Part shown: in pieces, positions 1 through 64,000 of the stretch
How the letters are laid out: every line of letters begins with the position of its first letter
Position numbering within the stretch: the stretch's first letter is position 1
Assembly: GCA_023662905.1 (NCBI GenBank)
Contig: JAMPIJ010000001.1
Coordinates: 49,911 to 113,910 of the forward strand
From: Fusobacterium sp.
Lineage (GTDB): Bacteria; Cyanobacteriota; Vampirovibrionia; Gastranaerophilales; Gastranaerophilaceae
DNA length: 64,000 bases
Direction of reading: 5' to 3'
Notes under the pieces: model-generated
What the model saw: only the letters and a program-made list of their open reading frames with translations
Told to the model about the DNA's origin: nothing
The model's database searches: none
Position numbers and translations under genes: made by a program

Positions 1-1057
1 GCCGGCTGAGCCGGTTCTATCTAAGACGTTGGCGTGCTGCCGTACAACGAAAATGAGGATGGCACTCAGTGCCTTTACAATGGCAGAGATTTTATTGTCA
101 TTAACAATTATTGGCGTAGTTGCGGCGATAACGTTGCCGTCGCTCACCGGAAATATTAACGAGCGGACTTGGAACACTCAGAGAAAAGCTTTGTATGCGC
201 GTATGTCACAGGCTTTGCCATTGATGGACGCACTGAATGGTTATGGAACCTATGTCGCTGCAAGCGGTACAGAGGGAACAGATTCTTATGTTGCAGGCAC
301 TGACAATGCCGCTGAAACATTTGTGACTGCAGGGTTGGCAAAAGTTCTCAAAATTAATAATATATGTTCTGACAAACTGGAAGATTGTGGTATTCCTGCG
401 GAAATTAACACCCTTGGCGGTAATAAAATTAGTACTCCAACTACAATGCAAGCCTTAAACGATAAAATGGTAGGAAGTTTTGCAGGTGGATTTTTTAACT
501 CTTTTACAATGTTGAATACTAAAGCTGCAGCGTTTGAAACGGCAAATGGCGAAAGTATTATTGTTTATTATAACCCGAGTTGTTCTGGAACACTTAATGA
601 AACTCCGTTTGATCAAAACGGTTCCGGTGGTGTTATTCGTGTTCAACGTAGAGTTTGCGCAAATTTTATTTATGACCTGAATGGTTCAAAAGGCCCGAAT
701 ACTGTTGGCAAAGACATCGGATTTATGACGGTTATGTATCCGTTTGATGCCTTGCTTTATTCGGTATATCCGGCTAATAGACCTTTAGCGCTTGTATCTG
801 GCAAGAAAGTATCAAAATTATGCACTGATTTTGATAGTGAATACAGGGCGCCTAATTTAGATGAATTGCTTGTAATGTTTGTGAACAAGAATTTAATAGA
901 CGCAGAATCGCATTCTGTTGTAACCAGCGGTCTTATGGCGCCAGCCTCTGATACTATGCGCTATGCAAATGGAAATAAAGCAGGAGTTGGCCAATCTTTA
1001 GTAAGCGGCTATCAAGATGATGATACCAGAACCGGTACATGGTGTGTAAAACGTTAA
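1..1057 (+). CDS. Type IV prepilin-like protein, paralog 1 (5' end cut by window)
   Basis: The frame is open from base 2 with no stop, so the gene probably enters from the left; the first usable codon inside the window is a TTG at 29. The signature SA|FTMAEILLSLTIIGVVAA is a class III/IV prepilin start: cleavage before F, Glu at +5 and a hydrophobic helix. Ala instead of Gly at -1 is shared by all three paralogs here. The body shares blocks with the genes at 3421 and 59389: AAAFETANGES, VCAN, DLNGSKGPNTVGKDIG and a C-terminal CVKR. Likely an exported minor pilin or pseudopilin, processed by a prepilin peptidase. The leader upstream of SAF is GC-rich and unlike an ordinary 6-8 residue prepilin leader; by analogy with the other two genes a poly-G tract may lie just left of the window, which cannot be seen. 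Confidence 0.85.
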   Translation, partial: PAEPVLSKTLACCRTTKMRMALSAFTMAEILLSLTIIGVVAAITLPSLTGNINERTWNTQRKALYARMSQALPLMDALNGYGTYVAASGTEGTDSYVAGTDNAAETFVTAGLAKVLKINNICSDKLEDCGIPAEINTLGGNKISTPTTMQALNDKMVGSFAGGFFNSFTMLNTKAAAFETANGESIIVYYNPSCSGTLNETPFDQNGSGGVIRVQRRVCANFIYDLNGSKGPNTVGKDIGFMTVMYPFDALLYSVYPANRPLALVSGKKVSKLCTDFDSEYRAPNLDELLVMFVNKNLIDAESHSVVTSGLMAPASDTMRYANGNKAGVGQSLVSGYQDDDTRTGTWCVKR

Positions 1058-1089
1058 AAAAAAGAGGCCTACCAAAGGCCTCTTTTTTA
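1058..1089. terminator. Bidirectional intrinsic terminator
   Basis: Arms 1058-1070 and 1076-1088 (A6-GAGGCCT / AGGCCTC-T6) form a perfect hairpin with A/T runs on both sides. It overlaps the stop codon region of the prepilin gene and of the convergent RHH gene, and can serve both strands. Confidence 0.9.
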
Positions 1090-1275
1090 TCCGATTAATT
1101 CTTCTAACATATTTGCTGTATCTTCAGCTTTTCTTGTGTTTGTATAAGAAGAGCGTCTGATGTAAGCTCGAAGTGCTTCTCTGATAAGCTCACTGCGTGT
1201 GCGCTGCTCGTTATCCGCAACCTCGTTAATTCTCTCTAAAAATTTGTCCGACATTGAAACCAACACTTTAGCCAT
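1087..1275 (-). CDS. Ribbon-helix-helix (CopG/Arc-type) DNA-binding protein
   Basis: 62 residues. The N-terminal half MAKVLVSMSDKFLERINEVA followed by RTRSELIREALRAYI is a classic RHH fold: a short beta strand, then two helices with the conserved RSELIREA turn. Such proteins act as dimeric repressors, often as antitoxins or autoregulators. No toxin gene is adjacent; the neighbours are a convergent prepilin gene and, behind it, the Hcp-like/glutaredoxin pair. A strong Shine-Dalgarno (GGAGGT, 8 bases before ATG) supports the start. The C-terminal tail (about residues 42-62) is polar and may be flexible. It could be a stand-alone regulator; the target is not visible. Confidence 0.85.
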   Translation of the reverse strand: MAKVLVSMSDKFLERINEVADNEQRTRSELIREALRAYIRRSSYTNTRKAEDTANMLEELIG

Positions 1276-1358
1276 AACTTTTTACCTCCATACACATCAA
1301 CAATTTAATTATATCATATATATATAATTTTACTATAATTTGTAAACTTTGGTGAAGT

Positions 1359-2963
1359 TTAATTTTCTAGTGTTTGTGCGTCCTGTTTCGGCGAAGAGAT
1401 TATGTCTATATGGTATTTTTGCGCGAATGTTGTGAGAATTGACGGGTTCATAATTGTTGGCGGGCAGTTCGCAATCATGATTTTTTTTGCGCCGTAGTTT
1501 TTGAGTTGGATTATACCTGCAATTGAACTCGGGTCGCATTTTTGCAAGAAAAAGCGTATGTTTTCGCTATTGATTTTGATTTTTTTGAAGATTTTTTCTA
1601 AAATGGTATACATCAGCGGGAAGTTGTTTGCGATATTAACTTCAAGATGATGGTGTTCAGTGTCAAGTTTGCTGAAACTAATGATGTATGTGTCATTGGA
1701 AAGATTTTTTATTATATCGTTTAAGTAGATTTCTTGAAGCGTTGATTTTGCGGACATGCCGACAAGAACGATTCGTTTGATATCACCTTTATCCAGTTTT
1801 TCGCTGATTGTTTCTAGTTTTTGGTCAAGTTCTGACTCGTTGAAGCCTGTTATGACATCGTTTCTGATTTGACCTTTTTTGAACCCTTTCGCGATTCGTG
1901 CGCTTTCAACAATTTGGGCGAACTCTTTTTCGTTTACTTTTGTAGCGCCTTTGGGCTGAACTGTGTCCATCGTGAAAATTCGGCCGCGGATAAGATGTTC
2001 TATGTTTTGTTTGCTGTGTTTTGTTAACAAAATTGACCCTGGAAATGTTGCGAAATCAAATATACAGTTTTCGTTACTTGTGCCGTAATGCCCGACAAAA
2101 TGTTTGAAGTTTTTGAATTTCTCAAACGCGTGGGCAACGAGTAGGTCGCCGTGTGAGTAAACGTCAAGGTTTTCTTCATCTTTTGTGTATTCAAGGAAGT
2201 TATAAAGATCCAAAAGGCTTGAGCCGGAAACCAGAACCGCATTGTTTTTGCGCGTTGAGGTAGAAACAACGGTTTCGCTTATCGGGCCGAATGTTTCGGA
2301 TTGAATGCGTGCGCGTTCGTTCAGAATTTTATTTTCTAATTTAGTTAGCTCAAGAATACTTTTCTCGATTTTGTCGAGCGGAAGTTTACTGAAATTGTAT
2401 AAATTCAACGAATCGATGATTTTATCGAGGGCTTCTTGGTTAAGCACTCCATAGTCCGCTAGTTTCAGGGTGTTTATTGAAATGCTTTTGAGGTTTAGAA
2501 GCATAATATCCGAGTAGAATTTCTCTTCTGCTGAGAGTTTATTAATTCTGCGCAGGTAAAGTTTTTCGCCGAGTGCGATTATGGACGAAAGCCCCTCGGT
2601 ATCGTCAAGATTGATGAATTCTGAGATTTCCGAACAGTTAATGTTTTTCTTTTTGCAGATAGAATTATATTTTCTCTGCAGGCTGTTCAGGTGGCGATTA
2701 AGTTTTTGTAAGGTTATTAAAACGTCATCGTCGGTATACTCGGCAACTGAAATAAATTCTGCCAGTGCGTTGAGAATTTCTGTTTCTACCTGCGGCGCTT
2801 CGTTTCCTAAGCGTTTAAGCTTTTTTACATAATGCGCGGTTTCTCTAATCAGCACAAAGATTATCTCCTGAATAGAGGAAACATTTGGCGAAATTGAGCA
2901 GGTTCCTTTGGAACTGCATTCGTTAAAATCGTATTCGTTGGATTTATAATTATCGTAAAACAT
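1359..2963 (-). CDS. Degenerate hybrid-cluster-protein (Hcp/prismane)-like protein
   Basis: 534 residues, about Hcp length. The central part follows the Hcp layout: NAVLVSGSSLLDL (Hcp: VSGHDL), VYSHGDLLVAHAF (Hcp: YTHGEMLPAH), HFVGHYG, and FPGSILLT followed by RIFT. The C-terminal third has the Rossmann-like pattern IKRIVLVG and ends near NCPPTIMNPSILTTFAQKYHI, like the Hcp tail LGPTLPAFLSPNVL. Most hybrid-cluster ligands appear replaced: the GHD His is Ser, THGE Glu is Asp, and the Cys of the FTTNC, GGC and AGC blocks are not Cys. A few Cys remain (N-terminal CSSKGTC; one in QKCDPSS). Probably not a normal hydroxylamine/NO reductase. It lies 15 bases downstream of a glutaredoxin gene, likely one operon. 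Assignment is by motif order only. Confidence 0.6.
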   Translation of the reverse strand: MFYDNYKSNEYDFNECSSKGTCSISPNVSSIQEIIFVLIRETAHYVKKLKRLGNEAPQVETEILNALAEFISVAEYTDDDVLITLQKLNRHLNSLQRKYNSICKKKNINCSEISEFINLDDTEGLSSIIALGEKLYLRRINKLSAEEKFYSDIMLLNLKSISINTLKLADYGVLNQEALDKIIDSLNLYNFSKLPLDKIEKSILELTKLENKILNERARIQSETFGPISETVVSTSTRKNNAVLVSGSSLLDLYNFLEYTKDEENLDVYSHGDLLVAHAFEKFKNFKHFVGHYGTSNENCIFDFATFPGSILLTKHSKQNIEHLIRGRIFTMDTVQPKGATKVNEKEFAQIVESARIAKGFKKGQIRNDVITGFNESELDQKLETISEKLDKGDIKRIVLVGMSAKSTLQEIYLNDIIKNLSNDTYIISFSKLDTEHHHLEVNIANNFPLMYTILEKIFKKIKINSENIRFFLQKCDPSSIAGIIQLKNYGAKKIMIANCPPTIMNPSILTTFAQKYHIDIISSPKQDAQTLEN

Positions 2964-2978
2964 TCTGGTGTAAACCCC

Positions 2979-3209
2979 TTATTCATTCCCTTGAACATAT
3001 TTAATAATGTCATCAGAGTTATATATAAAAACGTTTTTGTCTTTTACTGCTAGAAACGGAACCTGAGCTTTGCCGCCGAGTTTCATGAGTTCCATGGCGT
3101 TTTCGGGGTTAGTAACGTCGCGTTCTGTGTATTGGATGTTGTGGGTTTGAAAAAATTCTTTTACCTTGCGGCAGTAAGGACAAGCGTCCATTGAAAAAAG
3201 TTCTAACAT
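2979..3209 (-). CDS. Glutaredoxin
   Basis: 76 residues, normal for a short bacterial glutaredoxin. Active site CPYC at residues 10-13 in a beta-strand/helix context (LFSMDACPYCRKVKEFF), the cis-Pro segment AQVPFLAV and a C-terminal helix DDIIKYVQ. It reduces disulfides or glutathione-mixed disulfides, or serves as a cytoplasmic thiol redox carrier. The Shine-Dalgarno GGAGGTATCAAT before ATG confirms the start. It is the upstream gene of a two-gene operon with the Hcp-like protein, which suggests a shared thiol/nitrosative-stress role (inference). Confidence 0.9.
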   Translation of the reverse strand: MLELFSMDACPYCRKVKEFFQTHNIQYTERDVTNPENAMELMKLGGKAQVPFLAVKDKNVFIYNSDDIIKYVQGNE

Positions 3210-3277
3210 ATTGATACCTCCTGCTTTATGATTTATTGAGAGTTGGGATTTTTAAATTGCCTGAGTAAGCATACATC

Positions 3278-3306
3278 TTGACTAATTAAAAAACATAGTT
3301 TAAACT
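3278..3306 (+). promoter_or_regulatory. Sigma70-type promoter of prepilin paralog 2
   Basis: -35 TTGACT (3278-3283), 17-base spacer, -10 TAAACT (3301-3306). It sits just before the Shine-Dalgarno AGAAAGG and the leader ATG at 3329. The equivalent arrangement precedes the paralog at 59.4 kb, so the gene is set up to be transcribed although its frame is broken. Confidence 0.7.
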
Positions 3307-3328
3307 AACTTTAGAAAGGATGGAACTT

Positions 3329-3379
3329 ATGAAAAACAAACTTATGAACACATTGACAGGGGGGGGGGGAGCCTGCTGA
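3329..3379 (+). other. Out-of-frame leader ORF of prepilin paralog 2
   Basis: ATG at 3329 (Shine-Dalgarno AGAAAGG 6-9 bases upstream; in-frame ATG also at 3320) opens MKNKLMNTLTGGGGAC and then TGA at 3377. The first ten codons match the leader of the gene at 59389 almost exactly. The G11 run at 3359-3369 puts it out of frame with the prepilin. In the prepilin frame there is no stop from the G run onward (GGGSLLSRPTESGATHC and on to SRAFTMAE), so +1 or -2 G would join leader and prepilin. Confidence 0.8.
3359..3369 (+). repeat. Poly-G tract (G11), candidate phase switch
   Basis: Eleven consecutive G inside the leader of the prepilin gene. In an AT-rich genome such a run is unexpected by chance and is a known slipped-strand mispairing substrate. 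At 11 G the gene is frame-broken; 12 or 9 would restore it. Confidence 0.9.
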
Positions 3380-3420
3380 GCCGCCCGACTGAGTCGGGAG
3401 CCACCCATTGCGACCCGAGC

Positions 3421-4353
3421 GTGTGGACGAAGTCACGTGCCTTTACAATGGCGGAGATTTTATTGTCATTAACAATTATTGGTGTAGTCGCTGCGATAAC
3501 GCTGCCGTCACTCACCGGTAATATTAACGAGCGGACGTGGAATACGCAGAGAAAAGCGCTTTTTGCCAGAATGTCACAGGCAATTGCTTTAATGCCGGCG
3601 TTGAATGGCTATGGAACTTATGATTCGGCGTCGAGTGTTGATACAGTCGCTGAAACTTTTATTACCGGAGGGTTATCAAAAGTTCTGAAAGTTAACAATG
3701 TTTGTGGTAAAGACAATGTTTTTGACTGCGGATTTGCAAGTAAAATTACGACTCTTGCTGGTAGTAATATAGATTTACCTCGTCAGTTTACCGATTTGAA
3801 TCCAAGTATTTTAAATGGAACGTTGGGGATTAGAAACACGAGTGCAGCTGCATTTGAAACTGTAAACGGCGAATCTATTCTTGCTTTTTATAATCCGAAT
3901 TGTGCCTCAAAAGATATTATTGCAACGGATAACAGTTCGGAGGGTGAGTTGGGATATTATATGAAACATTATGTATGTGCGAATTTGGTTTTTGACCTGA
4001 ACGGTTCCAAAGGGCCGAATACTGTTGGTAAAGATATAGGTGTAATGTCTGTGTTATATCCAACGGATTCTAGTGTTGTAATGCCTGTTCCGACACACAT
4101 TCTTAACGGGGTTTATGGACATTCCGATGGTGCAAGAGAGTGTGCTAATCGTGATTCCGATAACAGATTGCCAAATATCGAGGAATTGACCTCTATGTAT
4201 TATAACAGAACCTTGTTGGATTGGTCAGGTGGTGCATTTTGGTCATCAAATGTTGTTGATAGTGACACTGCTTGGGCATTTGGATTCGCTATTGGGCTGA
4301 AATATCCTAGAACTAAGGATACTGAAGAACAAATCCAATGTGTTAAGCGTTAA
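3421..4353 (+). CDS. Type IV prepilin-like protein, paralog 2 (phase-OFF configuration)
   Basis: From GTG 3421 the frame encodes WTKSRA|FTMAEILLSLTIIG, then a roughly 300-residue body homologous to the proteins ending at 1057 and 60348 (AAAFETVNGES, VCANLVFDLNGSKGPNTVGKDIG, C-terminal CVKR). The first 26 residues after cleavage are nearly identical among the paralogs while the C-terminal third diverges, as expected of surface-exposed pilin variants. The intended start is probably ATG 3329, whose frame is broken by the G11 tract; GTG 3421 has no clear ribosome binding site, though it would give a normal short prepilin leader if used. Likely exported by the type IV pilus/type II machinery. Confidence 0.85.
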   Translation: MWTKSRAFTMAEILLSLTIIGVVAAITLPSLTGNINERTWNTQRKALFARMSQAIALMPALNGYGTYDSASSVDTVAETFITGGLSKVLKVNNVCGKDNVFDCGFASKITTLAGSNIDLPRQFTDLNPSILNGTLGIRNTSAAAFETVNGESILAFYNPNCASKDIIATDNSSEGELGYYMKHYVCANLVFDLNGSKGPNTVGKDIGVMSVLYPTDSSVVMPVPTHILNGVYGHSDGARECANRDSDNRLPNIEELTSMYYNRTLLDWSGGAFWSSNVVDSDTAWAFGFAIGLKYPRTKDTEEQIQCVKR

Positions 4354-4391
4354 ATCAACTATTCAATGGAGCCTTTTTTGTGATTGATTTT

Positions 4392-4397
4392 GTATAA
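4392..4397 (+). promoter_or_regulatory. -10 box for the DMT-family gene
   Basis: TATAAT just upstream of the gene starting at 4423. It lies downstream of an in-frame ATG at 4384, so the longer start would not be within the transcript. Confidence 0.5.
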
Positions 4398-4422
4398 TCT
4401 TTCTCGAAAGAGGCTCTTTTTT

Positions 4423-4761
4423 ATGTCAAAATTTATTCTTCCTGTGTTAATGTTAACTATTTCAAATGTATTTATGACTTTTGCGTGGTACGGGCATTTG
4501 AGGTTTAAAAGTTCGGCGTTGTGGATTGTGATTCTTGTCAGCTGGGGAATCGCGTTTTTTGAATATTGTTTTCAGGTTCCGGCAAATAGAATTGGGCATG
4601 AGGTTTATAATGCCGTTCAGTTGAAAACTATTCAGGAAGTTATAACCCTTATTGTTTTTTCTGTTTTCTCAATTCTATATCTTAAAGAACAATTCCGTTG
4701 GAATTATCTTGTCGGCTTTGTTTTTATTGTTCTCGCAGTGTTATTTATATTCAAAAAATAG
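4423..4761 (+). CDS. Small membrane protein, DMT/DUF486 family
   Basis: About 112 residues from ATG 4423. Four hydrophobic segments: LPVLMLTISNVFMTFAWY, LWIVILVSWGIAFF, a third around VITLIVFSVFSILYL and a last one NYLVGFVFIVLAVLFIF. The motif FEYCFQVPANRIGH followed by QLKTIQEV is characteristic of the DUF486 DMT-superfamily proteins. Transport substrate unknown. An upstream in-frame ATG at 4384 is rejected because the -10 box TATAAT sits at 4392-4397. Single-gene unit between the prepilin gene and tig. Confidence 0.85.
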   Translation: MSKFILPVLMLTISNVFMTFAWYGHLRFKSSALWIVILVSWGIAFFEYCFQVPANRIGHEVYNAVQLKTIQEVITLIVFSVFSILYLKEQFRWNYLVGFVFIVLAVLFIFKK

Positions 4762-4786
4762 CCAAATTGCCCGAAATGTAAACATC

Positions 4787-4814
4787 TTGCACTATTTCTT
4801 TTTTTAAGTATAAT
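4787..4814 (+). promoter_or_regulatory. Promoter of tig-clpP-clpX
   Basis: -35 TTGCAC (4787-4792), 16-base spacer, -10 TATAAT (4809-4814), 40 bases before the tig ATG. Confidence 0.65.
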
Positions 4815-4854
4815 TAGAATAATTGTACAAAATAGAAAGAAAAGAGGATATAAA

Positions 4855-6159
4855 ATGACATCTAACATCACAAAAGAAAAAGAAAACATCGTAAAATTAG
4901 AATTAACAATTCCGGCAAAAGACGCACAAGCTGCTTATGAAAACGCTGTGAAATTGTACTCTCAATATGTAAGCATTCCAGGCTTCAGAAAAGGTAAAGC
5001 ACCTAAAAATATGGTTGAAAGACAAGTTGGTTCTGAAAGACTTCAACAAGAAGCTCTCGACAAACTTCTTCCACGCTTTATCGATGAAGCTGTTAAAGAA
5101 AATAAATTGGATATTGTTACTCAACCTGAATTGACTAACATTAAATTCGAACTTGGCAAAGACGTTGAAGCAACTGTTAAATTGGAACTTAAACCAGAAT
5201 TGACAGTTGGCGAATACAAAAATTTAACAGTTGATGTTGAAGATGCTGTTATCGCGGCTGATGCTGTTGATAAAGCTATTGAAAGATTACAAAATCAATA
5301 CGCAGAAGTTGTTACAGTTACCGAACCTCGTAACGCTAAAGAAACTGACATCGTTGTAATCGACTTTGACGGTTCTGCTAATGGCGAAAAAATCAAAGGT
5401 GGCGCTGGCCAAAACTACAACCTTGACCTTGCTCACTCTAACTTTATCCCTGGGTTTGCAGAAGGTATTGTTGGTAAGCCAATGAACGAAGAATTCGACG
5501 TTAACGTAACATTCCCTGAAGAATACCACGAAGAATCTTTGAAAGGTCAACCAGCTGTATTCAAAGTTACTGTTAAAGAAATTAAAGAAAGAAATCTTCC
5601 TGAAGTAAACGCAGAATTCGCTAAAAAAGTTGGCGGTTTTGACTCTGTTGACGCGCTTAAAGAAGATATCAAAAAACACCTTGAAGCTCAAAGAGAAGCT
5701 GCTAATCTTCAAAACGCTGAAAACGTAATTTTCGGTAAAGTTATGGATTCAGTTAAAGTTGAAATTCCTGAATCAATGGTTAAAAGAGAATTCGAAGCGT
5801 TGAAAGCTGAATACTCTGAAAGATTCTCTATGCAAGGACTTTCTTTAGAAAACGTATTCAAAGCTCAAGGTCAGGATTATGAAAAAGTTCTTACAGAAGA
5901 AGCTGAATCAAGAATTAAAAATACTTTGTTAATCGACAAAATCGCTAAAGATGAAGAAATTAAATTAACTCCTGCTGATATTCAGGTTAAACTTCAAGAA
6001 TTAAGCAGCATGTATGGCGTTGAACCGCAAACATTAATGCAGCAATTCTCTTCTAACCCTGGAGTTCTCAGCGCTATTTCTCAGCAAGCTGTTAACGACA
6101 AAGTTAGAAAGTTCCTCGTAGATAACAACAAAGTTAATTACGTTGTTTCATCTAAATAG
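4855..6159 (+). CDS. tig: Trigger factor (ribosome-bound chaperone, PPIase)
   Basis: 434 residues, typical length. The ribosome-docking signature GFRKGKAPKNMVERQVG is at about residues 42-58. The central FKBP-like domain (TDIVVIDFDGSANGEKIKGG ... IPGFAEGIVG) spans about 160-245, and the C-terminal helical SurA-like domain follows. It binds L23 at the exit tunnel and shelters nascent chains. The start has the Shine-Dalgarno AAGAGGATATAAA before ATG. It heads the conserved tig-clpP-clpX cluster. Codon use is rich in AT-ending codons, as in a highly expressed gene. Confidence 0.97.
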   Translation: MTSNITKEKENIVKLELTIPAKDAQAAYENAVKLYSQYVSIPGFRKGKAPKNMVERQVGSERLQQEALDKLLPRFIDEAVKENKLDIVTQPELTNIKFELGKDVEATVKLELKPELTVGEYKNLTVDVEDAVIAADAVDKAIERLQNQYAEVVTVTEPRNAKETDIVVIDFDGSANGEKIKGGAGQNYNLDLAHSNFIPGFAEGIVGKPMNEEFDVNVTFPEEYHEESLKGQPAVFKVTVKEIKERNLPEVNAEFAKKVGGFDSVDALKEDIKKHLEAQREAANLQNAENVIFGKVMDSVKVEIPESMVKREFEALKAEYSERFSMQGLSLENVFKAQGQDYEKVLTEEAESRIKNTLLIDKIAKDEEIKLTPADIQVKLQELSSMYGVEPQTLMQQFSSNPGVLSAISQQAVNDKVRKFLVDNNKVNYVVSSK

Positions 6160-6219
6160 GGGATTTGATTATTAAGTTGAGAGAGTTTAATATATATAAT
6201 AGAGAAAGGAAAAACAAAA

Positions 6220-6810
6220 ATGAGTTTTGTACCTGTAGTAATAGAACAATCAAGCCGCGGAGAACGCTCGTTTGATATCTTCTCAAGATTATTGAGAGAA
6301 AGAATTATCTTCTTAGGAACACCTATCGATGATATGGTTGCAAACCTTATCGTTGCGCAATTGTTATTATTGGATAGCGAAAACCCTGAAAAAGATATTA
6401 TGTTATACATCAACAGCCCTGGCGGCAGCGTAACTGCCGGTTTGGCAATCTATGACACTATGCAGCACATCAGAGCAGATGTTTCTACGATCTGTCTTGG
6501 TCAAGCTGCTTCTATGGGCGCATTCTTACTTTCTTCTGGCGCTAAAGGTAAGAGATTAGCTCTTCCTCACTCAAGAGTATTGATTCACCAACCTCTTGGC
6601 GGCGCTCAAGGTCAGGCTACTGATATCGAAATTCAGGCTCAAGAAATTTTACGTATCAAGAAAACATTGAACGAAATTCTTGCAGCTAACACTAATCAAA
6701 CACTCAAGAAAATCGAAAAAGATACTGACCGTGACTATATCATGACTCCGCAAGAAGCTCTTGAATACGGTATGATTGATAGAGTTATTACACGTGACGA
6801 CTTGAAATAA
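6220..6810 (+). CDS. clpP: ATP-dependent Clp protease proteolytic subunit
   Basis: 196 residues. Catalytic Ser in [11 protein letters not shown] (about residue 98), His in [14 protein letters not shown] (about 123), and an Asp near TDRDYIM (about 172). [10 protein letters not shown] forms the oxyanion strand. It assembles as a tetradecameric barrel and degrades substrates unfolded by ClpX, encoded 26 bases downstream. The Shine-Dalgarno GAAAGGA precedes ATG 6220. Confidence 0.98.
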
Positions 6811-6836
6811 TTATAATTTATCGGAGATTTATATTA

Positions 6837-8144
6837 ATGCCTAAACATGATGATAGTAAACTAAAATGTTCATTCTGCGGAAAAACACAGGATCAAGTAA
6901 AAAAATTAATCGCTGGCCCTGAGGTTTTTATCTGCGATGAATGCGTAGAACTTTGCAACGAAATCCTTGACGAAGAATTCTTTGAGTCTAAAGATAAAGC
7001 TTCACTCGAGGGTGGCGAAGCTTCTGCTGAAGAAAAGGCGATTCCAAAGCCTCACGAAATTAAGGCTTATTTGGATGAGTATATCATCGGACAGGACGAT
7101 GCGAAAAAAGTTCTTGCAGTTTCTGTTTACAATCATTATAAGCGTTTAAAAAATAACTCAACAACGGATTTGAAAAATGACGTTGAAATCCAAAAATCTA
7201 ATATTCTGTTAGTAGGTCCAACGGGAAGCGGTAAAACATTACTCGCTCAAACACTGGCGAAAATGCTTGATGTTCCGTTTGCCGTTGCAGACGCTACTAC
7301 TTTGACAGAGGCTGGATACGTTGGTGACGACGTTGAAAACATCTTATTGAGATTATATCAAAACGCTGATTTTGACGCTCAAAAAGCTCAAAAAGGTATT
7401 ATTTATGTCGATGAGATTGATAAGATTTCTCGTAAATCCGAAAATACATCTATTACAAGAGATGTATCAGGTGAAGGTGTGCAGCAGGCCTTATTGAAAA
7501 TGATTGAGGGTACTGTTGCTCACGTTCCGCCACAAGGGGGAAGAAAACATCCGCATCAAGAGTTTATCGAAATCGATACTAAAAATATTCTCTTTATCGT
7601 TGGCGGTGCGTTTGTAGGATTGGATAAAATTATTGAAAGACGTACTAATGATAGTACATCTGTTGGTTTTGGCGCAAAAGGAGCCTTAACTCAGGCTGAA
7701 AAAGACGCTAATGCAAACAAAATTTTGAAAAAATTACAGCCGGATGATTTGATGAAATTTGGTTTAATCCCTGAATTTATCGGTCGTATTCCGACTTATG
7801 CTGTGTTAGACCAACTTAATGAAAAGACGTTGAAAATGATTCTCACAGAACCAAAAAATGCTATCTTGAAACAATATAAACGTCTTTTGGAAATGGATAA
7901 TGTTAAACTAGAATTTGAACCTGCAGCGGTTGATTTGATTGCAAAAGAGGCATTAAAAAGAAAAACCGGTGCGAGAGCGTTGCGTTCAATTGTAGAAGAA
8001 CTTATGCTTGATATTATGTACGATGTTCCGTTGAAATCTGATATTACAGAGTTCGTAGTAACAGAAGAAATGGTTAGAAATCGCAATAATGCAGAGTTGA
8101 TACAGTTGCCGACTTTGAATAAGTCAAGCGAAAGCATCGCTTAG
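6837..8144 (+). CDS. clpX: ClpX ATPase, unfoldase of ClpXP
   Basis: 435 residues. N-terminal zinc-binding domain CSFC ... CDEC (about residues 11-38), Walker A GPTGSGKT (about 126), Walker [11 protein letters not shown], sensor 1 [13 protein letters not shown], pore loop [26 protein letters not shown] and the C-terminal ClpB-D2-like small domain with [11 protein letters not shown]. It unfolds tagged proteins and feeds ClpP. Third gene of the tig-clpP-clpX operon. Confidence 0.98.
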
Positions 8145-8198
8145 CTGCATTTAACGCAGGGGTAAAATGGCAGAGAACTGCTTTATTGGATGAGGGAT

Positions 8199-11027
8199 AT
8201 GGAGAAAAAGAAAAATTTAATACTAATTGACGGCCACGCTCTGGCTTTCAGGCAATATTTTGCGCTGGAGCGTACTGGAATGCGTACGTCGTCAGGGGTT
8301 CCGTCGTGGGCTGTTTTTGGATTTTTTAAAGCTGTTTTTGACTTGATGAAGAATAAAGATTTGGAACCTGATGCGATTGCAGTCACATTCGACGTCAGCC
8401 ATAATACGTTCAGAACTGCAGAGTACGCTGAATACAAAGCCAATCGTGAAAAAATGCCTGACGATATGCAGGTTCAGATGGGGCTTATTTATGACGGGTT
8501 GAAAGCTTTTAATATTCCGATTTATCAAAAAGAGGGATTTGAAGCGGACGACGTTATCGGTACGATTTCTAAAAAAGCTTGCGAACTCGGGCATAAAGTT
8601 TATATTCTGACAGGCGATCAGGACTCGTTTCAGCTTGTTGACACCGAGGGGTGTGTAAAGGTTATTATTCCGTCAAAGGGCGAACTCGTTGAATATGACT
8701 GGGATAAGGTTTATGAAAAATTAGGTGTTTATCCAAATCAGGTTATTGATTATAAGGCGCTCAGAGGTGATTCATCCGATAATATTCCGGGAATTAGAGG
8801 TATCGGTGAGAAAACTGCACAGAAACTTCTAACGGCCTATGGTGATTTGGATACGATTTATGAAAATGTCGAAAATATTAAGGAAAAGGCTGTTAAGGAA
8901 AAAATCAGAACGGGTAAAGATATTGCTTATATGAGCCGTTTTCTGGCAACAATTATCCGTGATGTTGATGTCGAATTTGATTTTGACAAGGCCTGCATTA
9001 ATCTGCCAAAACTTGCTGATGTCACTGATTTCTTGACTAAAATGCAGTTCTTTTCGTTTCTTAAAAATATTAAGACGATTCTGGAAACTTTCAACCGTAC
9101 CGGAACGAATTGTGGTGAAGATGATAACTCTAACGAACAATTAGGACTTTTCGGCGAAGAAGAGTCGGCTGAGTCAACTCTTGCGCGAAAAAACATTGTG
9201 GAACAAGAGGTTACGACTGTTGAAGAGTTTAATTCAATGGTTAAAAATATTAGAGAAAAAGGCGCTTTCTTCTTTTCTACCAATGCGACAGCCGATCATA
9301 TTTTAAAACAAAAAATTAATTATATTGCACTTGGTGTCGCAGATATCAAGGTTGACGCGGATAAGAGAATTTCGTTGTCAATTGACGAAACTAATAAAGC
9401 CTTTGTATATTATATTCCGCTGAATTTGCGTTATAACTTGTCGTTTGGCTCTTCTGGTGCGCTTATGCAAAGGTTTAAAGAGCTTTTTGAAGATGAAACT
9501 CTCGCGAAGATTACTGTTGATTCTAAAAAAGAATATAACACTCTCCGCTCAAACGCTATTGAGTTAAAGAATATAATTTTTGACGCTGTTCTTGCAAGTT
9601 ACGTTGAGAACCCGTCGAACAATCATGATATGGATGTTCAGGCGCTTCAATGCTTGAATATTTCGCCAGTAAAAGAGATGAATGTCAACGTTAAATCTGT
9701 TCAACTCGGGCTATTGGAAGACGGTGCGGATTATGCAAAAGCTTACCGTGAAATCTGGCTTTTGATGGAATTAACGAAATTTAGAGTTGAAAGTTTTGAT
9801 AATCAACACTGGAAACTCTTGCAACAGATGGAAATTCCGCTTGCCAAGGTTCTAGCGGATATGGAATACGACGGCGTTGCGATTAATATTAATTGTCTGA
9901 ACGAATTGACAGAGTTTTTAAATAAAAAAATTCGCAGACTGGAACGCTCAATTTTTGAGATTGCGGACGAGGGCTTTAACCTGAATTCGCCAAAACAAGT
10001 CGCGCAGATTTTGTTTGATAAACTTGGAATTCAGCATAAAAAGAAATCCCGCGGCCGTTCAACGTTTTCAACAAGTGCCGAGGTGCTTGAGGAACTCGCT
10101 GATGAACATGATATTGCGAAGTATTTGCTTCAATACAGAAAGTATTCTAAGTTGAAATCAACTTATACTGACGCGCTTCCAAACCTGATTAACCCTGTGG
10201 ATGGTCGAATTCATACGACTTACAACCAGACGATTACATCTACCGGCAGGCTGTCTTCTTCTAATCCTAACTTGCAAAATATTCCGATTAGAACAGATGA
10301 GGGCGAAAAAATTAGATCGGCTTTTGTTCCGCAAAATCCGGATAATTTGATTGTATCAGCCGACTACTCACAGATTGAATTGCGATTACTTGCGCATATT
10401 TCTGACGATAAAAACCTCCAACAGGCGTTTATTTTCGATAAAGATGTTCACGCGATTACAGCCTCAAATGTCTTTGAGGTTCCACTCTCAAGCGTTACCA
10501 AGCAAATGCGTGGGCTGGCAAAAACCGTTAACTTCGGTATTATTTACGGCCAAACACGTTACGGTCTTGCAAAAGCGATTAATATTACGCCGGAAGAGGC
10601 AGAGGACTTTATCAACCGTTATTTCTTGACCTATCCAGGGATTAAGCTTTATATGAACGCAATGATTGAACGTGTTATGATTGACGGGTTTGCAGAAACT
10701 ATTTTCGGCCGCCGTCGCTACTTCTTGAACGAAATATCCAGCGCAAACGCAATGGTTAGAGAGTTTGCAAAACGTGCGGCAATCAACTTCCCAATGCAGG
10801 GTTCTGCGTCTGATTTGATGAAGCTTGCAATGATTAGATTCTATAATGATTTGAAAAAACATAATTTAAAGTCGCGTCTAATTATGCAAGTACACGATGA
10901 AATGGTCGTGGAAGTTGAGCGTGACGAACTTGATATCGTCAAGAAGCTTTTGAGAGAGTCTATGGAACTCGATCAACCGCTTGCGGTTCCGTTGCTTGTG
11001 AATATTAAAGAGGGTTCAACATGGTAG
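8199..11027 (+). CDS. polA: DNA polymerase I
   Basis: About 942 residues from ATG 8199 (Shine-Dalgarno GAGGG directly upstream; an in-frame ATG at 8190 is less well placed). The N-terminal 5'-3' exonuclease domain has DGHALAFRQYF, EADDVIGT, TGDQDSFQLV and GDSSDNIPG (about 1-290). The middle 3'-5' exonuclease-like domain has FFSTNATADHI where an active enzyme has its DxE motif, so proofreading is probably lost. The polymerase domain has motif A SADYSQIELRLLAHIS, motif B KTVNFGIIYGQTRYGLA and motif C MQVHDEMVVEVE. Functions in Okazaki fragment processing and repair. The next gene overlaps its end by 7 bases. Confidence 0.97.
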   Translation: MEKKKNLILIDGHALAFRQYFALERTGMRTSSGVPSWAVFGFFKAVFDLMKNKDLEPDAIAVTFDVSHNTFRTAEYAEYKANREKMPDDMQVQMGLIYDGLKAFNIPIYQKEGFEADDVIGTISKKACELGHKVYILTGDQDSFQLVDTEGCVKVIIPSKGELVEYDWDKVYEKLGVYPNQVIDYKALRGDSSDNIPGIRGIGEKTAQKLLTAYGDLDTIYENVENIKEKAVKEKIRTGKDIAYMSRFLATIIRDVDVEFDFDKACINLPKLADVTDFLTKMQFFSFLKNIKTILETFNRTGTNCGEDDNSNEQLGLFGEEESAESTLARKNIVEQEVTTVEEFNSMVKNIREKGAFFFSTNATADHILKQKINYIALGVADIKVDADKRISLSIDETNKAFVYYIPLNLRYNLSFGSSGALMQRFKELFEDETLAKITVDSKKEYNTLRSNAIELKNIIFDAVLASYVENPSNNHDMDVQALQCLNISPVKEMNVNVKSVQLGLLEDGADYAKAYREIWLLMELTKFRVESFDNQHWKLLQQMEIPLAKVLADMEYDGVAININCLNELTEFLNKKIRRLERSIFEIADEGFNLNSPKQVAQILFDKLGIQHKKKSRGRSTFSTSAEVLEELADEHDIAKYLLQYRKYSKLKSTYTDALPNLINPVDGRIHTTYNQTITSTGRLSSSNPNLQNIPIRTDEGEKIRSAFVPQNPDNLIVSADYSQIELRLLAHISDDKNLQQAFIFDKDVHAITASNVFEVPLSSVTKQMRGLAKTVNFGIIYGQTRYGLAKAINITPEEAEDFINRYFLTYPGIKLYMNAMIERVMIDGFAETIFGRRRYFLNEISSANAMVREFAKRAAINFPMQGSASDLMKLAMIRFYNDLKKHNLKSRLIMQVHDEMVVEVERDELDIVKKLLRESMELDQPLAVPLLVNIKEGSTW

Positions 11028-11446
11028 TTTTATTGTTATTTTTGATGTTATTTGTGCCGCTGTGTGCGAATGCTGAAGAGCCGGAAACACCGCTCGCGCT
11101 TCAGCTTGTGACGCCGCAGAATATTGATTTTTCAAAATGTGTGCAGACATTTAATTTCCCTGTTGAAAAGCTTTTTTATATGTCCATTTTATCGTTGAAT
11201 GCAAATCGTTTTGAAATAGAAGAATTGCAGTCAAAAATGGGCTATATTCTTTTTAAAGCCGCAGGCAAACCGTTCTTGATGAGCGTAATCAAAGTTGACG
11301 CGGAACATTCCATGTTGAAAATCACGCCGGCAGATAATGTTTATCATTTTCCTTATGGCGTTGTCTATAATATATATAAATATATAGAATTGAATGCTGA
11401 TGAACAGTTGCAGGCGTTATCTACTGAGCCTGTCCCGCAACAATAG
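11021..11446 (+). CDS. Small exported protein of unknown function
   Basis: 141 residues with a signal peptide VVLLLFLMLFVPLCANAEE (cleavage likely after ANA). The mature part contains alternating strands (MGYILFKAAGKPFLMSVIKV, HSMLKITPAD) and no cysteine pair or catalytic motif that I recognise. The ATG lies inside the polA stop region (7-base overlap), so it is translationally coupled to polA. Its last codons overlap the 3' end of the convergent kdsB gene by 26 bases. Function unknown; probably periplasmic. Confidence 0.75.
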   Translation: MVVLLLFLMLFVPLCANAEEPETPLALQLVTPQNIDFSKCVQTFNFPVEKLFYMSILSLNANRFEIEELQSKMGYILFKAAGKPFLMSVIKVDAEHSMLKITPADNVYHFPYGVVYNIYKYIELNADEQLQALSTEPVPQQ

Positions 11447-12155
11447 ATTTGAACTTTTCTAAATCTTCTTTTGTGTCAATGCCAACAGGTACAAAGTCGA
11501 CCACTGTTGTTTTGATTTTCATACCGTTTTGAAGCGCGCGCAGTTGTTCAAGGCTTTCTGCAACTTCAAGCTGTGATTGCGAAAGTTTTGTCATACGTTT
11601 TAAAGCTTCGCGTTTGTAGCCGTAAATTCCTAAATGGCCGTAGAAAGTCGCAACATCAGTGTTCCTTTCGTAAGGGATTTTTGAACGAGAGAAGTAAAGT
11701 GCGTAACCGTGATTGTCTTTCACACATTTTACTAAGTTCGGGTTGTTAATTTCTTCTTCGTCTGTCAGAACTCGCAAAAGTGTTGAAATGTCGGCTTCTG
11801 AATCCTCAAGAACATTTCTCATAACAGCGTCGATACTTTCAGGTGTGATAAGCGGTTCGTCGCCTTGGAGATTTACAACGTGGGTAATTTCAGGGTGTTT
11901 ATCCATAACCTCTTGGATTCTGTCGCTGCCGCATTTGTGGTTGGCTGATGTCATTTCAACGTCGCCTCCAAAAGCTTTAACCGCGTTAAAAATTCTCTCA
12001 TCATCTGTCGCAACTATAATTAAATCCGCCAATGTTGATTGTGAAGCTTTCTCGTAAACCCACTGAATAATAGGTTTTCCCTCAACTTCGATTAATGGTT
12101 TGCCCTCTAATCTGCTTGAACCGTATCTTGCAGGAATTATAATTGCTGTTGTCAT
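11421..12155 (-). CDS. kdsB: CMP-Kdo synthetase (3-deoxy-manno-octulosonate cytidylyltransferase)
   Basis: 244 residues. The nucleotidyltransferase start IIPARYGSSRLEGKPL is the family signature (IPARxxSxRxPGKxL). Also visible are VVATDDERI, CGSDRIQEV, VVNLQGDEPLI and YFSRSKIPYER. It activates Kdo with CTP for lipopolysaccharide core assembly, implying an outer membrane. Last gene of the minus-strand run accD-accA-prmA-kdsB, 4 bases after prmA. Convergent with, and overlapping, the exported-protein gene. Confidence 0.95.
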   Translation of the reverse strand: MTTAIIIPARYGSSRLEGKPLIEVEGKPIIQWVYEKASQSTLADLIIVATDDERIFNAVKAFGGDVEMTSANHKCGSDRIQEVMDKHPEITHVVNLQGDEPLITPESIDAVMRNVLEDSEADISTLLRVLTDEEEINNPNLVKCVKDNHGYALYFSRSKIPYERNTDVATFYGHLGIYGYKREALKRMTKLSQSQLEVAESLEQLRALQNGMKIKTTVVDFVPVGIDTKEDLEKFKSIVAGQAQ

Positions 12156-12159
12156 TTTT

Positions 12160-13050
12160 CTACCTCTTTACTATATATCCAACCCATTGGTTTTGATGAA
12201 GTTCGTGGACTATTTCTAGATTACAACGTTTGATTGCTTCCAAAACAATCGGGGCTTTTTCATCAAGTATTCCGCTGAGTGCGATGTGGCCGCCTTTTTT
12301 AGTGATTCGTTGCAAATCTTCCATAATTTCGTTCAGAACATTGTGGAGAATATTCGCCATCACAAAATCAAATTCGCGCTGAATTTTTTCACTTGTGCCG
12401 AGTTCAAACTCGCATTCTACATTGTTTTTAAGTGCGTTTTCTTTGGCAACATCGATAACGGTGTCGTCATTGTCGCAGCCGTAAACGTAATTTGCACAGA
12501 ATTTTTTCGCACAAATAGCCAAAATTCCAGAACCCGTGCCAATATCAGCAACATCTTTGCCCTCAACTCCAATGATTTCAAGCGCTTTCATACAAAGCTG
12601 GGTCGTCGGATGGGTACCTGTACCAAACGCGCAACCTGGTTCTAAGCGGATAACAACTTCGCCTGCTTTTTCGCTGTATTCAAGCCAGTCCGGAACTACA
12701 ACGATTTTGTCTGTAACCCGCGTGATATCCCACTTTTCTTTCCATTTCTTTGACCAGTCTTCGTTCTCTTTTTCTGATAACGAAAATTCCCAACTTCCGA
12801 GCATTTCATCCGTAAACCCGCGCTCAATAAGCACTTTTTTGTATTCACCAAAAAGTTCGTCAAGCGCTTGCGGTTTTTCTGTCAAAAAAACTTTCAGGGT
12901 TCCTTGCGTTGTTGAGGTCATCTCTAAATCTTTGTATGCCTCTTCTGCCAGAATTACGCCCTCGCACGGAAGATTTTCAAAACAAAATTCCGAAACAATA
13001 TCTTCTATTTCAGGGTTGATTTTTATTAATAATTCAAAGTAGGTTTTCAT
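12160..13050 (-). CDS. prmA: Ribosomal protein L11 methyltransferase
   Basis: 296 residues. SAM-binding motif I VADIGTGSGILAI, preceded by the PrmA signature LEPGCAFGTGTHPTTQLCM, and post-motif FVMANILHNVL (NIL). An N-terminal ferredoxin-like substrate domain (residues 1-110) is present. Trimethylates L11. The start overlaps the accA stop by 4 bases (ATGA), indicating coupling. Confidence 0.95.
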   Translation of the reverse strand: MKTYFELLIKINPEIEDIVSEFCFENLPCEGVILAEEAYKDLEMTSTTQGTLKVFLTEKPQALDELFGEYKKVLIERGFTDEMLGSWEFSLSEKENEDWSKKWKEKWDITRVTDKIVVVPDWLEYSEKAGEVVIRLEPGCAFGTGTHPTTQLCMKALEIIGVEGKDVADIGTGSGILAICAKKFCANYVYGCDNDDTVIDVAKENALKNNVECEFELGTSEKIQREFDFVMANILHNVLNEIMEDLQRITKKGGHIALSGILDEKAPIVLEAIKRCNLEIVHELHQNQWVGYIVKR

Positions 13051-13997
13051 TCCAAAAACGCGCCCATTCTTCTGAATTTGTCGTATCTGTCAGTTTTTAG
13101 TTCTTCAGCTGACATTTTTGAAAGTTCTTCAAGGTTTTCTAAGATAACTGCTTTAAGGTTAGCGGCCATTTCCTTATGGTCAGTGTGCGCGCCGCCTAAA
13201 GGTTCTTTGATTTCGCCATCAATTATACCTAATTTCAATAAGTCAGGGGCTGTAATTTTAAGCGCATTTGCCGCATCCGCCGCGCGTGCTGCGTCGCGGT
13301 AAAGAATTGATGCGCAACCCTCAGGTGAAATTACTGTATAGTATGCGTGTTCAAGCAAGAAAACTTTGTTCGCAACGGCCAAACCAAGTGCGCCGCCGGA
13401 ACAGCCTTCGCCAGTGATAACAGCGATTACAGGAACATTTAATTTCGCCATGTCGCGTAAGTTAACCGCAATCGCACCGCCCTGATTTGTTTCTTCTGCG
13501 CTGATACCTGGGTATGCGCCAGGGGTGTCAATTAAAGTGATGATTGGCATGTTAAATTTACTTGCGTGTTTGAACAGTCTTAAAGCTTTTCTGTAACCTT
13601 GCGGCTGTGGCATGCCGAAATTGTATTCTAAGTTTTCTTTGGTTGATTTACCTTTCATTGTGCCGATAATCATGACAGGTTTGCCGTCAAGTTTAGCGAT
13701 ACCGCCTATGATAGCTCTGTCGTCCATCCCCTCACGGTCGCCGTGAAGCTCGATGAAGTTTTCGCAAATATTGTTTACGTAATCCAAAAAGTTCGGACGT
13801 TCAGGGTGGCGGGCAATCTGTAATTTCTGCGACGGTTTTAGATTCGCGTACAATTCTTTTTTGCAATCATTTGCCTGTTGTTCAAAATTCTCTATTTCTT
13901 TATGTAAATCCATGCCTGACTCCGTACTGATTTTTTTGAATTCTTCTATTTTTTTCTCTATTTCTGCTATAGGCTTTTCAAAATCCAAAACTGTCAT
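13047..13997 (-). CDS. accA: Acetyl-CoA carboxylase carboxyltransferase subunit alpha
   Basis: 316 residues, normal length. Crotonase-fold signatures: HPERPNFLDYV, LHGDREGMDDRAIIGGIAKL, MPIITLIDTPGAYPGISAEE, ITGEGCSGGALGLAVAN and SPEGCASILYRDA. Together with AccD, encoded 16 bases upstream, it transfers carboxyl from biotin to acetyl-CoA, the first step of fatty acid synthesis. Confidence 0.97.
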   Translation of the reverse strand: MTVLDFEKPIAEIEKKIEEFKKISTESGMDLHKEIENFEQQANDCKKELYANLKPSQKLQIARHPERPNFLDYVNNICENFIELHGDREGMDDRAIIGGIAKLDGKPVMIIGTMKGKSTKENLEYNFGMPQPQGYRKALRLFKHASKFNMPIITLIDTPGAYPGISAEETNQGGAIAVNLRDMAKLNVPVIAVITGEGCSGGALGLAVANKVFLLEHAYYTVISPEGCASILYRDAARAADAANALKITAPDLLKLGIIDGEIKEPLGGAHTDHKEMAANLKAVILENLEELSKMSAEELKTDRYDKFRRMGAFLE

Positions 13998-14013
13998 TAT
14001 TACCTCTTTTTCA

Positions 14014-14889
14014 TTAAACTTTTGCTGCTGAGTGCATTTCCAAAATATCTGATAAAGTTTGTTTCAAGTCTTTGCGAGAAGAAACAACGTCGATTTGGCC
14101 GTATTTCATCAAATATTCAGCGGTTTGGAAATCAGCCGGAAGTTTTTGTCTGATAGTCTGTTCGATAACTCTTCTGCCTGCGAACCCGATTCTAGCGCCT
14201 TGTTCTGCAACGATAATGTCGCCGAGCATGCCGAAGCTTGCTGTGATTCCGCCAAATGTTGGTTCTGTTAGGACGTTAATATATAAAATACCCTCGTCAT
14301 CTAGTCTTGAAACCGCGCATGAGGTTTTTGCCATTTGCATTAAGCTTAGCGCACTTTCCTGCATTCTTGCACCGCCTGATGAGGTGATTGCAATAACCGG
14401 AATTTTTAGTTCCATGGCTTTTTCCATAATTCTTGTAACTTTTTCACCGACAACGCTTCCCATAGAACCGCCCATGTAGTCGAAATCCATAACTGCAAGC
14501 GCCACTTTTTGGCCGTTAATCTTACCGAGCCCGGTGATTACAGCTTCATCAAGTCCTGTTTTTTTGTAAGCTTTTTCAAGTTTTTCGATGTAAGGTTCGA
14601 TATCGACGAATTCAAGCGGGTCGGTTGGTTTGATATTTGAATTTAATTCTTCAAAAGTGTTTTCGTCGATAAGAAGATCAATTCTTTTGCGTGCGTTTAT
14701 TCTGAAGTGGTAACTGCACACAGGACAGACCATGCCGTTATCTTCAATATCTTTTTTTAGAAGCTGGGCGTCGCAATGAACGCATTTTGTCCATAAATCC
14801 GGATTCATATCCACTTCAACTTTAGCTTCCAGCGCACGTCTTTGAATCTGTGCTTCTTTACGTTTTTCAAACCAATCTTGAATAGTCAT
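14014..14889 (-). CDS. accD: Acetyl-CoA carboxylase carboxyltransferase subunit beta
   Basis: 291 residues. N-terminal zinc ribbon CVHC ... CPVC (about residues 36-58) and the carboxyltransferase domain with YMGGSMGSVVGEK, ITSSGGARMQES and VLTEPTFGGITASFG. Partner of AccA. First gene of the operon accD-accA-prmA-kdsB; divergent from thrB. The upstream 110 bases hold the promoters of both directions. Confidence 0.97.
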   Translation of the reverse strand: MTIQDWFEKRKEAQIQRRALEAKVEVDMNPDLWTKCVHCDAQLLKKDIEDNGMVCPVCSYHFRINARKRIDLLIDENTFEELNSNIKPTDPLEFVDIEPYIEKLEKAYKKTGLDEAVITGLGKINGQKVALAVMDFDYMGGSMGSVVGEKVTRIMEKAMELKIPVIAITSSGGARMQESALSLMQMAKTSCAVSRLDDEGILYINVLTEPTFGGITASFGMLGDIIVAEQGARIGFAGRRVIEQTIRQKLPADFQTAEYLMKYGQIDVVSSRKDLKQTLSDILEMHSAAKV

Positions 14890-14985
14890 ATATTAATATA
14901 TCCCTAATTAATCTAATTTACCTGTTGAGTATAACATAAAGAATATTTGCAAACAAGTTTGTGACGAAATTCTTAATATTTATGT

Positions 14986-14991
14986 TATAAT
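14986..14991 (+). promoter_or_regulatory. -10 box of thrB
   Basis: TATAAT 25 bases before the thrB ATG at 15017. No clear -35 consensus; TTGTGA lies upstream at a loose spacing. Confidence 0.45.
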
Positions 14992-15016
14992 ATCGTTATT
15001 GAAATTGAGAGGAAAT

Positions 15017-15955
15017 ATGAAAGTAAGTGTAAAAGTACCCGCTACATCAGCTAATTTAGGCCCCGGATTTGATACTATGGGAATGGCGTTCCCTTTATAT
15101 AATACTGTAACGATTGAAGAAACCGTTATGCCAGGATCAGGTGTTTTGATTGAACTCGTATCTGATTTTGATTATAAAGACAAGGCGCTTCTTGAACATA
15201 TTCCTGTCGATGAAAATAGTATTATTTATAAAGCAGTTGAACTTCTTTACAATTCAATCGGGCAGACACCGGCAGAATTGAAGATTACCGTTGAATCTAA
15301 AATTCCTATGACAAGAGGCTTGGGCAGCAGTTCCTCTGTAATCGTTGGAGCCTTAATCGCGGCTAATGAACTTCTCGGTCGTCCTGCCGATGAGGCCGCT
15401 TTGCTTTCAATCGCGGCTGAAATTGAAGGACACCCGGATAACGTCGCACCTGCAATTTTAGGCGGCGCGCTTTTTGCATCGGTGCAGGAAGATGGAAGCG
15501 TTATTTACAAAAAACTTCCTTGGCCGGAAGAGTGGAAAGTTACAGCCTGCGTACCAGATTTCGAACTCTCAACAGAAATCGCGCGTTCAGTATTACCAAA
15601 AGAAGTTCCGATGAAAGACGCAATATTTAACGCTCAAAGAACCGCTATGTTTGTTGATGCTATTCATACAAAAGATTCTGCGATGATGAAGCTCGCACTC
15701 CATGACCGTCTTCACCAGCCTTACAGAATGAAACTTATGCCCGGGCTTGATAAAATCATGGAACAACTTAAATATGAAGAAAATGTTCTTGGCTGTGTAA
15801 TAAGTGGTGCTGGTTCAACTATTCTTTTAATTACCCAAAATAACGGCGCAGAAAAGGCAAAATCTATTGTTAAAAATATATGGCACGAACAAAATGTAAA
15901 AGTCGACATGTACGATTTTTCTATTGATACCAACGGTGCGCAGATTATTGGTTAG
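15017..15955 (+). CDS. thrB: Homoserine kinase (GHMP family)
   Basis: About 312 residues. Start at ATG 15017 behind the Shine-Dalgarno GAGAGGAA. N-terminal KVPATSANLGPGFDTMGMAF, GHMP ATP-binding motif PMTRGLGSSSSVIVGALIAAN, EGHPDNVAPAILGG and C-terminal SGAGSTIL. Phosphorylates homoserine in threonine biosynthesis. Stands alone; thrA and thrC are not in the window. Confidence 0.96.
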   Translation: MKVSVKVPATSANLGPGFDTMGMAFPLYNTVTIEETVMPGSGVLIELVSDFDYKDKALLEHIPVDENSIIYKAVELLYNSIGQTPAELKITVESKIPMTRGLGSSSSVIVGALIAANELLGRPADEAALLSIAAEIEGHPDNVAPAILGGALFASVQEDGSVIYKKLPWPEEWKVTACVPDFELSTEIARSVLPKEVPMKDAIFNAQRTAMFVDAIHTKDSAMMKLALHDRLHQPYRMKLMPGLDKIMEQLKYEENVLGCVISGAGSTILLITQNNGAEKAKSIVKNIWHEQNVKVDMYDFSIDTNGAQIIG

Positions 15956-16057
15956 TCAATTGTAACGAAAAGTTTACAATTCATGCTCTAAAAAGGCAAT
16001 TTAAGCGGAACGAATTACTTTATATAAGTAACGAGGACTAATTTAAGGTGATACGCT

Positions 16058-16600
16058 ATGGTTGCTAATATTTTTGGACAAATATTTGCTGTTAAAGGGA
16101 AACTTCGAGCCCAACAAGAAGTTTCGCGTATTACTCGTGAAGTTACAAAAATCACGAGGGATATTGGTCGTCTGACAAAACAAATGTCACAGAATAAAAG
16201 AATGGAACTTAATGCTGCAAAACAACAATATTCTGTTTTTGGACAAGCACAAATTTCTGCTGGCTTAGCTCAAGATTCAAAATTCGCTAGTATATTCACA
16301 AATGGCGTGTTGGATTTTAAAAAGGCGCAAACTGAAGAAGGACAAATTATTTATAAAGAATATAATCAAGCTGTTCAAACTCAAACTATGATGGCTCAAA
16401 ATTCTTTACAACAAACTTTGGATGAAATAGAAAATAAATATGAACAATATCAAGAACTTGTAATCGAACCTCTTAATGAAGAAGAAGCGGATTTAAAAGA
16501 ACAAAAAACTGTTGCAGAGGCTAGAATGGAAGAATTCAAAGGTATGGAACAACAAGAAAAACAATTCGCTCAAGACAATATTAAAGGAATGTTCAGCTAA
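16058..16600 (+). CDS. Coiled-coil protein of unknown function
   Basis: 180 residues, rich in Gln, Glu, Lys and Ala, with no Cys and no signal peptide. Long amphipathic helices are predicted: residues 15-50 (heptads in EVSRITREVTKITRDIGRL) and 105-175 (LDEIENKYEQYQELV ... EEADLKEQKTVAEARM). The centre (about 60-90) is Ala/Gly/Ser-rich. The Shine-Dalgarno AAGGTGAT precedes the ATG. The composition resembles small secreted or scaffold coiled coils (type III/VII-like substrates), but no homology is recognised. A terminator follows, so it is monocistronic. Confidence 0.7.
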   Translation: MVANIFGQIFAVKGKLRAQQEVSRITREVTKITRDIGRLTKQMSQNKRMELNAAKQQYSVFGQAQISAGLAQDSKFASIFTNGVLDFKKAQTEEGQIIYKEYNQAVQTQTMMAQNSLQQTLDEIENKYEQYQELVIEPLNEEEADLKEQKTVAEARMEEFKGMEQQEKQFAQDNIKGMFS

Positions 16601-16652
16601 GGCGGCATGAATAAACTTTGAAATAGGAATTAGGAATAAAGGAAACAGAAAA

Positions 16653-16682
16653 TTTAAAGGCTCGCTTAGGCGGGCCTTTAAA
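16653..16682 (+). terminator. Intrinsic terminator after the coiled-coil gene
   Basis: Inverted repeat TTTAAAGGC (16653-16661) / GCCTTTAAA (16674-16682) with an additional CG pair inside; AT-rich on both sides. Confidence 0.6.
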
Positions 16683-16736
16683 CTTGACGGTGTATATTGT
16701 TTGCCATAAAATGTTGGGTAATAGGATTTTATAATC

Positions 16737-18350
16737 ATGAAATATTCAATATACTCCGCAATCGTTGTAGGAAGCGGAATTTCCGGACTTTATGCAGCGC
16801 TTAGAATGAATAGAAATTTAGGGCTTTCTGATAATATTTTACTTGTTACCAAGTCAAAATTGGGCGAGAGTAACTCTCATTATGCACAGGGCGGCATGGT
16901 CGGTGTTATGCAAGAGAATAAAGAGGATTCAATAGGTTCGCATGTCGCTGATACGCTCAAAGCCGGTGCAGGGCTGAACATTGAGGATACTGTTAAGGTT
17001 ATTTCTGAAAATTCTGATGCTGTTATCAAGGATTTGATGAATTATGGCGTGGAATTTGATACAAATGAGGATGGCAAGCTTTGTTATACGCTAGAAGCCG
17101 CGCATAGTGTCCGACGCGTTTTACATTCAGGCGGCGACGCAACTGGACGCCGGATTCAGGAGGCGCTTGCCAAAACTATTCATGAAGCTGATGGAATTGA
17201 TGTTTATGAAGATTTTATCGCTGTCGATTTACTCTTGAATGCTGATAACGAGTGTAAGGGTGTTGTTCTTTTCAACACTGTTACAAAAGAGTATGAAGTA
17301 ATATATTCATCTGTCGTAATCATTGCTACCGGTGGAATCGGTCAATTGTACAAATATACGACAAACCCTGAAGGGGCAACAGGTGACGGGCTTGCAATAG
17401 CTTATAACGCTGGTGTTTCGCTTCGTGACATGGAATTTGTTCAGTTCCATCCGACAGCTTTTGCGGCGACTGGAGTTAAAAATCGTTCGCTTATCACAGA
17501 AGCACTTCGCGGAGAGGGTGCAAAACTTGTTCACAAAGACGGTAGTGAATTTATGGAGAAATATGATGAGCGCAAAGAACTTGCGCCGCGTGATATTGTA
17601 ACCCGTGCGATTTGCCGTGAAATGATTGCGCATAATGTTGAAAACGTTTATCTGAAAGCTTCCCATATCGGCAAAGAAAAACTTGCGCACCGATTCCCGA
17701 CAATCTCAAGAATTTGCCGCAAATACGGTGTTGATATTAATAAAGATTTAATTCCGGTGGCGCCTGCTGCGCACTATTTTATGGGCGGAATCGTTGCAGA
17801 TGTTGCAGGCAAAACTTCTATTAACGGTCTATATGCTATCGGAGAAACCGCTTCGACTGGGCTTCATGGTGCAAACAGATTGGCAAGCAATTCGCTTCTT
17901 GAGTGCGTTGTCTGTGCGTACAATCTTGTAGAAACTTTAAAACAAACAGATTTGAGCGCGCCAAAACAGATTGATACAGAGATTAAAGCCGTTATTGATC
18001 GCTATAGTGATGAGGCTTTCGTTGACGAAACAATTGATGTCGATGTAGAAGCGCTTATTCAACAATTAAAGGACTTAATGTGGGATAAAGTGGGAATTTT
18101 CAGGGATGAACTTTCTCTGAAAAATGCGCTTGTCGAGATTAACAAGTTAATTCTGAATTTTAACCGTGACTACAAATGTCTTTCGCTGAAAGAGTATGAA
18201 TTCAGAAATATGCTGATTGTTGCAAAAGCAATTACGACTTCAGCCTTAAACAGGCACGAATCCCGCGGTGCGCATTACAGAAACGATTTCCCACATTGCG
18301 GCGGCGAGGCTGTTCATAGTTATTATAAAGATGAGGAAAAAGTATGTTAA
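16737..18350 (+). CDS. nadB: L-aspartate oxidase
   Basis: 537 residues. FAD-binding dinucleotide fold IVVGSGISGLYAALRM at the N-terminus, SNSHYAQGG, HSVRRVLHSGGDATGR, ATGGIGQLY, the fumarate-reductase-like block DMEFVQFHPTA, and GLYAIGETASTGLHGANRLASNSLLE. It oxidises aspartate to iminoaspartate in de novo NAD synthesis. Overlaps nadC by 7 bases. nadA (quinolinate synthase) is not in the window; nadD lies at the far right end. Confidence 0.96.
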   Translation: MKYSIYSAIVVGSGISGLYAALRMNRNLGLSDNILLVTKSKLGESNSHYAQGGMVGVMQENKEDSIGSHVADTLKAGAGLNIEDTVKVISENSDAVIKDLMNYGVEFDTNEDGKLCYTLEAAHSVRRVLHSGGDATGRRIQEALAKTIHEADGIDVYEDFIAVDLLLNADNECKGVVLFNTVTKEYEVIYSSVVIIATGGIGQLYKYTTNPEGATGDGLAIAYNAGVSLRDMEFVQFHPTAFAATGVKNRSLITEALRGEGAKLVHKDGSEFMEKYDERKELAPRDIVTRAICREMIAHNVENVYLKASHIGKEKLAHRFPTISRICRKYGVDINKDLIPVAPAAHYFMGGIVADVAGKTSINGLYAIGETASTGLHGANRLASNSLLECVVCAYNLVETLKQTDLSAPKQIDTEIKAVIDRYSDEAFVDETIDVDVEALIQQLKDLMWDKVGIFRDELSLKNALVEINKLILNFNRDYKCLSLKEYEFRNMLIVAKAITTSALNRHESRGAHYRNDFPHCGGEAVHSYYKDEEKVC

Positions 18351-19174
18351 GTAGATTTTATATAGAAGAACATGTTAGAGAAGCGTTGAAAGAAGATATC
18401 GGCTTCGGTGATATTACAACAGAAAACCTTGCAGGTGAAAATGATTATCTTGAGGGCTTTTTGAATACTCGAACCGATGGTGTTCTTTGTGGTGTTGAAG
18501 TTTTTAAAACCGTTTATGACATGCTTTCAAAAGATATTAAGATTAAATTCTACTTTAAAGACGGCGACAGAATCAAAAAAGGCGACAAACTCGCTGATAT
18601 TTCAGGCCCTGCAAAAGAACTTTTGATGGGCGAACGTCTTTCATTGAATTATATTCAGCGTATGAGCGGAATCGCTACAGAAACAGCAAAATATCAGGAC
18701 GCGATTGCGCCTTATTCTGCGAAAATCGTTGACACCAGAAAAACAACACCAAACTTCCGTGCTTTTGAAAAATATTCTGTCAAAACCGGTGGCGGCGCGC
18801 TTCACAGATTTAATCTTTCAGATTGCGCGATGATTAAGGATAACCATATTCGCCTTGCGGGTTCTATTACGAACGCTGTTACAAAGCTGCGTGCTTCAAT
18901 TTCTCACGCGCACAAAATCGAAGTTGAATGTGATACTTTGGAACAGGTTAAAGAAGCTCTTGAATGCAAGGCTGATATCATTATGCTAGATAATATGAGT
19001 GTAGAAATGATGAAAACCGCCTGCGACTTGATTGCCGGCCGTGCGATTGTAGAAGCAAGCGGAAATGTTCATCTTGATACTGTAAACGCGATTGCAAGCA
19101 CTGGCGTTGATATAATTTCATCAAGCGCTATTGTGGCAAAAGCCCCGACGTTAGACATCGGCTTAGATATCTAA
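18344..19174 (+). CDS. nadC: Quinolinate phosphoribosyltransferase
   Basis: 276 residues. LKEDIGFGDITTENL, GERLSLNYIQRMSGIAT, VDTRKTTPNFRAFEKYSVKTGGG, DCAMIKDNH, IEVECDTLEQVKEAL, IMLDNMS and EASGNVHLDTV are the QPRTase family blocks. Converts quinolinate and PRPP to nicotinate mononucleotide. Coupled to nadB by overlap. Confidence 0.97.
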   Translation: MLSRFYIEEHVREALKEDIGFGDITTENLAGENDYLEGFLNTRTDGVLCGVEVFKTVYDMLSKDIKIKFYFKDGDRIKKGDKLADISGPAKELLMGERLSLNYIQRMSGIATETAKYQDAIAPYSAKIVDTRKTTPNFRAFEKYSVKTGGGALHRFNLSDCAMIKDNHIRLAGSITNAVTKLRASISHAHKIEVECDTLEQVKEALECKADIIMLDNMSVEMMKTACDLIAGRAIVEASGNVHLDTVNAIASTGVDIISSSAIVAKAPTLDIGLDI

Positions 19175-19341
19175 ACATCTTCCGGCACGTAAAAATTAGA
19201 ATTCTTAATGAGGTCCCGTACAATCGGGGCCTCTTTGTGTCCGCGCGTTACAAGCTGATATTGCTGAATAATACTGATTACGTCGTCAGTACTCAATTTG
19301 ATAGTTCTGCGTTTGATATTGTTTTCGATAATTGTTGCCAT
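19171..19341 (-). CDS. Small protein of unknown function
   Basis: 56 residues from ATG 19341, which has a strong Shine-Dalgarno (GGAGGTTAGTA). Sequence MATIIENNIKRRTIKLSTDD then VISIIQQYQLVTRG ... VPEDV. No known family recognised. The layout (short strand, then helix) is compatible with a small DNA-binding or antitoxin-like protein, but nothing proves it. Its stop overlaps the nadC 3' end by 4 bases on the opposite strand. Confidence 0.7.
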   Translation of the reverse strand: MATIIENNIKRRTIKLSTDDVISIIQQYQLVTRGHKEAPIVRDLIKNSNFYVPEDV

Positions 19342-19462
19342 TACTAACCTCCACATATTTGTGTTCGGCAGGCTGCGCTAAAACTTGAAAAAGTCAATCA
19401 TTGAGTGTAAAAATAAGTTTTCACATGCAAAAAAAATTTTGTTCTGGTTTAATATAACTATT

Positions 19463-20260
19463 ATGCAAATAAGCCCTGTTTCCATGCAATATTATTCTAA
19501 TACCCGAAATTCAGCTCAAGTTTCTTGTGGTATGAAACTTCCTCGTTTGAATTGCAAAAAACTGGATGGCTTAACTTATGATAAATATAAGGATTTATCA
19601 TTTTTGGATAAATTAAAGTTCCGATTATTTACGCCTTTGTCTATTAGGCGCGACGCACGTGCGAATTTTTACGCTGCTCGTAGTGCAAGGCGTTATCTTG
19701 ATGATAAGTGCGGACGGGATAATTATACTGTTATGGTTGTAGGGCGTTCCTTGGCTTCAATAGGTGAAACGATGCGTGATTTGGGGCGCGATGTGCGTTT
19801 TTTACCAATGTCGCAATTAGCCGATGGAATGCCTAAGAACATTAATAATGTCGAGGTTTATAAAAAATATCTTGATTCTATTGGTTTGACAAAAGAGCTA
19901 ATTGAGGCAAATCCAAAACATCATTTTGTGTTAATCGATTATGTTAGCAGTGGCGAGTCATTGAGGAATGCGCATAAATTTCTTTCGCGTCCTGATTTAT
20001 TAGGTAATCCTGAGCGCATAGAGATGGTTCCGTCGCAATTGTTAGTGGGAAACAATATTATGTCGTCTGGTTTGGAATTATTATATATGTTCCATGGCCT
20101 TAAAAAGTATTCACCTGTTAGTCAATTAGGTTTGGAGGAATTGGGCAAAACTTTTGACAGGATACAGCCTGATCCGCTATATAAAAACAAGCGAAATCTA
20201 TTTTTGTTTAATATTATGCGTAAAATAGAGCGTTATAGAAAAAAGACCGGTAAAGAATAA
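19463..20260 (+). CDS. Orphan protein with phosphoribosyltransferase-like motif
   Basis: About 265 residues from ATG 19463 (in-frame codons back to 19385 exist but lack a ribosome binding site). A Ser/Asn-rich N-terminus (MQISPVSMQYYSNTRNSAQ then VSCG) resembles that of other orphans in this window. Central HFVLIDYVSSGESLRNA resembles the PRPP-binding loop of type I PRTases (hydrophobic strand, D, TG-like turn); NYTVMVVGRSLASIG precedes it as another strand-loop. No substrate-specific domain is recognised. The C-terminus is basic and helical. Ends in a strong terminator shared with convergent rpsG. Confidence 0.65.
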   Translation: MQISPVSMQYYSNTRNSAQVSCGMKLPRLNCKKLDGLTYDKYKDLSFLDKLKFRLFTPLSIRRDARANFYAARSARRYLDDKCGRDNYTVMVVGRSLASIGETMRDLGRDVRFLPMSQLADGMPKNINNVEVYKKYLDSIGLTKELIEANPKHHFVLIDYVSSGESLRNAHKFLSRPDLLGNPERIEMVPSQLLVGNNIMSSGLELLYMFHGLKKYSPVSQLGLEELGKTFDRIQPDPLYKNKRNLFLFNIMRKIERYRKKTGKE

Positions 20261-20274
20261 TACCGGTCTTTTTT
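20239..20274. terminator. Bidirectional intrinsic terminator
   Basis: Arms 20239-20252 and 20261-20274 (A6-GACCGGTA / TACCGGTC-T6) form a strong hairpin between the PRTase-like gene and the end of rpsG. Confidence 0.92.
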
Positions 20275-20293
20275 GAATTATAGCTGTCTACAA

Positions 20294-20764
20294 TTAGTAT
20301 CTGTAGTGAGCAAATGCTTTGTTAGCTTCAGCCATTCTGTGGGTGTCTTCACGTTTTTTGCAAGAAGCACCTTGGCCGTTAGAAGCGTCAAGAAGCTCGT
20401 TTGTTAATTTTTCGATGAAAGATTTTCCACCGCGTTTTTTAGCTGATTCGATTAACCAAGAAGAAGCGAGAGCGAAACCTCTGTCTGCTTTAACTTCGAT
20501 AGGTACTTGGTAAGTTGAACCACCTATACGGCGAGCTTTAACTTCCAATAAAGGAGTAGCATTTGTTAGAGCTTTTTGGAAGATTTCAAGAGCTTTTTCG
20601 CCTGATTTTTCTTCTAATCTAGCCATTGTAGCGTAGAAGATTTTTTCAGCGATAGACTTTTTGCCTCTTCTCATGATTCTGTTGATAAATTTAGAGATAT
20701 CAACGCTGTTATAGATAGGATCTGCTAAAGGAATACGTTTAGCAGGTTTTGAACGTCTTGACAT
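20294..20764 (-). CDS. rpsG: 30S ribosomal protein S7
   Basis: 156 residues. The S7 signatures are KFINRIMRRGKKSIAEKI, then KVEVKARRIGGSTYQVPIEV-like segment and ALASSWLIESAKKRGGKSF, ending in HRMAEANKAFAHYRY. Binds the 3' domain of 16S rRNA as an assembly nucleator. Its ATG overlaps the rpsL stop by one base. fusA and tuf, the usual followers in the str operon, are absent here. Confidence 0.98.
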   Translation of the reverse strand: MSRRSKPAKRIPLADPIYNSVDISKFINRIMRRGKKSIAEKIFYATMARLEEKSGEKALEIFQKALTNATPLLEVKARRIGGSTYQVPIEVKADRGFALASSWLIESAKKRGGKSFIEKLTNELLDASNGQGASCKKREDTHRMAEANKAFAHYRY

Positions 20765-21162
20765 TATTTCTTACCTCCTTTAGCTGCACCTTTTTGGTTT
20801 TTCTTAGCACCGTATTTAGATCTGCTTTGCGCTCTGTTAGCAACGCCAGCTGTATCTAAAGTACCGCGAACGATGTGATAACGTACACCAGGAAGGTCTT
20901 TAACCCTTCCGCCTCTGATAAGAACAACGCTGTGTTCTTGGAGGTTGTGGCCGATACCAGGGATGTATGAAGTAACTTCAAAACCGTTTGTTAATCTTAC
21001 TCTGGCAACTTTTCTAAGAGCTGAGTTCGGTTTTTTCGGTGTAGTTGTGTACACACGAGTGCAAACTCCACGTCTTTGAGGGCAATCCATCAAAGCTGGA
21101 GATTTTGTTTTGTCTGTCAGTTTTTTACGTTCTTGACGAACTAACTGGTTAATTGTAGGCAT
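20764..21162 (-). CDS. rpsL: 30S ribosomal protein S12
   Basis: 132 residues. [13 protein letters not shown] at the start, [21 protein letters not shown] and [21 protein letters not shown] are invariant S12 blocks that form the decoding site. The Shine-Dalgarno AAAGGAGAAAAT supports the start. First gene of rpsL-rpsG, preceded by a leader of about 110 bases. Confidence 0.98.
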
Positions 21163-21307
21163 TATTTTCTCCTTTTTTCTGATTGTTTAGACCTGAAACC
21201 CTTACGCATTCCGGTCTTTCAGTGTGTAATTCGGACAGCCGGTTAATCCAGCACGAATTCGGCTAAGTGTCCATATTTATTAAACATCAAGCATTTTTCA
21301 GTGTCAA
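21163..21307 (-). promoter_or_regulatory. Promoter and structured leader of rpsL-rpsG
   Basis: On the minus strand a -35 TTGACA (21307-21302) overlaps the stop region of the upstream HNH-like gene; a TTTAAT-like -10 lies 17 bases on (21284-21279). The leader can fold: CTGAAA ... TTTCAG pairing (about 21220-21190) and GCCG ... CGGC (about 21265-21238). An autoregulatory ribosomal-protein site is possible but not shown. Confidence 0.5.
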
Positions 21308-22473
21308 GTAATGCTTGATTTCCTTGGTAACAATCTACACAATTCATCTGTGCAGATTTTTTTGACTTTATTAAATCTCGGATTTTTTATTCCTTTGATT
21401 CTGATGATTTCGTCCCTGATAACCATTGCAGGTATTGATTTCAGGCCGCTTATGTCGAGATTTATTTTGCCGTTTGAGGCGATGAATATTTCGTTTTTGA
21501 GTGAAAAAATGTATTCTTTTATCTTAGATTTTGCATTTGGGGTTTTGAAATTCTGCCATTCGTTGTCGTGGATTTCAATAAGTCTGGTTATATGTTTTTG
21601 GAAATGTTCTGCCATATTCGGGTTTAGAGCGTGCTGATTGTTGATTGAAATCGCACCGCGGGCTGCGTTATCAGCGCTGCATTCCCAGATTACCAGACTT
21701 CCACCTTGAGATTCTGGGATTATGTGTTCGAGGGTCGCAAAATCGTCTGCAAACATTTTCATTCCGATGTTTTCAGGATCACGAACCGCGTATTTGACGA
21801 TGTATGCGTTTTCGCTGGTATCCGAAGTTGGTAGTTTTCTGATTGTTTCAACAATTTTTGCCGCAAGTTCTTTTTCTTTAACTTTTTTGGCTAATTTATC
21901 AAACTTTGCAATAGTGCGTTTTCTTTTGAACCTTTTGTCTGTATCGACTTCTGGTTTGAATATTTCTTCGAATGTTGAGCCGATAATTTTTCTGAGTTCT
22001 TCGCCTTTTTGTGGCGGAAGTTCGCGTGATAAAAAGTTTAAGCTGTCTAGAACTTCCCGTTGCTCTAAAATCAACGCTTTTTCAGCTTCTGGATACATCA
22101 CTTCTAATAGTCCCTGAATATTTTTGTCAGGATGTTGTGGGGCTAATTCGCTCATTTTACTATATATGGTTTTATTCATCGGCGTCATTTCGTCTAGGTG
22201 AGGCGCGAAGAATTTTAATGTTTCTGTCGCTGGCTCGCTCAAACGTTCCAGCGGAATCATAGGCTTTTCGCAAACCGGACACGGGAGGCCGAAACTTAAT
22301 ATCTCTTTTAAAAATTTTTTTGGAAATCTTTCGTCTAATCTGGCGCTAAAACTAACGGTATCAATATTGCTAACAAACATGTCGGTAGGGGGGGGGGCTG
22401 CCTTAACAGGTGTTTGTGATTGAACGTTATAATTGTTTTTATATAAATTTATTGAAATAGGTGCTATTCTCAT
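21304..22473 (-). CDS. HNH-like protein with poly-C tract near its start
   Basis: 389 residues. The N-terminus MRIAPISINLYKNNYNVQSQ is followed by a proline triplet encoded by a C10 run, then IDTVSFSARLDE. A CPVC pair (about residues 67-70) and a later DFATLEHIIPESQGGSLVIW ... CSADNAARGA resemble the HNH nuclease core (D/E-H-I-x-P-x-S-x-GG ... N ... R), with LEH as the first HNH residue. The long helical middle (about 100-220) is Lys/Glu-rich. A nuclease function is inferred from motif spacing only. The C10 tract is in frame now; any non-multiple-of-3 change would stop translation within the first 40 codons. Same strand and immediately upstream of the rpsL promoter. Confidence 0.65.
   Translation of the reverse strand: MRIAPISINLYKNNYNVQSQTPVKAAPPPTDMFVSNIDTVSFSARLDERFPKKFLKEILSFGLPCPVCEKPMIPLERLSEPATETLKFFAPHLDEMTPMNKTIYSKMSELAPQHPDKNIQGLLEVMYPEAEKALILEQREVLDSLNFLSRELPPQKGEELRKIIGSTFEEIFKPEVDTDKRFKRKRTIAKFDKLAKKVKEKELAAKIVETIRKLPTSDTSENAYIVKYAVRDPENIGMKMFADDFATLEHIIPESQGGSLVIWECSADNAARGAISINNQHALNPNMAEHFQKHITRLIEIHDNEWQNFKTPNAKSKIKEYIFSLKNEIFIASNGKINLDISGLKSIPAMVIRDEIIRIKGIKNPRFNKVKKICTDELCRLLPRKSSIT
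22388..22397. repeat. Poly-G/C tract (10) inside the HNH-like gene
   Basis: Ten G on the plus strand, equivalent to C10 in the coding strand, giving GCC CCC CCC CCT (Ala-Pro-Pro-Pro). In frame in this sequence. Confidence 0.88.
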
Positions 22474-22503
22474 ACTTCATAAAAATGCGAACAAAATTTT
22501 TTT

Positions 22504-22512
22504 TGCTATAAT
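22504..22512 (+). promoter_or_regulatory. Extended -10 of the M20 peptidase gene
   Basis: TGCTATAAT 21 bases before ATG 22533, followed by the Shine-Dalgarno AAGGAG. Confidence 0.6.
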
Positions 22513-22532
22513 GAAAGAAAAAGGAGTTTTAT

Positions 22533-23693
22533 ATGCCACTTAATGAAATAAGAAGAGAGTACGAACTTGTAGATTTATTCTGCAATTTGGCGGAAATCCC
22601 GTCACCGTCTTTGCACGAGGAAAAAGTTGCGGAATTTATAAAAAATTACTGTGCGGAACGTGGAATTCATGCAGAAAGTGATTCTTACGGAAATGTTTAT
22701 GTAAATATTCCGGCGACAGATGAGGGCAAACAGCCGATTTTGCTTTCTGCACACATGGATGTTATTGGAGATGACAGCCCTGTTGTTACATATTTAGATG
22801 GAGATTTAATCCGCGCTGAGGGTAGAACTCTTGGCGGCGACGATAAAGCAGGCGTTGCAAATGCGCTTTATTTCGCAACACAACTTGTAAAATCTGATAT
22901 GAAACACGGCGGATTGGAACTTTTCTTCACGCGTGACGAAGAAAGCGGAATGAGTGGAATTCATAACGCTGATTTCAAAAAAATTCATTCAAAATATATT
23001 CTTGTTTGCGACAGCGACAGCCTTGGTCAGCTTGAAATTTCAGGCGCAAGCTATACTCTTGCAACGATTAAAATAAAGAGCGCCAAAGGCGGTCATTCTG
23101 GTATTGATATCGGCGATACTACCCGTCATAACGCTGCAAAACTCGTTGCAGAACTTGTTCACCATCTTCCGCAAGGTGTTTTCTATGAAGAAAACGGCTC
23201 TGTAATCACTTCTTGTAATATTGGCGGAATCGTCGCAGGCAAACCGGAAGTAACTAATATTATCAACACTGATGCGCTTGTTACTTATTCAATCCGCAGC
23301 GCAAGCCGTGCTAAAGAAGCTGAACTTAAAGCTGAGATGGAAGCGGAAGTTCAACGTTTTAACGACAAATATGCAACTCTTGCAACGGCAGAACTTACAT
23401 TCGCAGAACACTTGCCGCCATTTGAAGCTAGTGACGATAAATTCATCCCTGAGGTCTTCAAAAAAGCGGGGGCAAATCTTGGCTTAGACGTGAAAGTTTC
23501 ATCTTTCCACGCCGGCGCTGAAACTCATATTTATGCAAACGAAACCAATTTCAACGGTGAAAAATTCTCTCCATATCTGATTGGTTTGGCAACTGTTTGC
23601 AATATGCACTCAAAAGAAGAAAATCTTGACTACAAAACGCTTCTCAAAGGTCAAGAATTGTTGAGCGAAATTTTCAAAATCTTTAACGCTTAA
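22533..23693 (+). CDS. M20 family di/tripeptidase (PepT-like)
   Basis: 386 residues. Zinc ligands and catalytic residues of clan MH: LSAHMDVIGDD (H, D), TLGGDDKAGVANAL (bridging D), TRDEESGMSG (catalytic E, ligand E), VCDSDS and C-terminal FHAGAETHIYAN (ligand H). Small lid domain about residues 180-290 (AKGGHSGIDIGDTTRHNAAKL). Cytoplasmic, as no signal peptide is present; releases N-terminal residues from short peptides. PepT or the closely related YqjE-type peptidase are both possible. Confidence 0.92.
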   Translation: MPLNEIRREYELVDLFCNLAEIPSPSLHEEKVAEFIKNYCAERGIHAESDSYGNVYVNIPATDEGKQPILLSAHMDVIGDDSPVVTYLDGDLIRAEGRTLGGDDKAGVANALYFATQLVKSDMKHGGLELFFTRDEESGMSGIHNADFKKIHSKYILVCDSDSLGQLEISGASYTLATIKIKSAKGGHSGIDIGDTTRHNAAKLVAELVHHLPQGVFYEENGSVITSCNIGGIVAGKPEVTNIINTDALVTYSIRSASRAKEAELKAEMEAEVQRFNDKYATLATAELTFAEHLPPFEASDDKFIPEVFKKAGANLGLDVKVSSFHAGAETHIYANETNFNGEKFSPYLIGLATVCNMHSKEENLDYKTLLKGQELLSEIFKIFNA

Positions 23694-23717
23694 TTTTTCT
23701 CATGCTATCATTATGGT

Positions 23718-26072
23718 ATGGACGTTAAAGCAACTTTAGAATTTGATAAAATAACTGAAAAACTCGCAAATTATGCAAAGACTGCTCAATCAAAAGAGCT
23801 TTGCCACAATTTGCGGGTTTTTGACGATTTTAATATTATACAGAACGAATTGGATTTGACCCGTGAGGCCAAGGCTATTCTTGACTCACCCGCGGAACTT
23901 CCGATTTCCCATCTGATAGATTTTTCGCAGGTTAAATATTCGACAATGCACGGCTATCTGAGCGAAGAAGAGATTTTTGAGTGCGGAAAAACTCTTTCAA
24001 CTTTTCGCTATGTAAAAAAGTTTCTCCTTGATAACTCAGCGCTTGCACCAAAACTTGCCGAAATTTCAAGAAATATTGCTGTTGATAAGGATTTAGAGGA
24101 TAAAATTTTTGCTGCGTTCGATGAAAGTTTGCAGCTTAAGCACAACGCGACACCTGAACTTGCCGGACTTTATTCATCATTGAGTGACAATGAAAAGAAT
24201 TTGAAAAAAACAGTGACAGGTTTGTTGAATAACCCTGATTTTTCTAAGCACTTGCAGGAAAATATTTATACAACCCGCGACGATAGAATTGTTTTTCAGG
24301 TAATGGCGCCCTCTAAAAATAAGATTAACGGTATTGTTCACGACGTATCTGCTTCCGGCCGCTCTTTCTATGTCGAACCCGAGCAGGTCGTGCCGTTAAA
24401 CAACAGAATCCGCGAAATTAAATCTATGATTCACGCAGAAATCGTGAGAATTTTGGTCGGTTTTACCAATCTTATTAAAACAAACCTTGAAGAGTTTATA
24501 AAATCTGAAAAAATGGTTGCGGAAATTGATTTTCACTTTGCAAAAGCGCGTTATGCAATAAAAATCAAAGCTATAGAACCGACACTTATCAGTGATAAAA
24601 TTGTTAAATTGGAAGAAATGCGCCACCCGCTTTTGATTGATGTTGCTGAAAATGTTGTTGCTAACGATTTTGAAATCGGAAAAGATTGTCACTCAATAGT
24701 GATTACAGGCTCAAACACAGGCGGCAAAACGGTTACTATTAAAACTGTCGGGCTTTTTATTCTTATGACAAAAGCGGGCCTCTTTTTACCTGCCGCGTCA
24801 GCTAAGATTTATCCTTTTAAGCAGATTTTTGCGGATATTGGTGACGCGCAGAGTATTCAACAGTCGCTTTCAACTTTTTCGTCACACATGACAAATATTA
24901 TCGAAATTCTGAATAAATCAGACGATAAAACATTTGTAATTCTTGATGAAATTTGTGCCGGAACTGACCCGACCGAGGGCGCTCTATTAGCTAAAACCAT
25001 CTTGGAATATATGGCGGAAAAAGGAGTTACTTCAGTTGTAACGACACACTATGGTGAACTTAAATCGCTGGAATATACAAATCCGTATTTCAAAAACGCG
25101 TCTGTTGAGTTTGATATCGCAACATTGAAACCTACCTACAAACTTCTAATCGGTATTCCGGGGCTTAGTAACGCGATTCTTGTTGCAACAAACTTAGGGC
25201 TTCCGGCTGAAATTTCTGAAAAAGCAAAAGATTTGCTCCACAGCCAGAAAGATAATTCAATAATTGTTGTCGAAAAGCTTCAAGAAACCCAGCACAAACT
25301 TAAGCAGGAACTTCAAACTGCGCAGGAACTTCGCGAATCAACCAACGAAATTAAAAAAGAGTACGAGGAAAATCTTACAACTCTGAAAAAAGATAAAAAG
25401 AAAACCGTCAAAATTATTAAAGACAAGTTCGACCGAGAAATTTTGGATGTCAAAGCCGAAATAAAAGAGATTATGGACGAACTTCGCCGTGAAAAATCTG
25501 AAAAAGTTGCGCGCCGCGCTTATGCTAGATTGGCGCAATTAGAGGGCGCGTTCAAAGATAAACTTAGCGAACACGAAATTAAAGAAGAATACGGTGAAAT
25601 TGACTGGAAAACAGTCAAAATTGGTACGAAATTGACAGTTAAAGACCTTAATCAAATCGTTGAACTTCTTTCACTTCCGGACAAAAATGGAAAAGTTCAG
25701 GTGCAGATGGGAAATCTTGCGACAAAACTTCCTACAAAGAAACTTGCGCCGTATAACAAAAACTTTGATAATTCCGGCAAATACAAAGCTCCGAACACAA
25801 CTCAGAACTTTACGCTTAAAAAATATTCGGTTTCAGCCCGTCTTGACTTGCGCGGCTATCGTGTAGAGGATGCGCTTGACAGTTTAGAACTTTATCTTGA
25901 TGAAGTCAGCCTTGCAAGTCTTCAAGAGGTTATCGTAATCCACGGCCACGGAACAGGTGCCTTGAAACAGGCTGTTCGTGATTATCTGACGCAATCTCCT
26001 TATGTCGCCTCATTCCGTCCTGGAAATGATTCAGAGGGTGGCGACGGTGTCTGTGTTGTAAAAATTAAATAG
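23718..26072 (+). CDS. mutS2: MutS2-family ATPase/endonuclease with Smr domain
   Basis: 784 residues. MutS-like core with Walker A VITGSNTGGKTVTIKTVGLF (about 337), Walker B VILDEICAGTDPTEGA, and STFSSHM. A long coiled-coil linker covers about residues 515-640, rich in Lys/Glu. C-terminal Smr domain: RLDLRGYRVEDALDSLELYL and VIVIHGHGTGALKQAVRDYL. Acts in recombination suppression or collided-ribosome rescue in other bacteria. The ATG lies 6 bases after an extended -10 (TGCTATCAT, 23703-23711) with no Shine-Dalgarno, suggesting a leaderless mRNA. Confidence 0.95.
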   Translation: MDVKATLEFDKITEKLANYAKTAQSKELCHNLRVFDDFNIIQNELDLTREAKAILDSPAELPISHLIDFSQVKYSTMHGYLSEEEIFECGKTLSTFRYVKKFLLDNSALAPKLAEISRNIAVDKDLEDKIFAAFDESLQLKHNATPELAGLYSSLSDNEKNLKKTVTGLLNNPDFSKHLQENIYTTRDDRIVFQVMAPSKNKINGIVHDVSASGRSFYVEPEQVVPLNNRIREIKSMIHAEIVRILVGFTNLIKTNLEEFIKSEKMVAEIDFHFAKARYAIKIKAIEPTLISDKIVKLEEMRHPLLIDVAENVVANDFEIGKDCHSIVITGSNTGGKTVTIKTVGLFILMTKAGLFLPAASAKIYPFKQIFADIGDAQSIQQSLSTFSSHMTNIIEILNKSDDKTFVILDEICAGTDPTEGALLAKTILEYMAEKGVTSVVTTHYGELKSLEYTNPYFKNASVEFDIATLKPTYKLLIGIPGLSNAILVATNLGLPAEISEKAKDLLHSQKDNSIIVVEKLQETQHKLKQELQTAQELRESTNEIKKEYEENLTTLKKDKKKTVKIIKDKFDREILDVKAEIKEIMDELRREKSEKVARRAYARLAQLEGAFKDKLSEHEIKEEYGEIDWKTVKIGTKLTVKDLNQIVELLSLPDKNGKVQVQMGNLATKLPTKKLAPYNKNFDNSGKYKAPNTTQNFTLKKYSVSARLDLRGYRVEDALDSLELYLDEVSLASLQEVIVIHGHGTGALKQAVRDYLTQSPYVASFRPGNDSEGGDGVCVVKIK

Positions 26073-26118
26073 CAAAAAAATTTTTCACGGGTTTTAAAAA
26101 AATCAAAGGACGATTTTT

Positions 26119-26553
26119 ATGCTAATTAATAATTTACCCAAAAACAATCCTGTTCAAAATTTCGGATTTAAAGTAAAAGTTAAAGAACATTCAAAGCTAG
26201 TTGACATGGCGGACTCTTATTTATTCAGAACTGTTCCGCGTGAAGCAATTGATGCTTTTGAGAAAAAAGCCGCTGAGATTCTGCCTGATAGAAATGTTCA
26301 TATTGAATATTCCATTTGGAAATCCGAACCCAATGAAGCTTTCGAAGCCAAGTTTTTTACGGACGGTGATTTCAAAGATAGTTCAATTGGTCATGATGCT
26401 AAAGGATTGTTTAATTCCTTGAGAAAAGCTACAAACCCGTATGTTACTTTGCATTCAAAATTATTTTATGATGGGCAGAAAAGTCCAGAAACGCTTTCTA
26501 AAGTAGAACATTTCAGAGAAACCTACTATAGACCGTTTAATAAAAATAAATAA
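26119..26553 (+). CDS. Lineage-specific protein with NFGF N-terminal motif
   Basis: 144 residues. Short polar N-terminus (MLINNLPKNNPVQ) ending in NFGFKVKV, then an alpha/beta globular part without recognised motif. A Shine-Dalgarno AAAGGACG lies upstream. The N-terminal arrangement recalls the orphans at 19463, 22473 and 29634. Not a predicted Sec substrate. Function unknown. Confidence 0.65.
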   Translation: MLINNLPKNNPVQNFGFKVKVKEHSKLVDMADSYLFRTVPREAIDAFEKKAAEILPDRNVHIEYSIWKSEPNEAFEAKFFTDGDFKDSSIGHDAKGLFNSLRKATNPYVTLHSKLFYDGQKSPETLSKVEHFRETYYRPFNKNK

Positions 26554-26570
26554 TCACCCATCCCCCTGTG

Positions 26571-26600
26571 CGTACAACACAATATGAATTATGTTGTACG
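26571..26600. repeat. Palindrome (dyad 1)
   Basis: A 30-base near-perfect palindrome: CGTACAACA arm at 26571, TGTTGTACG arm ending 26600, with AAT/ATT pairing inside. A related palindrome in the opposite orientation lies at 26705-26730. Confidence 0.7.
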
Positions 26601-26704
26601 AATCGGCAAAAACCTGGTAGTTCTTTAATTTCAGTAACGCAAAAGCTTAATGTTTTGTAATAATTATCTATTTCATTCCCCTGAAACCCTTTTCAATTTT
26701 GTAT

Positions 26705-26730
26705 CGCAACATAATTCATATTAAGTTGTG
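26705..26730. repeat. Palindrome (dyad 2), inverted relative of dyad 1
   Basis: CGCAACATAATTCATATTAA then GTTGTG. It matches the reverse complement of dyad 1 at most positions and is itself near-palindromic. It lies about 28 bases before the ATG at 26758, where a regulator could bind. Confidence 0.6.
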
Positions 26731-26757
26731 TTACATGAAAAAAGAAAGGTGGTAACA

Positions 26758-27762
26758 ATGGTGGATTTTAACGGTATTAACAGTGCAGAAGCGGTCAGCA
26801 CGCCAAAAACTGAACTCAAAAAACTTCCGGCAGAAAACAAAGGAACTAATGTTGTTCCTATAACTTCCGGTAAAATTGAAAATTCAGGTAAAGGTACGGC
26901 AGTTCAGCGTTCAGCCGGTAATCCTTTTTATGAAGAAACAGATTTTGAGCATTTTGATGGCCTCGGAGGCGCTAAAATGACTCAGGCTGATAGTGCGACA
27001 AAACGAGTTAAGGGTGAACTCGCCCGTCTTTATAACGAAGTTAAGCGTGTCAATCCTGAAGCTGTTGAAAATTTAGAATTTCCGCCGCTTCCATCTGTAC
27101 CGAAAAAAGGCAAAAAAGATTTAAAACTTGAAGCTTATTTGAGCGCATTAGACCAGTATAGAGCAACTTGTGAAGAACTTCTTGAAGGTGTTGGCAAGCA
27201 GACCGTTGTTGATGAAGTTCGCGGTACGGCAGAAGCTGTGACAAGTACCGTTGTTGCAATAGGTAATGCAAATATGGCCGCAACTCTCGGTGTTGGTGAG
27301 GCTATGTTGAGCGGACTCGGTAAAATCTATAACAAAATTGATACCGATACTCATACAATTTTGTCAGCTGTAGACTCAAATGGTAATAAAATATTGCGTG
27401 CAATCAATAAACAAACCGGTGAAATAAAGCAGTTTATCGCTCAAGACGGAGATAAAACACGTTTGCAGCAGTTCTTAAATACAGTCGCATTAGATAGAAA
27501 TATTTCTGCAAAAATCGATGGTGTTCACCGACATATTGACCAAAATGGAGAGTGGATTATTCATAGAACAGATGAAAAAATTGATGCAGCTGAGCAGAAT
27601 ATCAATAAAAATATTAGTAAAAGTGAGCGTCATGTAAAAGAACACGTATCTAACGAACACGATAAGACCCGCGGGTTTACTAAAAAGGAAATTGAAGAAC
27701 ATGCAGTATTCTGGCACGGAATTCCTGATCCGGCAGGACTGTTAGACAGGATTTTTAGATAA
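26758..27762 (+). CDS. Large orphan protein, helical, unknown function
   Basis: About 334 residues from ATG 26758 behind the Shine-Dalgarno GAAAGGTGG (an in-frame ATG at 26728 lies before it). Residues 1-70 are low-complexity and probably disordered. There is a Pro/Lys linker (about 105-120), an Ala/Thr/Val-rich segment (VTSTVVAIGNANMAATLGVG) and a C-terminal helical region with repeating His/Asp/Lys pattern (VHRHIDQNGEWIIHRTDEKI and EHVSNEHDKT). No catalytic motif. A terminator follows at 27768. The two upstream dyads suggest regulated expression. Confidence 0.65.
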   Translation: MVDFNGINSAEAVSTPKTELKKLPAENKGTNVVPITSGKIENSGKGTAVQRSAGNPFYEETDFEHFDGLGGAKMTQADSATKRVKGELARLYNEVKRVNPEAVENLEFPPLPSVPKKGKKDLKLEAYLSALDQYRATCEELLEGVGKQTVVDEVRGTAEAVTSTVVAIGNANMAATLGVGEAMLSGLGKIYNKIDTDTHTILSAVDSNGNKILRAINKQTGEIKQFIAQDGDKTRLQQFLNTVALDRNISAKIDGVHRHIDQNGEWIIHRTDEKIDAAEQNINKNISKSERHVKEHVSNEHDKTRGFTKKEIEEHAVFWHGIPDPAGLLDRIFR

Positions 27763-27767
27763 ACTTG

Positions 27768-27788
27768 ACGCCCTCGTTTTGAGGGCGT
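27768..27788 (+). terminator. Intrinsic terminator
   Basis: ACGCCCTC (27768-27775) loop GTTTT, GAGGGCGT (27781-27788) followed by TTCC. Confidence 0.85.
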
Positions 27789-27792
27789 TTCC

Positions 27793-27821
27793 TTTACAAA
27801 TTTCAAATTAATGTTTATAAT
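27793..27821 (+). promoter_or_regulatory. Promoter of the OmpH/Skp-like gene
   Basis: -35 TTTACA (27793-27798), 17-base spacer, -10 TATAAT (27816-27821). Confidence 0.7.
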
Positions 27822-27847
27822 AGAGTTGTTATTTGAAAGGAGAAAAT

Positions 27848-28312
27848 ATGAAATTGGATTTAAGATTATTAGCAGTAACGGCTCTGGCTTTCGGTATTGG
27901 GTTCGGTTCTAGTAACTTCGCATTGTCTGATGGTGTAGGCGCTAAAGTTGCTGTTGTAGATGTTCAAAAAGTAGTTTCTGAATCAAAACAGGTCAAAGCT
28001 CTCAAAGACGAACAAGCTAAAAAAACTAAAGATCTTACCAAATGGCTTGAAGTAGCTAACGCTGATGTAGCTAAACAGTCAACTCAAGCTGGTAAAGATA
28101 AATTGTTGAAAAAATATGAAGCTGATTTAGCTAAAAAACGTGAAGCTAATGCTCAGGATTATGCTAAAAAGTTAACTGATATTGACAAAAGCATCTCTGC
28201 TTTAATCTCTGTTCGTGCTAAAGCTAAAGGTTATGATTTGGTTCTTTCTAAATCAACAGTTCTTTATGGCGGTGACGATTTAACCGCTGAAATTATTGAT
28301 GCTGTTAAGTAG
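27848..28312 (+). CDS. OmpH/Skp-family periplasmic chaperone
   Basis: About 154 residues from ATG 27848 (Shine-Dalgarno AAAGGAGAAAAT). Signal peptide (LLAVTALAFGIGFGSSNFA), then the Skp start AKVAVVDVQKVVSESKQVKAL, a charged coiled-coil arm (about 50-110) and the C-terminal strand-helix block GYDLVLSKSTVLYGGDDLTAEII. Holds unfolded outer-membrane proteins in the periplasm. Consistent with a double-membraned cell. Monocistronic, with a strong terminator behind it. Confidence 0.9.
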   Translation: MKLDLRLLAVTALAFGIGFGSSNFALSDGVGAKVAVVDVQKVVSESKQVKALKDEQAKKTKDLTKWLEVANADVAKQSTQAGKDKLLKKYEADLAKKREANAQDYAKKLTDIDKSISALISVRAKAKGYDLVLSKSTVLYGGDDLTAEIIDAVK

Positions 28313-28334
28313 TATTTGATAAGAATTTTTATTG

Positions 28335-28361
28335 AAACGCACACATTTGTGTGCGTTTTTT
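28335..28361 (+). terminator. Intrinsic terminator after the OmpH-like gene
   Basis: AAACGCACACA / TGTGTGCGTTT hairpin followed by a T run. Confidence 0.88.
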
Positions 28362-28412
28362 GTTTTTGTACTATAATGTAATAATGGAATATGGAAAAGG
28401 GAGTATAATATT

Positions 28413-29591
28413 ATGGAAAATTTATTGTCAGATAGAATTAAAGCAACACCGCCGTCTTTTATTAGAAGCATTTTAAAAACTGCGGTTAATCCGGATATTA
28501 TATCTTTTGCGGGCGGACTACCTAACCCGATTTCTTTCCCGCAGGAGGAACTCCTTGAATCTATGGAACGTATTGTCAAAACTTATGGAAGTAAATGTTT
28601 TCAGTATTCGCTTACAGCTGGACTTCCTGAACTAAGACAGTATGTTGCAGATCGTTATAACAAAAAGTTTGGATTAAATCTAACAATTGATAATATTTTG
28701 ATTACAACGGGTTCGCAACAGGCACTCGACCTTATTTCGAAAGTCCTTTTGAACAAAGGGGACGGCGTTGTTGTCGAAAAGCCTAGCTATCTTGGCGCAA
28801 TCCAAGCATTTTCCCAGTATCAGCCTGAATTCCACCCTGTTGAGTTGACTGAAAAAGGCCTTAACCTTGAACAACTTGAAGAAACATTGAAGTGTGAAAA
28901 TCTTAAATTTATGTATACAATTCCGGATTTTCAAAACCCTACAGGCCTTTCATATTCGGCTGAAAACAGACAAGGTGTACTTGAACTTCTTAAAGACCGT
29001 GGAATCGTTTTAATCGAAGATGATCCTTACGGTGATTTACGTTTTGACGGTGAACGTTTGCCATATATTGGTGCAGGAAGACTATTCAATAGTATTGTTC
29101 TAGGTACTTTCTCTAAAACAGTTACACCGGGGATGCGTACTGGATTTATTATTTGTCAGAATACAGAACTTTTGAGAAATATTTCAATCGCAAAAGAAGC
29201 AAGTGACCTGCACTCAAATATTTTCTCTCAGTATTTAATCTGGGATTATCTAACCCACAACGATTACGAAACTCACGTTGCAAAAATTACTTCACTTTAT
29301 AAAAAACAGGCACAGGCGATGATGGATGCAATGGATAAATATTTCCCGCCAACAGTAAAATATACTGTTCCGAAAGGTGGTATGTTCTTATGGGTAACTC
29401 TTCCGGATGGAGTTAGCGCTCTTGATTTGTTCCCTAAAGCAAAAGAGAAAAAAGTTGTATTTGTCCCTGGAGATCCTTTCTACATTGGTAAGAAAAATGT
29501 TAATGCAATGCGCCTGAACTACACTAACGCGGATTGCGATACAATTGAAGAGGGTATTCGTCGTTTAGGTGAATTGTTTAAAGAATTATAG
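28413..29591 (+). CDS. PLP-dependent aminotransferase, fold type I (LysN/AAD-like)
   Basis: 392 residues. FAGGLPNPISFP, YSLTAGLPELRQYV, ITTGSQQALDLISKVLL, YTIPDFQNPTGLSYS (Asn of the substrate loop), LIEDDPYGDLRF, then FSKTVTPGMRTGFI with the PLP-binding Lys. This set is typical of the MocR-like 2-aminoadipate/aromatic aminotransferases without the HTH domain. Exact substrate not determinable. Single gene with its own promoter after the OmpH terminator. Confidence 0.92.
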   Translation: MENLLSDRIKATPPSFIRSILKTAVNPDIISFAGGLPNPISFPQEELLESMERIVKTYGSKCFQYSLTAGLPELRQYVADRYNKKFGLNLTIDNILITTGSQQALDLISKVLLNKGDGVVVEKPSYLGAIQAFSQYQPEFHPVELTEKGLNLEQLEETLKCENLKFMYTIPDFQNPTGLSYSAENRQGVLELLKDRGIVLIEDDPYGDLRFDGERLPYIGAGRLFNSIVLGTFSKTVTPGMRTGFIICQNTELLRNISIAKEASDLHSNIFSQYLIWDYLTHNDYETHVAKITSLYKKQAQAMMDAMDKYFPPTVKYTVPKGGMFLWVTLPDGVSALDLFPKAKEKKVVFVPGDPFYIGKKNVNAMRLNYTNADCDTIEEGIRRLGELFKEL

Positions 29592-29633
29592 TAAAAATAA
29601 CGCAAATTTTATTTTTAGCGTTGTTAATACTAT

Positions 29634-30308
29634 ATGAAAATCTCACGGACAGACAATACAAATTTTCGAGGAATACATATTGCTAATGCCGCAACACGTG
29701 TTAATGGCGTTAGTAATAATTTCAAGCTTTATAAAATTACGGATAGAGATACAGATTTTTTACAGAATATGTATCAAAAATTTAACCTACGTGAATTGAT
29801 GCCGAGATTGAGTGAACAGGAGGTAGATATATGGACTTCTGTTTTTCGCAAGGCTGTTGACTCTTCAGTTAGGCCAAACCAAACAGCCTTTTTGATTGCA
29901 ACAGATAACAAACCATGTGGACTTGCAGTTTCTTCTGTTGGATATTACAACAGGTATAAGCTTAATCAGATTTGTACGTTGCCAGTGGAACCTGGAAAGC
30001 GTGTAGTGCTTGCAGGTAAAACTTTGTTTCGCCCTATATTTGACGCATTTCTTGCAAGCGGCTGTAAGGATATGGAATTAGAAGCGTTGAAGTTTGGGCC
30101 ATTTAGTCCTGTAACTAAGTATTTACAGATGGGATTTGGCATGTACGGTGGAAGTGATTATGTAGAACTCATGCGTATCAATCGAGCAAAAGCCGAAAAA
30201 ACATTGAAGCAGTTAGATGAATTGATTTCTTATTCACCTGTTCAGAGTCGCGGCGAAGTTTCTCAATCGTTAAAAGATGTTGATTTACTAACTAATTTGT
30301 ACTGCTAA
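29634..30308 (+). CDS. GNAT-like orphan with NFRG N-terminal motif
   Basis: 224 residues. The N-terminus MKISRTDNTNFRGIHIAN belongs to the group of polar N-termini ending in an NF-G motif. The core FLIATDNKPCGLAVSSVGYY ... QICTLPVE ... GKTLFRPIFDAFLASGCKDM ... VTKYLQMGFGMYG follows the strand-helix order of GNAT acetyltransferases, though the acetyl-CoA pyrophosphate loop (R/QxxGxG/A) is poor. Function inferred weakly. Its stop overlaps the convergent hydrolase gene by 17 bases. Confidence 0.6.
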   Translation: MKISRTDNTNFRGIHIANAATRVNGVSNNFKLYKITDRDTDFLQNMYQKFNLRELMPRLSEQEVDIWTSVFRKAVDSSVRPNQTAFLIATDNKPCGLAVSSVGYYNRYKLNQICTLPVEPGKRVVLAGKTLFRPIFDAFLASGCKDMELEALKFGPFSPVTKYLQMGFGMYGGSDYVELMRINRAKAEKTLKQLDELISYSPVQSRGEVSQSLKDVDLLTNLYC

Positions 30309-31368
30309 CTTCAACATCTATTATTGATTCAACAGAGTCTTTTTTGTCCCTCACTTTACTTCCTTTTAAATTTTTGCTATAAAAATTAGTTAAATTTTCT
30401 ACTGTCTGATTTACATATTCAGGTTTGTAATACATTTCAATATGGGTTGCGTTTGGAACAACAATATATTCTTTCTCGCCTGTAATTTTATCGTATGCTT
30501 CTTTACTGAAATAAGCAGATTCGGCGTTCTCACCAACTATAAACATAACAGGTCTTGGTGAAATTAACTCAGGGTGGTCAAATGCTGTGAATGCTGCTTG
30601 TTCAGCGTAATTTGAAAAGATGTATTTGTTTTCACTTCTCGGGTGTTGAGCAAGTGGTGTTCTATAATATTCATAACCCTGTTTATACATAGGCGGTGCA
30701 TTGTCTGGAATTTCCTCTAAAGAATTCGGCACATAACCGTTGTATTTTACAGGTTCACCTTTAAGTTCTTTTGTTCTTTGTTCAGCTGCTTGAGCCAATT
30801 TTTCTTGCTGTTGAGCAATTGTCATTGAATCATTTAAACCTTGGCGTCTTGCACGTCCTAAGTCAAATGCGGAAACCGTTGCAATCGCTTTTATTCTCAT
30901 CTCGGTTTGAGCGGCATTAAATGCATAGCCGCCGCCTGCACAAATTCCTAAAACTCCGATATTATTTTTATCAACAAACGGAAGTGTGGTTAAATAATCA
31001 ACACTTGAGCGAACATCTTCTACACGAGAGGACGGTTTTTCTAAACAGTGCGGTGTTCCTTCACTCTCGCCTTGATAACTTGCGTCAAATGCTAAAGTTA
31101 TAAATCCTTGTTCTGCAAGCCTTTTAGCGTAAAGTCCTGCAACTTGTTCCTTTACTCCGCCTGCTGGGTGAACTACAACTATTGCCGGATATTTTTTGTT
31201 TGAATCAAAGGTTTCAGGTTTGTATAATTCACCTGCAATCTTGATATTACTGTAATTTTGTGTATAAAAAACTTTTTCTTTCATCGTGTCGCCTTTCGCT
31301 AAATTTGCCATCTGAAAACTGCCTGCCAGTAGCAAAGCTGACAGCGCTAGTAAAAATTTCTTCTTCAT
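30292..31368 (-). CDS. Exported dienelactone-hydrolase-like alpha/beta hydrolase
   Basis: 358 residues with a signal peptide (KKKFLLALSALLLAGSF). Alpha/beta hydrolase: oxyanion strand AIVVVHPAGGVKEQV, nucleophile elbow LGICAGGGYAF where Cys replaces Ser as in dienelactone hydrolases, acid near RPVMFIVGENAES and His in VPNATHIEMY. Substrate unknown. Last gene of a three-gene run whose products all carry export signals; 8 bases after the flavodoxin gene. Confidence 0.85.
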   Translation of the reverse strand: MKKKFLLALSALLLAGSFQMANLAKGDTMKEKVFYTQNYSNIKIAGELYKPETFDSNKKYPAIVVVHPAGGVKEQVAGLYAKRLAEQGFITLAFDASYQGESEGTPHCLEKPSSRVEDVRSSVDYLTTLPFVDKNNIGVLGICAGGGYAFNAAQTEMRIKAIATVSAFDLGRARRQGLNDSMTIAQQQEKLAQAAEQRTKELKGEPVKYNGYVPNSLEEIPDNAPPMYKQGYEYYRTPLAQHPRSENKYIFSNYAEQAAFTAFDHPELISPRPVMFIVGENAESAYFSKEAYDKITGEKEYIVVPNATHIEMYYKPEYVNQTVENLTNFYSKNLKGSKVRDKKDSVESIIDVEVSSTN

Positions 31369-31376
31369 AGAATCTC

Positions 31377-31949
31377 CTATTTAATTTGTTTTAACCATTC
31401 TGTAATTTCGTTGTCGGTTTGGTCATTTCCTCTTCCGTAAATTACTAAAGGCTTTAAAACTTTTGTACCTTTTGCAAGTTTACCCATATCTTCTGCGATT
31501 GTGTATTTCCCACCGCCGCCGTGAGTGATAAACGGAACAATTGTTTTACCTTCAAAGTTATTATTTCCCAAGAAAGTTTTAACGGCAGGCGCCATTTCAT
31601 ACCACCAAGCAGGTGTTCCGACAAAAACTATATCATAAGAAGAAACATCGCCATTATCTTTTAATTCAGGATGAATGTTTTCCTCATGTTGTTTTTTAGC
31701 TACTCCGTAAGCTGCTTCATTGTAATCTTCAGGATATGGTGTCGCAGTTTCTATTCTGAACATATCACCGCCAGTTTGAGCGTGGATTTTTTCGGCGATA
31801 GATTTTGTATTACCGCCCCAAGAAAAATAAGCGATTAAAACTTTTTTATCCATTGAAACCTCCGTAGTTTTATTCATATTAGGTACTGCAAAAGCAATTC
31901 CTGTTGCTATAATCAATATTGGTAAAATAATAAGTAATAATTTTTTCAT
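31377..31949 (-). CDS. Membrane-anchored or exported flavodoxin-like protein
   Basis: 190 residues. N-terminal hydrophobic segment (LLLIILPILIIATGIAFAV), then flavodoxin fold: VLIAYFSWGGNTKSIAEKI (FMN phosphate loop), YDIVFVGTPAWWYEMAPAV (FMN ring loop) and IVPFITHGGGG. An FMN redox carrier outside the cytoplasm, or a quinone/thiol reductase. The ATG overlaps the stop of the CMD-cupin gene by one base (coupled). Confidence 0.9.
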   Translation of the reverse strand: MKKLLLIILPILIIATGIAFAVPNMNKTTEVSMDKKVLIAYFSWGGNTKSIAEKIHAQTGGDMFRIETATPYPEDYNEAAYGVAKKQHEENIHPELKDNGDVSSYDIVFVGTPAWWYEMAPAVKTFLGNNNFEGKTIVPFITHGGGGKYTIAEDMGKLAKGTKVLKPLVIYGRGNDQTDNEITEWLKQIK

Positions 31950-32959
31950 TATTTTAATTTGTTGTACTCATCATCGCTAACTTCTTCTAGCCATTCTGTC
32001 GAAGCATTTTCTGCCGGAACTGCTATTGCAACATGGCTAAACCAACTGTCTTTTGCTGCACCATGCCAATGTTTTACACCAGCTGGAATATTAACCACAT
32101 CACCAGCTTTAAGTTCTTGAGCCTCTTTGCCCCATTCTTGATAATAGCCTCTGCCTGATGTCACAAGAAGAATTTGACCGCCTTTATGGTGAATATGCCA
32201 ATTATTGCGGCATCTTGGTTCAAAAGTGACATTCGCTGTGCTTACACCTTCTGTAGTTAATGGGTTTAAATAACTCTTGCCGATAAAATATTTTGCATAA
32301 GCCGTATTTTCTTGACCTAAGCCAAACTCACCACCCTTATTGGCAGAGCTTGTAAGTCGCAAAATTTCTTCAACTTGTAAGTCAGTTAGGCCGGTATTTT
32401 TGGCAATCTGAATATGTGATTTTAATTGAGGTTCAAGCCCTTGTAGCGATGAAAGTGCTGCAACAGTTGCAATTTCTCTTTCCTGATACGTTAATACTCC
32501 ACGTGCAAAAATGTCTGCAAATAAGTGTTCTTTTAAATATTGGTCTATTGCTGGCGCAAATTCAAACACACCGCCTTTAATATGGTTTTCGGTAAGTTCA
32601 AACTGAACATTATCTCCGTATGCAAATTTATCAGTATCTTTGGATAAAACGGTTCCTTCGTTACCGTTTTTGATGTCTTTTCTTGTTTCAACAATTTTCA
32701 TAAAAGTATTTAATGCGTTTAAGCTTTTGGGAAAACCACAATAAGCATACATTTGCACAAGAATTTCTTTGATTTCGTTAACCGTTAGGTCATTATCAAG
32801 TCCTTTGTTCAGTGCTTTTTCAAGATTAGACAAATCGCCCGTTGCAGTGTAAGATGAAATCATTGCTATATTCTGTTGTTTGTTTGTTAAAATATCCTGT
32901 GCCATGCAATTACCTCCCAACATTAATAATAAACTAAGTAAAAAACATATTTTTTTCAT
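31949..32959 (-). CDS. Exported carboxymuconolactone decarboxylase-like/cupin fusion
   Basis: 336 residues. Signal peptide (MKKICFLLSLLLMLGG...). Two CMD-like repeats (DLTVNEIKEILVQMYAYCGFP and GVLTYQEREIATVAALSSL) are followed by a C-terminal cupin (NNWHIHHKGGQILLVTSGRG ... GDVVNIPAGVKHWHGA) with the His residues of a metal site. CMD-cupin fusions are common in Bacteroidetes and gut bacteria next to flavodoxins and DLH hydrolases. Its CMD Cys is single (YCGFP), not the CxxC of AhpD. First gene of the operon, divergent from the araC gene. Confidence 0.9.
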   Translation of the reverse strand: MKKICFLLSLLLMLGGNCMAQDILTNKQQNIAMISSYTATGDLSNLEKALNKGLDNDLTVNEIKEILVQMYAYCGFPKSLNALNTFMKIVETRKDIKNGNEGTVLSKDTDKFAYGDNVQFELTENHIKGGVFEFAPAIDQYLKEHLFADIFARGVLTYQEREIATVAALSSLQGLEPQLKSHIQIAKNTGLTDLQVEEILRLTSSANKGGEFGLGQENTAYAKYFIGKSYLNPLTTEGVSTANVTFEPRCRNNWHIHHKGGQILLVTSGRGYYQEWGKEAQELKAGDVVNIPAGVKHWHGAAKDSWFSHVAIAVPAENASTEWLEEVSDDEYNKLK

Positions 32960-32969
32960 AATTCACCTC

Positions 32970-33056
32970 ATAATATATTATGAAAAATTTTTATAAAATT
33001 TTTAAGACCTAATTCTATCTTTTTCTTATCTAATTCTCTCATGTTTGTATTATAAT
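32970..33056. promoter_or_regulatory. Divergent control region between the CMD-cupin operon and araC
   Basis: Perfect palindrome CATAATATATTATG (about 32970-32983) close to the CMD-cupin start, and a TATAAT -10 at 33051-33056 for the AraC gene, followed by its Shine-Dalgarno GGAGGT. A plausible binding place for the AraC regulator. Confidence 0.5.
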
Positions 33057-33075
33057 ATAATTATGGAGGTTTGTT

Positions 33076-33954
33076 ATGAATTCTAAGTTTGACGCAATTA
33101 GAGATATTATTTTAAGAAATATTCCAGACGCAGGAAACTATCCTACAGCAATCAAAGGCGTCCGTATTGTTCGTAGAAATTCTCCAACAGAATTTTTAAG
33201 ATGTTTTTATAATCCTAGTTGCATACTCGTTTTACAGGGGTTAAAGAACATGTTGTATGGTTCTGAAAATCTTGTTTATGGTAAAGGTCAATTTGTCGTT
33301 TCATGCACGGATATTCCTGTTTCTAGCCGGGTTGTAGAAGCTTCTGTTGATGAGCCTTTTGTTAGTCTATTGCTAGAATTTGATTCTAAACTTATTTCAG
33401 ATTTGATTATAGAATCCAAATTAAATAAACCTGTTAGTGATGATGAAAAATGTCTTGCAATTGCGGATGTGGACGAGCCATTGCTTGATGCATTTTATCG
33501 TCTTGCCCAGCTGATAGAAAAACCACAAGATGAGGTGTTATCTGGGATGCTAATCAAAGAAATTTATTATAGATTGCTAACTGGAGAATTGGGCAATCAG
33601 CTTCGGTTGATTAATACTAAAGGAACTCGTTCAAACCAAATAGCGGAAGCAATTTCTTTGCTTAAAGTTAATTTTGCTAAAAAATTAAATATAGAAGATA
33701 TTGCTCAGCAGGTGAATATGGCGCCGTCATCTTTTTATAGAAATTTTAAGCAAGTAACTCAGGTTAGTCCTTTGCAGTATCAAAAACAACTAAGGCTTTA
33801 CGAAGCACAGAGGTTAATGCTAACTGGTGAACATAATGCAGAAAGTGCGAGTTATCTAGTTGGTTATGAAAGTCCTACGCAATTTAGTAGAGAATATAAG
33901 AAGATGTTTGGCAATCCGCCGAAGACAAATATTAAACTTTTGGCGGTACAATAA
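33076..33954 (+). CDS. AraC-family regulator (AraC_N plus HTH_18)
   Basis: 292 residues. N-terminal AraC_N-type sensing domain (PSCILVLQGLKNMLYGSENLVYGKG), C-terminal double HTH: LNIEDIAQQVNMAPSSFYRNFKQVT and HNAESASYLVGYESPTQFSREYKKMFGNPP. Start behind GGAGGTTTGTT. Transcribed away from the exported redox operon, so probably its activator. A hairpin terminator follows; just beyond it the AT-rich block begins. Confidence 0.93.
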   Translation: MNSKFDAIRDIILRNIPDAGNYPTAIKGVRIVRRNSPTEFLRCFYNPSCILVLQGLKNMLYGSENLVYGKGQFVVSCTDIPVSSRVVEASVDEPFVSLLLEFDSKLISDLIIESKLNKPVSDDEKCLAIADVDEPLLDAFYRLAQLIEKPQDEVLSGMLIKEIYYRLLTGELGNQLRLINTKGTRSNQIAEAISLLKVNFAKKLNIEDIAQQVNMAPSSFYRNFKQVTQVSPLQYQKQLRLYEAQRLMLTGEHNAESASYLVGYESPTQFSREYKKMFGNPPKTNIKLLAVQ

Positions 33955-33963
33955 TTGTGCATT

Positions 33964-33992
33964 AAAAAAGACCTGTTAAACAGGTCTTTAAA
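33964..33992 (+). terminator. Terminator of the araC gene
   Basis: AAAGACCTGTT / AACAGGTCTTT hairpin, at the edge of the accessory block. Confidence 0.8.
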
Positions 33993-33994
33993 AT

Positions 33995-34093
33995 CTGGAA
34001 GTAATTGACAAAATCCGAACAGATTACTATTTGGATATGATTGAACTAAAGGATTATATCAACACCTTCAGAGAAAATTTTAATCTTTCTTAA
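33995..34093 (+). pseudogene. C-terminal gene fragment at the left edge of the accessory block
   Basis: An open frame with no start encodes NLEVIDKIRTDYYLD then MIELKDYINTFRENFNLS and stops at 34091-34093. It begins directly after the araC terminator, with an in-frame TAA just upstream. It looks like the amputated 3' end of a gene, as expected at an insertion or deletion junction. Origin unrecognised; a chance frame is possible. Confidence 0.35.
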
Positions 34094-34151
34094 ATTTATT
34101 TTGGCTATGATATAATTATCATGCTTAATAGTTGCATTATAAGATATTATT

Positions 34152-34919
34152 ATGGACAAATATAGAAAAGAATATTTAATAAATAATCTATTACTTTACA
34201 TAAAAAAGGAAATGGAATTAAAGGGAACTTGTATTGAGAGTAGATATATTAATGACTATTGGTTTAAAGTTAGATTTGAACATTTAGATTATTTTGCTTG
34301 CTTATTAGGCTCTGCTAAAAAACCTGAGTTAATCCCAGATAGTGATGATATAAGAAAATTAAAGCAAATTTGTGATTTTACAGAAGATGAATTTAGTGAA
34401 ATTCTTAATTATTGTGTTACAAATGAGTATCTAAAAAAATATTGTTCAGATGAATATACTTTAAAGCGTAAAGGAATGACAAGAGCTAATAAATATGAAA
34501 AATATTTAAAAGATAATACCAATAATGAATTTATCCTAAATCAAGAAGTATTAAATATAGATGAAAAACTTACAAAACTAATTAAAGATGCAAGAATTTT
34601 GTATTTAAATAACGATTTACAGACAGCCGTTGAAAAAATTTGGGATGCATTTGAAAGAACGAAAACTATATTAAATAAAGATAAGAAAAAGGGTGTATCA
34701 GCTATTTGTTCTATTTGCAACAGTAGTTTTGATAAAGCATATATTGATGAAGAATTTAGAACTTTAACCAAAATCGGAAACGAATACCAAATTAGACATT
34801 TTGAAATAGATAAAAAAGAAATTAAAGATAAAAAAACTCTATCATATTTATTTTTTAGAGCATTTTCGTTTGTTATTTTTATAAATAAAAATTTTAAGAA
34901 AAAATATCACATAAAATAA
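34152..34919 (+). CDS. Abi/HEPN-like protein of unknown function
   Basis: 255 residues, Lys/Ile/Asn-rich. The C-terminal half has a helical pattern KLIKDARILYLNNDLQTAVE then KIWDAFERTKTIL, followed by LTKIGNEYQIRHFEID and LFFRAFSFVIF. This EKIWDAFER ... IGN..IRH arrangement resembles HEPN-type proteins linked to abortive infection, with R/H residues possibly at the active site. The N-terminal half (1-110) has no recognised fold. No Shine-Dalgarno. Very AT-rich, unlike the core genes. A defence role is an inference from context. Confidence 0.5.
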   Translation: MDKYRKEYLINNLLLYIKKEMELKGTCIESRYINDYWFKVRFEHLDYFACLLGSAKKPELIPDSDDIRKLKQICDFTEDEFSEILNYCVTNEYLKKYCSDEYTLKRKGMTRANKYEKYLKDNTNNEFILNQEVLNIDEKLTKLIKDARILYLNNDLQTAVEKIWDAFERTKTILNKDKKKGVSAICSICNSSFDKAYIDEEFRTLTKIGNEYQIRHFEIDKKEIKDKKTLSYLFFRAFSFVIFINKNFKKKYHIK

Positions 34920-34929
34920 AAGGCTAATT

Positions 34930-35385
34930 TTAATTTGTATTTCGCTGAAATTTGTACATTCTTTTTAAAATTCTAGGTTGCTTGACTAATTCAGCCCAGA
35001 ATTCAGCATTGCTATTAGGGATTATTGAATCCCATTCTAATTGAAAATCTTTATATGTGTAACTGCTAACAACTTGCCCCTCTTTATCATATGTAACACC
35101 AGCTTTAGTTGCTATAGTTTGCTTTTGATAATCTATAATGTACTGTGATAATCCATAAGACACTTTTTTATTATTTAATTTTTCAATATCTTTATAAATA
35201 TTATTACCTGCATATTTTGTCCAAAAAACTCTTTTGTTATAATCAGATGTACCATAATCATTTACATAGACTTTGATGCTGTCTTTATCAATGTAGTTAT
35301 AATCATCAATTTGAACCCAAGTTCTTGCGGATACAGATAAAATATTACACATAAAAATAAAAACTATTAATAAAATCTTCTTCAT
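34930..35385 (-). CDS. Small exported protein, adhesin-E-like
   Basis: 151 residues. Signal peptide (KKILLIVFIFMCNILSVSA). Mature part WVQIDDYNYIDKDSIKVY, then KRVFWTKYAG and YIIDYQKQTIATKAGVTYD, resembles the Surface-adhesin protein E fold found in many Gram-negative outer-membrane or periplasmic proteins. Function unknown. It lies alone between a HEPN-like and an Abi-like gene. The Shine-Dalgarno is weak. Confidence 0.65.
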   Translation of the reverse strand: MKKILLIVFIFMCNILSVSARTWVQIDDYNYIDKDSIKVYVNDYGTSDYNKRVFWTKYAGNNIYKDIEKLNNKKVSYGLSQYIIDYQKQTIATKAGVTYDKEGQVVSSYTYKDFQLEWDSIIPNSNAEFWAELVKQPRILKRMYKFQRNTN

Positions 35386-35478
35386 CTTTTCGTCTCTTAT
35401 TTATTAGTTAGTATAGTAAAAACTATATCTTGAAATGATATGATTTGTAAATATTATATAACAAAATTAATCCAGCAC

Positions 35479-35507
35479 TTGAAAAATAGTACAAAATAGT
35501 TTATAAT
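35479..35507 (+). promoter_or_regulatory. Consensus promoter of a candidate small RNA
   Basis: -35 TTGAAA (35479-35484), 17-base spacer, -10 TATAAT (35502-35507) in an intergenic region between two minus-strand genes. No plus-strand ORF follows. Confidence 0.6.
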
Positions 35508-35513
35508 ATTATT

Positions 35514-35565
35514 AGATAACCCTAGATTGATGTCCTGCTTTGCAGAGTCGCTAGGGTTTTTGCTT
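35514..35565 (+). ncRNA. Candidate short structured RNA ending in a terminator
   Basis: Downstream of the promoter, AACCCTAG (35518-35525) pairs with CTAGGGTT (35551-35558) around an inner CTGC-TTT-GCAG hairpin, followed by TTTTTGCTTT. The T run is on the plus strand only, so it is not the terminator of the convergent Abi gene. The RNA would be about 50 bases and antisense to the last codons and stop of the Abi gene (ends 35551). It could be a regulatory or antitoxin-type RNA, or just a read-through blocker. Confidence 0.4.
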
Positions 35566-36210
35566 TATTATAGCTTCAACTCTGCTAATATCATTTAATA
35601 GACATTCCATGCCGGCAGAGAGCAAATGTAACATATTGAGAACCAGTTGATATTGTTCTCGCGGAGTTTTATTTCCATTTATAATAATTTCGTTGTGAAA
35701 TATTCTGTTTCTTAATCTTAAAATTGCAAGTAAATCATTTTGAATAGGTGCAATTGTTCTTAATACACCATTATTAGAATAATTAGGAAAAACTGTTTCA
35801 AAAAATCCTTTTTTATCCCACAATTTAGGTCTATATGACTTTGTACAAAGATGTACCCAAAAACCTAAAGTCATTTCAGAAATAAGCCTGTCATTGGTAA
35901 TTTTCTTATTGGATTTTTTGATTTTGTTAGCAGATTCTAAAAGCTTTTTATATTCTTTATCGGCTAAAATATTTTGTTGATTAAGTTCTTTTAAAAGCCA
36001 ATCTTTACAAATAAACTTTTCAATGGCATTACAAATTTTATTTCTAAGTGTGATTTCTAAAATTGATAAAGCTGGATAAAATGCCTCTGATAGCTTTAGA
36101 TTATAAATATATCGGTTTAAAAGCAAATCGGTATCACTATTCCCGTATGCATTAAGCCTTACTGGAGTGATAACTTCTATTAATTCATTTCTATAATCTA
36201 CATTTACCAT
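35551..36210 (-). CDS. Abi_2/AbiD-F-like abortive infection protein (HEPN)
   Basis: About 219 residues from ATG 36210. ALSILEITLRNKICNAIEKF, then MTLGFWVHLCTKSYRPKLWD and ILRLRNRIFHNEII is the pattern of Abi_2-like proteins; RNRIFH gives the RxxxxH motif of HEPN RNases. Suspected phage-triggered RNA-cleaving or growth-arrest protein. A start 12 codons upstream (36246) is rejected: an extended -10 (TGCTATAAT on the minus strand, 36225-36217) lies 6 bases before ATG 36210, implying a leaderless message. The 3' end overlaps the candidate antisense RNA. Confidence 0.75.
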   Translation of the reverse strand: MVNVDYRNELIEVITPVRLNAYGNSDTDLLLNRYIYNLKLSEAFYPALSILEITLRNKICNAIEKFICKDWLLKELNQQNILADKEYKKLLESANKIKKSNKKITNDRLISEMTLGFWVHLCTKSYRPKLWDKKGFFETVFPNYSNNGVLRTIAPIQNDLLAILRLRNRIFHNEIIINGNKTPREQYQLVLNMLHLLSAGMECLLNDISRVEAIIKQKP

Positions 36211-36318
36211 AGCGTAATTATAGCATAGATTGCTGGAATTAAACAATTAAATATGAGAGGATAATATTTAAGGAATCAAACTGAGTAAATTTATTAATAA
36301 AATGTTACAATATACTTA

Positions 36319-37353
36319 ATGTTTTGGTTTATTTGTATAATAATTTTTATAATGTTACAGACTCATCCTAATACTGAATATATAGATAATGGTGGTGCTA
36401 ATGCAAAAAAGGGCTTCAACTATCAAGATGCGATAGCTACGCTTATAATCATAACTAATTTTTCTAAAGATGATTTTTGTATTTATTTAGAGTGTAATGA
36501 CGATATTGAAGTTGATTTGACTTCGTATAAATTTTTTATACAAGTGAAATCTAGTAAACAACGTATTTCTAATTTAATTAAGCAAAATAAGAAAAAAGAT
36601 GGCACTTACAATAAATCTATTTTATTTAAAAACTTAGATAAAACTTGTCCAAGTAATAAAGTAAGTAAATATAAAATTGTTACAACAGGTTATACTGATG
36701 GGATTTCAACTATTAATGGAGAGATATTTAAAGATATATATTACTATACAGATGAACAGAAAAAACAAATAATCGAAAAATTAAAAGAACAGGGATTTAA
36801 TCAACAAGAATTGGAAGAGAAATTAAAGAATAGCTACATCTATGTTTCTCCATTTGATGATAATTTTGAAAAAGCATATACATTTTTACTTGGAATTATG
36901 GCAGAAGTTGGAATAAGTGTTGATAATAACAGGGGAAAAATGTTGCTTAATGAATTGTTGGTTGAAATTCATAAAAAATCAGAAAAAAAGATAGTAGTAG
37001 AACAAGATATTGATAAAAAGAAAATAAAAAAAGATGATTTAACTAAATTATCAAAGGTTGAAAACTGTTTTAAGTATATGGAAGAAATAACAACTAGGCT
37101 TGAAAATACAAATATTATAACCTTTTCTGACAAAATAACTATTAATGAATATTTACGAGTTATTGATTTAAAACATAAATCAGAATGTAAGTTAGTAGAT
37201 GAGATTTTACAAGATACAGATATATCAGGGAAACCAGAAGATATCATAAAAAATATACATAATAGTTTAAGTTCTACAAATATAGAACCAAAGTTATTAT
37301 ACGCAATACTAATTGATAAATATGTTATGAATGCAATATATGAGGGGAAATAA
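36319..37353 (+). CDS. DUF4297-like (Cap4-type) nuclease, candidate LmuA-like effector
   Basis: 344 residues. After a hydrophobic first dozen residues (a start at ATG 36352 is also possible), GGANAKKGFNYQDAIATLII ... FCIYLECNDDIEVDL ... KFFIQVKSSKQ matches the DUF4297 / PD-(D/E)xK pattern (GxxYQ, E, D, QxK). It likely cuts DNA. The C-terminal region (200-344) is helical and may sense or bind the ATPase partner. It overlaps or abuts the SMC-like gene. Nuclease plus SMC is the Lamassu arrangement. TACAAT 7 bases before the ATG suggests a leaderless start. Confidence 0.7.
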   Translation: MFWFICIIIFIMLQTHPNTEYIDNGGANAKKGFNYQDAIATLIIITNFSKDDFCIYLECNDDIEVDLTSYKFFIQVKSSKQRISNLIKQNKKKDGTYNKSILFKNLDKTCPSNKVSKYKIVTTGYTDGISTINGEIFKDIYYYTDEQKKQIIEKLKEQGFNQQELEEKLKNSYIYVSPFDDNFEKAYTFLLGIMAEVGISVDNNRGKMLLNELLVEIHKKSEKKIVVEQDIDKKKIKKDDLTKLSKVENCFKYMEEITTRLENTNIITFSDKITINEYLRVIDLKHKSECKLVDEILQDTDISGKPEDIIKNIHNSLSSTNIEPKLLYAILIDKYVMNAIYEGK

Positions 37354-37354
37354 A

Positions 37355-39013
37355 TTGATAATAAAGAAAATTATAATTATTGATAGTACATATCAAGAAG
37401 CTAATACTTTTGAATTTAGCCCAAATACTAACATCATAACAGCGAAAAAGAATACTCAAGGGAAATCATGTTTATTAAAATCAATATATTATGCTTTAGG
37501 GTTAGATATTAAAACTTTTAAAGATGATTGGCAGCCTACAAAGAAAATGTTCAAAATATTTTATGAACATCGTGGACAAGAAGGTACTATTATACGATTT
37601 AGGAATAGAGTTTGGATTGATAATAACCCAAATAGCCTTGACCTAAAAGAATATTCTAAATGGTTGTCTGGACTTCTAAATTTAAAAATAAAATTACCAT
37701 TAAAAGATAGTAATGACTATGATGAAGTGTATCCTTCTGCGTATTTATTGCCATTTTATGTTGATCAAGATAATTCTTGGTCTGGCGCAATATATAAAAA
37801 CGTTGTAAACGAACTAGGTGCATATAATTCTACTTATATACCTAAAAGTATGTTTGAATATATTTTTAAAATTTCAAATGAAGAAATAATGGAATTAGAA
37901 GAAAAACAAAACCAATTAAATAGTGAAAAGAATATATTAATTATAAGAAAAAACTCAATACAGGAATTAAAAGATAAGTTTATTTCTGATGCTGAACCAA
38001 TGGTATTTGACGAAGAAGAAGCTAAAGAATATATTAAAAAATATTTATACTATTCGCAAAGGATTAGAGAGAAAATTCAAATTAAAAGAAATACTATCTA
38101 TGAAATGGAAGTGAAACTTGATAAGTTCAAGTTAGAACTAATGGAAATTGAAGAAATTATTAATTGCATTGATACTGAATATGATAATATAAAAACTAGG
38201 TGTAAATACTGTCATTCAGAATTAACTATTAATCAGTCTATCCAAAGATTGAAACTGTCAAATAATAAATACGATTTAGGATTAAAAAAAGAACAACTAA
38301 AATGTGATATTGCGAAACTCAAAGAGAAAATTGCAAATTTATTAGAGGAAAAAGCTGGTTTAGAAGATGATTATCTTAGCTTATTGCAAATAGCAGAAAT
38401 TAAGCAAAAAGAATATTCTCTTAATGAGTATATTGAAAATAAAGCTAAATCTATGACTAAAGATAATTATTATAAAATAGAGGATAAATTAAGTTTAGAT
38501 ATTTCGCATTTAGATGATGATATTGGAAATATACAAAAGGTTATAAAAGAAAAGAAAAAAGCTCAAGAAGCCTTGTACAAAAGTATAGCTGATTGTTTTG
38601 AAGAATTAAAAACAAAACTTAACGCAAAATTTCCAAATGTAAATATGACATCTCATAGTTTTATGGAATTTAGAGGTATTAAAAATAGTGGAGCAACCAA
38701 AAATGCAGAATACTTTATGCTTTATATAATTTATCTAAAACTGCTAATAGATTATTCAAAAATTAAACTACCTATCGGTTTAGATTCTGTTATAAAAGAT
38801 GAAGTAGACGAAAATAACAAGAATAATTTTTATAAAATTATAGAAAAATATTTACTTGAAACATCAGAACAATCTTTTGTTGTAATGTTAGAAGATAAAA
38901 TATCAACTTTGGAAAATCCAACAAATTACAATTATATAAATTTGCAAAAACCAATATTGAAAAAAGATAATTATGATGAAATGATAAAAGAATTTGCAAT
39001 TGTTTTAGAATAA
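37355..39013 (+). CDS. SMC/Rad50-like ATPase with zinc hook, candidate LmuB-like protein
   Basis: About 553 residues; TTG 37355 behind GAGGGG is the likely start (an in-frame ATG at 37331 lies inside the upstream gene). Walker A TAKKNTQGKSCLLKSIYYAL near the N-terminus, long coiled coils, a central zinc-hook CxxC (TRCKYCHSELT, about 150 residues into the coiled coil), and a C-terminal ATPase half with a signature-like SGATKNAEYFMLYIIYLK and Walker B-like KLPIGLDSVIKDEVDE. An SMC-type DNA end or structure sensor. Co-transcribed with the DUF4297-like nuclease. Confidence 0.75.
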   Translation: MIIKKIIIIDSTYQEANTFEFSPNTNIITAKKNTQGKSCLLKSIYYALGLDIKTFKDDWQPTKKMFKIFYEHRGQEGTIIRFRNRVWIDNNPNSLDLKEYSKWLSGLLNLKIKLPLKDSNDYDEVYPSAYLLPFYVDQDNSWSGAIYKNVVNELGAYNSTYIPKSMFEYIFKISNEEIMELEEKQNQLNSEKNILIIRKNSIQELKDKFISDAEPMVFDEEEAKEYIKKYLYYSQRIREKIQIKRNTIYEMEVKLDKFKLELMEIEEIINCIDTEYDNIKTRCKYCHSELTINQSIQRLKLSNNKYDLGLKKEQLKCDIAKLKEKIANLLEEKAGLEDDYLSLLQIAEIKQKEYSLNEYIENKAKSMTKDNYYKIEDKLSLDISHLDDDIGNIQKVIKEKKKAQEALYKSIADCFEELKTKLNAKFPNVNMTSHSFMEFRGIKNSGATKNAEYFMLYIIYLKLLIDYSKIKLPIGLDSVIKDEVDENNKNNFYKIIEKYLLETSEQSFVVMLEDKISTLENPTNYNYINLQKPILKKDNYDEMIKEFAIVLE

Positions 39014-39120
39014 TTATTATAATTAGTATTCGTAAAAGTACACATTTACGAATAGTGTTTTTTTGTAATAACGTTAACTTTTGCGAATATGTTTGAGATA
39101 ATAATTTTGCTGGAGGTTCT

Positions 39121-39454
39121 ATGATTAATGGAACTTTTGGATATTGCAGCGTTTCTACTTCTGAACAAGGTTAAGGAAGGTGATATGCTTGTTATATCTG
39201 ATATAGTGTTACAATTATTGGGCTATGTAGCAGAGCAAGAAAGGGCTTTTATTAAACAAAGACAAGCTGAAGGTATAAAATTTAGCCAAAATAAACGGAA
39301 AACGTCTTGGAAAGCCTCCTATTGAGTATCCTGATAACTGGCATGAAATTTATACAATGTGGAAAGAGAGTAAGTTTACAGCTCGTGAAGCAATGAAAAG
39401 AACTAATTTAAAGCCAACTTCTTTCTATAAACTTGCTAAAAATTATAAGTAATG
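39121..39454 (+). pseudogene. Decayed serine resolvase/invertase
   Basis: Three out-of-frame pieces in a row: INGTFGYCSVSTSEQG (catalytic Ser region) then a stop; LVISDIV and GYVAEQERAFIKQRQAEGIK in a second frame; KRLGKPPIEYPDNWHEIYTM and KRTNLKPTSFYKLAKNYK in a third, ending 39454. This is the order of a small Tn3/invertase-type resolvase with internal deletions and frameshifts. Fills most of the gap 39013-39527; I see nothing else there. Confidence 0.8.
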
Positions 39455-39526
39455 CCCCCCTATATTTATTCCTCTAAAATATCTTAATTAAAGTTAATGT
39501 TGCTTTTGCATCCTTTTGACGTGGAT

Positions 39527-39772
39527 TTATCTATAACTTTTTACTTTTCTACCATATTTATCGTGTTGCGTAATAGTTCCATTTGAATTCGTCTTATAAG
39601 AACCGGTCTTACGTCCATAACGGTCATAAGATGTTGTCGTTCCATTGGAATTTGTTTTATATGTTGCAACCTTACGGCCGTATTTATCACGTTCGACTAC
39701 TGTCGTAGAACTTGCATAACAGGTTGATGTTAATATTAATAATGTTATAACTAGACTAAAAAATTTTTTCAT
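39527..39772 (-). CDS. Small exported protein with YGRK repeats
   Basis: 81 residues from ATG 39772, preceded by GGAG at a good distance. Signal peptide (KKFFSLVITLLILTSTCYA), then three repeats of D(K/R)YGRK separated by an intervening YKTNSNGT-type segment. Similar short RHS/YD-like repeats occur in secreted proteins; no function is assigned. Convergent with nothing; last gene of the minus-strand run that includes the restriction operon, 50 bases beyond the membrane protein gene. Confidence 0.7.
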   Translation of the reverse strand: MKKFFSLVITLLILTSTCYASSTTVVERDKYGRKVATYKTNSNGTTTSYDRYGRKTGSYKTNSNGTITQHDKYGRKVKSYR

Positions 39773-39821
39773 AATTTCTCCTATAACTTTAAAATGATAT
39801 TGGAATATATAACGTTCAATT

Positions 39822-40664
39822 CTACCACATTCCATTATCGGAATCATCATTATAAATTCGTTTTTCATCTTCTGTCATATACATATCATGCGATAAATTC
39901 TTTTCTTTTAATTCTAAAATTTTGCCATCAAGGTATTTTTCTTCATCTGTTTCTTTGTCATAAAGATGTTCTTCTGAGTCCCAAAATGGAAGATAACCAC
40001 GCTGAAATCCATGTTCGCGTTGGAGTTTCTTAAGTTGCTCACGCTTCTTCTTAATTCGATTATTTTTTGAATCTGAAAGAGTGTCCGCAACTCCTGCAAT
40101 AAACCCTGCTTCTAAAACTTCATCTTCCTCATATAATTCTTCGTCATCAATTTCTTCTGTATCAATTCCATTGACTTTGACTTCCGCTTCTTCCATTTGT
40201 TCATCAGTAAGTGTACCTTGATACATTTCACGAGTGGAGATTGCTGTCGTAGAGTCTAAATTAAGTTTGTTGATAGAATCACGCATTTCGATTAAAGAGG
40301 CTTTTAATGTATTGAAATCAACCTGCTTAACATCTTCTTTAAACTCTGAATTGCCTATTACTGCAAGCTGGTCAATAATCTTATAAAGCTCTGTCTTAAA
40401 GGAAATTCGTTCTAAATCAATAGAATTTAGGATTTCTTTAGTTTTTTTGTAATCTTCGACAGAAATCTTTTGGTCAATATCAATTTCCTTTGCGTTCTTA
40501 GGTTTGTAAGTTATTTTGGTATTTGAGGTTGATTTTGTACTTGTATTCATAGCTACAGCAACAAGAATAACTATAACACCCGCAACCCAAAATAATGGGT
40601 GTGTTATTACCATCAAAATACATCCTATAATTATTAGTAGTATAAAACCTTGTAATTCTTTCAT
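39822..40664 (-). CDS. Membrane-anchored acidic protein of unknown function
   Basis: 280 residues. Two adjacent hydrophobic segments at the N-terminus (FILLIIIGCILMVITHPLF, WVAGVIVILVAVAM), then a long charged cytoplasmic part with a coiled-coil region (about 70-160), an acidic stretch (EEIDDEELYEEDEVLE) and a basic segment (NRIKKKREQLKKLQR). No family recognised. Its start is 2 bases from the stop of the 96-residue gene, so it is in the same operon as the restriction genes. Confidence 0.6.
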   Translation of the reverse strand: MKELQGFILLIIIGCILMVITHPLFWVAGVIVILVAVAMNTSTKSTSNTKITYKPKNAKEIDIDQKISVEDYKKTKEILNSIDLERISFKTELYKIIDQLAVIGNSEFKEDVKQVDFNTLKASLIEMRDSINKLNLDSTTAISTREMYQGTLTDEQMEEAEVKVNGIDTEEIDDEELYEEDEVLEAGFIAGVADTLSDSKNNRIKKKREQLKKLQREHGFQRGYLPFWDSEEHLYDKETDEEKYLDGKILELKEKNLSHDMYMTEDEKRIYNDDSDNGMW

Positions 40665-40666
40665 AA

Positions 40667-40957
40667 TTATTTTAAACTTAATTCTTTTTCTGCATATTTA
40701 ATTCCATCTTCTGATAATAGCCCATCTGTACAAGTTTCAAATCTTTCATGCACAGGGAATTTAACGCTAATTGAATTTAACATAAATCCTGAACTATCCA
40801 ATGCGATTATAACATTTTTAAAAGATTCTCTTCCTAGTTCATCATAGGTTTTATTTAATTCTTCATTAAAACTCTTGTCGCTATCTTTGGTATGTATGTA
40901 GAATACTCTTATTAAATAATCAAAAAAACTTTCTTCATGTGGCTTTAGTATGCTCAT
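40667..40957 (-). CDS. Small protein of unknown function
   Basis: 96 residues, acidic, no Cys pair, no signal peptide. Sequence features: FFDYLIRVFYIHTKD at the N-terminus and VIIALDSSGFMLNSISVKFP in the middle, suggesting a mixed alpha/beta domain. Lies 27 bases after the helicase gene and 2 before the membrane-protein gene, so co-transcribed with them. The Shine-Dalgarno AAAGAGGTAAAT supports the start. Confidence 0.6.
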   Translation of the reverse strand: MSILKPHEESFFDYLIRVFYIHTKDSDKSFNEELNKTYDELGRESFKNVIIALDSSGFMLNSISVKFPVHERFETCTDGLLSEDGIKYAEKELSLK

Positions 40958-40984
40958 AATTTACCTCTTTCTTTTTCTCTACTA

Positions 40985-43492
40985 TTATCCAATATTTACA
41001 AATTCTTCTTTTGTAACTTTAGTGTTCCAACCACCAATTACAATTTCTCTGTGTTTAGTTAATCCTGTGTAGGATAGGCTCGCATCTTCATATCGTTTAA
41101 AAGCAAATACAGCCGAATTCATAATTTGTTCGTTGAATATGCCAATACTCACCAATAGCTCAAAATCAGGCATTGTTAAACCTGTGACCTTTTGGAATAA
41201 TTCTGGTTCTAACTGTGTGATAACATCTTTTAGTGTTTGCTCTCTATCATCAGTAAGATACATAAATACTGGTATCCTTGTTGCAAACTTCAATAATTTT
41301 TCTTGGATTTCCTTACGTTTGGATTTAATTTCTTTTTCTTGATCAGTAAGTTCTTTCTTTTCTTCTTTGGTTAAAGATTCTTTTTTCTCTTGTTTAGCTT
41401 TTTTAAGTGCTTCTGATTTATTTACAAGTGTAGAAATTTCTTTATTCAGATTTCTAAACCCTTCAATGCGTTCAAGTGCATCCATTGCTTTTTCGCTATC
41501 AAGTAATTTCGCAAGTGTTTCATTATCGACATTTACAAGCAATGCACTTTCCCAACGTCTTGCAAGCATGGATGAAGCAGTTCCAGCTATAACAAGGTCA
41601 AGTAATTGATTTGCATCAATCATATCCATATGCGATCCGTCATAACAAAGAACTGGTAAGAAACTAATAAATTCTGCAACCTTTTGTTCTGGAGTTTCTT
41701 TTGTATTAACATTTAACCTTGCCGAATAATCTGCAATCTGTTTTAATGCTCTATCTGGCGAAAAATCAAATACATAACATGTATCTTTTATTATTGCTTT
41801 TTCATTTGGATTTAAACCATATGGATTTTTCATAGTCCATGGCGACTGAACTCTAAACGCTGATTGGAAATAAGTTTCAGGGCTTGAAGTATCTCTAAGC
41901 ATAAAGATACCACCCCATTCTGATACAGTTACCCCTGTTGTTAATTTCCCACAAGATAAGGTTATTGTTTTTGTATTAAAACCGTTTTTAATAGCTTCTC
42001 GTACAGGTTTTAGTGCTTCTACACCCATGCCAGCTTCGTTTCCTGCACAAATTATAACCTCATATTCTTTGTAGAACGGATGATTTCTTAATAATTCCCC
42101 CATCGCTTTACAGCTTGCAACTGATGGTAAAAACCAGAATGTATGATTAAGAGCATTCAACAAACGAACATCAGAATATGGCATTGGCGGTTTTTTACCA
42201 ATTTTAAGCTCATCAATCGTTGTAGGTTTATATTGCCCTCTAATTAAATTTAACCAGTTAATAACCTCTTGTTCATACTTAAATTTGAAATATCCGTTGT
42301 TATCTGAAGCTGAGAAAAATTCATTTAAACTAAATTCGTCAAACTCACCCCCCAGAGCTATTTGTTTAATTTCATCAGGCATTTTATATGTCATTAAAAC
42401 CATTTTAGGAAGATCTAAATATGGATTATTTATACCTTGCCAATTTTGTTTTTCTCTTTGTTCATCGGTGTAAGTCCAGTTAAAAATCTGGTCTTCCATA
42501 AATTCACCATTATTTAATGCTCTAAATGGTGTTCCGGACAAATACAAATAAGCATTTGTTGTTAATGGCATTTGGGCTTCATCATAGAAATCTATGCCTT
42601 CTCCATCTTGTTTTGTCTGTTCTTTCTTATCTTCTGCATCATATAAATCTTTTGCAGAATCTCGCCAAGCTCCAAAATGGTATTCATCTAAAATTATACA
42701 ATCCCAGTTGATAAGGTGTATTTCTTCGTTGCGGGGTTTTATGCCACCAGCTTCAGTTTTTTGTAATACATCTTGAAAACTCGCAAACCAAACAAAAGGC
42801 TTTGTATTGTCAATTTGAGAATAATTAAGTCCTGTTCTTGAAACAAACTGCCAAGATTTAAAATCTACATGTGATTTTAAATCTTCTTCCCATGAGTTTT
42901 GAACTGCGGGTTTAAAGGTAAGTACTAAAACTTTTTTCCAATTCATTTCTTTTGCTAATTGATAAGATGTAAATGTTTTTCCAAAACGCATTTTTGCATT
43001 CCAAAGAAAGTGTGGAGTTTTGTGTTCTTTTTCATAAGGATATTTTCTAAAATATTCACTTGTAACCTTGACTGCCATTGCTTGTTCAGGTCGCATTTGA
43101 AAATCTGCTATACGTCTAGTAATATCTGTTTTATGATTTTTAACTGCAAATATTGCTTGTTCAACTTCTTCTAAAGTACATTCAAACCACTCTGAACCTT
43201 TAAATCTGTAACAGCCAAGTTTTTCTAAAATTTTATGAATATCATGATCGGTAAAGTAAGTTCCATCATTTCTTATAGCAATTTCATCAAGCAAAATTTC
43301 AAAAGGGTTGTCTATTGGTTTATTTGTTCCAAACTGTTCAGAAATTCTCTCAAAAGCACTTTTCGTTGTAAAACCAACTTTAATTAATCCTTTTCCGAAT
43401 CTTTGTCCTTGCCATTGAGTTTCTTTAAATTGAGGTTCAGTATATGCGTATATTTTAGGTATTTTATTGTTTGATAAAATCTCTGACATCAA
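40985..43492 (-). CDS. GIY-YIG/T5orf172-like domain fused to DExH helicase (restriction subunit)
   Basis: 835 residues. The N-terminus KIYAYTEPQ ... GLIKVGFTTKSAFERISEQF ... SEWFECTLEEVEQAIF matches the T5orf172 (GIY-YIG-like) nuclease layout. Then a helicase: motif I NAKMRFGKTFTSYQLA, motif II LDEYHFGAW (DExH), motif III LSGTPF, motif VI SAFRVQSPW. A Lys/Glu coiled coil is at about 690-760. Likely the translocating endonuclease of the R-M-like operon with the two methylase genes directly upstream (6-base gap). Confidence 0.85.
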   Translation of the reverse strand: MMSEILSNNKIPKIYAYTEPQFKETQWQGQRFGKGLIKVGFTTKSAFERISEQFGTNKPIDNPFEILLDEIAIRNDGTYFTDHDIHKILEKLGCYRFKGSEWFECTLEEVEQAIFAVKNHKTDITRRIADFQMRPEQAMAVKVTSEYFRKYPYEKEHKTPHFLWNAKMRFGKTFTSYQLAKEMNWKKVLVLTFKPAVQNSWEEDLKSHVDFKSWQFVSRTGLNYSQIDNTKPFVWFASFQDVLQKTEAGGIKPRNEEIHLINWDCIILDEYHFGAWRDSAKDLYDAEDKKEQTKQDGEGIDFYDEAQMPLTTNAYLYLSGTPFRALNNGEFMEDQIFNWTYTDEQREKQNWQGINNPYLDLPKMVLMTYKMPDEIKQIALGGEFDEFSLNEFFSASDNNGYFKFKYEQEVINWLNLIRGQYKPTTIDELKIGKKPPMPYSDVRLLNALNHTFWFLPSVASCKAMGELLRNHPFYKEYEVIICAGNEAGMGVEALKPVREAIKNGFNTKTITLSCGKLTTGVTVSEWGGIFMLRDTSSPETYFQSAFRVQSPWTMKNPYGLNPNEKAIIKDTCYVFDFSPDRALKQIADYSARLNVNTKETPEQKVAEFISFLPVLCYDGSHMDMIDANQLLDLVIAGTASSMLARRWESALLVNVDNETLAKLLDSEKAMDALERIEGFRNLNKEISTLVNKSEALKKAKQEKKESLTKEEKKELTDQEKEIKSKRKEIQEKLLKFATRIPVFMYLTDDREQTLKDVITQLEPELFQKVTGLTMPDFELLVSIGIFNEQIMNSAVFAFKRYEDASLSYTGLTKHREIVIGGWNTKVTKEEFVNIG

Positions 43493-43498
43493 AACCTC

Positions 43499-45064
43499 CT
43501 ATTCCATTGGCCTAATCATTGATTCAATAAAATTAATTTCTTCTTGGGTAAGTTCATATTTTTTGTATAATTTTTCATCAGTCCATTCTTCGTTGAAGTC
43601 TTGAAGAGGTATAAGCTCAAAGGATTCTCTAGATATATTCAATGAGTGACGATTAAAAAATAATAAAGCTCTAAAAAATTTGGTTTTTATATACCGTAAA
43701 CAATTCTGAGTTAATTCTTCATCTAAAAAATTGCCAATTTGTAAAAAAGTTTCAGTACATACTGAACAAGGTTTGCCAATAATAATTTCTGGAGGAACAG
43801 TTGAAGTTGTCATATAAGCTTTTGAAAAGAATAATTTATAATTATTTGCCACTTCCATATTCTTTTCAATGCAAATCGGATTTATATATCCAACAATGCG
43901 TTTAGCACCACCTTTTTTCCCTTTTACTCCATAAATTTTATATAACTTATCGGAGATTTGTTCTTGATTTATATTAACAGAAGGATATTTTTCGGGAGTA
44001 TTAAACAGATCTGCAAAAAAGCCGTAAGGATTTCTTGCAGAAACTATTTTACTAAATTTATCCTCATTAAATTTACTGGCTTTTTCAATAATAGATATTT
44101 GCCTAAAATCTCTAATAACTGTGTCAGAGCAATTTGATTTCAAAAAGCGTTGTGAGACATTTGAACTTCCATCAAGTGAAGTAAAGTGGTATTCTACTTT
44201 ATCATTGTAATCTTTATCCCACAAGAAATAGCAAACTCCACCATCAATATGTACACTAGGAAAACACATTTTTGCATCTTCAAAATCGTATAATTTTTTA
44301 ATTCGCTTGTCCACTATCATTTCTTGTCTAAAACTATCTAAACCTTTGCCACCTTTCATCCAACGAGATGGAACGATCATTGTCAAAAATCTTGGGTTTA
44401 AGCGTTTTGCTTGTTGAATAAACAGATGGTAGATTGGTTTTGCACTATCTCCAGTTCCGCCACCATCACTGATTTGATACGGCGGATTGCCAATTATAAC
44501 ATCAAATTTCATTTCCTTTAACCTCTTAAACAAAGCAGAGTTTCTTTGTTCATCGGTATGAATAAAAGAGTAAGCATGCGTTTCAAGCTCCTCCCCTCTG
44601 TCGTACTCTGATTTAGAAGCTCCGCACATCATACATTTATCTTTTAACCAAATATGATAAGTTCTTTTGAACTCTATATTTCCCTGACTGTCTGAAAATT
44701 TACAAATTGAATATTCACCATCTGCATTTTTACTGCAATAAACAGATCTGCGGGCAAGTAAACCTGTCAATTCTGTTATTGCTAAACCATACAACTGGTT
44801 TTTAAAAATATGCTCTAATCTTTTTTCTAAATCAGGGATTTTATCAGCTAATCCTTCAATTAGTCTTTTGGCGATTTCTCTTAAAAATACTCCAGACTTA
44901 CAACAAGGGTCTAAAATTTTTGTATCAGGATTTTCAAAAAGTTCTTGTGGTAAGGTATCTAAAATCTCATTAACTAATTTGGGAGGAGTAAAAACCTCAT
45001 CAGAACTCAAATGCGATATGCAATCTAATATATCAGGTTTATGCAATTCTTCTAAAAAGCTCAT
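43499..45064 (-). CDS. Eco57I-type adenine methyltransferase
   Basis: 521 residues. SAM motif I ILDPCCKSGVFLREIAKR preceded by DEVFTPPKLVNEILDTL, motif IV VIIGNPPYQISDGG, and a cysteine pair CMMC (about residues 141-144). The C-terminal part (about 330-521) resembles the target recognition domain of Eco57I-like enzymes. Probably N6-adenine methylation protecting host DNA from the neighbouring helicase-nuclease. Overlaps the upstream gene by 4 bases. Confidence 0.88.
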   Translation of the reverse strand: MSFLEELHKPDILDCISHLSSDEVFTPPKLVNEILDTLPQELFENPDTKILDPCCKSGVFLREIAKRLIEGLADKIPDLEKRLEHIFKNQLYGLAITELTGLLARRSVYCSKNADGEYSICKFSDSQGNIEFKRTYHIWLKDKCMMCGASKSEYDRGEELETHAYSFIHTDEQRNSALFKRLKEMKFDVIIGNPPYQISDGGGTGDSAKPIYHLFIQQAKRLNPRFLTMIVPSRWMKGGKGLDSFRQEMIVDKRIKKLYDFEDAKMCFPSVHIDGGVCYFLWDKDYNDKVEYHFTSLDGSSNVSQRFLKSNCSDTVIRDFRQISIIEKASKFNEDKFSKIVSARNPYGFFADLFNTPEKYPSVNINQEQISDKLYKIYGVKGKKGGAKRIVGYINPICIEKNMEVANNYKLFFSKAYMTTSTVPPEIIIGKPCSVCTETFLQIGNFLDEELTQNCLRYIKTKFFRALLFFNRHSLNISRESFELIPLQDFNEEWTDEKLYKKYELTQEEINFIESMIRPME

Positions 45065-45627
45065 TCAATACCTCCTAATAATTTTCGATAATGTGTTAGT
45101 GGGTATGTTTTTATCGGATGAGGGATAAAAACATTTTCACCTTTGTCATTGACTAAAGATGCAAACAAAAGAGTATTTAAAATTTCAGCCTCCTGATTCA
45201 TCTGTGAAAAAGAATATTCTTCCCTTTTAAACTGATATCCAAGGAGAGTCCATTGTGTGAAAATAATCTTGTCTATTCCATTCAAAGAATCTCCTTGCAA
45301 AATATTTTTCTTTAAAATAAATTGCATAATAATTTTAAACTCACTGTCTGGTTGAACTCTCAAGGCATTTTTGTAGCAATCACAAGCGATTTCAAGCATT
45401 CTGTTTATAGCAAGTTCAATGTTATCTTCCAATAAATCAATCCCATAAATGCTAGCTAAAGCTGACAGCATCTGAACTTCAAAATCAACTTTTTTAGTTC
45501 TATAGCGTTCAACTACAACTTTTAATTTACGCTCCAGTATTGCAACAAGAAAATTCCCATCGCCGCAAGCAGGTTCAAGAAAACGGCTATCAATCCTTTC
45601 TGATTCGTTTTTTACAAGGTCAAGCAT
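45061..45627 (-). CDS. Methyltransferase-like protein, N-terminal SAM module (start uncertain)
   Basis: 188 residues from ATG 45627. SRFLEPACGDGNFLVAILER is SAM motif I; there is no NPPY motif. Coding clearly continues upstream in frame: IIEKQIKSTQRVREFGEV then KTAKREVEA, matching the usual TQRV..GEVFT start of such methylases, back to a TAG at 45718-45720, but no ATG, GTG or TTG exists there. Either an ATT or ATA codon (45708-45703) is used or the 5' end is damaged. Works with the 521-residue enzyme (4-base overlap). Confidence 0.75.
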   Translation of the reverse strand: MLDLVKNESERIDSRFLEPACGDGNFLVAILERKLKVVVERYRTKKVDFEVQMLSALASIYGIDLLEDNIELAINRMLEIACDCYKNALRVQPDSEFKIIMQFILKKNILQGDSLNGIDKIIFTQWTLLGYQFKREEYSFSQMNQEAEILNTLLFASLVNDKGENVFIPHPIKTYPLTHYRKLLGGIE

Positions 45628-45705
45628 AGCCTCAACTTCTCTTTTTGCAGTTTTGACTTCACCAAATTCTCTTACTCTTTGTGTACTTTTAATTTGCTTT
45701 TCTAT

Positions 45706-45828
45706 AATCCTATATTCCTATATTGATAAAAAATGGTTACATGAGATTATTGCATGAATATAAAAATAATCAAATAGTATTTTATTTTGGATGTGTAATA
45801 CAAATGGAGATTTAAAAGTAATCCTATA
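45706..45828. promoter_or_regulatory. Candidate controller operators between methylase and HTH genes
   Basis: The word AATCCTATA occurs at 45706-45714 (with a tandem ATAGGA pair on the other strand) and again at 45820-45828 (there ATCC-N6-GGAT, a dyad). The two copies flank the intergenic region between the R-M operon and the HTH gene, as expected for operators of an R-M controller. Confidence 0.4.
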
Positions 45829-45857
45829 GTGGATATATTTATACAAAGGAGTACTAT

Positions 45858-46190
45858 ATGATTGATAAAGTTGCTATAGGAAAAATAATAAGTAAACTGC
45901 GTAATGATAAAAATCTTACACAGGATGAATTAGCAGAAAAAATTGAAATTTCCAAAAATTATTTGAGCAAAGTAGAAAGAGGACTTAGTAGGCTTAATGT
46001 GGAAGCTTTTTTAAAAATGTCAGAAGTACTTTCTTTTACAATTGAGGATTTTGGGGTGAATATTAAACCTCGTTATCAGGATTTAAAAAAAGAGGAATTG
46101 TTGAAAAGAGTTTTATCTGCTAATTCCAATAAAACAAATGCATATTTAAAAGCGTTAAATTTAATAGATGACATTTGGCAAGAAAAGTAG
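45858..46190 (+). CDS. XRE-family HTH regulator, candidate R-M controller
   Basis: 110 residues. HTH_3: GKIISKLRNDKNLTQDELAE then KIEISKNYLSKVERGLSRL at residues 7-45, plus a helical C-terminal extension of about 40 residues. Shine-Dalgarno AAAGGAG before ATG. Divergent from the methylase genes, the usual position of a C protein that times R and M expression. Plain phage-type repressor function for the mobile element is the alternative. Confidence 0.85.
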   Translation: MIDKVAIGKIISKLRNDKNLTQDELAEKIEISKNYLSKVERGLSRLNVEAFLKMSEVLSFTIEDFGVNIKPRYQDLKKEELLKRVLSANSNKTNAYLKALNLIDDIWQEK

Positions 46191-46287
46191 AATAATATTA
46201 TATTTAAGGCAAATTTTTATTTTAAGTACGATTAGTGGTGTTTTTATTGGGCATTTTTAAATCACCACAGAGCTTGTGGATTTGGGT

Positions 46288-47583
46288 ATGGCAGAAAAAG
46301 CAAATAATAAAAACTTAGTATATGTTAAGGATTTATTTTCTTCAGATTTCTTTGTTAAACTTGGGTATTTTATTTTTGATGAGAATTTTGATGAATTTTA
46401 TGATAGAAAATTGTCAGATAAGATTAACTATCAACGCTTGAATTACGATCACCCCTTTTTAATACCTTATGATTATTTAGATGAAAATATTGAAAATGAA
46501 ATGGAATATCCTTTAAATTTTGAGACCTTTTATGAAATGTATAATAAGGGTGGAGAATTTGCAAAAGTTATAGATAAAATGCTTTTTCAAGTTAAATATT
46601 TAATGAAGGAACTTTTTCAACAAAATGAGTCTTCATATATGAGCAATAAACACATTTCTATAATATTGCATAGAAATATTGTTATTGATTTTTATAGTAA
46701 ACTAATAATTGATTATCTTTATAATTGTAAGCTTGATCACTTGCATATTTCTAATAGTCGAGAAAATGAATATTTATTCTTTGAAAAAACGGATTTTAAT
46801 ATTGTTTTAACGAAGCGTATTTTATTTTCAGTGTTTGCCTATGTCATTTCTTACTTAGAAAATTTATTAGAAAATCTTCTTATAGATAATGAAAGTTTAA
46901 TAGAAGCTAGTAGATTTGAGGCTGGATATAATATAATTATGCAGATTAAAAATGTATCTACACAGAAAAGGTATTTAGCTAAAAACTTAAAAGAGAAATG
47001 TTTAAAATCTCGAAATCAAAGACTTTTGGGGAAAAGCGGTCGTACACCTAGAGAAATTATTGGTGCTTATTTCCCAAAAACAAAGGCACAATTAGATTTA
47101 TATATAAAGTCTTATAGTAAGCGAATTAACTCATATGATGACGTTTTACGAATCATTAAAGAGTGTAAATTTAAAAATAAGGATATAGTAATTGAGAACT
47201 TAAAAAATTATATTGATAGCTTTAGATATGATAGCTCGATGCTATATCTAGATGAAAATGGAAAACTTATAGAGACTGAAGTAATAAAGAATCACCTTGA
47301 TGATGATTGGTATGATCTTTATCCTTTTTTTATTAATTATATTCACTTAATGCACAAATTTTTGAGTGTCACAATCCCTGATGTTATAATTTATACATTA
47401 CTTGAACAAAGTGGAAATTTAGAACTTTTTGGCGGGGAAAAAGAATATTCTATTGATGCTGTTAGAAAATTTTTTGAACGAAAAAAAGCAGATGAACCCT
47501 TTTTTAAGAAGCAGGAACTCTTTAAACTTTATAAAACAAAAGAATTTCAGACTCTGCATAGAAATTTATTTGGAAAATATTAG
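46288..47583 (+). CDS. Large protein of unknown function
   Basis: 431 residues from ATG 46288 (a GTG at 46276 is in frame). All-helical, Phe/Tyr/Lys-rich. A segment FAYVISYLENLLENLLIDNE is amphipathic, not clearly a membrane span; a basic region RYLAKNLKEKCLKSRNQRLL follows, then GKSGRTPREIIGAYFPKTKA. No domain recognised. Placed directly after the HTH regulator, 97 bases on, same strand. Base composition as in the rest of the AT-rich block. Confidence 0.55.
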   Translation: MAEKANNKNLVYVKDLFSSDFFVKLGYFIFDENFDEFYDRKLSDKINYQRLNYDHPFLIPYDYLDENIENEMEYPLNFETFYEMYNKGGEFAKVIDKMLFQVKYLMKELFQQNESSYMSNKHISIILHRNIVIDFYSKLIIDYLYNCKLDHLHISNSRENEYLFFEKTDFNIVLTKRILFSVFAYVISYLENLLENLLIDNESLIEASRFEAGYNIIMQIKNVSTQKRYLAKNLKEKCLKSRNQRLLGKSGRTPREIIGAYFPKTKAQLDLYIKSYSKRINSYDDVLRIIKECKFKNKDIVIENLKNYIDSFRYDSSMLYLDENGKLIETEVIKNHLDDDWYDLYPFFINYIHLMHKFLSVTIPDVIIYTLLEQSGNLELFGGEKEYSIDAVRKFFERKKADEPFFKKQELFKLYKTKEFQTLHRNLFGKY

Positions 47584-47681
47584 AACTATTGTTAGGACAT
47601 TAACTATTTTAATTTTGTCTCTATATTTCTGAATTTCAATTTCGTATTATTGATCTCATATTATTAATGAGGTTAATAGGT

Positions 47682-47834
47682 ATGAAACCAAAAGATTTTG
47701 AGAAACTGCAAGAGCGTATAGAAAGTCAAGGCATCGGCGAAACTTATTTAGATGAAGCTTCGCAAGTTTTGCTGCAATTTTTTACGTTGCTTATTGAAGA
47801 AGATTTAAGACAAAGAAGGAGTAGCAATGATTGA
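47682..47834 (+). CDS. Small ORF coupled to the replication gene
   Basis: 50 residues: MKPKDFEKLQERIESQGIG, then ETYLDEASQVLLQFFTLL and a basic tail. ATG 47682 has AGGTTAATAGGT upstream. Its stop overlaps the start of the replication gene by 8 bases (coupled). Possibly an accessory or copy-control peptide; no homology recognised. Confidence 0.55.
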   Translation: MKPKDFEKLQERIESQGIGETYLDEASQVLLQFFTLLIEEDLRQRRSSND

Positions 47835-48933
47835 TACAATTAAATTGATGATACCTACCGATAAAGTTGAATTTAAAAGTTACGATGATTTTAAACCGTC
47901 ATTAAAAGGCTTTTTTCAACCGCCTTTTTATTCAAAAGGAATTAAAGCTGTAAGAAATAATTCGAAACAAGAGTTGTTGCAAGGTCGTTACTTTCCCAAA
48001 TTAACTGTTGCAAGAATTAAATGGGGAGATTGTTTGAGAACTGTTTTGTTTGTTGAATTTTCAGCTTCAAAAATTTTATTTGGAAATAATTTTGAAGAAC
48101 TTGAAGACGCAGATTTTGATTGTTTATTGGAGATCCTATCTCAAAAATTGCAATTAAGAAATGTTATAGTTCCTAAAGATATTTTACGTACTGCTGATGT
48201 TAATTCCGTTCATTACAGTAAGAATTTTGAACTCTGTGGTGCAAGTTCTAGATTTATTATTAATACAATAAGTAAAATTTGTGTTCCAAAGGTGCTAGAT
48301 TTTGCTCAAACGGATTATCGTAATGATGGTATTGCAGTTAAATTTCATACGAATACTTATGAATTAACTTTTTATGATAAGATCGCAGATTTGAAACAAA
48401 GTTTGCTAAGTGATAAAAGATCAATTGAACCTGATAATGTTTTGCAAACTAAATTGTTAAATGATAAAAATTTTTCTTCTAAAGAAATTTTGCGCATGGA
48501 AGTGCGTTTGAATTCTCGTAAAAAAATAAAAGATATTTTAAATAAATGTGAAATTAATTTGGAAAGTGAGCAGTTAAGCTTTGAAAATTTATTTAGTATC
48601 TCAATTTCAAAGTCTGTCTTGGATTTTTTCTGGAGAAAATTTATTCGGAATTCTTTTTCTACAATTTGTTTATTACAAGATAGTAACTATGTTTTGCAAG
48701 AAAAAATGTTGCATGCCGGTATTAATAGTGTAAAAACATTTATGTTAATGGGCATAATTGCTTCAATTAAGGAAACAGGAACAAGATTAACTAAAGAACT
48801 TCTTAAAAGTCATAATTATGCACGTTATAAGAAATATTTTGAGATGATAGATTTTGAAGATACTTATTTATTTAGTCAATTTATGGATATTCAGGCTAAA
48901 TTGCATCAAATGATGCCTTTACGGCTGTTATAA
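47827..48933 (+). CDS. Phage/plasmid replication protein, gene II/X-like
   Basis: 368 residues. The start MIDTIKLMIPTDKVEF is typical of the filamentous-phage gene II/X (Phage_CRI/Phage_X) initiators. There is a central NTYELTFYDKIADL strand with Tyr, then a helical C-terminus. The order small ORF - Rep - serine recombinase - tRNA makes a replication/integration module. Rolling-circle nicking is inferred from the family resemblance, which is weak; other Rep families are possible. The Shine-Dalgarno is AAGGAGTAGCA. Confidence 0.5.
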   Translation: MIDTIKLMIPTDKVEFKSYDDFKPSLKGFFQPPFYSKGIKAVRNNSKQELLQGRYFPKLTVARIKWGDCLRTVLFVEFSASKILFGNNFEELEDADFDCLLEILSQKLQLRNVIVPKDILRTADVNSVHYSKNFELCGASSRFIINTISKICVPKVLDFAQTDYRNDGIAVKFHTNTYELTFYDKIADLKQSLLSDKRSIEPDNVLQTKLLNDKNFSSKEILRMEVRLNSRKKIKDILNKCEINLESEQLSFENLFSISISKSVLDFFWRKFIRNSFSTICLLQDSNYVLQEKMLHAGINSVKTFMLMGIIASIKETGTRLTKELLKSHNYARYKKYFEMIDFEDTYLFSQFMDIQAKLHQMMPLRLL

Positions 48934-48990
48934 TGCTTTTTTATTTGTACGATAGGATTGATCTTTAAGAATTAATGAAAGGTGAGAATG

Positions 48991-50709
48991 ATGTCAAATT
49001 TAGCATATAAAAAAGAAGAGCATATACCTTTGTGTACTGTAATAAACTTTCCCAATGAAAAAGTATGCGCTAAAGTAGATATTAATTTAATAAATAAAGG
49101 AGAAAAGAAAATTATGAAAGCAGTGATTTTTTGTAGGGTTTCTTCAAGAGAACAACAAGAGGGGTATTCTATTGATGCACAAATTGATAGATTAAGGCGT
49201 TATTGTGATATTAAAAATTTAGAAATAATAAAAGAATATCTTGTTACTGAAAGTTCAACTAGGGGTGAACGTCCACAATTTCAGGAAATGATTAAGTTCG
49301 TAAAATCACAGAAGGAACCAATTGCACTAGTGTGTGATAAGGTTGATAGACTTCAACGAAGTTTTAGAGAATTGCCTATAATTGATGAGTTGCGCAGAAG
49401 TGGTAAATTGGTTTTACATTTCTTCGTTGAAGGACAAGTTTTAGATGCGAATTCAAACAGTTCTCAATTAATGGCTTACCAAATGTATATTATGATGGCT
49501 GAAAGTTATACAAATAGCATTTCAGATAATGTACGCCGTTCGTTTGAAAAAATTCGTAAAGAAGGTAAAATTACTGGGCGCGCACCAATTGGTTATTTAA
49601 ATGTTAATAATGGACGTGGAAATGCAACAGTTATTTTAGATCAAGATAGAGCGTTACTCATTCGTAAAATTTTTGAGGAGTATTCAACGGGTTTATATTC
49701 ATTGAAAGCAATTCGTACCAAAACAAAAGAGTGGGGATTAAAAAATAGAACAAAATCAAATACATACCTCTCTGTTAGTCAAATTGATAAAATTTTACAT
49801 AATCATTTTTACTATGGCGTTGTAGTGCATAAAGGACAAAAGTACAAACATATTTATCCGCAGATTATTGATGAGGAATTATTTAGAAAGTGTGATGCCG
49901 TCAGAAATAGACGGCATCGTAATAGAGCTAATAAAACCCGAAAAGAGTTTATATTTAAAGGGCTAATAACCTGTAAACATTGTGGTTGTACAATTACTCC
50001 GGAAATTAAAAAGGACAAGTATATTTATCTGCGTCCAAACCCAAAAGGTGAATGCACTTGTAAGCAGATTAATGAAATGGTTGTTCTTAAAGAAGTAGAA
50101 CGGATATTTAAAACAATCTCTGGTGGAGTTTCAAGTGGACTCCTTGAAGAATTAAAAATTAGTCTAAAAGAGAAATTTGAGACGGATAAAAAAGAAGTTA
50201 AGAGAATGGCAAATTATTATAATAATGAAATTATTAGACTTAATAAACAAATTGATAGAACATTAGATTTGTTTATCGACATGAGTATTACTAAGGAATG
50301 TTATAATAAAAAGATAGATGAATTTAATCAAGAAAAGTATAAATATCAGAAGTTAATTGATACTTTATATTCAGAAAATAATGATATTGAAATTACCTTG
50401 GAATACTTGTTAGACGTAGCTTCTAGGTGTTATGATCTGTTCAAAAGTTCGGGAATTGATCAGAAACGTAAAATATTAAAACTTGTATTCCCGAACTTTT
50501 ATTTAGATGGTCAAAACATAGAATACACAATAAGAAAGCCCTTTAACTTGTTTGTTAAAAGGGCTTATTATCCTATTACTCTGGGGCGGAAGGATTCGAA
50601 CCTCCGAGATGGCTGGACCAAAACCAGCTGCCTTACCACTTGGCGACGCCCCATCGTTTTGTTTAGTATCGCTAGTGATTACTCTTTTATTCTACTCGCT
50701 CAATTTTGA
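48991..50709 (+). CDS. Large serine recombinase (integrase); frame runs through tRNA-Gln
   Basis: 572 residues from ATG 48991; ATG 49114 is an alternative start with its own AAAGGAGA. Catalytic domain AVIFCRVSSREQQEGYSIDA (Ser in the RVSS motif), ALVCDKVDRLQRSFREL, recombinase domain (GRAPIGYLNVNNGRG ... YYGVVVHKGQKY), zinc ribbon (CKHCGC ... CTCK) and coiled coil (about residues 400-480). After YTIRKPFNLFVKR the frame continues across the opposite-strand tRNA (GRKDSNLRDGWTKTSCLTTW) to a stop at 50707. The integration event thus decided the C-terminus. The upstream 41 residues before MKAVIF are unusual for the family. Confidence 0.9.
   Translation: MSNLAYKKEEHIPLCTVINFPNEKVCAKVDINLINKGEKKIMKAVIFCRVSSREQQEGYSIDAQIDRLRRYCDIKNLEIIKEYLVTESSTRGERPQFQEMIKFVKSQKEPIALVCDKVDRLQRSFRELPIIDELRRSGKLVLHFFVEGQVLDANSNSSQLMAYQMYIMMAESYTNSISDNVRRSFEKIRKEGKITGRAPIGYLNVNNGRGNATVILDQDRALLIRKIFEEYSTGLYSLKAIRTKTKEWGLKNRTKSNTYLSVSQIDKILHNHFYYGVVVHKGQKYKHIYPQIIDEELFRKCDAVRNRRHRNRANKTRKEFIFKGLITCKHCGCTITPEIKKDKYIYLRPNPKGECTCKQINEMVVLKEVERIFKTISGGVSSGLLEELKISLKEKFETDKKEVKRMANYYNNEIIRLNKQIDRTLDLFIDMSITKECYNKKIDEFNQEKYKYQKLIDTLYSENNDIEITLEYLLDVASRCYDLFKSSGIDQKRKILKLVFPNFYLDGQNIEYTIRKPFNLFVKRAYYPITLGRKDSNLRDGWTKTSCLTTWRRPIVLFSIASDYSFILLAQF
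50535..50566 (-). terminator. Hairpin beyond the tRNA 3' end
   Basis: AAGCCCTTTAAC / GTTAAAAGGGCTT arms with a TTGTTT loop. It can terminate tRNA-Gln transcription; on the plus strand it lies inside the end of the recombinase frame. Confidence 0.6.
50581..50653 (-). tRNA. tRNA-Gln (anticodon TTG)
   Basis: 73 bases without encoded CCA. Acceptor TGGGGCG / CGCCCCA with G discriminator, D arm GCC..GGC, anticodon arm GCTGG-TTTTGGT-CCAGC (TTG at the anticodon), T arm GGAGG-TTCGAAT-CCTTC. The recombinase gene is adjacent to its 3' end, the typical attachment arrangement of an integrated element. Confidence 0.96.
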
Positions 50710-50712
50710 ATG

Positions 50713-51405
50713 TCAAGAATTTATTTGTTCAATCGGACTCTTTTCTTTCGCTTTTATAATTTCAACTTTTGGACTTAAAAGTCTTGATAATTCTGCCAAA
50801 ACGCCCACTTCACTCTCAAAATGTCCGATATCTATTATTGAAATTTTACTATCCAGTGCTGTGTGAAATTTTAAATCGCCGGTAATCAAAACATCTGCAC
50901 CGTTTAAATATGCGTCATGCCAGAAATCTGCCCCGCTTCCGCCGCAAAACGCTGCACGGCCGACGGTTTTGGCAGGCTTGGCAATTCTAATGTTTGTTGA
51001 AACCTGTTTTAATTTTTCTAATAATTCATCAAACGGCATGTTCAATTCACAAAAACGCAGAAAGTCGTGTTCGGTCGCTCTATTAACGGTGAAACCAAGT
51101 TGTTTTATCAGTGTTTCTGTTGTACCGCAAGGCGCTTTATCAAGGTTCGTGTGAGCGCAATAAATATCTATTCCGCGATTGAAGTCTAGCGGAACAATAA
51201 ATAACGGGTGGTGTGAAATTATCATGTCGCAGCCGTATTCTTCTGCCTGTTGCAAAATGTCTCCGGTGACGGTTAGGCAAAGCATGACTTTGTTAACATC
51301 GGTACGTTCTGTTTCGATAATCCAGCCGCTCAAATCCCATGGTTCAGCGCTTTCAGGCGGTGCGACCTGCTCTATTATTTGTGTTAATTCATATTTATTG
51401 ACCAT
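50713..51405 (-). CDS. Nif3/YbgI-like dinuclear metal protein
   Basis: 230 residues. Metal ligands in MIISHHPLFI (HH), YCAHTNLD, and C-terminal DIGHFESEV (H, E). The fold is completed by LITGDLKFH. Widespread, function debated (GTP cyclohydrolase I type 2/Nif3 family). Overlaps coaBC by 22 bases and is the last gene of gmk-coaBC-nif3. Confidence 0.93.
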   Translation of the reverse strand: MVNKYELTQIIEQVAPPESAEPWDLSGWIIETERTDVNKVMLCLTVTGDILQQAEEYGCDMIISHHPLFIVPLDFNRGIDIYCAHTNLDKAPCGTTETLIKQLGFTVNRATEHDFLRFCELNMPFDELLEKLKQVSTNIRIAKPAKTVGRAAFCGGSGADFWHDAYLNGADVLITGDLKFHTALDSKISIIDIGHFESEVGVLAELSRLLSPKVEIIKAKEKSPIEQINS

Positions 51406-52562
51406 ATTCGTTTAAAGATTTCTTTTGCAATGATTTCTTTTGATGCTTTTTCTATTTTTTCGATTTTGCCGTCAGCGCTCAGAATGTGAACTTCATTTTC
51501 ATCTGCGCCAAATCCGATGTCTTTGCGGGAAATGTCGTTTGCAATTAAATAATCACACCCTTTGCGTTGGATTTTATCTTTTGCGTTAGCCAGAAGATTT
51601 TCGCTTTCGGCGCAGAAACCTATGATTTTTGCATTTGGTTTCAAGTCGTAGATTGTTTTTAAGATATCAGGATTTTTGACGAGTGTTAAAGTGATTTCGT
51701 CGGCACCGTCGACCTTTTTGATTTTCTGTTCTGCGGAGTTTTTAACTCTGAAATCCGCCACTGCTGCGGCCATAAACACTGCGTCTTGGGTTTCAATGTG
51801 TTTTAATATTTCGCTTTGCATTTCTAGCGCAGATTTGACCATAATTGCGCTGGAATGGGGAACCGTTGAAATAAGGGTTACTTCTGCGCCGAGGTCGCGT
51901 GCGACTTTGGCAAGCGCGAAGCCCATTTTGCCGGAAGAATAGTTTGAAATATATCTTACTGGGTCGATATCTTCGATTGTTCCGCCGGCGGTGATAAGGA
52001 TTTTTTTGCCTTTTAGCGGTTGGTTCGCGAAAAGTTCTTCCACTGTTGCGTCATAGATTTTTTCGAGCGAACAAAGTCGTCCTTTACCCTCATAGCCGCA
52101 TGCCAGAAACCCGCTTTCTGGTTCAAGGATTTTACAGTTAAGTTTTGCAAGGTTTTCTTGAATAATCGGGTTTTCCCACATGTTGCAGTTCATTGCGGGT
52201 GCGAGGATAATCCTTTTTCTGTAAGCGCAGGCAACGGAAGTTAAAAGGTTGTCGCAAATTCCGTGTGCAAGTTTTGAAATAGTGTTTGCTGTGGCCGGTG
52301 CGATTACGAAAATGTCGGCTTCATCGGCGAGTGAAATGTGTTCCGGCTTGTAGTCTGCGATTTCAAATTCCTCTACAGCAACATCGTTTTGTGAAAGGTT
52401 TTGCAAGGTAAGTTTTGTTACAAAGTTCAGCGCGTTAGGGGTCACGATAACCTTAACGTTTGCGCCGCTGCGTTTAAATATTCTAATAAGTTCACAGATT
52501 TTATATGCGGCAATTCCGCCTGTGATACCGATGAGAATTGTTTTGCCGCTTAAGTTACACAT
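51384..52562 (-). CDS. coaBC: Bifunctional phosphopantothenoylcysteine decarboxylase/synthetase
   Basis: 392 residues. CoaC half: ILIGITGGIAAYKICELIR, FVIAPATANTISKLAHGICDNLL, LAPAMNCNMW, then CGYEGKGRL. CoaB half: GKKILITAGGTIEDIDPVRYISNYSSGKMG, MAAAVADFR and GFCAE. Two steps of CoA biosynthesis. Overlaps gmk by 8 bases. Confidence 0.97.
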   Translation of the reverse strand: MCNLSGKTILIGITGGIAAYKICELIRIFKRSGANVKVIVTPNALNFVTKLTLQNLSQNDVAVEEFEIADYKPEHISLADEADIFVIAPATANTISKLAHGICDNLLTSVACAYRKRIILAPAMNCNMWENPIIQENLAKLNCKILEPESGFLACGYEGKGRLCSLEKIYDATVEELFANQPLKGKKILITAGGTIEDIDPVRYISNYSSGKMGFALAKVARDLGAEVTLISTVPHSSAIMVKSALEMQSEILKHIETQDAVFMAAAVADFRVKNSAEQKIKKVDGADEITLTLVKNPDILKTIYDLKPNAKIIGFCAESENLLANAKDKIQRKGCDYLIANDISRKDIGFGADENEVHILSADGKIEKIEKASKEIIAKEIFKRIWSINMN

Positions 52563-53118
52563 TTGCCGCCTCGTCTTTTATAATTTTTTCGAGTGCTAAA
52601 ATTGCAGATTCGACTTCATCGTTGACTATTGTGTAGTCATAATTTTTTGCGCGCTCTATTTCTTCTCTTACTGCGCTAAGACGTTTTTGTATAGTTGCCT
52701 CGTCTTCTGTGTGGCGGCCGCGTAAACGCTGTTCAAGTTCTTCAAGGCTTGGCGGTGCGATGAATATTAAAACCGCTTCAGGCATTTGTTCTTTAACTTT
52801 AAGCGCTCCGATTGTTTCTATTTCAAGAATTAAGTCTTTGCCGTTATTCAGACATTTTTCGACGAACGCGCGTTTTGTGCCGTAAAGGTTTTGTGCGAAT
52901 TCTGCCCATTCCAAAAATTCGCCGTTTTTAACGCTCTGTTCAAATTCTTCACGTGAAAGATAGAAATAATTTACGCCATCTACTTCTCCAGGGCGCATTT
53001 TGCGTGTAGTGCAGGAGATTGAAAGGCTAAAATTAGGATTTCTTTTGAGAAATCCGTTGATAACAGTGCCTTTTCCAACACCTGACGAACCGGATAATAC
53101 AAAAAGTTTTTTCTTCAT
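52555..53118 (-). CDS. gmk: Guanylate kinase
   Basis: 187 residues from ATG 53118. P-loop LSGSSGVGKGTVI, SCTTRKMRPGEVDGVNYFY (GMP binding), LEWAEFAQNLYGT, LILEIETIGALKV and lid RLRGRHTEDEATIQKRL. Converts GMP to GDP. ATG 53118 is chosen over 53136 because TATAAT (53133-53128 on this strand) lies 9 bases before it; no Shine-Dalgarno, so probably a leaderless or very short leader. Confidence 0.96.
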   Translation of the reverse strand: MKKKLFVLSGSSGVGKGTVINGFLKRNPNFSLSISCTTRKMRPGEVDGVNYFYLSREEFEQSVKNGEFLEWAEFAQNLYGTKRAFVEKCLNNGKDLILEIETIGALKVKEQMPEAVLIFIAPPSLEELEQRLRGRHTEDEATIQKRLSAVREEIERAKNYDYTIVNDEVESAILALEKIIKDEAANV

Positions 53119-53120
53119 AG

Positions 53121-53133
53121 TATAGTTATTATA
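53121..53133. promoter_or_regulatory. Overlapping divergent -10 boxes of gmk and the histidine kinase
   Basis: TATAGT (plus, 53121-53126) and TATAAT (minus, 53133-53128) form a near-palindrome GTATA-GTTAT-TATAC (53120-53134). Each box lies 9 bases from the respective ATG. Confidence 0.5.
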
Positions 53134-53135
53134 CA

Positions 53136-54239
53136 ATGAATATTTTAAAAGAAAAAGATTTATATGATTTTTTGAAAAATCTTAATATGAAGACGGGCTT
53201 AAAGGACGCACTGGCGTGTATGACGGATTTTCTACGCAGTGACGCGGAGGCCGCATGGGTTCTGTTGATAAACCCCAAAACTAATAAGCCGCTTTTAAGA
53301 GTAGGTTCAAAAAATCATGCCCGCGTAGCTCAGATAAATAAACTTGTTCTTGATTATTTTGGAAACGGGTTTGAGCAAGACGATATTATTGAATTTATCT
53401 ATTCAATTTCGGGTGGCGATACGGTCATAGAGCCTGTGTTTTTTGCTGGAAATTTACAGGGCATTCTTGGTGTAATCGGACAGGACAAGGATTTTGTGCG
53501 TTTGGTTTTGGAATGCGCGAGTCAGAAGCTTGAAAACTTTTCTCTAAAAGAGGAAAATGAGCGGACATTCAAGGAGCGTATGGAATTTTTGGCGAGTATT
53601 TCGCACGAATTTAAAACTCCCTTAAATTCAATTATTGGGTTTTCGGATATTATGCAGGCGAAAAATTCTGATCCTGCACTTGCAAAATATATTAAAAATA
53701 TTTCGAATTCATCGAAATTTCTTCTTGGATTAATTTTGGATGTGCTTGATTTGTCGCGTTCACAAACCAAGGAAATGGAACTTCAATACGAGCGTTTTTC
53801 GCCCAAATCAGTTATTCTGGAAACTCTTGGAACACTGGAAAACCAGATTAAAGAGAAGAATATTGAAGTTCGATACACTCTAATGGAAATGTATATAGAT
53901 GCGGATTTAAGACGTTTCAGGCAGCTTGTGTTGAATCTTATCAGCAATGCGGTGAAATTTAATAAGATTAACGGAAAAATAACTATTGTTACTTATATGA
54001 ACGAAAAACGCGAGTTTGTGTTTGAAATCAAGGATACGGGTGATGGTATAAGTAAAAAAGATTGCGGGAAAATTTTTAAATTCTTTTCGCAAGTTAATCA
54101 AGATCAGTTGAAGCGCCAACAGGGTTCTGGTGTCGGGTTGTTTTTGTGCAAAACGATAGTTGATGCCCACAAAGGTAAAATTGATTTTAAATCGCGTTTA
54201 AACTATGGCAGTACATTCTGGTTTACAATTCCTGTATAA
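53136..54239 (+). CDS. Soluble sensor histidine kinase
   Basis: 367 residues, no membrane spans. N-terminal GAF-like region (about 1-130), HisKA with FLASISHEFKTPLNSIIGFS (phospho-His about 157), HATPase with N box LVLNLISNAVKFNKINGK, G1 DTGDGIS and G2 GSGVGLFLCKTIVDAHKG. Orphan: no response regulator nearby. Senses an intracellular cue. Followed by a terminator; divergent from gmk with 17 bases between starts. Confidence 0.92.
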   Translation: MNILKEKDLYDFLKNLNMKTGLKDALACMTDFLRSDAEAAWVLLINPKTNKPLLRVGSKNHARVAQINKLVLDYFGNGFEQDDIIEFIYSISGGDTVIEPVFFAGNLQGILGVIGQDKDFVRLVLECASQKLENFSLKEENERTFKERMEFLASISHEFKTPLNSIIGFSDIMQAKNSDPALAKYIKNISNSSKFLLGLILDVLDLSRSQTKEMELQYERFSPKSVILETLGTLENQIKEKNIEVRYTLMEMYIDADLRRFRQLVLNLISNAVKFNKINGKITIVTYMNEKREFVFEIKDTGDGISKKDCGKIFKFFSQVNQDQLKRQQGSGVGLFLCKTIVDAHKGKIDFKSRLNYGSTFWFTIPV

Positions 54240-54264
54240 AAAAGGGCCTTTCGGCCCTCTTTCT
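54238..54264. terminator. Intrinsic terminator between the kinase and glgA
   Basis: Hairpin AGGGCC-TTTC-GGCCCT (54243-54258) flanked by A and T runs; bidirectional. Confidence 0.88.
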
Positions 54265-55703
54265 TATAATAATGATTTGTATAGGTTGAGATATTCTGCG
54301 GCGCTTTTCTTCCACGAGAAGTCTGCTTCCATCGCGGATTTTCTCATCGCGTTGAATACAAATTTATCTTGATAAACCCACATCGCGGTTTTGATTGCAT
54401 TAAGCATATCCCAGCCGTTGTAGCCCCAGAATTTGAAACCGTTTGAGTTATCAAGCGGGTAGCCGGTTACTGTGTCTTCCAGTCCGCCGGTTGCCCTTAC
54501 AACAGGCAATGAACCATATCTCATCGCGATGAGTTGGCTCAGGCCGCAAGGTTCGAATTTTGACGGCATTAAGAAGAAATCGCTTCCTGCATAGATAAGG
54601 TTCGCGAGTTTGGCGTCATAGCCAACGTAGCAACGGATGTTTGCGCTGTTGTTTGAAAGCCAGATGAAAAGGTTTTCATACGCGCTGTCGCCGCTTCCAA
54701 GGAATATAAAATCAGCGTCGAGGTTTTTAAGTTCGTTTTCCATATCGCGGATTAAGTCGATACCCTTTTGGTCAACAAGTCTTGAAACAAAGCCGAAAAG
54801 CGGACGATCAGGATTATATTTTAAGCCGAAGTATTCGCAAAGCGCTTTTTTATTTTCTTCTTTTTTATCAAGTGATTTTACGTCGTAATTTTTTGCGATG
54901 TGTTTGTCTTTTTTAGGGTCGAATACATCGTAATCAATACCGTTCAGAATCCCTGCAATCTTGTGAGTGCAACCACGGAGCGTGTAATCCATATTTTCGC
55001 CGTATTCTGATGTTAGGATTTCGCGTGAATAGTTTGGCGAAACTACCAGAATTTTGTCTGAGTAATTAATCGCACCTTTCATCCAGTTTACGTGGTCAAA
55101 ATGTTCGCAGCCCCATTCGTTGTAAACAATATCTTTGCGCATATTGGCAAAATCAATAATATCATTCATCCAAATTCCCTGATATGCAAGGTTGTGGATT
55201 TCAAAAACGCATTTTGTTTTCGACCAGAATTCATCGAATTTGTAGTTGCTGTGCAGATAAAGCGGCAACATCGCTGTGTGCCAGTCGTTTGCATGGATTA
55301 TGTCTGCGCGGAAGTTGAGTTGTTTTGCGTATTCCATAATTGCAAGCGAGAATGCAACGTATCTTTCGTGTTCATAGCGTGTATCAAGCCATTTCGGATA
55401 AACTTCGTGGAAGCAAGAGAAATACCAGTCGTTTTTTACGAAAAATACGTTAATGTCAGTTCCCGGAAGCTTTCCGATAAACAGGTTAAATTTTTGCGGC
55501 TGCCAGCCAAAAGTTATCCACAAATCAGAGTTTGGGAGTTCTTTGATGCCATATTTTTCCTGATCGATAAATCCGTGTAATGGTGTAAAAATTGCGATTT
55601 CGGCGTCTTTTTCAAGATATTTTGGCAAACTGCCCATAACATCTGCCAGTCCGCCTGCTTTTGAAAACGGGGCGACCTCGTTTGATGCAAATAATATTTT
55701 CAT
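54264..55703 (-). CDS. glgA: Glycogen synthase (ADP-glucose type, GT5)
   Basis: 479 residues. ADP-Glc binding EVAPFSKAGGLADVMGSLPK at the N-terminus, DIIHANDWHTAMLPLYL, GILNGIDYDVFDP, GFVSRLVDQKGIDLI and LMPSKFEPCGLSQLIAMRYGSLPVVRATGGLEDTV. Elongates alpha-1,4-glucan. Downstream of, and 11 bases from, the large zinc-ribbon protein, so perhaps co-transcribed. Confidence 0.96.
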   Translation of the reverse strand: MKILFASNEVAPFSKAGGLADVMGSLPKYLEKDAEIAIFTPLHGFIDQEKYGIKELPNSDLWITFGWQPQKFNLFIGKLPGTDINVFFVKNDWYFSCFHEVYPKWLDTRYEHERYVAFSLAIMEYAKQLNFRADIIHANDWHTAMLPLYLHSNYKFDEFWSKTKCVFEIHNLAYQGIWMNDIIDFANMRKDIVYNEWGCEHFDHVNWMKGAINYSDKILVVSPNYSREILTSEYGENMDYTLRGCTHKIAGILNGIDYDVFDPKKDKHIAKNYDVKSLDKKEENKKALCEYFGLKYNPDRPLFGFVSRLVDQKGIDLIRDMENELKNLDADFIFLGSGDSAYENLFIWLSNNSANIRCYVGYDAKLANLIYAGSDFFLMPSKFEPCGLSQLIAMRYGSLPVVRATGGLEDTVTGYPLDNSNGFKFWGYNGWDMLNAIKTAMWVYQDKFVFNAMRKSAMEADFSWKKSAAEYLNLYKSLL

Positions 55704-55714
55704 GTCCCTCTCCT

Positions 55715-58700
55715 TTACTCTTGATTTTCGGTTTGGTCGGCAAGTCCCTCAAGAAAATCCATTTCAGCCTCTTCCGTTTTTGCTGCAAGATCGCCTAGGA
55801 AGTCCGGTTTGTCAGATTCTTCTGGCAACTGAACGTTTTCACCCGACTGAATCTTTTGCATAAGTTCTTCGTCAACCTCGATTCCGTAGCTTCTAGGGTC
55901 AACGTCAAACGGGAAGAACATTTCGTGTTTCTGGATTATGGAAATCGCCTGTTCAATACAAAGCTGTGCTTTGTTAAGCTCTCTTCTAAACATAAATACT
56001 TTATAAAGGTTATAATTTAACAGCATAATCAAAAGTTCGCTGTGAAGTCTGTTTTTCTCAAGCTGGATAATAGAGTTATTAACAACACCATAAGCTGTGT
56101 CGTATTGTTTTTCTTTGAGGTGTATGTTGCTCATAAAATACCACGCGAGAAGTTCAACGCCGGCCATACCCTTGGCTTGAGCGGTATTGATTACGTCGTA
56201 GAGAATGTGGCTTGCTTTTTCAAGCGAGTTAATTCTTATATAAGTGTTTGCAATCAACAAATCGCAAATGTATTCGATTTTGTGAAGCATACAGTTTTTC
56301 GCATTGAGTTTAGCGCGGTAGATATTTGTTGCAAAAGCTTTAGGGTCTGCATAGTTAAATCCGAACGCCGAAACTATAAACGAAATTGCAGGTGAGAACC
56401 TATCAGTTGCTGAAATTTCGATTTCCGGAACCTCTTCTAACTTGCCTGCGACAAGTTGTTCAAGGATTACAAAATACTGGAACGAATCCGGTAACTGCGG
56501 TAAATCCTGTTTAACGAGTTCTAAGAACTGACCTACATTGCCGTAAAGCAGGCAGATATTTGCAATCGCAGCGTATCCAACTGTATCGTAAAGCATTGCG
56601 ATGAAATCCGCGCCCTCCATATCATCAGGTCGTAGAACATCGATTGTTTCAGGGGTTACGAATTCTAAAATTTTGTATGAAATGTCAAGACAGTCTTTCA
56701 GTGCGCCAAGGTTGAACAAAATCGCGATGTGAACAAGTGACATAAAGAAGAAGTTTTTGTCAAAGTTCGGGCTGTTCGGGTCGATTGAAGCGTTTGGAAG
56801 CATTGAAAGAACTTTGTGCATTAATTCCAGCGCTTTATTATAATCGCCGTCGTTAAGGCTTGCCTTAATCATTTTTATGCAGAGTTCAATAATCTTGTCG
56901 TGTTCTTCTAGTCGTTCAAGGTTTTGAAGCGTGTTTTCCGCAATATCGCCTGTTTTATCAGGAATAACTTCAAAAATATTGTCAGAAATTTCTCTATAAA
57001 GGTTGTCTTTATACTCTTGAGGGTCTTCAACAAGGTCGTATTGGTCATTCTGGCTTACGAGTTCAAGCATTCTCTGCGTACAGTTCAGATATGAACAGAA
57101 ATCACCCAGTGAAAGGTTGATATTAGAAAGCTGTTCCCACTGTAAGAATTCGTTCACGTGGTCGCCAAGCAGGTTGTAAAGATACGCTTTTGTAGGGCTT
57201 GGAATACTGTCGTCAAAGACTTTTTCAAACAATTCGCCTGCAACCTCTTTCAGGTAATCCTGATTCATTGTTTCAAGCAAGTTTTCTTTCAAAAGGTTGT
57301 AGTTAGGGAAGTACAGGCAGTTATTGTAGTAATAAATATAGCCCATCGCAGAAAGTCTATTGATTAATTCTTCGTTGTTTTCGTAACCGAGCGATTCGAC
57401 GGTCTTAATATCAACGCGGGTTCCAAGAAGCATCAAGGACGCTAGGAACTTCAACATTTCTTTCTCGTCTTTCATAAGGTTCAGGCGTCTTACCAGAAGC
57501 TTATTTAATGAAGACGGAATGATAATCGTTTCGGCTTTACCCAGTTTGAGTTCGCCTTTGTCAGTGATTTTTAGAACTTCAAGTTCCAAGAGGTATTGCA
57601 GTGCAAAATCTAAGAACAAAATACTTCCGCACGCATATTTCGCAATACGTTGAAGATAGAAGCTGTCCAAAATGTTTTTGTAATACTCTTTGTTGTCACC
57701 AATAATCTTTTCAAACGGTGTCGGTTTGAGCAAGATTTCGCAGTAATACGGTTTGCTGAGCAAAAAGTTTGAATTTTTATGGAGTGAGAATTTTTTGCTA
57801 TAAGAAAGCAGATAGCTTATCTCAAGTTCATCAAAAACTTCAAACACGTGGCGCATAATATCCAGTGAACCCGCGTCGATTTTGTCGAAATCTTCAATAA
57901 AAATCAAACTGTTTGGAATCGCTTGCAATAACGATGCGAAAATATCGTAATACTTGAATCTTGTTTCAAAAATATCTTCATCTTCATGTTTTGTGAGCGT
58001 TATTAAGTCGCGGATAATCAAATCCGGATCGATACTCTGGAACATCGTAAAATCGTTTGTGGAGAACAATTTTTGCGAAACAGTGTATTCAAAAATCGCA
58101 GAAATTAAGTCTCGGAAAAATGAATAAGGCGCGAACTTCATATCATCATAGCAGGTAACGCTGATAATGTTTTTATAAATATTTAGCGCTTCGATTTCGT
58201 TAATAATTTTAAGCGAATAAGGTTTGTAAATCTCATCAGTTTTTATAGCAAGAATTCCCTTAGGATGTTCTTGAAGCCTTGTTACCATGTGGAATAATAC
58301 GTCGGCGTTTTCGACGCGCATAAATTCGCACGCGATATCCTCAAGTCCGATGGTTTCCATATCATAAATCGCGTCAGGATCTTTCGGCGCTTCCATTTTG
58401 CTCAAAGCGTGGCCGTCGATTTTGTCCTGTTCCATAAGCATGTTTTGAACGAAGTTCGGAATTTTGATTTCTTCTTCGTCATCGTAAACATCAATAATTT
58501 CAACGTTATCTTTGAGTTTTGCCTCATAGAACATTGTCATTTCGCCGTTTACAAGCACGGAATCCAACTGCTCAAAGTTGTAATTGTTTTTCAAAATTTC
58601 ATAGACAGACGAGTCTGTGATAACTTGAAACGCCTGTTTAATTTGTTCTTCTTCGGAAAGTTTATCGTGGCTTACAAAGTTTACGTTAAAGTCTGATTTT

Positions 58701-59293
58701 ACTGAGCGCGGATTGTCAGAGGTTTCGCGTTTTAAAAGCGTAATATTACATCTGATAGTGGCGTTTTTCTTGTGTGTAAGCTTGCAGTTGAGATTTGTAA
58801 TCTCTTGAATAAGGTTTAAAGTCGTGTCCATCGCTCGTGTCGCAGAGCTTGAAAAAGTGTATTCTTTAGCAAACCTTAGTACATAATTTTTTTCATAAAT
58901 TCTGCATTTAACCTTATTCTTTTTGGCTACATCTTTAATAATTTTGTCGGTATTGGCTTTAAATTTGTTAATAAGTTTAGAGCCAATATAATTTTTCATG
59001 TCGTCGATGTTCGGAAGTTCGACAATCATCAGCGCATAAGTGTCGGTATTCGACTCGTTAAGCAAGCAGGATTGTTCGGTATCAAACCCGCATTTAGTAC
59101 ATTTGCCGTTTATATTCGGTGTGATTTTACCGCATTTGTTGCATTTGACCAGAATAGGAAATCCGCATTTTTTGCAGGTGTTTTGAGTGTTGACAGTACG
59201 GCAAACCGGACATATCAACTTCAAGACCTTCTTGCAATTCGGACAGGTCATTGCTTTATCGTCGACTTCATAACCACATTTTGGACATTCCAT
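55715..59293 (-). CDS. Giant zinc-ribbon / degenerate cyclase-STAND / TPR-like protein
   Basis: About 1192 residues from ATG 59293. Six CxxC knuckles (residues 3-6, 17-20, 28-31, 40-43, 51-54, 65-68) form three zinc ribbons. Residues about 80-200 (YALMIVELPNIDDMKNYIG ...) have the length and position of a class III cyclase domain without its metal Asp residues. Then an AAA/STAND-like block: the P-loop position reads GILAIKTDEIYKPYSLKI, lacking GKS/T, and a Walker B-like SLIFIEDFDKIDAGSLDI remains. The C-terminal 500 residues are TPR-like helical repeats. Probably a signalling scaffold that lost catalysis. ATG 59293 is chosen because an extended -10 (TGCTATAAT, 59309-59301) lies 7 bases before it. 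Confidence 0.7.
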   Translation of the reverse strand: MECPKCGYEVDDKAMTCPNCKKVLKLICPVCRTVNTQNTCKKCGFPILVKCNKCGKITPNINGKCTKCGFDTEQSCLLNESNTDTYALMIVELPNIDDMKNYIGSKLINKFKANTDKIIKDVAKKNKVKCRIYEKNYVLRFAKEYTFSSSATRAMDTTLNLIQEITNLNCKLTHKKNATIRCNITLLKRETSDNPRSVKSDFNVNFVSHDKLSEEEQIKQAFQVITDSSVYEILKNNYNFEQLDSVLVNGEMTMFYEAKLKDNVEIIDVYDDEEEIKIPNFVQNMLMEQDKIDGHALSKMEAPKDPDAIYDMETIGLEDIACEFMRVENADVLFHMVTRLQEHPKGILAIKTDEIYKPYSLKIINEIEALNIYKNIISVTCYDDMKFAPYSFFRDLISAIFEYTVSQKLFSTNDFTMFQSIDPDLIIRDLITLTKHEDEDIFETRFKYYDIFASLLQAIPNSLIFIEDFDKIDAGSLDIMRHVFEVFDELEISYLLSYSKKFSLHKNSNFLLSKPYYCEILLKPTPFEKIIGDNKEYYKNILDSFYLQRIAKYACGSILFLDFALQYLLELEVLKITDKGELKLGKAETIIIPSSLNKLLVRRLNLMKDEKEMLKFLASLMLLGTRVDIKTVESLGYENNEELINRLSAMGYIYYYNNCLYFPNYNLLKENLLETMNQDYLKEVAGELFEKVFDDSIPSPTKAYLYNLLGDHVNEFLQWEQLSNINLSLGDFCSYLNCTQRMLELVSQNDQYDLVEDPQEYKDNLYREISDNIFEVIPDKTGDIAENTLQNLERLEEHDKIIELCIKMIKASLNDGDYNKALELMHKVLSMLPNASIDPNSPNFDKNFFFMSLVHIAILFNLGALKDCLDISYKILEFVTPETIDVLRPDDMEGADFIAMLYDTVGYAAIANICLLYGNVGQFLELVKQDLPQLPDSFQYFVILEQLVAGKLEEVPEIEISATDRFSPAISFIVSAFGFNYADPKAFATNIYRAKLNAKNCMLHKIEYICDLLIANTYIRINSLEKASHILYDVINTAQAKGMAGVELLAWYFMSNIHLKEKQYDTAYGVVNNSIIQLEKNRLHSELLIMLLNYNLYKVFMFRRELNKAQLCIEQAISIIQKHEMFFPFDVDPRSYGIEVDEELMQKIQSGENVQLPEESDKPDFLGDLAAKTEEAEMDFLEGLADQTENQE

Positions 59294-59333
59294 AATCAAG
59301 ATTATAGCACAAAGAAATACTTTGGCGCAACTC

Positions 59334-59362
59334 TTGACATGATTTAAGACATGGTTCATAAT
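59334..59362 (+). promoter_or_regulatory. Sigma70-type promoter of prepilin paralog 3
   Basis: -35 TTGACA (59334-59339), 17-base spacer, -10 CATAAT (59357-59362). Its geometry is the same as at 3278. Confidence 0.8.
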
Positions 59363-59388
59363 AACAACATAAAGAAAGGATGAAACTT

Positions 59389-60348
59389 ATGAAAAACAAA
59401 CTTATGTTCATGTTGACAGGGGGGGGGGGGCGTTCCTTAACCGCTTTTACTATGGCTGAGATATTGCTCTCGCTTACAATCATCGGCGTAGTTGCGGCGA
59501 TAACGCTGCCGTCTTTAACAGGCAACATTAACGAACGCACATGGAACACTCAGCGCAAAGCGCTTTTTGCGCGATTTAGTCAGGCAATTGCATTAATGCC
59601 AGCGCTTAACGGATATGGAACGCTTGATGGTACAACAGACACCGCCGCTGAAACTTTTATTACGTCAGGCTTGTCTAAAGTTCTAAAGATTAATAATATT
59701 TGTTCTGATAACCTTAAGGATTGTGGCATTACGTCAAATATTAACACCACAGGTTCTGCAGTGCCTGTGCCGGAAAATTGGTCTGCGCTAAATCCTCTAA
59801 TGATCAGTGACAGCTATTCATTGTTAGGCTCGCACTCAATGCTAAACTCTAAGGCGGCAGCGTTTGAAACGGCAAACGGGGAATCAATTATTGTTTATTA
59901 TAATTCGGCTTGTAGAGGGGATAATTTCACGGAGAATACTTCCTATTTGATTGAACCTTATGTATGTGCAAATTTAATATACGATTTGAATGGTACAAAA
60001 GGTCCAAATACTGTCGGCAAAGACATTGGATTTATGACCATATTGTATTCATCAGATTCAAAAGTTGTTGCACCAACACTTGAAGGAAATACTACAAACG
60101 GTAAAAATCTCAAAGATGCCCAAAGTTATTGCCGGGATTTGGATAATGCACGCTTACCGAACAGAGAAGAAGCTATGGCCATAGCAGTTAATAAAAAATT
60201 ATTACCATCAATAACTTCAGAGTCCATCCTGTCTTCGTATTTGTGGCAAAATGGGTTGGTAGGTCACATGACTATGAGCAATAAAGCTGTTTTTGGTAAA
60301 ATATTAAAAGATGATACTTCAAAAGATACACAGTGTGTAAAACGCTAA
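59389..60348 (+). CDS. Type IV prepilin-like protein, paralog 3 (phase-ON configuration)
   Basis: About 319 residues from ATG 59389 (Shine-Dalgarno AGAAAGG; an in-frame ATG at 59380 lies too close to it). Leader MKNKLMFMLTGGGGRSLTA, cleaved before FTMAEILLSLTIIGVVAA. The four Gly are encoded by a G12 run. The body shares AAAFETANGES, VCANLIYDLNGTKGPNTVGKDIG and CVKR with the genes ending at 1057 and 4353. With G12 the frame is intact, so this copy is expressed. The leader of 19 residues is long for a prepilin. Ends in its own hairpin terminator. Confidence 0.88.
   Translation: MKNKLMFMLTGGGGRSLTAFTMAEILLSLTIIGVVAAITLPSLTGNINERTWNTQRKALFARFSQAIALMPALNGYGTLDGTTDTAAETFITSGLSKVLKINNICSDNLKDCGITSNINTTGSAVPVPENWSALNPLMISDSYSLLGSHSMLNSKAAAFETANGESIIVYYNSACRGDNFTENTSYLIEPYVCANLIYDLNGTKGPNTVGKDIGFMTILYSSDSKVVAPTLEGNTTNGKNLKDAQSYCRDLDNARLPNREEAMAIAVNKKLLPSITSESILSSYLWQNGLVGHMTMSNKAVFGKILKDDTSKDTQCVKR
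59419..59430 (+). repeat. Poly-G tract (G12), candidate phase switch
   Basis: Twelve G between the leader codons and the prepilin body, encoding GGGG in frame. Any change not divisible by three would disconnect leader and body. Confidence 0.9.
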
Positions 60349-60374
60349 GAAAAGTGCCGTAAGGCACTTTTCTT
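60347..60374. terminator. Bidirectional terminator after prepilin paralog 3
   Basis: AAGAAAAGTGCC (60347-60358) / GGCACTTTTCTT (60363-60374) with a GTAA loop. Confidence 0.88.
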
Positions 60375-60393
60375 ATTCGCAATGGTTACGTGC

Positions 60394-62685
60394 TTAGTCA
60401 AGGTTAACCGGTTCGCGTTGAATTTTTTCTATTGCTTCGCGGGCCGTGAAGACAAGCCAGTCCGGAACATTAGAAATCGTCGTGAATTGACGCAATACGT
60501 CAACTACACGCTTGAACGAACGAACCAAATCGCCCTCACTGATTTCCATCTGGCCGATAATGGTTTCCCACTCAGCACCCTCAACCCAGAGTTCTATCAG
60601 TGATGAGAAATAAGGGTTAATATAAAGCGGCGCTTCGATTAAGTGTTTTCCTTGAAGTTTTTCCATTTTTCGCTTGATATTACGAATAGCATTGAGCGAT
60701 TTTCTAACAGGTTCTGAGAACGGCAGGAACGGAAAATCTCCGCGGAGTTCTTCTGTTGTAATCGCACAAACTACCGCCGCCAACTGCGCAGGGGTAAGGT
60801 TTTCAAGCGCATTGGAGAAAAGAATTTCCGCTAAGAAAAGTTCATTCTCGCTTCTGATTTGGGACGTTGTAATCCCGCGCTCTGTCGGGTAATCGTCCAC
60901 AAGGTAACCGACTTCTGTCAGTGCGTTGCGGTGTGATAAAAATTTGTTCCAGAAGATATCGCGCTGACGTTCGATTTCTTTTTCAAGCTTGCGTTTGTGC
61001 AGGCTCAGGCGCGAAATTACTTCGATATTTTTTGAATGTTTTTTGAATAATTTGCAGCGGTCGCAGCAGAATGTGTGCATTTTTTCAAGATTTTTCTTGT
61101 TTTCGTGGGAGAATTGAATAATTTCTTCCGAAATCTTGCGTTTTTTAGCGTTTTCCTGTCTAATAATTTTTTTGTAAGTGTCTTTATTTTGGATATAAAG
61201 CGCTTTTATTCCTAAGTATTCACGTAATGTGTCATCATTTTTGGAATACGGGCATTCGATAACGCGTTCTTCAAGCTGTGCGTCATATTGTTCGTTGAGT
61301 TTCAATAGCGGGAAGAGGCGTGAACCTGATGAAAAATAGCCGAAACTTTTCATGATAAGTTCTTTGGCTTCATCGATTGAAAAACGCTGTAATAGGTTTA
61401 GAACCATGGAATAACTTGGAGAAAAACGGCTTTCCAACGGGTTCGCATCGCTCAAAACTAGTTCTGCGACTTCTTCAGGTGTTTGGAAATAGCTTCCGAC
61501 GACCGTAACGTACCCCACTTCGTCCATACCGCGGCGTCCTGCACGGCCTGACATTTGTAAAAATTCGCTGGCCGTAAGCATTCTGTGGCCGCTGTCGGTG
61601 CGTTTGCTGACAGAACTTATAACAGTCGAGCGCGCCGGCATATTAATCCCTGCAGCAAGGGTTTCGGTCGCAAAAACAACTTTTATCAAACCTTTTTGGA
61701 ATAATTTTTCAACGAGGTTTTTCCATGACGGCAAAAGCCCTGCGTGGTGTGACGCTACGCCCTGATAAAGGTATTCAAGGTGTTTGTTGTTATATAAATA
61801 AGGGTTCTCTGCGATGTATTCTTCAACAAACTGGCGAATTTGTGCGCGCTCAGCGTTTGTGACGAGGTCAAGGTACGCGCATTTTTCCATCTGTTCATCG
61901 CATTTTTTACGTGAAAACGTGAAATAAATAGCAGGAAGCATGTCTTGATCGTGAAGATTTTTGACAATTTCTTTCACGTGGTTTTTCTGTTCTTTAACCC
62001 TGCCGTGGCGGCCGAACGGACGTTTTTCGGGTTTAATCTTGTTATTTAATTGACCACTTGGAGTTAGTAGCGGTAATAATCTTGTTGGCTGTGAACTGTC
62101 GAAATAAAAGAATTTCAACGGAACCGGACGGAAGTCCGTGTCGACGAGTTCGGTTCTGGAGTGGACAGAGTTAATCCATTCTGTGAGTTCGTCAGCGTTT
62201 GCAACGGTTGCCGAAAGCGCAACGATTTGAATATTTGTAGGACAGTAGATTATACTTTCTTCCCAGACGGTGCCGCGCTGTTCGTCGTTCATATAGTGAA
62301 CTTCGTCCAGAATAACATATTTAACGTCTTTGAGGTTGTCAGCGACAGCACCTAGGTTTGTTCCGTAGAGCATGTTTCTGAACACTTCTGTTGTCATAAC
62401 GACGATTTGAGCGCCGCGGTTGATTGATGTGTCACCGGTCAAAAGTCCTACTTTATCAGAACCATATTTCTCCGAAAAATCGTAGAATTTTTGGTTAGAA
62501 AGCGCCTTTAAAGGAGTTGTATAAAAAACTCGTGTGTTATTTTTTAATGCTTCGTGAATCGCGTGCTGCGCGATAACAGTCTTGCCGGCACCTGTTGGCG
62601 CACAAACTACAACGCTTTTACCCTCACTGATAAAATCACAGGCCTCTTTTTGGAAATCGTCCAACTCAAATGGAAATTCGTACAT
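60394..62685 (-). CDS. SKI2/DOB1-like DExH RNA helicase
   Basis: 763 residues. Motif I VVCAPTGAGKTVIAQHAI, Ia TTPLKALSNQK, II VILDEVHYMND (DEVH), III ALSATVANADE, V VFATETLAAGINMPA, VI QMSGRAGRRGMDEVG. The C-terminal half has a CCDRC Cys cluster (about residue 540) and a DSHCT-like domain (FPFLPFSEPVRKSLNAIR ... WVEGAEWETIIGQMEISEGD). Cyanobacteria and their relatives carry such Mtr4/Ski2-like helicases, with presumed roles in RNA decay or processing. Confidence 0.92.
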   Translation of the reverse strand: MYEFPFELDDFQKEACDFISEGKSVVVCAPTGAGKTVIAQHAIHEALKNNTRVFYTTPLKALSNQKFYDFSEKYGSDKVGLLTGDTSINRGAQIVVMTTEVFRNMLYGTNLGAVADNLKDVKYVILDEVHYMNDEQRGTVWEESIIYCPTNIQIVALSATVANADELTEWINSVHSRTELVDTDFRPVPLKFFYFDSSQPTRLLPLLTPSGQLNNKIKPEKRPFGRHGRVKEQKNHVKEIVKNLHDQDMLPAIYFTFSRKKCDEQMEKCAYLDLVTNAERAQIRQFVEEYIAENPYLYNNKHLEYLYQGVASHHAGLLPSWKNLVEKLFQKGLIKVVFATETLAAGINMPARSTVISSVSKRTDSGHRMLTASEFLQMSGRAGRRGMDEVGYVTVVGSYFQTPEEVAELVLSDANPLESRFSPSYSMVLNLLQRFSIDEAKELIMKSFGYFSSGSRLFPLLKLNEQYDAQLEERVIECPYSKNDDTLREYLGIKALYIQNKDTYKKIIRQENAKKRKISEEIIQFSHENKKNLEKMHTFCCDRCKLFKKHSKNIEVISRLSLHKRKLEKEIERQRDIFWNKFLSHRNALTEVGYLVDDYPTERGITTSQIRSENELFLAEILFSNALENLTPAQLAAVVCAITTEELRGDFPFLPFSEPVRKSLNAIRNIKRKMEKLQGKHLIEAPLYINPYFSSLIELWVEGAEWETIIGQMEISEGDLVRSFKRVVDVLRQFTTISNVPDWLVFTAREAIEKIQREPVNLD

Positions 62686-62903
62686 TGCTACTCCTAATCT
62701 ATTATTATGATAACATGTTCAGGCGTCTTAATCAATATTTAATAAAAGTTTACAAATTGGTCGGGCTCAGTTATTTTGGGAAATTTTATAACTTTTTGAC
62801 AGATTAGCCGCCTGTGTAAACTTGATTTCTGACATGCTTTGAATTACCATGTCAATAAAGTTAACTTTTTGTTATACAATTTACAAGATTGAGGGTTATT
62901 ATT

Positions 62904-63533
62904 TTGAAGATTAAAAAAATGGTTACGATAATGGGCTTAGCGCTTATTTTGGCTTGCGGTCAGGCAAATGCCGCAACTGTAGAAGAGGTTAAAGCAACAA
63001 TTGTTAATCAGGCAATCGAACTCGGTATTGATCCGGCGCTTGCGCTTAGTATCGCTAAGGTTGAGTCTAATTTCAGAATGGAAGCAAGAAGTGCTTGCGG
63101 CGCGGTTGGAATCTTTCAACTTATGCCGACAACTGCCAGAAAAATAGGGATTAACCCTTATTCAATGGCTGACAATATAAGAGGCGGTTTGAAATATTAT
63201 CTAATGATGTACAGAATGTTCGGTTCTGTTGAACTCGCACTTGCGGCTTACAATGCCGGCCCTGGAAACGTAAAAAAATACAATGCGGTTCCGCCGTTCG
63301 GTGAAACTCAAAGATTTGTACAGAAGATTATGGCGCTTCAAAATGTTCACAAAAATGATCCCGCAGTCTTGCAGGCAAAGGCTCCAAAACCTGTGATGGA
63401 AGCGAAGCCGCCGGTTGAGGAAACTGAAAATACATCCGCTGAAAATCCTGAAACGCCTGTAATTGATTTGGATAGACAAAAAGCGTCTTCTGTTATTATT
63501 GAAACTATTATGCAGGAAGTCACCGCGATTTAG
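62904..63533 (+). CDS. Exported lytic transglycosylase (SLT family)
   Basis: About 209 residues; TTG 62904 behind GAGGG is the probable start (ATG 62919 is the alternative). Signal peptide (MVTIMGLALILACGQANAA). SLT domain: ALALSIAKVESNFRMEARS (catalytic Glu in VES), ACGAVGIFQLMPTTARKIG and ALAAYNAGPGNVKKY. C-terminal Pro/Glu-rich tail. Cleaves peptidoglycan glycan strands in the periplasm. Two bases before nadD. Confidence 0.93.
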   Translation: MKIKKMVTIMGLALILACGQANAATVEEVKATIVNQAIELGIDPALALSIAKVESNFRMEARSACGAVGIFQLMPTTARKIGINPYSMADNIRGGLKYYLMMYRMFGSVELALAAYNAGPGNVKKYNAVPPFGETQRFVQKIMALQNVHKNDPAVLQAKAPKPVMEAKPPVEETENTSAENPETPVIDLDRQKASSVIIETIMQEVTAI

Positions 63534-63535
63534 TT

Positions 63536-64000
63536 ATGAATATTTGTCTGTTTTGCGGCACATTTAACCCTGTTCACAACGCTCATTTAAGAATGGCTGA
63601 ACATGTTTTGCGCAAATTCGGATTTGAAAAAATCATTTTTATTCCATCATATATTCCGCCGCACAAATGCGCAGATGATGCACAACATCGTCTTAAAATG
63701 GTAGAACTTGCAATTTCGGGGCGTAAAGGTTTTGAGGTTTCTGATATTGAGTTTTCGCTTGGTGAAACGTCTTATACTTATTTGACTGTTCTGGAACTGC
63801 AAAAACGCCTCGGAACAAGTGAAAAATTTAATTTTATCATTGGCACGGACGCTTTTGAGAAGATTGAAAGCTGGTATGAAGCGGATAAATTAAAGGATTT
63901 GCTGCATTTTATTGTTTCACGCCGTGAGGACGATTGTAACCTCGCGCGTTTTGATTATTTGCGCGAAAAAGGTTATGATTTTGACTTTACAAACCTTGCG
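63536..64000 (+). CDS. nadD: Nicotinate-nucleotide adenylyltransferase (3' end cut by window)
   Basis: ATG 63536, 2 bases after the transglycosylase stop; open to the window end (155 codons visible). MNICLFCGTFNPVHNAHLRM holds the nucleotidyltransferase GTFNPVHxxH motif, IPSYIPPHK the substrate loop and FIIGTDAFEKIESWY the NadD GxD block. Forms deamido-NAD from nicotinate mononucleotide and ATP, following NadB/NadC at 16.7-19.2 kb. Confidence 0.95.
   Translation, partial: MNICLFCGTFNPVHNAHLRMAEHVLRKFGFEKIIFIPSYIPPHKCADDAQHRLKMVELAISGRKGFEVSDIEFSLGETSYTYLTVLELQKRLGTSEKFNFIIGTDAFEKIESWYEADKLKDLLHFIVSRREDDCNLARFDYLREKGYDFDFTNLA

Follow-up and report, generated by a model that had tools for sequence, protein, structure and literature searches.

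The window analysed here is the whole stretch of 64,000 nt (GC 36%) at positions 49,911-113,910 of the forward strand of contig JAMPIJ010000001.1, from a 1.74 Mb, 54-contig genome of the Gastranaerophilus lineage. Near its start lies a prepilin gene with a run of eleven G residues in its leader. The parts of this focal gene, and two sibling prepilins in the same window, were located as follows.

29..1057, + strand: a sibling prepilin whose mature body starts at 74; the 100-N scaffold gap upstream takes in the leader and any tract
3278..3306, + strand: promoter-like pair TTGACT-17-TAAACT, weak (9/12 matches to consensus)
3313..3320, + strand: Shine-Dalgarno sequence AGAAAGGA, directly read, with ATG 3329 downstream
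3329..3358, + strand: leader MKNKLMNTLT, ATG plus 9 codons (30 nt)
3359..3369, + strand: G11 tract, directly read; proposed ON/OFF switch
3370..3441, + strand: post-tract segment of 72 nt, open in the prepilin frame, of a type shared with three other prepilin leaders (94-96% identity)
3377..3379, + strand: TGA stop of the leader frame when the tract is G11 (OFF state), from translation
3384-3398: palindrome CCCGACTGAGTCGGG inside the post-tract segment
3442..4353, + strand: mature pilin body, with N-terminus FTMAEILLSLTIIGVV, then a variable head with an Lcl_C-like domain at its end
59389..60348, + strand: a sibling prepilin in frame (ON), with 30-nt leader, G12 at 59419-59430, 15-nt post-tract segment and mature body from 59446

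The initial annotation had described the promoter, ribosome site and ATG of the focal gene as intact, and all three were found. The promoter-like pair is weak; among 59 sibling genes, TTGAC nevertheless recurs upstream in 46, and 58 have a Shine-Dalgarno-like site before the start. The G11 tract follows codon 10, as a mononucleotide run inside the reading frame near its 5' end. From the ATG the leader frame translates to MKNKLMNTLTGGGGAC and stops after 16 codons, to the base where the annotation had placed the stop, and the prepilin frame is free of stops from within the tract to a TAA at 4351-4353, again as annotated. The proposed arithmetic, by which one added G (12) or two lost (9) joins the frames, also holds, because G12, like any tract length divisible by 3, fuses leader and prepilin. 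In the assembled consensus the focal gene is therefore OFF by frame. Some leaky expression may occur, since an in-frame GTG is present downstream of the tract at 3421, although without a clear ribosome site. The 72-nt post-tract segment was considered as a mobile insert; this was unsupported, as within the host genome it matched prepilin leaders only.

About 56 kb away on the same contig, the sibling at ATG 59389 has a leader (MKNKLMFMLT) much like that of the focal gene, and leader and pilin form one frame of 319 residues. With this shared design, G11 at 3329 against G12 at 59389 places OFF and ON copies on one contig: by translation the first is truncated at 3377, the second is read through, and tract length decides between them. 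G tracts were far above chance in the window, with three of G10-G12 found where shuffled sequence gave about 0.05 runs of G8 per window. The 100-N scaffold gap (G000:C11:49811-49910) directly precedes the window, between two divergent prepilin genes.

The focal protein carries a prepilin motif, RA/FTMAEILLSLTIIGVVAAI, with the [G/A]-F-x3-E pattern followed by a hydrophobic stretch. It matched N_methyl PF07963 at 21.7 bits (cut-off 21.2) and TIGR02532 at 18.1 (cut-off 16.3). At the other end, Lcl_C PF07603 scored 20.9 bits (E 4.5e-4), under its curated cut-off of 34.9. Across 105 copies, mature residues 1-40 were almost invariant (mean entropy 0.08-0.19 bits), and three of the last four 20-residue blocks were highly variable (2.8-3.1 bits), followed by a final CVKR. 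A structure model built from 12 sequences had a mean pLDDT of 73.6, low in the first 30 residues. Its best Foldseek match was the C-terminal domain of the Legionella adhesin Lcl (PDB 8q4e; E 1.7e-4), with C-type lectin folds next; a sequence search of solved structures gave weak N-terminal pilin matches only. The N_methyl match, the variable C-terminal blocks and the Lcl and C-type lectin fold matches together suggest a protein whose stalk is of pilin type and whose variable head is lectin-like, and by extension a probable role in adhesion. The likeness to Lcl is one of resemblance in the head domain, by fold and by a Pfam score below cut-off; here, in contrast, the head sits on a pilin-type N-terminus and has no known ligand. 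A prepilin peptidase (Peptidase_A24) is encoded elsewhere in the genome (G000:C21; E 9e-8, above cut-off).

The focal gene belongs to a very large family. Its prepilin core had more than 110 matches in the genome, and 113 distinct prepilin-type N-termini were recovered from genome stretches around tracts and prepilins, along with 105 bodies of about 280 aa or longer. Runs of at least nine G's numbered 112. Among the 100 that were individually listed, 62 were followed on the same strand, at a distance below 260 nt, by a prepilin core, 23 met a contig end just downstream, and 15 were located elsewhere; those contig-end tracts that were fetched with flanks (L299-L303) have a prepilin-type leader. 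Approximately 16 prepilin-type genes have no tract and begin with a plain short leader such as MKKAFTMAEIL. GGG was the rarest glycine codon in the prepilin bodies (196/1275), so the pure G run does not reflect ordinary codon choice. Many contig ends and gaps of the assembly coincide with prepilin leaders: contig ends truncate 24 prepilin N-termini, and 7 have N gaps.

Frame states were scored in the 60 copies in which start, tract and core are all complete. Twenty-four were in frame, 19 were at +1 and 17 at +2, a near-random distribution that did not depart from equal thirds (chi-square p=0.52, n=60). Tract length spanned G9-G16, most often 11 or 12, and the leader was exactly 30 nt in 42/60 copies. 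In the main class, where leader and post-tract segment are both multiples of 3, we counted G12 in 19 copies, G11 in 13, G13 in 6, G10 in 3, and G15 and G16 in one each. Because assembly is weakest at these tracts, the tract length of an individual copy, that of the focal gene too, may be wrong by one base and with it the assigned state; the genome-wide pattern is independent of any one copy.

Out-of-frame copies did not have the features of dead genes. All 34 OFF copies whose end was recovered had full-length bodies of 292-329 aa without a premature stop, and the median pN/pS to the most similar OFF copy was 0.35, compared with 0.38 among ON copies. The stretch from the tract to 60 nt into the core was open in the prepilin frame in 60/60 copies, and in the other two frames in 22/60 and 2/60. 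By these measures OFF copies are intact and as constrained as in-frame ones. Internal starts after the tract were rejected as a general rescue, since an in-frame alternative was present in just 5 of the 36 OFF copies, among them the focal gene.

To place the tracts in a wider context, related genomes were compared. Five of six other species of the genus contained 87-132 tracts each; the sixth (G005) had none, and its prepilins of this kind number about six, with leaders that are short and plain (e.g. MKKFKA). The same leader-tract design was seen at G10-G14 in other species of the genus, and a G tract 4-30 nt before a prepilin motif was found in 22 of 116 genomes, against 0 for the reversed control. 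In tract-bearing prepilins examined from other genera, 15/15 were open from the core back to the tract. A related genus (G065) has C9-C13 in place of G in the prepilin leader, with a near-constant 15-nt segment and mixed lengths; judged from sequence, no other comparative evidence points as strongly to selection for slippage itself as this apparent poly-C version of the switch. Frames were non-random in one small sample, the best matches to the focal protein in G001-G004, where 17/17 scorable copies were at +1; the tracts listed by pattern in the same genomes, unlike that sample, include in-frame lengths.

At a site between a glutaredoxin-like gene and tig, the tract is G11 in the host genome and G13 in a relative (trigger factor 98% identical); this is not a clean single-tract comparison because leader, post-tract segment and body differ as well. 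Candidatus Gastranaerophilus phascolarctosicola Zag_221 has a tract with an assembly gap between the same two genes. In G001 (L172, ~9884-9914) both the prepilin and a small membrane gene are absent from this site, and prepilin genes thus seem to be gained and lost as units. Loss of MutS was rejected as an explanation of the tracts: MutS_I was present in 7/7 genus genomes, including the tract-free one. Mismatch repair is not obviously lost, and the switching rate therefore cannot be guessed from repair loss.

Taken across the genome, these patterns very probably identify the G tract as a slipped-strand, translational ON/OFF switch for type IV pilin-like adhesins that form a very large family. 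As read in the sequence, each switchable copy starts with a ribosome site of its own and a short leader, in most cases of 10 codons; an uninterrupted G run and a segment open in the prepilin frame follow, then a core holding the cleavage and methylation site, and a variable head. When leader, tract and segment sum to a multiple of 3, the protein is joined (ON); with other sums translation ends in another frame (OFF), after 16 codons in the focal gene. Slippage at replication would alter the tract by one or a few G's, and each cell would then express a different random subset of copies. The poly-glycine and everything else before the core would be removed by prepilin peptidase, so that a change of three G's either way should leave the mature pilin intact, because the tract lies upstream of the cleavage site in the removed part. 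A likely benefit would be diversity in adhesion, or escape at the cell surface from phage, host or competitors. The initial annotation had called the prepilin gene switched OFF by its G11 tract, and this reading is supported: the 60 siblings in mixed frames, the intact and constrained OFF bodies, the open frame up to the tract and the other lengths in relatives all argue for a reversible switch rather than a dead gene.

The tract lengths could instead be assembly errors, with all genes truly in frame and simply ON. Homopolymers are error-prone and short-read assemblies can misjudge them by one base; the 23 tracts and 24 cut prepilin N-termini at contig ends, and the 7 N gaps, fit such a view. 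However, 36/60 copies would need to be wrong, in both directions, at +1 and +2. Differing exact lengths moreover recur in independent assemblies of other species, one genus has C rather than G, and pure G runs would be left unexplained where other glycine codons are preferred. We regard assembly error as very unlikely. Degeneration is extremely improbable as the general cause: a large multigene family with 36/60 copies out of frame might be expected to hold pseudogenes among its duplicates, but 34 complete OFF bodies without a premature stop, at pN/pS 0.35, largely refute the idea that most out-of-frame copies are of this kind.

Slippage might also take place during expression. Long homopolymers are able to cause transcriptional slippage in bacteria, and if it were RNA polymerase or the ribosome that slipped at the tract, the tract would have a fixed length in DNA and OFF copies would still yield some full-length pilin. 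That OFF bodies are constrained in the same way as ON bodies is consistent with this, and the 17/17 sample at +1 in relatives could fit a preferred shifted state. A programmed site predicts one conserved length, however, and the tracts here spanned G9-G16 with frames near uniform; we consider this explanation unlikely, although slippage of RNA polymerase or the ribosome may supplement slippage in DNA rather than replace it. The OFF copies might otherwise serve as silent cassettes that donate sequence to ON copies by gene conversion, as with Neisseria pilS and pilE. Post-tract segments of the same type are shared by copies with different leaders and bodies, and the near-invariant N-terminal core adjoins variable heads, both of which would suit such exchange. 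Unlike promoterless pilS, each OFF copy retains an ATG and leader with a ribosome site and promoter-like sequence of its own, and in place of silent cassettes with a single expression locus the copies here have their own upstream signals and starts. A donor role is accordingly unlikely as the main explanation, and recombination among copies may occur in addition to a slipped-strand switch.

Such a switch would resemble classical systems in several respects. In Neisseria pilC the poly-G/C run is located in the signal-peptide region, and its frameshift turns a type IV pilus gene ON or OFF. PilC, however, is a tip and biogenesis protein with two copies, and here the tract lies in the prepilin leader of about 100 pilin-like subunits. 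The pilC run is genic, G(9-20) (PMC5953494). The opa genes of Neisseria, likewise a multigene surface family whose copies are switched independently by an in-frame repeat, have 4 expected copies in meningococcus and 11-12 in gonococcus (PMC5953494); they differ in using a CTTCT pentamer, in numbering about 10, and in encoding outer-membrane proteins rather than pilins. Campylobacter jejuni NCTC11168 also has many poly-G/C contingency tracts, with 29 loci carrying tracts of 7 or more (PMC4965091); these largely concern enzymes that modify surface structures (PMC8437040) and not one expanded adhesin family.

Homopolymer phase variation is thus known and classical; what is new is its apparent use in about 100 pilin subunits of one small genome from an uncultured gut lineage. 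The initial annotation had noted no known description of G-tract variation for prepilin-like proteins of this lineage, and in the open-access literature we found no description of phase variation or pilin families in Gastranaerophilales/Melainabacteria. The fuller picture, somewhat favored by these results, is one of about 100 randomly switched type IV pilin adhesins encoded in 1.74 Mb, with the switch in a discarded leader, a C-based version in a sister genus, and the tract perhaps part of a short dispersed element. As a single-family repertoire this would exceed gonococcal opa roughly tenfold, and it occurs in a gut lineage that is largely uncultured. Cells of one population are predicted to display differing pilin sets; annotation pipelines are predicted to call these genes short or missing, and genome assembly to break at them. 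Adhesion and strain variation in Gastranaerophilales become testable with existing metagenome reads.

Some tracts outside the prepilins share a flank with those in the leaders. The flank CTNANCNG occurred no more than 18 nt after the G run at 7 of the 15 non-prepilin tracts, against a background of 0.6%, and also after 39/60 prepilin tracts. One example is CTGCCTTAACAGG at 22398, beside the tract at 22388-22397; the other loci are L285, L288-L290, L297 and L298. Because unrelated tract-bearing genes share the 3' flank of the tract, the tract itself may be carried within a short dispersed element. The tract at 22388-22397 lies early in a minus-strand gene of about 390 codons (MRIAPISINLYKN...KAAPPPTDM), as C10 on the coding strand and in frame; the same C10 is present in one relative, and an assembly gap lies there in another. 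In other species of the genus (L248, L250, L254, L255, L259), the post-tract segments are 150-220 nt long and include palindromes and repeats that resemble dispersed intergenic repeats (GTCGACTGAGTCGAC; TTCGGGATGAC), perhaps tolerated since the leader is cut off. A related genus (G019; e.g. L314, L322, L330) has dozens of near-identical G9-G10 tracts, which read on the other strand as ATGAGCGGTTTACCCCCCCCCC..., with poly-C close to what may be the start of a further repeated gene family.
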